From IMG/VR virus record IMGVR_UViG_3300036770_003604, positions 1 to 24,402 of that record: 24,402 bases of DNA. The stretch is one strand, 5' to 3'. The stretch comes from a virus. How positions within the stretch are numbered: the stretch's first letter is position 1; the number at the start of each line of letters is the position of its first letter. Of the stretch, positions 1-24,402 are shown piece after piece. The position numbers and the translations under genes were made by a program. Below the pieces are notes generated by a model, which was given only the letters and a program-made list of their open reading frames with translations, was not told the DNA's origin and made no database searches.

Positions 1-1720
1 CTTGGAGACCTTGGAGACCTTGAGTTCCTTGAACGCCTTGAGACCCCTGAGAACCTTGAAGTCCTTGAGTGCCTTGGAGACCTTGATTTCCTTGTGTTCC
101 TTGGAGACCTTGTGAACCCTGAGAACCTTGAAGTCCTTGAGTACCTTGGAGACCTTGCGAACCTTGCAGACCCTGAGCCCCTTGTCTCCCTTGTGTTCCT
201 TGAATACCTTGAGAGCCTTGAAGTCCTTGAGTTCCTTGGATACCTTGAGAACCTTGAGAACCTTGCAGACCTTGGGAACCTTGGATACCTTGAGAACCTT
301 GAGTTCCTTGAATACCTTGAGAACCTTGAGAACCTTGCAGACCTTGAGATCCTTGAATACCTTGAGAACCTTGTAGACCCTGAGAACCTTGCAGACCCTG
401 AGTTCCTTGTGTTCCTTGGAGACCTTGAGAACCCTGAGAACCTTGTAGACCCTGAGAACCTTGTAGACCCTGAGAACCTTGTAGACCCTGAAGACCTTGA
501 GAACCTTGTAGACCCTGAGTTCCTTGCAGACCCTGAGAACCTTGTATACCCTGAGTTCCTTGTGTTCCCTGTAATCCCTGAGAACCTTGTAGACCCTGAG
601 TTCCTTGCAGACCCTGTGAACCTTGAAGACCTTGAGTTCCTTGAGATCCCTGCAATCCTTGAGAACCTTGAGATCCCTGCAATCCTTGAGAACCTTGAAT
701 TCCTTGAGTTCCTTGTGTTCCCTGTAATCCCTGAGAACCTTGAAGACCCTGAGAACCTTGGATTCCTTGTGAACCTTGAATTCCTTGAGATCCTTGAGTA
801 CCTTGAATTCCCTGTGAACCTTGTGAACCTTGAATACCTTGAGAACCTTGAATTCCTTGTATTCCCTGAGACCCTTGAAGACCTTGAGAACCTTGTAGAC
901 CTTGAGAACCTTGAGAACCTTGTAAACCTTGACTACCTTGGACTCCCTGGTTACTAAGACCTTGTAAACCCTGGAGACCCTGTAGACCTTGTAGACCTTG
1001 TAGACCTTGATTTCCTTGTACGCCTTGATTACTTAATCCCTGTAGACCTTGAAGACCCTGTAGACCTTGTAGACCTTGTAGACCTTGATTTCCTTGTACG
1101 CCTTGGTTACTTAAACCTTGAAGTCCCTGGAGACCTTGTAATCCTTGAGAACCCTGAACACCTTGAGAACCCTGAACACCTTGGTTACTTAAACCTTGAA
1201 GACCCTGAAGACCTTGAACGCCTTGGTCTCCTTGAACACCTTGAGAACCCTGAACACCTTGGTTACTTAAACCTTGAAGACCCTGAAGACCTTGAACGCC
1301 TTGGTCTCCTTGAACACCTTGAGAACCCTGAACACCCTGATTGCTAAGTCCCTGAAGACCTTGGAGACCTTGAGAACCTTGAGCACCCTGAAGACCTTGA
1401 TTACCTTGAACCCCCTGATTACTTAAACCTTGGAGACCCTGAAGACCTTGATTACCTTGAGGTCCTTGAGAACCTTGAATACCTTGTAAACCTTGATTAC
1501 CTTGAGTTCCTTGAAGTCCCTGAACACCTTGAGGTCCCTGTGAACCCTGAATCCCTTGGAGACCTTGTAATCCTTGTGTTCCTTGCTCACCCTGAAGACC
1601 TTGATTTCCTTGAACACCTTGGGTTCCTTGCTCACCCTGAAGACCTTGAGTACCCTGAAGTCCTTGATTACCCTGAAGACCCTGAAGACCCTGTAGACCT
1701 TGAGTACCTTGAATACCTTG
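1..1720 (-). repeat. Coding minisatellite: 9-bp G-x-Q collagen triplet array
   Basis: Tandem 9-bp units encode Gly-X-Gln on the minus strand; on the plus strand each reads roughly ccttgnnna. The array runs from about 1720 to beyond position 1. It is imperfect at the third codon position and at the X codon, so copies are diverged rather than freshly expanded. The same unit recurs in the fibre gene at 5998-6900. Confidence 0.95.
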
Positions 1721-1966
1721 AGCATAAACATCTCTGGAAGGAACCCAAAATCTCCTTCCAGTATATCCTTCAGCAGCAATTAAAACATAATGATCTACTG
1801 GAACAGTTTGTCCTGGAGTAAAAGGATTAGTTCCTATAGAAGAAACGCCAACTAGCGGATCGCCTAAATCTGGTTCTGCTTGTTCAAGCCCAAGAAATTG
1901 ATACCTATCAGAGGTAATACCAGATTGGTCAAATCTTCTAACTCTTCCAGAACTATACTTTGACAT
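1..1966 (-). CDS. Collagen-like G-x-Q repeat structural protein (partial, C-terminus off window)
   Basis: This is the last visible gene of the minus-strand virion operon. It starts at ATG 1966-1964, 4 nt after the stop of the 115-aa gene, and stays open to position 1, so at least 655 residues are present and the C-terminus is outside the window. Residues 1-82 are an ordinary non-repetitive head (starting [14 protein letters not shown], with a [19 protein letters not shown] stretch) that may attach the protein to the virion. From about residue 83 to the window edge it is almost pure G-x-Q triplets (x = L, V, T, N, S, I, D, E, A) with very few prolines. Between 951 and about 1425 the triplets are broken by a GLSNQ interruption every 26 residues. 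Inferred role: a fibre or capsid/tail decoration forming a collagen-like trimer. The collagen-like assignment is certain; the virion location is inferred from the operon. Plus-strand open frames here are shadows of the repeat. Confidence 0.88.
951..1425 (-). repeat. 78-bp higher-order repeat marked by LSNQ interruptions
   Basis: The interruption motif (plus-strand TTACTTAA or TTGCTAAG type, encoding LSNQ on the minus strand) begins at 951, 1029, 1107, 1185, 1263, 1341 and 1419. All six intervals are exactly 78 bp, or 26 codons. Each interruption drops one Gly, so the collagen register is reset once per unit. Left of 951 the visible array appears uninterrupted. Confidence 0.9.
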
Positions 1967-1970
1967 TTAT

Positions 1971-2318
1971 TTACTGCTTCGCTGTTTCAAGAACGCTGAG
2001 AACAAGTTCAAGAGAATTATTTTCAGTTGCCTGAATTTTTATAACATCGTTAGTTTCTAATGCTAATCTTCCATCAGCAACTAAACTGTAACTATCATTT
2101 TGAGGTATAGGAACCTGATTGGCAAATTTGTAATCTGCTGGACTTTCAGTATTTCTTGAATGAACTGCAGTTACACTACAAACTCCACTAGAAACATTTG
2201 TGACCTGAGATAAAATAACAATCGAAGCAACTCCAATAGGACAAGTATATATTCCTACCAAATTTGTACTTAGACCAACTCTAAGCGTTCTAAATTTATT
2301 AAGTGCAACTGCTGCCAT
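1971..2318 (-). CDS. Small virion-operon protein of unknown function
   Basis: This 115-aa protein begins MAAVALNKFRTLRVGL. It starts one base after the stop of the 1758-aa fibre gene and ends 4 nt before the collagen-like gene, so the three are probably cotranscribed. It is rich in beta-forming residues (VGIYTCPIGVASIVILSQV, then polar strands ending in LELVLSVLETAKQ), and has no signal peptide, membrane segment or catalytic motif. I recognise no named family. Its place between two collagen-like proteins suggests a small fibre-associated, adaptor or decoration protein, but that rests only on context. No clear Shine-Dalgarno is seen; translation is probably coupled to the upstream gene. Confidence 0.8.
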   Translation of the reverse strand: MAAVALNKFRTLRVGLSTNLVGIYTCPIGVASIVILSQVTNVSSGVCSVTAVHSRNTESPADYKFANQVPIPQNDSYSLVADGRLALETNDVIKIQATENNSLELVLSVLETAKQ

Positions 2319-2319
2319 T

Positions 2320-5300
2320 TTATCTACTTAGTGCAATAATTAATGGTGTTACTGTATTTAACAAACTTTGACTAAACGCTCTTCCTGTAATTGTTCCTGT
2401 AACTTGGTTAATTGTTACATCATCACCAATCTTAAAATTACCACCTTGGTCTGTGCTTGTATAAACAATAATTCCACCATTTCTTTGCACAACTTCGTTT
2501 TCTTGAATTACTACACCACCCAAAGCTGGTTTTGCACTATTAATATTATTTCCAGAACCTACCCACTCAAAAGAGTGTGAAGATGTAATTTGGAGACTTA
2601 CTCTAGTAAAGTAAACTGTTGTTCCTACACTAACTGTATTATTTAGATTTGATAATAAAGTGATTGTAGAAATACCAGCAGAAGGTAAAGTAGCACTCTG
2701 AACGGAATAATAGATTGGATATAGAGTTGTAGTTGCGGCAGCACCAACTCCTCCTCCACCACCACTAAATGTTATTGTTGGATTTGTTTTATATTGAGTT
2801 CCTGTACTAATAATATCGACAGAAACAACTCTCCCACCTTCAATATTTGCACTTGCTTCTGCACGAATTCCATTTGGTCCTTCTGGGTCACTTAAGGTTA
2901 CATCTGGTGGAGTAGTATAACCACTTCCACCATCAGTCACTTCAATAGACTGGACAAAGTAATAAAGGTCTCCAAAATAAAGTGCCTGACCATCATAAGG
3001 ACGATAAGAACCAATACCAGAAACTACAATTACATCTTGTTCTAGTTCTGCAATTTGATGTGCTTTTCCTGTATAATGGTAAATTGATTTTGTAGTTTGG
3101 TCTCCAACACCATCAGAAACTAGTCCAAGTCTTCCGAATGAAGAGTTGGAGTTTGTAATATCACACTGACCACCAGAACCAGTAAAGATTGCAATATCAT
3201 CACAAATCGTAAAGATTGATACCAACTGAGAATATGCACCATTAGTAATAGAAACTCCAATACCACCCTGATTGTATTGAGTGTAACTGTCAACGCTCAT
3301 AGTACCAGTCACACCAATATCAACTTGGTCTCCAGGCTCTGCATCAAAACCATCTACTTTCATTCCAATACTGTCAGGAACGAAATTAGTGCAGTTTCTT
3401 ATATAAGGTCCTTGTGTAATTGGTCCTACTCCCTTTGAATATGGAGGAATAACTTTTCCACCAGAAACATAAGTATGAGGAATTGTAGAAACTCCAGTAT
3501 TCACAACGAACGTATTTCCAAAACTTGGAACATCTAAAACTCTAAACTTAAATCCACCAGACTTTCCTGTAGGATATATTGTAGTTGTTCCCGCACCACT
3601 AGTGCAGGAGAATTCTAAGTCTCTAAGACCTACATTTTGCCCCAACTTAACATAAGCTCCTGGTGCAACAATCGTAGTAATACCAGTAACATTATCATAA
3701 GTTGCGTCTGTAACATTTATAGAACGGTCAACAATAAATCCACCCCCAACATAAGTATGAGGAATTGTAGAAATTCCAGTATTAATTTCAAATGCCCCAT
3801 TTTCAAATACTTTATCTACAAAGAACTCATATCCATATCTTCCTGAGGGAAATTTTTGAGTAGATGTTGTCAATCCAGAAGAACATTCAAATACCAAATC
3901 ATAAAGTTCAATCAAATCTCCAGGTTTGACTGATAATCCTGGAGCAGATAATATGGTCTTTCCAGTTTCATTCTCATAAGTTGCTGACTGTACATTTACA
4001 ATTGTCGTAAATCCTATTCCACTATTACCTGGATAAGTTGTAGTAATTCCTGCAGTTGAACCTAACCCAACAATCGTGGTTACAACTCCAACTGAAGACC
4101 TCATAGCAGAAACAACGTCGGTGCAAGAATTTAAGGAATTATTAAATCCAGTTTCATAATCAACCTGCATGGATAGGTCTTTGACCTGTAAAAATTCATT
4201 TTGGAAGTTTTGATACTTCTGAATTGTTCCGCCCGAAACATAAGTGTGTGGAAGCGTTGATTGACCTACGACAACCTCAAAGGTATTTGAGTTGACAACT
4301 CTTTTTACTGGAAAAACATATCCAAGACTTCCTGTTGGGTATGTTAGAATTGTTGGTCCTGATGGACAGGAGAACTGGAGACCTTGAATTTTTACTGGGT
4401 CATCTAATAGTAATCCGTGATTGGATGCAGTAACAGTAGTAATTCCAGTTAGATTATCATAAGTAGCACCCGATACGTTTATAACAGGTCCTGCTGGATA
4501 TCCACCCCAAGTACAATTATTTACAACGGCACGGGCAATATTGAAAGAATAATCCAAAGTAGCAATAGTTTGTTCTACTTCTCCAGGATTTTTAAGAATT
4601 TGTGGTATTAAATTCCAGTCATCATCAAAGTAGAACTTAGCAGCACGAACTGATTTAGAGTTACCACCTCTTGTCATATCAAAACATATTGCTCTCCAAA
4701 TATCCTTTACATCGTCAGCACAATCGTTACTTTCAAGAGTTACTCCAAACTCAATTGGTGGTGCCTGTTCCGTTCCTATTCCAATAATATCTGTGATAAT
4801 TTCTGCAAGAGATTCAATTCTTATGATTGTATCTCCACATCCACCAGAAACTAAAATTGGAGAATAACTACTAGTATCTTGTGATAAATTTGTATATTGT
4901 GTTGGATAAGACTCATTATTAATTACAAAGGTTACAATTCCAACTGCATGATTGATTGCATCTACGGTTGCATCACGAATACTGTATCCATTAATATCAG
5001 TTCCCGTAATGTGTAAAAGACCGCCATTACTATCATAATATGTTAATCCTGCACCAATAGATTTCTTATTGCTTCCTGCCTTTAAGTCGTAAGAGATGGA
5101 ACGGAGAATATCTTTAATATCATCTTCACAATCTCCTGGAACAGTAGGAACAACAAATGGTGGAGACTTATAATCTGTAGAAGTAAGAAATCCTATAGTT
5201 TCTGATGCAATATAGTCAATATTTAAATCAATAAGTCTTGCGGCATCTTGTTCTCTGTGACTTCCAGCAAATCCACTAAATCCACTTGTTAAGAAACCAA

Positions 5301-7596
5301 CTGCTTCTTTTGCAATATAATCGAGATTGATGCGAACCATTCTTGCCCCATCAAAAAATCTATCAGTCGATACTCCTAATAGTGGTTGTAGTGCAACAAT
5401 TGCTGCACCGTTAGTCATATTAGGACCAATAAAACTCATATCAGTAATATGACATCCATTATTAACATGGAATAAGTCACGGTCTAAGAATTTTGGAGTT
5501 ACGACACAGTTACGAAGTTCTGTTCCCTCAACAGATACTGTCTTTGCCAAAACAATCGGGTTCTCTTCAACATAAACTCCTGGAAATACTTTGATGGTGT
5601 CACCAAAGACTGCAACAGTAGATGCAGATTTAATCGTTCTCTTTGGATAATTTTCTGCTAGTCCAGTATTATTATCATCTCCAGTTTGTGAAACGTAGAT
5701 TGTTTTTCCTACTGGTCGGTATGAAGTAATTTCAACAATTCCCTTACCATCAGGTTGTGTTGATTCAATATCAATTCCAATACCTGCAGTAATTTGAGTA
5801 ACAATTCCAGTTAAATTTACACCATTTCCTAAGAAAGTATCTGCAAGTAGATTGCCAGAAACTTGTAATCTTTCTGTTGGATTTGTTGTTCCAATACCAA
5901 CAAACTCTGTTTCGGGAATATAAACAAAATTAGTAGCACCAGCAGCAACATTTTCATTATTGAAGATGACTTGCGTATCTTCACCAGCTACTGGTCCCTC
6001 TGTACCTTGAAGACCCTGCAGACCTTGATTTCCCTGAAGACCTTGAAGACCCTGCAGACCTTGATTTCCCTGAAGACCTTGAGTTCCCTGGTCCCCCTGT
6101 AAGCCCTGTAAACCCTGTGAACCTTGTGCTCCCTGAACACCTTGTTCACCTTGGAGACCTTGAGTACCTTGTAATCCTTGAAGACCTTGTGCTCCCTGAA
6201 CGCCCTGGTCTCCCTGAATACCCTGTAGACCTTGAGTACCTTGGTCTCCTTGTAGACCTTGTAGACCTTGTGCTCCCTGAACACCTTGCTCACCTTGGAG
6301 ACCTTGAGTACCTTGGTCTCCTTGCAGACCCTGTAAACCTTGTGCTCCCTGAACACCTTGCTCACCTTGAAGACCTTGATTGCCCTGAACTCCCTGATTA
6401 CTTAAACCTTGAAGACCCTGAAGACCTTGAACACCTTGGTCTCCCTGAAGACCTTGCAATCCCTGAAGACCCTGAAGACCTTGTAATCCCTGAAGACCCT
6501 GAAGACCCTGAGTTCCTTGAAAATCACTTAAAGGTCCTTGAGCACCTTGAAGACCCTGAAGACCTTGCAATCCTTGAAGACCCTGAAGACCCTGAGTTCC
6601 TTGAAAGTCACTTAACGGTCCTTGAGCACCTTGAAGACCTTGATTGCCTTGAGTTCCTTGAAGACCCTGAAGACCTTGAACACCTTGGTCTCCCTGAAGA
6701 CCCTGAAGACCCTGTAAACCTTGAGTGCCTTGGTCTCCCTGAAGACCTTGCAATCCTTGAAGACCCTGAATACCTTGTCTTCCCTGATTTCCTTGTAGAC
6801 CTTGTAGACCTTGAAGACCCTGAGAACCCTGAGAACCTTGAAGTCCTTGATTACCTTGAAGTCCTTGATTGCCTTGAGTTCCCTGAAGACCTTGAGAACC
6901 CCTAGACGATGCTTGGCATATTGTAAATTCACATTCACCAACTACGGTATTAACTGCATCTGATTGGTCTGCTTGGTCCATCCAAGCATATATTTCAAGA
7001 TAGTCGCCTTGATTTAATTTTATTTGTGTGGTTACTTTTATATTTTTATTGTCGCCTAATGCAGCACCTTCACTATAAGAGGTTGACCTAGTTTCTGTAA
7101 CCTCATTACCATTAACAAATATAGAAGCTATTGGAGAGATTCTCCCAGTTCCGGTATTTATAATTCCTATATTTGCATCTATTAAGTAAATACCCTCTAT
7201 TACTACTTGAACTCTTTGAGGATTTACTGTATTTGAATGAACGTATGATTCTAGTTGAGTATAAACAGTATTATCAAAACGAATAGGAACTCTATTCGCA
7301 TAAGTTACATTAATATTTTCTGTTAACGTAACCTTGTTAAAATTGCAAGCATTAACATCTTTGTTTAAACCAATATTAAACCAAGTCCATCCACCTTGAC
7401 CATCAGATGTAAGAACATCAAATATATTTCCAGAGCTATTATCTTTGTCGTAAATTCCACCTGATACTTGAATATCATTAAAAGTGGATTTTTCTGAAGA
7501 TGTTACATTACCTACTAAGTCACCTTCTGCAGTATCAAATAATCTTACCTTTTTATAAAACCAAGCCTCTTGACCTACAATAAACTTATCTGACAT
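2320..7596 (-). CDS. Giant fibre-like structural protein: C1q-like head, collagen stalk, beta-helix and repeat domains
   Basis: This 1758-aa protein has a clear modular order. Residues about 95-228 look like a C1q/TNF-type jelly roll (VVIEGIYLIDANIGI, FVNGNEV, IKLNQGDYLEIYAWMD). Residues 233-533 are about 100 G-x-Q collagen triplets with two GPLSDF and one LSNQ break. Around 563-580 is a GIGTTNPTERLQVSGN segment common in tail-fibre proteins. Residues about 628-735 resemble a pectate-lyase-like beta-helix (IYVSQTGDDNNTG, PKRTIKSA, IKVFPGVYVEENPI). After that come duplicated LDYIA-GFLTS segments, duplicated DDxKDI segments, three tandem ~90-aa repeats (about 1036-1382) and a GSGYTTPP repeat near 1553-1630. 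The start is supported by AGGAG just before ATG, with GAGG further upstream. It lies 11 nt after the spike gene. Likely role: a trimeric tail or baseplate fibre, possibly for glycan binding; family knowledge supports the fibre call, while the target is unknown. Confidence 0.88.
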   Translation of the reverse strand: MSDKFIVGQEAWFYKKVRLFDTAEGDLVGNVTSSEKSTFNDIQVSGGIYDKDNSSGNIFDVLTSDGQGGWTWFNIGLNKDVNACNFNKVTLTENINVTYANRVPIRFDNTVYTQLESYVHSNTVNPQRVQVVIEGIYLIDANIGIINTGTGRISPIASIFVNGNEVTETRSTSYSEGAALGDNKNIKVTTQIKLNQGDYLEIYAWMDQADQSDAVNTVVGECEFTICQASSRGSQGLQGTQGNQGLQGNQGLQGSQGSQGLQGLQGLQGNQGRQGIQGLQGLQGLQGDQGTQGLQGLQGLQGDQGVQGLQGLQGTQGNQGLQGAQGPLSDFQGTQGLQGLQGLQGLQGLQGAQGPLSDFQGTQGLQGLQGLQGLQGLQGLQGLQGDQGVQGLQGLQGLSNQGVQGNQGLQGEQGVQGAQGLQGLQGDQGTQGLQGEQGVQGAQGLQGLQGDQGTQGLQGIQGDQGVQGAQGLQGLQGTQGLQGEQGVQGAQGSQGLQGLQGDQGTQGLQGNQGLQGLQGLQGNQGLQGLQGTEGPVAGEDTQVIFNNENVAAGATNFVYIPETEFVGIGTTNPTERLQVSGNLLADTFLGNGVNLTGIVTQITAGIGIDIESTQPDGKGIVEITSYRPVGKTIYVSQTGDDNNTGLAENYPKRTIKSASTVAVFGDTIKVFPGVYVEENPIVLAKTVSVEGTELRNCVVTPKFLDRDLFHVNNGCHITDMSFIGPNMTNGAAIVALQPLLGVSTDRFFDGARMVRINLDYIAKEAVGFLTSGFSGFAGSHREQDAARLIDLNIDYIASETIGFLTSTDYKSPPFVVPTVPGDCEDDIKDILRSISYDLKAGSNKKSIGAGLTYYDSNGGLLHITGTDINGYSIRDATVDAINHAVGIVTFVINNESYPTQYTNLSQDTSSYSPILVSGGCGDTIIRIESLAEIITDIIGIGTEQAPPIEFGVTLESNDCADDVKDIWRAICFDMTRGGNSKSVRAAKFYFDDDWNLIPQILKNPGEVEQTIATLDYSFNIARAVVNNCTWGGYPAGPVINVSGATYDNLTGITTVTASNHGLLLDDPVKIQGLQFSCPSGPTILTYPTGSLGYVFPVKRVVNSNTFEVVVGQSTLPHTYVSGGTIQKYQNFQNEFLQVKDLSMQVDYETGFNNSLNSCTDVVSAMRSSVGVVTTIVGLGSTAGITTTYPGNSGIGFTTIVNVQSATYENETGKTILSAPGLSVKPGDLIELYDLVFECSSGLTTSTQKFPSGRYGYEFFVDKVFENGAFEINTGISTIPHTYVGGGFIVDRSINVTDATYDNVTGITTIVAPGAYVKLGQNVGLRDLEFSCTSGAGTTTIYPTGKSGGFKFRVLDVPSFGNTFVVNTGVSTIPHTYVSGGKVIPPYSKGVGPITQGPYIRNCTNFVPDSIGMKVDGFDAEPGDQVDIGVTGTMSVDSYTQYNQGGIGVSITNGAYSQLVSIFTICDDIAIFTGSGGQCDITNSNSSFGRLGLVSDGVGDQTTKSIYHYTGKAHQIAELEQDVIVVSGIGSYRPYDGQALYFGDLYYFVQSIEVTDGGSGYTTPPDVTLSDPEGPNGIRAEASANIEGGRVVSVDIISTGTQYKTNPTITFSGGGGGVGAAATTTLYPIYYSVQSATLPSAGISTITLLSNLNNTVSVGTTVYFTRVSLQITSSHSFEWVGSGNNINSAKPALGGVVIQENEVVQRNGGIIVYTSTDQGGNFKIGDDVTINQVTGTITGRAFSQSLLNTVTPLIIALSR
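3450..4488 (-). repeat. Three diverged ~90-aa coding repeats in the fibre protein
   Basis: Minus-strand copies lie at about 4488-4222, 4004-3733 and 3720-3450. Each begins with a (V/I)-x-V-x-x-A-T-Y-(D/E)-N-x-T-G block and contains F-x-C-(P/S/T)-S-G and (Y/F)-P-(T/S)-G-(S/R/K) blocks. Each ends with P-H-T-Y-V-(S/G)-G-G. Copies 2 and 3 are adjacent; copies 1 and 2 are separated by about 70 residues. Confidence 0.85.
5998..6900 (-). repeat. G-x-Q collagen triplet array inside the fibre gene
   Basis: About 100 tandem 9-bp units encode Gly-X-Gln at residues 233-533 of the 1758-aa protein. Two GPLSDF interruptions (plus-strand TCACTTA at 6524 and 6608, 84 bp apart) and one LSNQ interruption near 6400 break the array. 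It is nearly the same unit as the downstream collagen-like gene at 1-1720, so the operon carries two homologous arrays about 4.3 kb apart. Confidence 0.92.
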
Positions 7597-7607
7597 CTCC
7601 TATATCC

Positions 7608-8210
7608 TCACGCAAATGTTCCAGCTATGTTAGTTGCTGCACCAATTGCACCACCAATACCAATATTATTGGCAGCAAGACCAGCAACTTCGCCAGCAAA
7701 TGATGTGAGAGAAAATACTTGAGTTCCAAATGTTCCTAAGACAGTTTCAATTACATTTCCAAAAAGACCATCGACCTTAATTTCAATTGCTTCCATATCA
7801 ATTGTGGTTCCAGCAGTCAGTTTTATATTTCTTCCTGCTTTAATATCAACATCTTCTGCAGCATCTAATATGATATTTTTACCTTTTATTTGGACGGACC
7901 CATTACCAAGTGCTGTAATTGTTATACTACCATTTAAAGAATTTAATGCAATATCTACACCTTCTTCTTCAGTCTTATTTCCAGCAGTTATTTCAATAGT
8001 TCTATCATTAAGGATTCTAAAGTGTCCTCCTTGCGTTAAACTAATTGATGATTGGTCTTTAGAATTTGTTACACCATAAAAATTATAAACATTTTCGCCA
8101 TCAATTCCCATCTGGGGATTGCCAACATCTATTCTAAAATTTGGTCCTAAAGAAAGATAATTTCTTTCCTCCCAATTCTGCTGAGTTCCTGTTTTAAGTC
8201 TTTCTGCCAT
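7608..8210 (-). CDS. gp5 C-terminal-like beta-helix spike (separate gene)
   Basis: This 200-aa protein starts with MAERLKTGTQQNWEERNYLS. Its middle part (about 65-150) is a regular beta-strand ladder with short repeats such as GSITITALGNGSVQIKGKNI, then ILDAAEDVDIKAGRNIKL and TAGTTIDMEA. This is the pattern of the triple-stranded beta-helix of T4 gp5 and VgrG spikes. The C-terminal 50 residues are Gly/Ala-rich and hydrophobic. It starts one base after the stop of the OB-fold hub gene, so the two halves of a gp5-like protein are encoded side by side. Inferred role: the membrane-piercing needle below the gp27/gp5 hub. There is no PAAR-like metal motif and no lysozyme domain. The spike assignment is good; which tip protein it carries is unknown. 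Confidence 0.75.
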   Translation of the reverse strand: MAERLKTGTQQNWEERNYLSLGPNFRIDVGNPQMGIDGENVYNFYGVTNSKDQSSISLTQGGHFRILNDRTIEITAGNKTEEEGVDIALNSLNGSITITALGNGSVQIKGKNIILDAAEDVDIKAGRNIKLTAGTTIDMEAIEIKVDGLFGNVIETVLGTFGTQVFSLTSFAGEVAGLAANNIGIGGAIGAATNIAGTFA

Positions 8211-8211
8211 T

Positions 8212-10452
8212 TTAGGAAATACAATCTATGATTTGCGTTAGTTTGGAAATAGATGTGACAATACCAATAGATGCTTTAATTTCAGCTCCAGTACCAGTAG
8301 AACTTCTAATTCTAATTTCTGGATATTCATCAGAAACAATAGCAACAGGAGATTCTGAAATAAAATTCACAATTCCTCCAGAACTATTTACACCAACACT
8401 TACAGTCTCTCCAAATCCAGTAACAATAGGTATATCAAATGGATCAACAACAATATCACCAGTCGAATAACCAATTCCAGGTCGTATAATAGTTAGGCTA
8501 GCAATACCAACATTTATGGCAGAACCAACACCGACTGTAATTGTTCTTGGTCTTCTATATTGAGGTGCTAGTGGATCATATCTTAAATTGTTGGGGTCAA
8601 TTACAACTCCACCAGGACCAACTATAGGAACTCTAGAAGAATCTACTTTAGTACTTCCTACTGGGTAATTTTCCCCAATAGAAACCATATAAACTTCAGA
8701 AACTTTTCCATCTCTAACAATACTTCTAGCAACAGCACCATAACCTTGCTTACTATTATCCACAACTTCTATAAATGGGGGATATCTATAACCCTCTCCA
8801 GGTTCTGTAATTTTTACGCCAATAATACTTGCAGTAATTTGAGCGTCATTAATATCCTGACCTACCTCTGGAACATTACGAACAAATCCACCAAGAATAA
8901 CTTCAGCTTTTGCACCAGAACCACCACCACCAAAGATACGAATTTCTGGAATTTCTAACGGTCTTGGTAACTTGAAATTACATTCAGGAATTCCAGTTGC
9001 ACCTCCTGAAGTATTTCCGACTTCACCCTCAGCATCTGCACCAAAAATATCATTAGCAATTCTTCCAATTTCTGCGGATAATTTTGCATTTTCTAAAATT
9101 CCACCCAAAAGATCGTCCTGATTTTCTGAACTTTTAACTCCTTTACCAACAGTATATTCAGTAAATACGCCACTACATTTTGATGGGTCTTGATTACATC
9201 CTAATAGTGAACCTGCTTTTGCAATTGTATCTACGCTACTAGTAAGTGTTTCATATATATCCATACCTTCAGCAAATAAATCACTAACACCTTCTAATGA
9301 TGGTGATACAGCTTCGGTAATTTTTCCAATAATAGTATTCAGTAGAGAACCAGCAAATTGAGTGCCAACGCAAGATACAAAGTTTTCTACATTATTTAAA
9401 GTAGATTCAAGTAATTCCTTTATATCATCATCTAAACTATTTGTTACTTGACCTACAGCACATAATAGACCTTCTTGTAGTCCAAATACTGGTTCAATAA
9501 ATGCTTTTTGTGCTTCAACTCCCGCTAAAATTCCCGCTGCTTCATCTGAATATGAAGAAGCGACCTGATTATAAAGACTACCTAATCCCTCTTGAAGTGA
9601 GGGTATCATAGTCTCTCCAAGAGTTTTAAACATCTGACCAGTAACAGAGTTTGTTAATGCTTTAATTGAAGCAGTTGCTCTGTCTATTTCTAAATCAATA
9701 TTTGTAAATGCAGATTGAAAACCAGTAACCTTACCTAATAAATTATTAACTTCTCCAATAATACCTTTGACAGCAGTATCTTCACAAGTATTTGCTAGAG
9801 TAATTACTCTTCCTATTCCAGTATAAGTTTGAATTTCAGGTTTTAATGGTGGTACTGTCTCATTAAATTCACCAGTTGCTGCAATATTTCTCTCATTAAT
9901 AACTGCAATTTGAGTATTAAGAGCTTCTGCTGCTTCTGCAGGGACATCTCTTGGTGATTTTTGAGATTGAGTATTTTGTTCGTTAGATTCGTCTGGTGCT
10001 AATGTCCCATTTGGTTTTTCAACTCTTGAGGTGTAACCAGTAAAAGGAACAAATGGGGGAGTTGTTAATGGATTATAATTTTCTTGTGATACTTCTGATG
10101 TTCTTCCAAATACTCCGAGAATGACTGGTATTTGAGCATTATCTCCATCAAGAAAAAATCCAAATACAGAATCTGATGGTCTTAGTTTAGTATTTGTTGC
10201 GACATTACCAGCACCAGAACCTGCGGTGGTTGGTAAAAGAACCTGTGCCCAAGGTAAATCTTCGTTTGATAATTCTTCTTCGTTAAACGGATGATAACCT
10301 AAAATTCTAACCTTTTGCCTATTTCCCCATCCACCACCATTATTTTGGCTCTCTTGACCAGTCCCAGATTCAAATGGTGCAACTTGCCCAACCCACCATC
10401 TAAATCCATCTCTACCGATGAAATTACTCTTTAATAAAGATTCATCTATCAT
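8212..10452 (-). CDS. gp5: gp5-like baseplate hub protein with N-terminal OB fold, lacking lysozyme
   Basis: This 746-aa protein begins MIDESLLKSNFIGRDGFRWW. Residues about 18-130 match the OB-fold domain of T4 gp5 by motif: WWVGQVAP, RQKVRILGYHP, DLPWAQVLLP, VFGFFLDGDNAQIPVILGVF. T4 gp5 follows this with a lysozyme domain; here there is instead a long middle (about 135-480) with helical segments and no lysozyme motif. The end (about 490-746) is beta-rich with GxGY repeats (GEGYRYPPFIEV, GIGYSTGDIVV). It overlaps the gp27 stop by 4 nt (ATGA), as expected for partners in the central hub. The beta-helix part is the next gene. It is more than 170 residues longer than T4 gp5 (575 aa). Membership of the gp5 OB family is well supported; the function of the middle region is unknown. 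Confidence 0.85.
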   Translation of the reverse strand: MIDESLLKSNFIGRDGFRWWVGQVAPFESGTGQESQNNGGGWGNRQKVRILGYHPFNEEELSNEDLPWAQVLLPTTAGSGAGNVATNTKLRPSDSVFGFFLDGDNAQIPVILGVFGRTSEVSQENYNPLTTPPFVPFTGYTSRVEKPNGTLAPDESNEQNTQSQKSPRDVPAEAAEALNTQIAVINERNIAATGEFNETVPPLKPEIQTYTGIGRVITLANTCEDTAVKGIIGEVNNLLGKVTGFQSAFTNIDLEIDRATASIKALTNSVTGQMFKTLGETMIPSLQEGLGSLYNQVASSYSDEAAGILAGVEAQKAFIEPVFGLQEGLLCAVGQVTNSLDDDIKELLESTLNNVENFVSCVGTQFAGSLLNTIIGKITEAVSPSLEGVSDLFAEGMDIYETLTSSVDTIAKAGSLLGCNQDPSKCSGVFTEYTVGKGVKSSENQDDLLGGILENAKLSAEIGRIANDIFGADAEGEVGNTSGGATGIPECNFKLPRPLEIPEIRIFGGGGSGAKAEVILGGFVRNVPEVGQDINDAQITASIIGVKITEPGEGYRYPPFIEVVDNSKQGYGAVARSIVRDGKVSEVYMVSIGENYPVGSTKVDSSRVPIVGPGGVVIDPNNLRYDPLAPQYRRPRTITVGVGSAINVGIASLTIIRPGIGYSTGDIVVDPFDIPIVTGFGETVSVGVNSSGGIVNFISESPVAIVSDEYPEIRIRSSTGTGAEIKASIGIVTSISKLTQIIDCIS

Positions 10453-11774
10453 AGATTTTGCCTTCCAAAGGTATCTCTAATAAGTTTTAATGATGTATAT
10501 GAATTTTCAGCATCAAAATGATGACAAAGTTCTTTTATGATATATAGACCACTTATTTCAGGGTCATATTCTTGCTTATCGACGCTTTCACTTGTCTTAG
10601 GAAATAAGCATTCTATAGAATCTCCTGCATTTAAATCTAAATTACAGGGAACCATAATATTTATGGCCTGTGTCAAAAGCAGATTATATCTCATCAGAGA
10701 TTGTGATTGGTATTTTTCTGGGTCAGAATTTAAACCTTTTGTAACCTCTTGGTCAGTTGTTCCAATATCTAGTATTTGGGTAAAAATTCTTGTTGGTATA
10801 TCACCTAAGGTCTGATTTGAACCATCAGAGACCTTAGGTAATTTTGGTTTACTTCCTAGGGTTTTAACTTTGTTCTTATAATCGCTGAAACTATACTGAC
10901 CTTCTTGAGGAGAAGTTACATTAAAATTAACAGGATTGAAAAACATTCTTTGACTTGCATAAGCACCTAGTCTTAGTTTTTCTAAAAGATTTTGGTTTCT
11001 ATCTACATAATAATTCAATATATGAAATTCTTTATCAATTTTTTCTAGACCATCAAAAGATTCGCCAGTAAGAATATACTGATATGTTGCTTTCTTTTCC
11101 TGAGTGATTAAACCATCTAAAGACCTAAAATTAAATCCTTCTTTTGTTTGATAGAATACAAATCCAGCGTTAGAATCTTTTTCATCAGGAACTGCCTTTG
11201 ATGCCAACCAAACTAAAACAGTAAATGGTTTTCTAAGATTGCCAATAAAACCATAAGGATTAGAAGTTTTATCCACCTGATTGATTTTATTTGCTACTAA
11301 GTATTCTTCAAGTATACTAGTTACAGATTCATCTATTCTAAGGTCTGATGGATATTTTTTTACTACACGAATTGTTTCATTTGTAATCGCTTCTCTAGAT
11401 ACTAAATTTAATGTAAAACTTTCTCTTGTTGTGTCTACTACTACATCAGTAATACTGGAGACATAAAGATATCTTTCTGGTGTTGTAAAATCTAAAGAAC
11501 TTTTAACATTACTTGAGTTAGGAGCAACTTTTAATACCAGTCTTTCGCCACCTCTTAATGGTAAACCATTATAAATTGACTGCTTATCCTTAGAACCTTT
11601 AGGTGGAGTTATAGTGTTCCCCACGTTCATAATTTTTAATTTGGCAGTAATTGTTGGAGAAAAAATATCCTCATAATAGTCAAAAATTACTGCACCCTGA
11701 GAAATATCTACAGTTCTTGACTGGTCATTTGATTCTAATATTAAGGTTTCGTAAACGGATTTTTGTAATGCCAT
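10449..11774 (-). CDS. gp27: Baseplate hub subunit gp27
   Basis: This 441-aa protein starts MALQKSVYETLILESNDQSR. The beta-rich N-terminus (VDISQGAVIFDYYEDIFSPT, ITAKLKIMNVGNTI), the segment VLVWLASKAVPDEKDSNAGF with FVFYQTKEGFNFRSLDGL, and the end SGLYIIKELCHHFDAENSYT are typical of T4 gp27. That protein forms the trimeric torus joining the gp5 spike to the tail tube. It is somewhat longer than T4 gp27 (391 aa). Its ATG overlaps the stop of the tail-lysozyme gene by 1 nt, and its stop overlaps the gp5 start by 4 nt, matching assembly of a gp27-gp5 complex. The family call is confident from order, length and motif pattern together. Confidence 0.87.
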   Translation of the reverse strand: MALQKSVYETLILESNDQSRTVDISQGAVIFDYYEDIFSPTITAKLKIMNVGNTITPPKGSKDKQSIYNGLPLRGGERLVLKVAPNSSNVKSSLDFTTPERYLYVSSITDVVVDTTRESFTLNLVSREAITNETIRVVKKYPSDLRIDESVTSILEEYLVANKINQVDKTSNPYGFIGNLRKPFTVLVWLASKAVPDEKDSNAGFVFYQTKEGFNFRSLDGLITQEKKATYQYILTGESFDGLEKIDKEFHILNYYVDRNQNLLEKLRLGAYASQRMFFNPVNFNVTSPQEGQYSFSDYKNKVKTLGSKPKLPKVSDGSNQTLGDIPTRIFTQILDIGTTDQEVTKGLNSDPEKYQSQSLMRYNLLLTQAINIMVPCNLDLNAGDSIECLFPKTSESVDKQEYDPEISGLYIIKELCHHFDAENSYTSLKLIRDTFGRQNL

Positions 11775-13825
11775 TAGACGTAAGATAAATCCAAGAGAAG
11801 TTTTTGTTTCATAAAGTTATTTAACAAGGTTCCCATAGAGACTGAAGATTTTGTAACCGAAGGCATCATAGGACCTTGAGACATTTGTGGTGCTGGAGAC
11901 GATTGTTCTGGTATAAAGGCAAATATCTCTGCTGGTTTGTTTACTGGAGTTAGTGATTGAAAAAGTGTTTGTTTAGATTGCTGTGATGGGGTTTGAGATA
12001 TTTGTGCTGGTGGTGGGGTTTGTGCTTGTGGTTGTGGAGATACTTGTGCTGGTGATGGGGATTGTTGTTGAGGTTGTTGTGTTACTTGTCCTGGAGAAAT
12101 TTTACTTGCAGAAGAACCAGCTGCACCGTGAGAAACAGTAATTCCTCTACTACCTATAATTTCAGCTTCTCTACCATATCCACCTCTAGAATAAACTTCA
12201 CCAACTGCAAATGGGAATTTAGTAGCAGAACCTGGCTGGGAAGGAAAAGTACGTTTTACATTTGGATTAATTTCTTGAATATCAACTCCAGCACTACTTC
12301 TTGCATCATGAGCTCTTTGTTCTGCTGCAATTTGGTTTCTAAGTGTTCCATCATTTTTAGATGCATATTGATTTAAATTTCCAAACCATACGGTAGAACC
12401 TCTTGCAAGCATTACTTTTACTGCTTGGAAAGATACCTCTCTAATATTTGCTAGTTCTTCTTGTGTTGGATTTGCATTCTTAGAATCAATATGAAAGTGT
12501 GTAGCATATTGTGCTTCACCTTTACTTCCAGAACCACCTTGAATAAAACCACCAGCACCTGTTTGAGGTATCAACTTCATAGTACCTGCTGATACTGCTC
12601 TGGATGGTGAGGGTGAGGATGGTTGTGATTGTTGTGGTTTTGAACCTTCTTTTTGCAAATATTCGTAAGCAATTTTAGATGCTTTCCAACGGTCTCCAAG
12701 TTCTCCCCAAACAATATATCTATAAGATGCTTTTTTTAGTTCTTCATCAGTTGAATTTGGATTCATAAAAACCTTTAAAACACCATCAGACCCACTATTG
12801 TAATATGGCAAAGACATCTCATGTTTAATCCAATCAATTTGCTCTGAAGCACTTGCGGTTTCTAAAGGTTTTCCTAAAAATTTCTCAGCAGCAACAATTC
12901 TAGACCTATTCCAACTAATTAGTCCTTTATTAATTCCAGCTCCATCATTTAATATCCAGGGTTTTCTTTTTGCTTGCCACACAGATTCTGTCTGTATATT
13001 TCCTGCCAAATATGCAGCTGCCTTAGGTGGAAACCCTTTTTGTGTCAATAATTTAGCACCATCTTTTAAATTTGTAGGATTTGGACCAACTGAACTAGAA
13101 GTAGAACCAGAAGAAGTATCACCATAAGCACCCATGTCTTCAGGAGTACTTCCAAATGGAGGGATTTCTTGACCACTATAAGAACCTATTTGCGTACCAT
13201 CTTCAGTAGTTTGAGTTAAAGGTGTAGTAATTAATTTTACTCCTGCCTCTAGTTCACTTCCCATATCATTAATTGAATCGACAAGTTCATCAAATGAATT
13301 TCTTATTCTATTTGAATCATCAAATAAATCAAAGTTTTTTAAATTTTCAATTGCTCCAGTAATCAAACTATATGAGGATTGAAAAACTCTAATTGCTCCT
13401 GTTACAAAACTACCAATAATTCTTCCAGCTTCCTGAAGTCTAGCAATAAATTCCTTTGCCATTCCTTCCCAAGTTGGGAGATTTTTAATAACCCAACCAG
13501 CAGCAAGATATCCTAGAGTATTTACAATTCTGTCAATAAAACTTCCAGTACCATCAACAATACTAGGTTTTGAAGTTATATTTGGAGAAGAAGCAATTTG
13601 TTTTGCTTCCAATTCATCTTCTTGCTCTTGCCTTATAGTAGCATACTCTCTTTTTTTTCTTTCCGTAAGAATTTGTGAACTTATTTTTTCTCTATCCTCA
13701 GTTCTTTCCTTCAATAACTTTGAAAGATTGGTAAGAGAAGTTTGAGTATTAAGTAAAGTTTTTTGAGACTTCTTAATACTTTCATTAAAATTAGTTCTTT
13801 TTGGTAATAAGGTAGTTTGTGCCAT
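11774..13825 (-). CDS. Baseplate/tail protein with phage tail-lysozyme domain and His-rich second domain
   Basis: This is a 683-aa protein. Residues about 15-75 are charged and heptad-like (coiled coil). Residues about 95-160 hold a helical stretch with LAAGWVIKNLPTW. Residues about 248-393 resemble the phage tail-type lysozyme family: KLLTQKGFPPKAAAYLAGNI, then QTESVW with the probable catalytic Glu280, INKGLISWNRSR, and SYRYIVWGELGDRW. A Pro/Ser linker follows. A second domain at about 415-570 carries THFHID (His443, His445), AEQRAHD (His506) and VSHGAAGS (His566). The end is Pro/Gln-rich with AFIPE at 636-640. Inferred role: local peptidoglycan cleavage during injection, replacing the lysozyme missing from the gp5-like protein. 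It overlaps gp27 by 1 nt. The lysozyme call is fair to good; the second domain is unassigned. Confidence 0.78.
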   Translation of the reverse strand: MAQTTLLPKRTNFNESIKKSQKTLLNTQTSLTNLSKLLKERTEDREKISSQILTERKKREYATIRQEQEDELEAKQIASSPNITSKPSIVDGTGSFIDRIVNTLGYLAAGWVIKNLPTWEGMAKEFIARLQEAGRIIGSFVTGAIRVFQSSYSLITGAIENLKNFDLFDDSNRIRNSFDELVDSINDMGSELEAGVKLITTPLTQTTEDGTQIGSYSGQEIPPFGSTPEDMGAYGDTSSGSTSSSVGPNPTNLKDGAKLLTQKGFPPKAAAYLAGNIQTESVWQAKRKPWILNDGAGINKGLISWNRSRIVAAEKFLGKPLETASASEQIDWIKHEMSLPYYNSGSDGVLKVFMNPNSTDEELKKASYRYIVWGELGDRWKASKIAYEYLQKEGSKPQQSQPSSPSPSRAVSAGTMKLIPQTGAGGFIQGGSGSKGEAQYATHFHIDSKNANPTQEELANIREVSFQAVKVMLARGSTVWFGNLNQYASKNDGTLRNQIAAEQRAHDARSSAGVDIQEINPNVKRTFPSQPGSATKFPFAVGEVYSRGGYGREAEIIGSRGITVSHGAAGSSASKISPGQVTQQPQQQSPSPAQVSPQPQAQTPPPAQISQTPSQQSKQTLFQSLTPVNKPAEIFAFIPEQSSPAPQMSQGPMMPSVTKSSVSMGTLLNNFMKQKLLLDLSYV

Positions 13826-13826
13826 A

Positions 13827-15602
13827 TTACATTACCACATTATAATTTAATTGTGAGTAAAGCACATAAAAATTATCTGGATTTGATGATGAAATAAGTG
13901 GAACATCAGTCACAGTCGGTGACATAGGAGGAGTTGTTGGTTTTTGTTGGGGAGCACTAGAGACTATCACATTTGGTGGTGGTTCTTTTGGAGGTTCCAT
14001 CGCAGGAGGTGTCGATGGTTTAGCCTGTATCATATCAGGTTTCGCAGTAATCTGTTGAAGTTTAGAAGTATCCACTTTCATTTTTTCAGTTTCCATCAAA
14101 AATGGTGGAGTATCCGTTTTACCTTCAAGATAATCTATTTCATCTTGTGTCAGTTCTAATTCTTCATAAGTCATTCCTTTTTTCAATCCATCAGAAATCA
14201 TATTCCAATAATCACGTTCTGATTCCCAATATTTTTCTTCTTTTGATTTTTCACCTTCAGGTATAAATGCCAAGTCTTTTGATTCTGGCATCATTGGTTT
14301 TTTTGGTTCATATTTTTCTTTCTTTTCGTTCTCTTTCATAGAGATATTTAATGTTTGATTCTGACCAGAAGGAATCATAGTAGATGTTGGAGTACTTTCT
14401 GCTAATTTTTTAGATTCTTCTGTAGGTACTTTTTGTTCTGGTGGAGTTTTTGACTCAGCCATACTCTCCATATTTGCTGGTAAATTTGGTGGTGTATTTT
14501 TTGAATCAGTACCAGAAGGTTGTGGAGAATTTACTTTTAGGTCTTGAACTTTTGGTTGTTGTGGTTGTGCTTCTGGTGGTTTATTTCCACCTCTTGGCGT
14601 ATTGCCAATTATACCAGCACCTCCACGAAAACCGGGAGCAAAGCTTTCAACCATCTCATCGGCAAATGAAGCAAGTCTAGCAGCACCTCCGATAGGTCCA
14701 GGAGCAAATCCAAGAGCATTTGTAGCGGCATCGGCATATTCTCCGCTTTTCAAATTCATGCCAGCACCAATAGCACTAAACATACCACCAAATATTCCAG
14801 GTCCTCTGCCACCAGAACCTCCAGAAGGTTTAGGACTTGCTGGACTTGGTGGTGATTTTTTTCCTCCACTAAGCATAGATCCTAAACCAGCAGCTGCTGC
14901 TCCTGCTGCTTTAAAAGGAAGTTTAATTGCATTCAAAGTCAAACTAGTAACAGTTCTAATTACTGCACCTATGGCAGTTTTTACTAAACCTAATCCAAAC
15001 TTTATAGAAGCAATTACTCCTACACCAATACCAATATTAGATAATAAACTATTTTTAATATCATTTAACGCCTTTTCATCTTTATTTCGCCAAGCATTTA
15101 ATGCTTTAATTCCTTGAAGACCTAACCACCCAAGAAAAAGGCTTGTTAAAGCATTAGCAACGTTTCCAAATATATTTTCTACTTTATTTGATAATGCTTG
15201 AATAGGAGCAGATATTGCATTCCTTATTTTTTGTTCTAATTGATTTTCAGAATCAATTCTTATTTTTCTTTGAGTACTTTGTACTTCCTGTTTTTGTTCT
15301 TTTGCTAAAAGATTTTGTTCAGATTGAGTATCTGCTTGTATAAGTTTATATACATTAGCAATATTTTGAGAAAGAGTATTAATCTGATTTTGTAAGCTTT
15401 GAAATTGCTGCTGTATTCCCGTTAAAGTAGTTTGATTTTGTTGCTGAGATTCTGCAAACTTCTTAGATTGCTCTGCAATCTCAGTCTTATACCCAATATC
15501 AGTTCCCCTAAAACTAGAAGAAGATACTCTAGAAGAACTAAAAAATGAGTTTCGGTTTTCTCTAGATAAGGGAGAACCTGTTAGTGGGTCTACTTCAGCC
15601 AT
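13827..15602 (-). CDS. Coiled-coil/Pro-rich tail or baseplate protein, possible tape-measure-like
   Basis: This 591-aa protein starts MAEVDPLTGSPLSRENRNSF. Residues about 35-130 are Gln-rich and heptad-like (coiled coil). Residues 140-175 contain ALTSLFLGWLGLQGIKALNA. Residues about 185-245 are strongly hydrophobic (IGIGVGVIASIKFGLGLVKT and an Ala/Gly run). From 250 onward it is Pro/Gly/Ser-rich with a charged helical insert (about 425-500) including AFIPE at 445-449, and it ends NFYVLYSQLNYNVVM. Length and the coiled-coil-plus-hydrophobic layout recall tape-measure proteins such as T4 gp29 (590 aa), and it lies among hub genes where T4 gene 29 lies. I see no specific gp29 motif, so this is a hypothesis. 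It overlaps the gp51-like gene by 8 nt and ends one base before the lysozyme protein. Confidence 0.7.
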   Translation of the reverse strand: MAEVDPLTGSPLSRENRNSFFSSSRVSSSSFRGTDIGYKTEIAEQSKKFAESQQQNQTTLTGIQQQFQSLQNQINTLSQNIANVYKLIQADTQSEQNLLAKEQKQEVQSTQRKIRIDSENQLEQKIRNAISAPIQALSNKVENIFGNVANALTSLFLGWLGLQGIKALNAWRNKDEKALNDIKNSLLSNIGIGVGVIASIKFGLGLVKTAIGAVIRTVTSLTLNAIKLPFKAAGAAAAGLGSMLSGGKKSPPSPASPKPSGGSGGRGPGIFGGMFSAIGAGMNLKSGEYADAATNALGFAPGPIGGAARLASFADEMVESFAPGFRGGAGIIGNTPRGGNKPPEAQPQQPKVQDLKVNSPQPSGTDSKNTPPNLPANMESMAESKTPPEQKVPTEESKKLAESTPTSTMIPSGQNQTLNISMKENEKKEKYEPKKPMMPESKDLAFIPEGEKSKEEKYWESERDYWNMISDGLKKGMTYEELELTQDEIDYLEGKTDTPPFLMETEKMKVDTSKLQQITAKPDMIQAKPSTPPAMEPPKEPPPNVIVSSAPQQKPTTPPMSPTVTDVPLISSSNPDNFYVLYSQLNYNVVM

Positions 15603-15771
15603 TTGCTACACTATTTTTGAGATTTTGCTCTTCAATATATTGCTGTAGAAGTGCAATATAAACATCTCTCTCCCAAGGTATCATATTTTCTAACTCTGTC
15701 AAAGAGTATTTATGATGTTGCATTAATGCAAAATTAACTTGATAATATGACACAAGACTTTCATGTGCCAT
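15595..15771 (-). CDS. gp51: Small baseplate hub assembly protein, gp51-like (58 aa)
   Basis: This short gene fills the space between gp26 and the coiled-coil protein. It starts at ATG 15771-15769, two bases after the gp26 stop, and its TGA at 15595-15597 overlaps the next start by 8 nt. The product begins MAHESLVSYYQVNFALMQHH and contains LTELENMIPWERDVYIALL, then QQYIEEQNLKNSVANG. The Leu-Glu-x-Met-Ile-Pro-Trp-Glu-Arg-Asp core followed by a helix is the pattern of small T4-like hub assembly catalysts related to gp51, and such genes commonly sit next to gp26. Both overlaps argue it is translated. It is much shorter than T4 gp51 itself (249 aa), so the name refers to the family of short homologues. 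Function follows from family and context. Confidence 0.8.
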   Translation of the reverse strand: MAHESLVSYYQVNFALMQHHKYSLTELENMIPWERDVYIALLQQYIEEQNLKNSVANG

Positions 15772-15773
15772 TC

Positions 15774-16490
15774 CTAGGCGAAAAAAGATGTTAATCCCTC
15801 CAATACAACTTCACTCTCAACACCAGTATTTGGATTCTTTATTTTTAATTTATGAGATAACTTAGGCATAGTTTGGAAGAATGTTTCAATTTCCTTAAAC
15901 TGACTTGAACTTAGTTGGTCTATGAACTCAACCAATTCTTTTTTAGTGCATTCTGACGCAGACCAAGACTCTTCTTCATTATAAACTTGATCCATACAAG
16001 AACAAATCAAATCAAAAGTATCTTCAACTCCTACATCACCCCCGGCAAAGTTAGTTTTAATAAACTCTTCCATAGAAGGATATTTCATTCTAAGAACTAG
16101 AGAATCATCTAACTTAATATCTCTAGAATGTTTAGGATCAATAGTTACTTCTATTTCTTCTAGATTGATAGTTACAGGAACTCTAGTACTTCCATCATCA
16201 GGACAAGTAATCAAAACCTCAACAGTTTCTCCTACAGATTTTCCTCTAATGTTAAGAAAAATATATTCAATATCAAAAGTTGCAAGTTGATTGACCTTTA
16301 TTCCACGAGTAAGAATACAATTTGAAATTACAGTTTTGACTGCTTCTGCAATTTGACTTGCATCTTCACTTTCCTGAGCGATGATAAGAATTTTTTCTTC
16401 CTTAACTAAAAAAGGTCTATACTTTATAGTTTTCTTAGTAGATGGTATAGTCAACTCATAAGTTGGAGTTGCAATCTTTGGTAATGGCAT
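15774..16490 (-). CDS. gp26: Baseplate hub protein gp26
   Basis: This 238-aa protein begins MPLPKIATPTYELTIPSTKK. It matches the T4 baseplate gp26 family by layout: an N-terminal strand block with TIKYRPFLVKEEKILIIAQE, a helix with VISNCILTRGIKVNQLATFD, FLNIRGKSVGETVEVLITCP, a DDSLVLRMKYPSMEEF segment and a helical C-terminus ending VVLEGLTSFFA. In T4 gp26 (208 aa) is part of the central hub. It lies directly before the gp51-like gene. The 26-nt spacer from the upstream gene is among the largest in this operon and overlaps a late-promoter-like CTAAATA, so transcription may restart here. Confidence 0.85.
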   Translation of the reverse strand: MPLPKIATPTYELTIPSTKKTIKYRPFLVKEEKILIIAQESEDASQIAEAVKTVISNCILTRGIKVNQLATFDIEYIFLNIRGKSVGETVEVLITCPDDGSTRVPVTINLEEIEVTIDPKHSRDIKLDDSLVLRMKYPSMEEFIKTNFAGGDVGVEDTFDLICSCMDQVYNEEESWSASECTKKELVEFIDQLSSSQFKEIETFFQTMPKLSHKLKIKNPNTGVESEVVLEGLTSFFA

Positions 16491-16513
16491 AATTTAACTC
16501 TTTAATTTTATTT

Positions 16514-16520
16514 TATTTAG
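16514..16520 (-). promoter_or_regulatory. Candidate T4-type late promoter (CTAAATA) before gp26
   Basis: CTAAATA on the minus strand overlaps the TAA stop of the tube-family gene and lies 23 nt before the gp26 ATG. It resembles the T4 late element TATAAATA. In an AT-rich genome such short matches can be chance; position and recurrence upstream of other structural units are the support. Confidence 0.4.
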
Positions 16521-17347
16521 AATATAGAATTGACGACATTTGCTGCATTCGATACTGCATTTGCAACTCCATTAGCGGCATCTACAATATTACTAAATCC
16601 TAGTTGTTCACTTAATGAGTCTGTTTTTCCTACGATGTATCTATCAAAGCTAAAAGATGCACTTACCTTTAATATTTGAGAATCTGCATAACTAACTCCA
16701 ATCGGATTTAATGCAATCGGAAATAACCCAACAAAGTTATAAATTAATTCTCTTTTATAATCCCTATCAAATTTTACAATTCTAGTTGCATTTGATTTAT
16801 AATCTTCAGGATATTGCATTCTTACATGATAATTTTCTTGATTTTGAAAATTCATATTAGCAACAGTATACGAACCACTAGAAATAAATTCCATCCAACT
16901 TTCTAAGAATATCAAAGACTTATAGTTTTTATCAACATAAAAATCCAAACTTATTTGTTGATACATTTTATAATTAGCAAATGTCTCACTAACACCAGTA
17001 TAATTTCCTTCAGCCTTTGAAGAGGAAAAAGAAGTTGTTGGTAATGATGCTGAATTACATAACAGACCAACATCATCTGTTACAAAAGAAGATGTAACAT
17101 TTTTTGCTGCTAAGTAAGTTTTTAATGCATCAGGAATACCACCAAACTGAACCTCATAATGGGTTGTTTGTGCTAGATTAGTTAATAGTGGTTTAAAATC
17201 ACTTATATTTTTTCTTGGAGATGGGGCACCTAATTCTTTTATTTTCCAAACTCCATGCCTATCTTCAGTTACAGACTTTCTAGTATCATCAACACTATCG
17301 AAATTCCTATTTTTTTCCCACTCAAATGGTCCTGGTCCTTGGGGCAT
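16517..17347 (-). CDS. gp54: gp19/gp54-family tail tube or tube-initiator protein
   Basis: This 276-aa protein begins MPQGPGPFEWEKNRNFDSVD. From about residue 55 it follows the T4 gp19 tail-tube family pattern: THYEVQFGGIP, a DVGLLCNSASLPTTSFSSSK block, YKMYQQISLDFYVDKN, a FLESWMEFISS helix, YHVRMQYP, a KRELIYNFVGLFPIALNPIG block and a final strand pair SQILKVSASFSFDRYIV. T4 has three related proteins: gp19 (163 aa), gp48 and gp54 (320 aa). The length, the added N-terminus and C-terminus, and the location beside gp48, gp53 and gp26 favour gp54, the baseplate protein that starts tube assembly. It is the first gene of the minus-strand operon and is divergent from gp4. The superfamily is confident; the gp54 name is probable. 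Confidence 0.8.
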   Translation of the reverse strand: MPQGPGPFEWEKNRNFDSVDDTRKSVTEDRHGVWKIKELGAPSPRKNISDFKPLLTNLAQTTHYEVQFGGIPDALKTYLAAKNVTSSFVTDDVGLLCNSASLPTTSFSSSKAEGNYTGVSETFANYKMYQQISLDFYVDKNYKSLIFLESWMEFISSGSYTVANMNFQNQENYHVRMQYPEDYKSNATRIVKFDRDYKRELIYNFVGLFPIALNPIGVSYADSQILKVSASFSFDRYIVGKTDSLSEQLGFSNIVDAANGVANAVSNAANVVNSIF

Positions 17348-17349
17348 TT

Positions 17350-17356
17350 CTAAATA
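17350..17356 (+). promoter_or_regulatory. Candidate late promoter (CTAAATA) for the gp4 unit
   Basis: CTAAATA on the plus strand lies 26 nt upstream of the gp4 ATG (17383), within a 35-nt spacer between divergent genes. The spacing is suitable for a T4-type late -10 element. A short AGTAT...ATACT inverted repeat lies between this motif and the minus-strand candidate. Confidence 0.4.
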
Positions 17357-17374
17357 GTATGAAAGAATCTATAC

Positions 17375-17382
17375 TATGTATA
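17375..17382 (-). promoter_or_regulatory. Candidate late promoter (TATACATA) for the minus structural operon
   Basis: TATACATA on the minus strand differs by one base from TATAAATA and lies 27 nt upstream of the tube-family gene start at 17347. It mirrors the plus-strand CTAAATA, giving an almost symmetrical divergent promoter arrangement in 35 nt. Confidence 0.38.
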
Positions 17383-17817
17383 ATGGCATATAAGGGAAAA
17401 TTTCAACCCTCATACCCAAAAAAATATAAAGGCGACCCTACAAATATCGTCTATCGTTCTTTGTGGGAAAGAAAGTTTATGGTGTATTGTGATAAGAATG
17501 AAAATGTCTTGGAGTGGGGAAGTGAAGAGATAATGCTGCCATATCGTTCCCCAGTTGATGGAAAAATACACAGATACTTTCCTGACTTTTATATTAAAGT
17601 AAAAGAAAGTACAGGAGAAATAAAAAAGTATCTAATAGAAATAAAACCTAAAAAGCAAACAGTAAAACCAAAAGTTCCTAAGAGACAAACAAAAGGATAC
17701 CTTTATGAGGTTTATGAGTATGCCAAAAATCAATCTAAATGGGAAGCAGCAAAAGAATATTGTAAAGATAGAAATTGGATATTCAAAGTCCTTACCGAAG
17801 ATGACCTAGGAGTATGA
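17383..17817 (+). CDS. gp4: Head completion protein gp4 (PD-(D/E)XK-type fold)
   Basis: This 144-aa protein is read from ATG 17383. I chose this start because gp4 homologues begin MAYKGKF; the frame is open further upstream, but that would run into the promoter spacer and the divergent gene. The highly characteristic core includes GDPTNIVYRSLWERKFMVYC, NENVLEWGSEE, PYRSPVDGKIHRYFPDFYI and KKYLIEIKPKKQT. Glu29, Asp68, Glu86 and Lys88 form the arrangement of a PD-(D/E)XK nuclease. T4 gp4 (150 aa) acts in capsid completion before head-tail joining. It overlaps the next gene by 4 nt (ATGA) and heads the plus-strand unit that includes gp48 and gp53. High confidence in identity; enzymatic activity is inferred from the fold. 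Confidence 0.9.
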   Translation: MAYKGKFQPSYPKKYKGDPTNIVYRSLWERKFMVYCDKNENVLEWGSEEIMLPYRSPVDGKIHRYFPDFYIKVKESTGEIKKYLIEIKPKKQTVKPKVPKRQTKGYLYEVYEYAKNQSKWEAAKEYCKDRNWIFKVLTEDDLGV

Positions 17818-18161
17818 ATAGAATTAGACCTGTTCTCAAAAATATTACAGGAAAAGAAGACCCTGATGATTTAATGCAGGAGATATTAGGAGTATTGAAA
17901 ATAACCACACCAGTTCCTGATGTTGGTAAGTATTATACTTTTGTATATTCTCCAAAAACTGATAATTTACAGTATGATGAATATCCTTTAGTAGCAGTAA
18001 CTGATATTTTTCAGTGGGGATTTCGTGGTATAAATTTTCACTGGGGAGGACCAAGACAATATACTTGGGTAGAAATAGTTGGAAACTTACATCTTGTCTA
18101 TCCACAAGAATTTGGTGACTTGAGAACAATACCTTATGGAAAAATCAAACTTAAGAGATAA
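17814..18161 (+). CDS. Unknown 115-aa protein of the gp4-gp48 unit
   Basis: This 115-aa protein begins MNRIRPVLKNITGKEDPDDL. It has an N-terminal charged helix and then a compact aromatic core: GKYYTFVYSPKT, YDEYPLVAVTDI, FQWGFRGINFHWGGPRQYTW, and ends TIPYGKIKLKR. There is no signal peptide, membrane segment or recognisable catalytic motif. The Tyr-Phe-x-Tyr-x-Pro-Lys-Thr ... Tyr-Pro-Leu-Val ... Gly-x-Asn-Phe-His layout recalls conserved hypothetical proteins of T4-like and other tailed phages, but I cannot assign a function. Translational coupling to gp4 (ATGA) and cotranscription with gp48 and gp53 suggest a virion-assembly role in head completion, DNA-end handling or baseplate formation. 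Confidence 0.8.
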   Translation: MNRIRPVLKNITGKEDPDDLMQEILGVLKITTPVPDVGKYYTFVYSPKTDNLQYDEYPLVAVTDIFQWGFRGINFHWGGPRQYTWVEIVGNLHLVYPQEFGDLRTIPYGKIKLKR

Positions 18162-18164
18162 ATA
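18157..18164 (+). promoter_or_regulatory. Candidate late promoter (GATAAATA) before gp48
   Basis: GATAAATA overlaps the TAA stop of the 115-aa gene and lies 14 nt before the gp48 ATG. It fits the NATAAATA form of T4-like late promoters. The same octamer occurs on the minus strand at 24242-24249. The leader would be very short, which lowers confidence. Confidence 0.4.
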
Positions 18165-18178
18165 ACTAAAAAAAGTAA

Positions 18179-19051
18179 ATGACAGTACCTCCATTACTAA
18201 GGTATCCAATCAAAAAACTAGATTCTGATGATTTCATTAAGATTGATATTTACGAATATCAACCAGGAACTCTTCCTACTGAAGCTTCATTTAGCACTAC
18301 TCCAGGAGGAATTAGAGGAGCAATAAAACAAACTATTATATTGCCCATGACAGAATCTATTCCACAAAATACATTATCAACAGTTTGGGGAGAAGATAGA
18401 TTAGGTCCATTACAAGCTGGGGCATTTGCTGTTGCAACTGAAGCATTAGAATCTCCCGGTGCTGGTATTGCGGAATTTCAACAACAAATCCAGAAAGTAG
18501 GAGATGCTTTAAATACTAGTCTTGGTTCAAAAGTAGCATCTTCGGCACTGGCACAATCTATACTTAAAAGTATTGGTGTACAAAATGCGGGTTCCATTTT
18601 ATCTAGAACTGGTGGTATAGTCTTTAATGAAAATGTAGAACTTTTGTTTCAAGGAGTAACATTAAGAGGTCCATTTGGTTTTGTTTTTACTATGACACCT
18701 CGTTCACAAAAAGAATCTCAGACCATAAAAAATATTATTCTTTCACTTAAAAAGGCTATGACTCCCAACAGAGGAACAGTTGCTGGAGCAGGAGCAGGTC
18801 TTCTTTTAAAGGCACCAGATGTATTTAAAATATCATATAAAAGTGCAAATAAAGACCACCCATTTATGAATAGATTTAAAGTATGTGCTTTGAAAGATTT
18901 ATCAGTTGACTACACTCCCGATGGAGTCTATATGACATATAAAGACTCTACTCCAGTTAACATAACACTTTCATTAACATTTCAAGAACTTACTCCAATT
19001 TATCGTGAAGATTATGATAAGGATGAAGGACTAATCGGACTAGGATACTAA
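18179..19051 (+). CDS. gp48: Baseplate tail tube cap gp48
   Basis: This 290-aa protein begins MTVPPLLRYPIKKLDSDDFI. It shows the gp48 tail-cap family pattern: an N-terminal LRYP segment with IDIYEY, a polar/Ala-rich middle (about 80-150), FNENVELLFQGVTLRGPFGF with TMTPRSQKESQTIKNII, and a conserved end with APDVFKISYK, NRFKVCALKDLSVDYTPDGV, SLTFQELTPIYREDYD. T4 gp48 (364 aa) caps the central hub and initiates the tube with gp54. This protein is shorter than T4's. The TAA of gp48 is followed after one base by the gp53 ATG. The call is strong from the C-terminal motifs and neighbours. Confidence 0.87.
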   Translation: MTVPPLLRYPIKKLDSDDFIKIDIYEYQPGTLPTEASFSTTPGGIRGAIKQTIILPMTESIPQNTLSTVWGEDRLGPLQAGAFAVATEALESPGAGIAEFQQQIQKVGDALNTSLGSKVASSALAQSILKSIGVQNAGSILSRTGGIVFNENVELLFQGVTLRGPFGFVFTMTPRSQKESQTIKNIILSLKKAMTPNRGTVAGAGAGLLLKAPDVFKISYKSANKDHPFMNRFKVCALKDLSVDYTPDGVYMTYKDSTPVNITLSLTFQELTPIYREDYDKDEGLIGLGY

Positions 19052-19052
19052 A

Positions 19053-20153
19053 ATGACTTATTTCAGAGAGTTACCAGACTTAGAATATCAATCATTTTTA
19101 TCTGATAGGCAGAGGTCTAATGATTATGTGCGTGTTAAAAACTTATTCAGAAGAGCAAAACTTCGTGATGATTTAAATAATGTTCTTACAGTTTTTGATA
19201 AGTATCAAATACCTGATGGATATAGACCAGATAACGTTGCTGAAGAATTATATGGAAGTGCAGAATATGATTGGGTAGTTTTAATTAGTGCTGGAATTGT
19301 AAACGTAAGAGATGAGTGGCCAATTTCAGATGGTGATTTATATTCATATGTTGAATCTAAGTATGGTAATGAACTATATGGAACTCATCATTACATTACA
19401 AAAGAAGTAAAAGATTCTGGTGGAAGAATTATTATGAATGAAGGTAGATTAGTCAATAATATTATACAATTACCTTATCCATCGTATTTTCCCGAAATTG
19501 GTCCTGATGTAATTGATATTGGAATAAATGAAACATTAGACACAGTATTTGGGAACCTATATCTTCACGATATCAGCACTATTGTAAAAACAGAAGATTA
19601 CGGAACATTTACAATTGACGAAGAACAAAATATTTGGACATACGCTATAAATTTAGAGTCTCTTGAAGGACTAGAATTCTTCGATGATGAAGCAATGGTA
19701 ACAGATACACTACAATATATTGCAGTTGATGGGTATCTAAAAACATTCAAAATAGATACAAAGGTATTTAAAAATGAAGAGGATATAGATGTTGAATTTT
19801 TAGTTGATGATAGTAGTATTAATTCAACTCAAGTATCATATGTAACTTATTACGATAGTATAACAACATCATATACAACTTCTTATAATATAACGATACC
19901 CGTTTCAAACTACGAATATGAAGTTGAATTGAATAATCAAAAAAGAAGTATTTTTGTTCTAAAACCTTTCTACTTACAGCAATTTATTAATGATACTAGA
20001 GATATAATGACTTATAAGAGGTCTTCACAACTTGTTGAAGACCGTAATGGGGATGATATTATCAGAACTGAAAATACAAGAACAACTATGCCTTATGGTT
20101 CAACATTCCCAAGAGAATCTCCAAGTGAGGTAATTAGAATAGAACTAGCATAA
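19053..20153 (+). CDS. gp53: Baseplate wedge protein gp53 (enlarged)
   Basis: This 366-aa protein begins MTYFRELPDLEYQSFLSDRQ. The N-terminal domain is characteristic of gp53: NDYVRVKNLFRRAKLRDDL, FDKYQIPDGYRPDNVAEELY and YDWVVLISAGIVNVRDEWPI. The C-terminus (about 290-330) carries the expected NYEYEVELNNQKRSIFVLKP with YLQQFINDTRDIM. Between them (about 125-285) lies extra acidic, Thr/Tyr/Asp-rich sequence, making it nearly twice the T4 gp53 length (196 aa). It is the last gene of the plus unit; its stop codon is part of the A-tract of the terminator. gp53 joins wedge and hub in the T4 baseplate. High confidence in family; the role of the insertion is unknown. Confidence 0.87.
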   Translation: MTYFRELPDLEYQSFLSDRQRSNDYVRVKNLFRRAKLRDDLNNVLTVFDKYQIPDGYRPDNVAEELYGSAEYDWVVLISAGIVNVRDEWPISDGDLYSYVESKYGNELYGTHHYITKEVKDSGGRIIMNEGRLVNNIIQLPYPSYFPEIGPDVIDIGINETLDTVFGNLYLHDISTIVKTEDYGTFTIDEEQNIWTYAINLESLEGLEFFDDEAMVTDTLQYIAVDGYLKTFKIDTKVFKNEEDIDVEFLVDDSSINSTQVSYVTYYDSITTSYTTSYNITIPVSNYEYEVELNNQKRSIFVLKPFYLQQFINDTRDIMTYKRSSQLVEDRNGDDIIRTENTRTTMPYGSTFPRESPSEVIRIELA

Positions 20154-20158
20154 AAAAA

Positions 20159-20188
20159 CTCCCCCTTTCGGGGGAGAATTTTTTTTTT
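20159..20188. terminator. Bidirectional intrinsic terminator
   Basis: A 7-bp GC-rich stem, CTCCCCC (20159-20165) pairing with GGGGGAG (20170-20176), closes a 4-nt loop. It has a T tract at 20179-20188 for plus-strand transcripts and an A7 tract at 20152-20158 that gives a U tract for minus-strand transcripts. It sits between the convergent gp53 and gp32 genes, so it can end both. Confidence 0.92.
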
Positions 20189-20194
20189 AGTTAA

Positions 20195-21112
20195 TCACTC
20201 TTCGGCAAGACGAGCAAAGTATGATAGCGTATCATCATCTTCGTCTTCATAAGAAGAACTACTTGAAGAAAGACTGTTCAGTTCGCTCCTGAGGTCTTCG
20301 GTAAGAGGAGGAGCATAAGAACCTTCATCTTCACCTTCTTCTTCAACGCTTACGCTGTTGCGGGTAGAAGAACCTTTGATACCCAGAGTGTAGTCAAGAC
20401 GCTTCTTGAGTTCTTCATAACTCTTGTACTCGCTAGGAGAAACAAACTCACTCAGGGAGTATTCTTTCTTCCAGAGTGCCTCAAGCACTTCGTCATCATC
20501 ATGGAGTGCTGATGGTGCTGCAAATTCACTTGAATCATAGTTACGATAACCAGCAACATTCTTTGCTTTCAGTTTGAAGTTAGCACCATTCCAGAAATCA
20601 AATGGGTCGATTGCTTGCTCATCTTCAAACTCAGGTTGCATAGCAGCGGTGAGTTTGTCAAAGATTTTCTTACCATACTTGAAGAGGAAAACCTTACCTT
20701 CGTTTTCTGGATTTGCAGGGTCTTTTACAACATAGATATTGCTTACATAAGTCAGCTTACGCTTCTGCTTACGGGCAATTTCCTTGTTTGCATCTACACC
20801 AGAATTCCAAAGAGTTGAGTTGTGCTCACAAACAGGGCACTTTTGATTTAGAGTTGTTAGGCAGTTATCAATCAACCAACCACCAGGACCTTGAAAGGCG
20901 TGTGAATATACTTTCACAAATGGTAGGTCTTCACCATCAGGTGCAGGGAGAAAACGAATAACTGCATATCCATTACCAGTTTTATCACACTCAAGTTTCC
21001 AAACACGGTCATCAGAAGAACCGCCAGAGTTATTCATTTTTTCTACTTCTTTCACCAGTTTTTCGGTGAGAGAACCTAGTTTTGATTGCTTTTTAAGATT
21101 TGAAAAGGACAT
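20195..21112 (-). CDS. gp32: Single-stranded DNA-binding protein gp32
   Basis: This 305-aa protein is close in length to T4 gp32 (301 aa). The basic N-terminus (MSFSNLKKQSKLGSL) matches the cooperative-binding region. The OB-fold core includes RVWKLECDKTGNGYAVIRFL and GPGGWLIDNC. His71, Cys84, Cys92 and Cys95 (CPVCEHNSTLW) correspond to the T4 zinc ligands, with a two-residue shorter loop before Cys92. The C-terminal tail is acidic (EEEGEDEG, YEDEDDDT), as needed for recruiting replication partners. A good SD (GAGGT) lies 7 nt before ATG, and a dedicated sigma70-like promoter lies upstream. Base composition is visibly less AT-rich than in neighbouring genes, suggesting selection for high expression. 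It covers ssDNA at replication and recombination sites and works with gp59. Very high confidence. Confidence 0.96.
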   Translation of the reverse strand: MSFSNLKKQSKLGSLTEKLVKEVEKMNNSGGSSDDRVWKLECDKTGNGYAVIRFLPAPDGEDLPFVKVYSHAFQGPGGWLIDNCLTTLNQKCPVCEHNSTLWNSGVDANKEIARKQKRKLTYVSNIYVVKDPANPENEGKVFLFKYGKKIFDKLTAAMQPEFEDEQAIDPFDFWNGANFKLKAKNVAGYRNYDSSEFAAPSALHDDDEVLEALWKKEYSLSEFVSPSEYKSYEELKKRLDYTLGIKGSSTRNSVSVEEEGEDEGSYAPPLTEDLRSELNSLSSSSSSYEDEDDDTLSYFARLAEE

Positions 21113-21153
21113 TAGATACCTCAGATTAATTGGATTCGGGGGATTACTTGGAT

Positions 21154-21182
21154 ATTCTAGCAGGGTCTGCCTCAGGTGTCAA
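21154..21182 (-). promoter_or_regulatory. Strong sigma70-type promoter for gp32
   Basis: On the minus strand, TTGACA (21177-21182) is a perfect -35 box. It is followed by a 17-nt spacer ending in TGC (an extended -10) and TAGAAT (21154-21159), one base from TATAAT. The -35 and part of the spacer lie inside the end of the DUF1825-like gene. The predicted start near 21147 leaves a leader of about 34 nt with SD GAGGT. Host RNA polymerase should read this without phage factors, consistent with early or middle gp32 expression. Confidence 0.82.
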
Positions 21183-21504
21183 TATGTTTTTTGAGCGATT
21201 CGATTGTTTTTGCCATACTGCCGAATAAGACATTCATATCAGTATCTGGAGGAAACCCCATAATAACGATTGATTTTTTGAGACTCTCTTTCATTTCTAG
21301 TGCCTTAGGGTCATCAGAAAGTGAAAGGCGAGTATACATAATCTTCTGCTTTTCTATCAGAAGCGTCAATTTTTCAATATGTTCCATCTTTTCTTCTTTG
21401 GTCATAAAACCAAAATTTAAGACATTCTTATAAATGTCTTCTTGAAGAAAATTGATTTCTTTTAACTCATTTTGTATGATATCAGAATCAAAGAAATTAG
21501 ACAT
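21172..21504 (-). CDS. DUF1825-like small helical protein between gp59 and gp32
   Basis: This 110-aa protein begins MSNFFDSDIIQNELKEINFL. It is mostly helical and charged: a central TKEEKMEHIEKLTLLIEKQK, MYTRLSLSDDP, and a C-terminal MGFPPDTDMNVLFGSM helix. The FFDSDI-x-Q-x-E opening, the central helix ending in a short x-R-x-x-L-S-(D/E)-D motif and the G-x-x-P-(E/D)-x-M/V end recall DUF1825, a small protein family of cyanobacteria; this comparison is from memory. It overlaps gp59 by 8 nt and its last bases carry the -35 of the gp32 promoter. Position suggests a role tied to replication or transcription, but no function is known. It is not gp33, which I place at 22265-22552. Confidence 0.75.
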   Translation of the reverse strand: MSNFFDSDIIQNELKEINFLQEDIYKNVLNFGFMTKEEKMEHIEKLTLLIEKQKIMYTRLSLSDDPKALEMKESLKKSIVIMGFPPDTDMNVLFGSMAKTIESLKKHIDT

Positions 21505-22096
21505 TTAGGATAGTCCTTAAAATTTTTCTATACTGGAACACATCAATATTTAGAAAAGAAGAATACTTTTTGATTTTCAAACTTACGGTTTCCCACACAG
21601 GGTCAAGTATCTTCTTATCAAATTCGCTAGAATAACGAAATATCTTATCATAGATTACCATAGTTTCTGGAGATATATTACCACCCAGAAATTTCTTTAG
21701 AATAATCGGATGAGACTTTGAACAGTCAAAAATATTTTCTAATTTTTCCTCAGAGAAAAGATTTTCAGACTCTTCTTTAAAAATATAAGTCATACTTTGC
21801 TGGCGTCTTTTCCAGTCAGTATAATTCCTTTCTCCTGAGTTGATAATTTCGCCAATCCATACGCTTGATGGATTATCAGACGCAATAAAGTTGGATACAA
21901 AGTATTCAATAATTTCTTCGTCACTCATTTTGCGACTAGTTTTCTCAAAGAAATACTTATCCTTTCTTTTATTAAAGGATGCTATAGATGCTCTTGATTT
22001 TCCACCATACTTAAAAAAGTCATATTTACGACTTGTAAAATGACTTTTAATTGATAAGTATGTTTTGTATGTTTCAAAGGGTGTCACTTTAATCAT
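21497..22096 (-). CDS. gp59: Loader of replicative helicase gp59
   Basis: This 199-aa protein begins MIKVTPFETYKTYLSIKSHF. The N-terminal half is highly characteristic of gp59: TSRKYDFFKYGGKSRASIAS, FNKRKDKYFFEKTSRKMSDE, EIIEYFVSNFIASDNPSSVW and IGEIINSGERNYTDWKRRQQ. It is all-helical and basic, as in T4 gp59 (217 aa), which binds forked DNA and gp32 and loads the gp41 helicase. Order gp33, small ORF, gp59, small ORF, gp32 keeps the T4 33-59-32 order with two insertions. It overlaps the 59-aa ORF by 8 nt and the DUF1825-like gene by 8 nt. High confidence. Confidence 0.92.
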   Translation of the reverse strand: MIKVTPFETYKTYLSIKSHFTSRKYDFFKYGGKSRASIASFNKRKDKYFFEKTSRKMSDEEIIEYFVSNFIASDNPSSVWIGEIINSGERNYTDWKRRQQSMTYIFKEESENLFSEEKLENIFDCSKSHPIILKKFLGGNISPETMVIYDKIFRYSSEFDKKILDPVWETVSLKIKKYSSFLNIDVFQYRKILRTILNV

Positions 22097-22268
22097 TTAC
22101 TCTTTCAAAGTTTTCAATTTGCTCTACAGAAACAGTATGCTTATTGTTAATTCGATACCAATATGTTCCTTCACCTTCACCCAGATATTTGATTTCAGAC
22201 TTAGGAATGTTATTTTCTCTAATTGCAGCCTGAATCTTATAATGCATCAATTTAGAATGACTAATCAT
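22089..22268 (-). CDS. Small hypothetical protein (59 aa) between gp33 and gp59
   Basis: I chose ATG 22268 because it overlaps the gp33 stop as ATGA and avoids a long overlap; a longer frame starting at 22325 would run 61 nt into gp33. The product begins MISHSKLMHYKIQAAIRENN and contains IKYLGEGEGTYWYRINNKHT, ending ENFERVND. The first half looks helical and the second like two or three strands with a Gly-rich turn, a small DNA- or protein-binding size. Its stop overlaps the gp59 start by 8 nt. I recognise no family. Placement inside the 33-59-32 module suggests an accessory replication or transcription role. Confidence 0.72.
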   Translation of the reverse strand: MISHSKLMHYKIQAAIRENNIPKSEIKYLGEGEGTYWYRINNKHTVSVEQIENFERVND

Positions 22269-22552
22269 AATGGAAGTTTTGCTCTGGTAGTTTTTTTCAT
22301 AAAGTTTAGACGGATTGCATCCCATTTCAAACGCTCTTTGAGAGGTTTTGAAATGAGTTTTGTTACGGATTCAATCTCTAGATTATTGTTTTCACAATAC
22401 ATTACGATTGCATCAATATAATTGATGTTTTCTTCGGCAACAATTTTTTCAATCTCTAAAGCAAACTTAGATGGTGTTAAGAACTTATCTTCGATTGCTT
22501 TTTCTAAGCTTTCTTTTCCATAAAATTCTGTATCGCTAGTTTTTTGTTCCAT
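22265..22552 (-). CDS. gp33: Late promoter transcription accessory protein gp33
   Basis: This 95-aa protein is read from ATG 22552, which overlaps the exonuclease stop by 17 nt. A frame extension to 22657 would lie wholly inside the exonuclease gene and is unlikely. The product begins MEQKTSDTEFYGKESLEKAI. Its core matches cyanophage gp33: TPSKFALEIEKIVAEENINY, IDAIVMYCENNNLEIESVTK, LISKPLKERLKWDAIRLNFM. T4 gp33 (112 aa) bridges RNA polymerase and the sliding clamp to activate late transcription. Location directly upstream of the gp59 module agrees with T4 order. It would act with gp55 and the clamp (not in the window) on the late-type promoters noted here. Good confidence. Confidence 0.83.
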   Translation of the reverse strand: MEQKTSDTEFYGKESLEKAIEDKFLTPSKFALEIEKIVAEENINYIDAIVMYCENNNLEIESVTKLISKPLKERLKWDAIRLNFMKKTTRAKLPL

Positions 22553-23222
22553 AGAGTTCCAGTTTATCTCTAACAAACTTTCTAATATATTCGGTGAGTA
22601 GTTTGATGTACTTTGATTTGTTGTATTCTTCATAGACGACGCATTCTCCATTTTCACAAGCCATTAAAATTACAAGTTTTTTTACAGGAATACCAGTAAG
22701 TTCATAAAACATACAGGCATAGGCAGCACACTGAACAAAATAGTGTTCAATCCATTCTCTAGGTTTTGCTTTTTTTGAAGTCTTAAAGTCAATTATAGCA
22801 AGCTCTCCGTTGTATTCTGCAATACAATCTACAGTCCCTGCAATCCCTAATTGCCTACTATATAGGGAACCTTCAAGAGCGTAAATATTATTTATCTTAT
22901 TCAGTTCTGTTTTTAAAATCTTAAACAGAAATTCTGAAATCGGAAGAATATCGGATTCACAATTAGAGTTTTTTAAATACATCTCTACAAGAGTGTGCAT
23001 ATCCGTGCCACGACTAGTTGCCTGTTTCGTAACACGGTTTGCTTCCTCTTCTCCTACCTTCTTTCTCCAACCCTCAAAAATGTGTTTGTTAAAGTGACTG
23101 GTGACTGAAGTAATAGAGACCAACTTTAGCAGTTGGTCTTCATCTGAAACTTTATAATAACGCACACCATCTATAGTTTCCCTATCGAGTTGGGGAAGTT
23201 CAATATCAATATGTTTAAACAT
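22536..23222 (-). CDS. PD-(D/E)XK exonuclease (RecB/Cas4-like nuclease fold)
   Basis: This 228-aa protein begins MFKHIDIELPQLDRETIDGV. It has the single-domain RecB-type nuclease arrangement: SRGTDMHTLVEMYL (His76), LEGSLYSRQLGIAGTVDCIA (Glu117, Asp132), LAIIDFKTSKK (Asp145-x-Lys147) and a YFVQCAAYACM helix (Gln164). All catalytic positions expected for the fold are present. There are only two cysteines near the end (189, 194), not a Cas4-type 4Fe-4S set. Similar genes are usual in T4-like cyanophages and are annotated as DNA exonucleases. It overlaps PhoH by 1 nt (TAATG) and gp33 by 17 nt. Role in phage recombination, DNA processing or host DNA degradation is inferred. Confidence 0.88.
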   Translation of the reverse strand: MFKHIDIELPQLDRETIDGVRYYKVSDEDQLLKLVSITSVTSHFNKHIFEGWRKKVGEEEANRVTKQATSRGTDMHTLVEMYLKNSNCESDILPISEFLFKILKTELNKINNIYALEGSLYSRQLGIAGTVDCIAEYNGELAIIDFKTSKKAKPREWIEHYFVQCAAYACMFYELTGIPVKKLVILMACENGECVVYEEYNKSKYIKLLTEYIRKFVRDKLELYGTKN

Positions 23223-23974
23223 TAAAAACCAGCTTCCATTTTTGCTACAATATACTCTTTAACAAGACCTGAACGAACAATATCATCAACGCCAAACTCA
23301 ATTACATCAAAAGAAGGCATCGCTCTAATAATTTTCATAAAATCAACAATACCATTACGGTCATTAGTCTTGATTAAGTCTGTTTGAGTTGCGTCTCCAC
23401 AAAACATAATTTTTGAATTTTCCCCAACTCTTGTAATAATACTATCAAGTTCGTGAAAAGTCAAATTCTGGAACTCATCTACGATAATGATAGCATTATC
23501 AAGAGTGGTTCCACGAAGAAAAGAAGTGCTCCAGAACTTTATCGTTTCTTGTGCCTTAAGACCACCATAAAGCATTTCAAAATCAGCATCAGAAGGCATT
23601 TGGAACATATACTTTACCATATTCTTATATGGAATTTGATAAAGTGAAGATTTGTCCTCATGGTCTCCAGGAAGAAAACCAATCTCTCTTGTAGCAACTA
23701 AAGAACGGACAAGATATACTCTTTCGTAAGGTGTTCTTTCGTTTAAGACTTCTCTAAGAGCATTATAGAGTGTGATGAATGTTTTACCAGTTCCAGCACA
23801 TCCATAAGCTACAATATGTTTTCCTTCATCATATGAATCAAAAAGTCTTTTTTGATTTTCTGTGAGAGGGTCAATATTGATTAGTAGTTCACTATTTAAT
23901 GGTTTCCTTCTCTTCATTTGTTTTGTAGTAAGACCAACACCGATTGGTTGTTCTGTTCTTCTTTTTCTTGCCAT
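23222..23974 (-). CDS. phoH: PhoH-like P-loop ATPase
   Basis: This 250-aa protein begins MARKRRTEQPIGVGLTTKQM with a basic N-terminus. Walker A is YGCAGTGKT (residues 57-65), Walker B is AIIIVDEFQN (161-170) and the following sensor is FCGDATQTDL (191-200), the standard PhoH order within the SF1-like helicase/ATPase core. PhoH is a frequent accessory gene of marine phages. Its link to phosphate stress in phages is uncertain, and an RNA- or nucleic-acid-related ATPase role is possible. It starts one base after the 80-aa gene and overlaps the exonuclease gene by 1 nt, so it is expressed with DNA metabolism genes rather than with a visible Pho operon. No Pho-box-like repeat was recognised upstream. 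Very high confidence in family. Confidence 0.94.
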   Translation of the reverse strand: MARKRRTEQPIGVGLTTKQMKRRKPLNSELLINIDPLTENQKRLFDSYDEGKHIVAYGCAGTGKTFITLYNALREVLNERTPYERVYLVRSLVATREIGFLPGDHEDKSSLYQIPYKNMVKYMFQMPSDADFEMLYGGLKAQETIKFWSTSFLRGTTLDNAIIIVDEFQNLTFHELDSIITRVGENSKIMFCGDATQTDLIKTNDRNGIVDFMKIIRAMPSFDVIEFGVDDIVRSGLVKEYIVAKMEAGF

Positions 23975-23975
23975 A

Positions 23976-24218
23976 CTAGATTTTCTTTACGGTTGAACCA
24001 GGCATTTTTGAGGCACGTCCTAAGACATCATTCCAAGATGGGTGTTTTGACGCAAGTTTATTACGCCAATCACCCACTTCACCTGGAGTGGCACATCCCT
24101 CAGACCAATCCCTTTTCCATTCAGGATTGTCTTTATACCATTGTTGAATGTCGTGAACACTCATTTCAACAACACGTTTTTCGCCAGTTTCAACATGAAT
24201 AATAGGATAAATTGCCAT
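23976..24218 (-). CDS. Small conserved phage protein, FmdB-like N-terminus without zinc ribbon
   Basis: This 80-aa protein begins MAIYPIIHVETGEKRVVEMS. The opening (M-x-I-Y-x-x-x-x-x-E-T-G-E) followed by a short helix and a KDNPEWKRDW segment resembles small phage proteins annotated as FmdB-like regulators. Only one Cys is present (Cys42), so no zinc ribbon can form. The C-terminal part (ASKHPSWNDVLGRASKMPGS) is typical of the phage branch. It ends one base before the PhoH ATG and is probably translated with it. A GATAAATA motif and palindrome lie about 23 nt upstream. No direct function can be given; resemblance is from memory. Confidence 0.75.
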   Translation of the reverse strand: MAIYPIIHVETGEKRVVEMSVHDIQQWYKDNPEWKRDWSEGCATPGEVGDWRNKLASKHPSWNDVLGRASKMPGSTVKKI

Positions 24219-24233
24219 AAGTTACGAAATCAA

Positions 24234-24249
24234 GATAAATTTATTTATC
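24234..24249. promoter_or_regulatory. Palindrome containing GATAAATA upstream of the PhoH unit
   Basis: GATAAATTTATTTATC is a near-perfect inverted repeat with 7-nt arms. On the minus strand it contains GATAAATA (24242-24249), the same octamer found before gp48, placed 23 nt upstream of the 80-aa gene start and overlapping the 47-aa ORF stop. It may be a late-type promoter element, an operator or a chance AT-rich palindrome. Confidence 0.35.
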
Positions 24250-24391
24250 AGGGACTTAGACGTGCTTTATGAAGCCTCTTCTCCTCATAATACTTCCAAA
24301 TATGAGGTGCCCACTTTTCAAGATGAGGAACAAGTTGTTCGCAAAGTGCTTGAATTTCTAATTGGGCATCCATCTTTGCTCGCAAATCCAT
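24248..24391 (-). CDS. Small ORF (47 aa, possibly 5'-partial)
   Basis: This short frame fills the right end of the window. From ATG 24391 it encodes MDLRAKMDAQLEIQALCEQL followed by VPHLEKWAPHIWKYYEEKRL and a basic end, with TGA at 24248-24250. It is helical, charged and has three Trp/Tyr-rich turns, which is more protein-like than a random AT-rich frame. The frame remains open to the window edge, so the true start may lie outside. No SD can be judged. It ends 29 nt before the 80-aa gene. I do not recognise it. Confidence 0.5.
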   Translation of the reverse strand: MDLRAKMDAQLEIQALCEQLVPHLEKWAPHIWKYYEEKRLHKARLSP

Positions 24392-24402
24392 AATATGGAG
24401 GA

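Follow-up and report, generated by a model that had tools for sequence, protein, structure and literature searches.

Seven evenly spaced breaks in the predicted collagen-type tail-fibre stalk of a T4-like cyanophage

To our knowledge, the spacing that is allowed between several interruptions within one collagen is an open matter, such interruptions having been studied mostly singly, in peptides. This question is raised by a stretch of viral DNA of 24,402 nucleotides (positions 1 to 24,402 of the IMG/VR record IMGVR_UViG_3300036770_003604, hereafter 'the window'), in which a collagen-like gene carries seven LSNQ interruptions at exactly equal intervals. An earlier note, made from the sequence alone, had offered two readings, namely recent segmental amplification of a 78-bp unit or selection for evenly spaced hinges in a fibre stalk. 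Is the even spacing a by-product of duplication, a requirement of the fibre, or some combination of the two? The relevant features are as follows, in window coordinates.

2..1966, minus strand: collagen-like tail-fibre gene (655 aa within the window, open at the window's left end), identified by its open reading frame and translation, the Pfam Collagen match (E 1.1e-89) and PHROG tail-fibre families
1718..1966, minus strand: non-collagen head, residues 1-83, conserved in relatives (80 relatives, 37 of them aligned)
1430..1717, minus strand: 32 unbroken GxQ triplets, from head to array
884..1429, minus strand: array of seven 78-bp units, each GLSNQ plus 7 GxQ triplets
1415..1426, minus strand: LSNQ break 1
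1337..1348, minus strand: LSNQ break 2
1259..1270, minus strand: LSNQ break 3
1181..1192, minus strand: LSNQ break 4
1103..1114, minus strand: LSNQ break 5
1025..1036, minus strand: LSNQ break 6
947..958, minus strand: LSNQ break 7
2..883, minus strand: GxQ triplets without a break, belonging to a run of 265 in a longer contig
2320..7596, minus strand: second fibre gene to contain collagen (1758 aa); it carries one LSNQ and a pair of PLSDFQ breaks at a distance of 28 aa

Judging by its sequence, the product of the first gene is a predicted collagen-type stalk of a T4-like cyanophage tail fibre. The stalk is a (Gly-X-Gln)n repeat that scores 294.6 bits against the Pfam Collagen profile (PF01391; cut-off 27.2), and the gene matches PHROG tail-fibre families. 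It is surrounded by T4-like baseplate, tail and replication genes in the order found in Prochlorococcus phage P-SSM2, where PSSM2_023 occupies the matching position; the head is 49% identical to that of PSSM2_023 over 92%, and a gp32-like protein shares 81% identity, across 81% of its length, with those of Prochlorococcus phages P-SSM5 and P-SSM2. Both the position of the gene and the homology of its head place it among the known tail fibres of T4-like cyanophages. In a longer contig (G001) that is identical to the window over the 1966 bp and 6 kb upstream, the fibre protein reaches 2882 aa and has a Laminin_G_3 domain in a 900-aa stretch past the stalk. The alignment of 37 head sequences contains 16 invariant columns, and the structure predicted for the head from these 37 sequences reached a mean pLDDT of only 60. 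A sequence search of the PDB yielded, up to an E of 1, 31 matches whose composition is collagen-like; the top-ranking one is a Gly-Ala-Pro/Ser-Gln repeat, and LSNQ is absent from the alignment displayed.

The P-SSM2 gene orthologous to window positions 2-1966 (17454-19247 of locus L256) has the conserved head followed by a Pro-rich GPT/GPA stalk, so that the stalk chemistry appears to have been swapped between the two fibre genes and the head kept. Genes annotated as 2OG-Fe(II) oxygenases or PiuC were observed near collagen-like tail-fibre genes of cyanophages (S-CAM9, locus L259, 6497-7725 and 23252-24417; P-SSM2, locus L256, 26178-26771, piuC; locus L342, 21280-21870). Within the window, the second fibre gene has higher-order repeats of its own at 6004-6895, with a period of 72 over 6107-6502 and a period of 84, with PLSDFQ, over 6407-6687, and a 42-bp tandem repeat at 11995-12094 (2.4 copies, 82% matches) lies in a gene with a phage-lysozyme domain.

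The geometry described in the earlier note is confirmed. The seven GLSNQ breaks begin at residues 180, 206, 232, 258, 284, 310 and 336 of the protein, in steps of 26 residues or 78 bp (the starts reported previously each lie four bases into the motif), on an underlying 9-bp GxQ unit, and Tandem Repeats Finder independently detected a period of 78 over 948-1722. In each case, four non-Gly residues separate the triplet runs (G-LSNQ-G), that is, one Gly is missing and the interruption is of the G4G type, seven times over. The unit consists of 7 clean triplets plus GLSNQ; its 26 residues cannot be divided into whole triplets, so the Gly register moves with every copy, and the array accordingly differs from in-phase collagen super-repeats of the Lcl type, in which a unit comprises whole triplets. 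The array is preceded by 32 unbroken triplets and followed by 265; the reported absence of interruptions to the left of the breaks holds as far as the window's left end and extends across these 265 triplets of the identical longer contig. Two points of the description need correction: the gene runs on the minus strand, and Pro is nearly rather than completely absent from the stalk, with 2 among the 573 stalk residues in the window.

The array copies are well supported as tandem duplicates of some age that appear from their sequences to be maintained by purifying selection. Identity reaches 0.825 at a lag of 78 and 0.764 at twice this lag (156), and does not exceed 0.616 at any other lag examined between 54 and 147. 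Adjacent copies are identical at 0.828 of positions, compared with 0.716±0.017 after shuffling of the 49 triplets among blocks, and none of 5000 shuffles gave a value as high. Pairwise nucleotide identity between units is 68-92%, so that units differ by 8-32%; units 2 and 3, like units 5 and 6, are 92% identical and differ at synonymous positions only, and the six comparisons of adjacent units together contain 51 synonymous and 13 non-synonymous codon differences. In consisting of tandem copies generated by duplication, the array resembles a coding minisatellite (VNTR). The amplification proposed earlier is therefore borne out, but not as a very recent event, since the copies have diverged, mostly at synonymous sites. 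The copy number is seven in all three available contigs, with no polymorphism among these three. A one-unit difference was found in the 72-bp array of another phage, in one of five contigs: L036 has one extra unit compared with L035, L038, L039 and L040 at 99.92-100% identity otherwise, although an assembly error in L036 is possible, and L036 differs from L038 by two more indels, of 18 and 27 bp. The 72-bp unit of L036 encodes 24 aa of the GELGYQ type, and the difference lies in the stalk, ~0.7 kb after the start of the head at 6001.

The units that are duplicated in these collagen genes are short. Among 84 lineages, the commonest lengths of recent tandem units that include a break are 69 bp (in 14 lineages) and 78 bp (in 12), while 60 and 87 bp each occur in 4; recent break-free units occur in 30 of the 84 lineages at 36 bp, 21 at 72 bp, 10 at 81 bp and 5 at 90 bp. 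Bacterial collagens (75 loci) yield break-free units of 36 bp (17), 63 bp (6), 72 bp (10), 81 bp (7) and 99 bp (2). For neighbouring LSNQs at a spacing of 23 or 26 aa, the flanking X residues agree in register at 0.44-0.51, compared with 0.15-0.30 when shifted by one or two triplets; between lineages, the match is 0.18-0.21, with the window and loci L237-L255, which had been fetched by fixed spacing, included. Within unbroken runs, the autocorrelation of X residues shows a small excess at a lag of 8 triplets (0.053 weighted and 0.034 unweighted in 43 lineages, the same loci and the window included), which is not decisive.

The break itself is not peculiar to this phage. A search of IMG/VR with the head as the query found 84 loci, of which 80 were kept; in these head-fetched loci, LSNQ is the dominant G4G motif, accounting for 102 of the 158 clean G4G sites and found in 17 of the 20 lineages that have any, and an LSN-like core, as in xLSNFQ, is found in 193 of the 201 clean G6G sites. 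In the full set, with L237-L255 and the window included, LSNQ fills 564 of the 695 sites and appears in 78 of 80 lineages, a share inflated by the fact that the loci were largely fetched by LSNQ; it is encoded in 49 ways that include both serine codon families. LSNQ is thus kept as a motif at the protein level. The spacing of the breaks is irregular in the stalks of relatives, among those listed. In the window's phage itself, a fibre gene next to this one carries two GLSNQ breaks and a third of another kind, each 26 aa apart, in another unit sequence, a trio that fits repeated use of one spacing. In six-frame translations of regions from eight named cyanophage records (P-SSM2, S-SKS1, DSL-LC03, S-CAM9, S-CRM01, DSL-LC02, S-SCSM2R and S-SRM01), three LSNQ strings were found, none in a collagen context, and a survey of the literature, covering titles and the openings of abstracts and mostly outside subscription papers, yielded no LSNQ or regularly spaced breaks in phage collagens.

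Spacing was compared across lineages defined as clusters that share 40-mers outside the collagen (81 from 239 loci, later 85 from 285), a crude control for descent; counting after nucleotide clustering failed, as all GxQ sequences look alike. Scans of viral sequences for clean LSNQ-(GxQ)n-LSNQ stretches with AGY serine codons yielded 10, 25, 44 and 7 stretches at spacings of 20, 23, 26 and 29 aa, respectively, with three of the 44 coming from two contigs of the window's own phage and with the clean condition slightly penalising longer runs. Among the 81 clusters, for loci not fetched by spacing (L009-L207), the corresponding lineage counts were 9, 19, 17 and 7; the count for 23 and 26 aa, spacings that correspond exactly to six and seven triplets, was 37 compared with 21.6±3.0 expected from random placement within blocks (2000 permutations), the bins having been picked after inspection of the data. 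A scan with TCN serine codons, meant as a held-out set, added 7 lineages with two LSNQ pairs, at 11 and 44 aa, and none at 23 or 26 aa.

A more general test takes into account the direction of the register shift, which is -1 for G1G and G4G and +1 for G3G and G6G, and counts the clean triplets between neighbouring breaks. For the sense-pair counts (full and head-only), the paired tests, the periodogram, and the duplication-unit and within-lineage flank counts, L237-L255 and the window were omitted; blocks with fewer than 3 breaks were also omitted from the sense-pair counts, full and head-only, and from the periodogram. Same-sense pairs lie 6-8 triplets apart at a lineage-weighted frequency of 0.34 compared with 0.15 expected (69 lineages, 878 pairs), and this holds for G4-G4 (0.36), G1-G1 (0.29), G6-G6 (0.37) and mixed G4/G1 (0.31) pairs; opposite-sense pairs do so at 0.17, compared with 0.15 expected (38 lineages, 251 pairs). 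In head-only loci, the frequencies are 0.29 for same-sense (23 lineages, 286 pairs) and 0.06 for opposite-sense pairs (19 lineages, 122 pairs), each against 0.15. Mixed G4/G1 pairs are not obtainable by simple duplication of one break; in the 20 lineages with both kinds, their frequency is 0.41 compared with 0.09 for opposite-sense G4/G6 pairs (p 0.0023; unpaired p 0.043), and a comparison of mixed same-sense with all opposite-sense pairs gave p 0.21 unpaired and p 0.020 paired. In mixed pairs, blocks of at most five triplets are depleted regardless of sign (0.31 for G4/G1 and G4/G6 alike), which weighs against a sign-dependent rule, as do the unpaired p of 0.21 and the two pairs of the TCN scan outside the preferred range. 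Among same-sense phage pairs, spacings of 10-13 triplets are scarce and those of 14-15 and 22 slightly raised; lost breaks within duplicated arrays could produce such rises, and the spacing periodogram is broad. Opposite-sense pairs exceed expectation most at 9 and 14 triplets (weights of 12.5 and 6.7 against 5.7 and 3.2), positions that differ from the same-sense maxima, and the pairs involved are few.

As an unrelated control, bacterial GPT collagens have 11 of 28 same-sense pairs at 6-8 triplets (0.39 compared with 0.13±0.06, p 0.001), in 17 domains with at least 2 breaks from 15 of the 80 loci, with L266 and L310 contributing 16 of the 28 pairs and with four opposite-sense pairs only; a further bacterial fetch gave no new independent case, the only useful one being the L266 genome, already counted. 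In this exploratory analysis, whose spacing bins were picked after inspection of the data, same-sense breaks of the phages occur 6-8 triplets apart about twice as often as under random placement and opposite-sense breaks do not, a statistical rule, and the 7-triplet blocks of the array sit at the mode of the same-sense distribution. This preference across phages suggests that the spacing is probably constrained and is not only a by-product of duplication.

The scenario that we favour, and regard as likely, is that a 26-residue module was duplicated in tandem and the outcome filtered by a rule on the helix block between same-sense breaks. The module, GLSNQ followed by seven GxQ triplets, would have reached seven copies by tandem duplication in a slippage-prone gene of 9-bp repeats, each LSNQ being the standard G4G break of this phage family that moves the Gly register by one residue, and purifying selection would then have kept the duplicated copies. 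Two forces may set the interval: duplication units in these genes would be short, rarely beyond ~80-90 bp, and same-sense shifts would be tolerated or favoured when the block between them comprises 6-8 triplets. The duplication, the maintenance of the copies, the family-wide motif and the spacing bias enter this scenario directly from the comparisons above. A block of 6-8 triplets would be close both to the shortest self-trimerising length and to one superhelical turn, two quantities that are inseparable here. One superhelical turn of a chain takes 7 triplets in the 7/2 model and 10 in the 10/3 model of collagen. The smallest self-trimerising length is quoted as at least six GXY repeats (PMC13188886). 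The dependence on sign, together with the fall beyond 9 triplets, points to some role for helical phase. With the collagen rise of ~0.29 nm per residue, a unit would be ~7.5 nm long and the whole array ~53 nm, within a stalk of about 0.3 micrometre. We infer that the fibre is a homotrimer, along with its orientation on the virion, the softness of the joints and a functional role for the breaks; in such a fibre, a soft root of seven loosened joints close to the head would give way to a stiff arm formed by the long unbroken rod.

A purely mutational account, in which slippage or unequal recombination in any collagen gene duplicates units of ~27-80 bp and leaves the even 78-bp spacing as a neutral by-product of no structural significance, borrows strength from the break-free phage units, which also bump at 72 bp and drop past 81 bp, from the similar unit spectrum of unrelated bacterial collagens and from the small excess identity of unbroken runs at the 8-triplet lag. 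Nevertheless, we consider it unlikely, given that break-containing units are more concentrated at 69-78 bp than break-free ones, that the peak at 6-8 triplets is found in same-sense pairs of mixed type but is missing from opposite-sense pairs, and that adjacent units differ mainly by synonymous changes. More improbable still is selection for the exact 26-residue periodicity as such, as a required mechanical device of the fibre. The interval is exact over seven copies with a constant LSNQ and mostly silent divergence, and the neighbouring fibre gene has its three breaks 26 aa apart in a different unit sequence; yet exactness already follows from the duplication of one unit, the next 265 triplets have no break, and the orthologous position of P-SSM2 is taken by a Pro-rich stalk without LSNQ. 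The relatives listed are irregular, which, by the earlier note's own reasoning, tells against a strictly regular device. Most of the stalk is unbroken as well, and strictly even hinges as a conserved device are only partly supported; with the same-sense preference for 6-8 triplets across phages, the structural idea persists in a weakened version, as a statistical rule for how this family of breaks is spaced.

Collapse or expansion during metagenome assembly, which the earlier note had raised as a source of identical copies and which might have created the number or the evenness of the units, is very improbable. The LSNQ arrays considered here all come from uncultured viral contigs, and the regions of the eight named cyanophage records contain no LSNQ in a collagen context; however, the same spacing recurs in many lineages, the units differ from one another by 8-32%, and the three contigs show zero differences over 1966 bp plus 6 kb, with shared reads among them possible. 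It is the divergence of the copies together with the agreement of the contigs that makes an artefact unlikely. A bolder reading, which we hold to be doubtful, treats the LSN-core break (G-LSNQ-G or G-xLSNFQ-G) as a signed register-shift module, with shifts of like sign separated by about one superhelical turn (6-8 triplets, and more weakly near 14-15 and 22) and hence on the same helical face, so that the seven-copy array would act as a programmed bend or a twist-compensated joint.

Hundreds of breaks, belonging to few types, are available in the stalks of cyanophage fibres, and the comparison of same- with opposite-sense shifts serves as an internal control. If the spacing rule of the favoured scenario is true, it would allow the shortest independent helix block, or the helical phase, of an almost proline-free collagen to be read from sequence, and would offer a rule for understanding very long phage fibres. 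Phage stalks are rich in breaks by contrast with a bacterial collagen ORF of 4453 aa (L434; G010:C3:15500-28237), which has 1061 triplets and 0 phase breaks.

Among known systems, the collagen-like tail fibres of phages (PF01391; PHROG 6320 and 5073; PSSM2_023 of P-SSM2) likewise combine a head and a collagen stalk in a tail-fibre gene, but the stalk of P-SSM2 is Pro-rich, whereas that of the window phage is an almost Pro-free (Gly-X-Gln)n repeat with a repeated LSNQ break. Tandem-repeat collagens with units above the triplet level are also represented by the repeats of Bacillus BclA. The EPcl proteins of E. coli prophages are said to have stalks with a single conserved interruption, G-X-P-G-G-P-X-G (PMC3368898). 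Natural interruptions of the G4G and G1G types, in non-fibrillar collagens, C1q and mannan-binding lectin, likewise shift the Gly register, and a GQG break loosened peptides and bent them by 11 to 85 degrees (PMC9898670); compared with these, the phage breaks have an LSN core, are many per chain and, in the array described here, lie at exact intervals. Legionella Lcl also has units above the triplet level, of 15 residues, and varies in unit number through repeat instability (PMC6460258); the Lcl unit, however, is a whole number of triplets (5), whereas the 78-bp phage unit is not, so that the register shifts with each copy.
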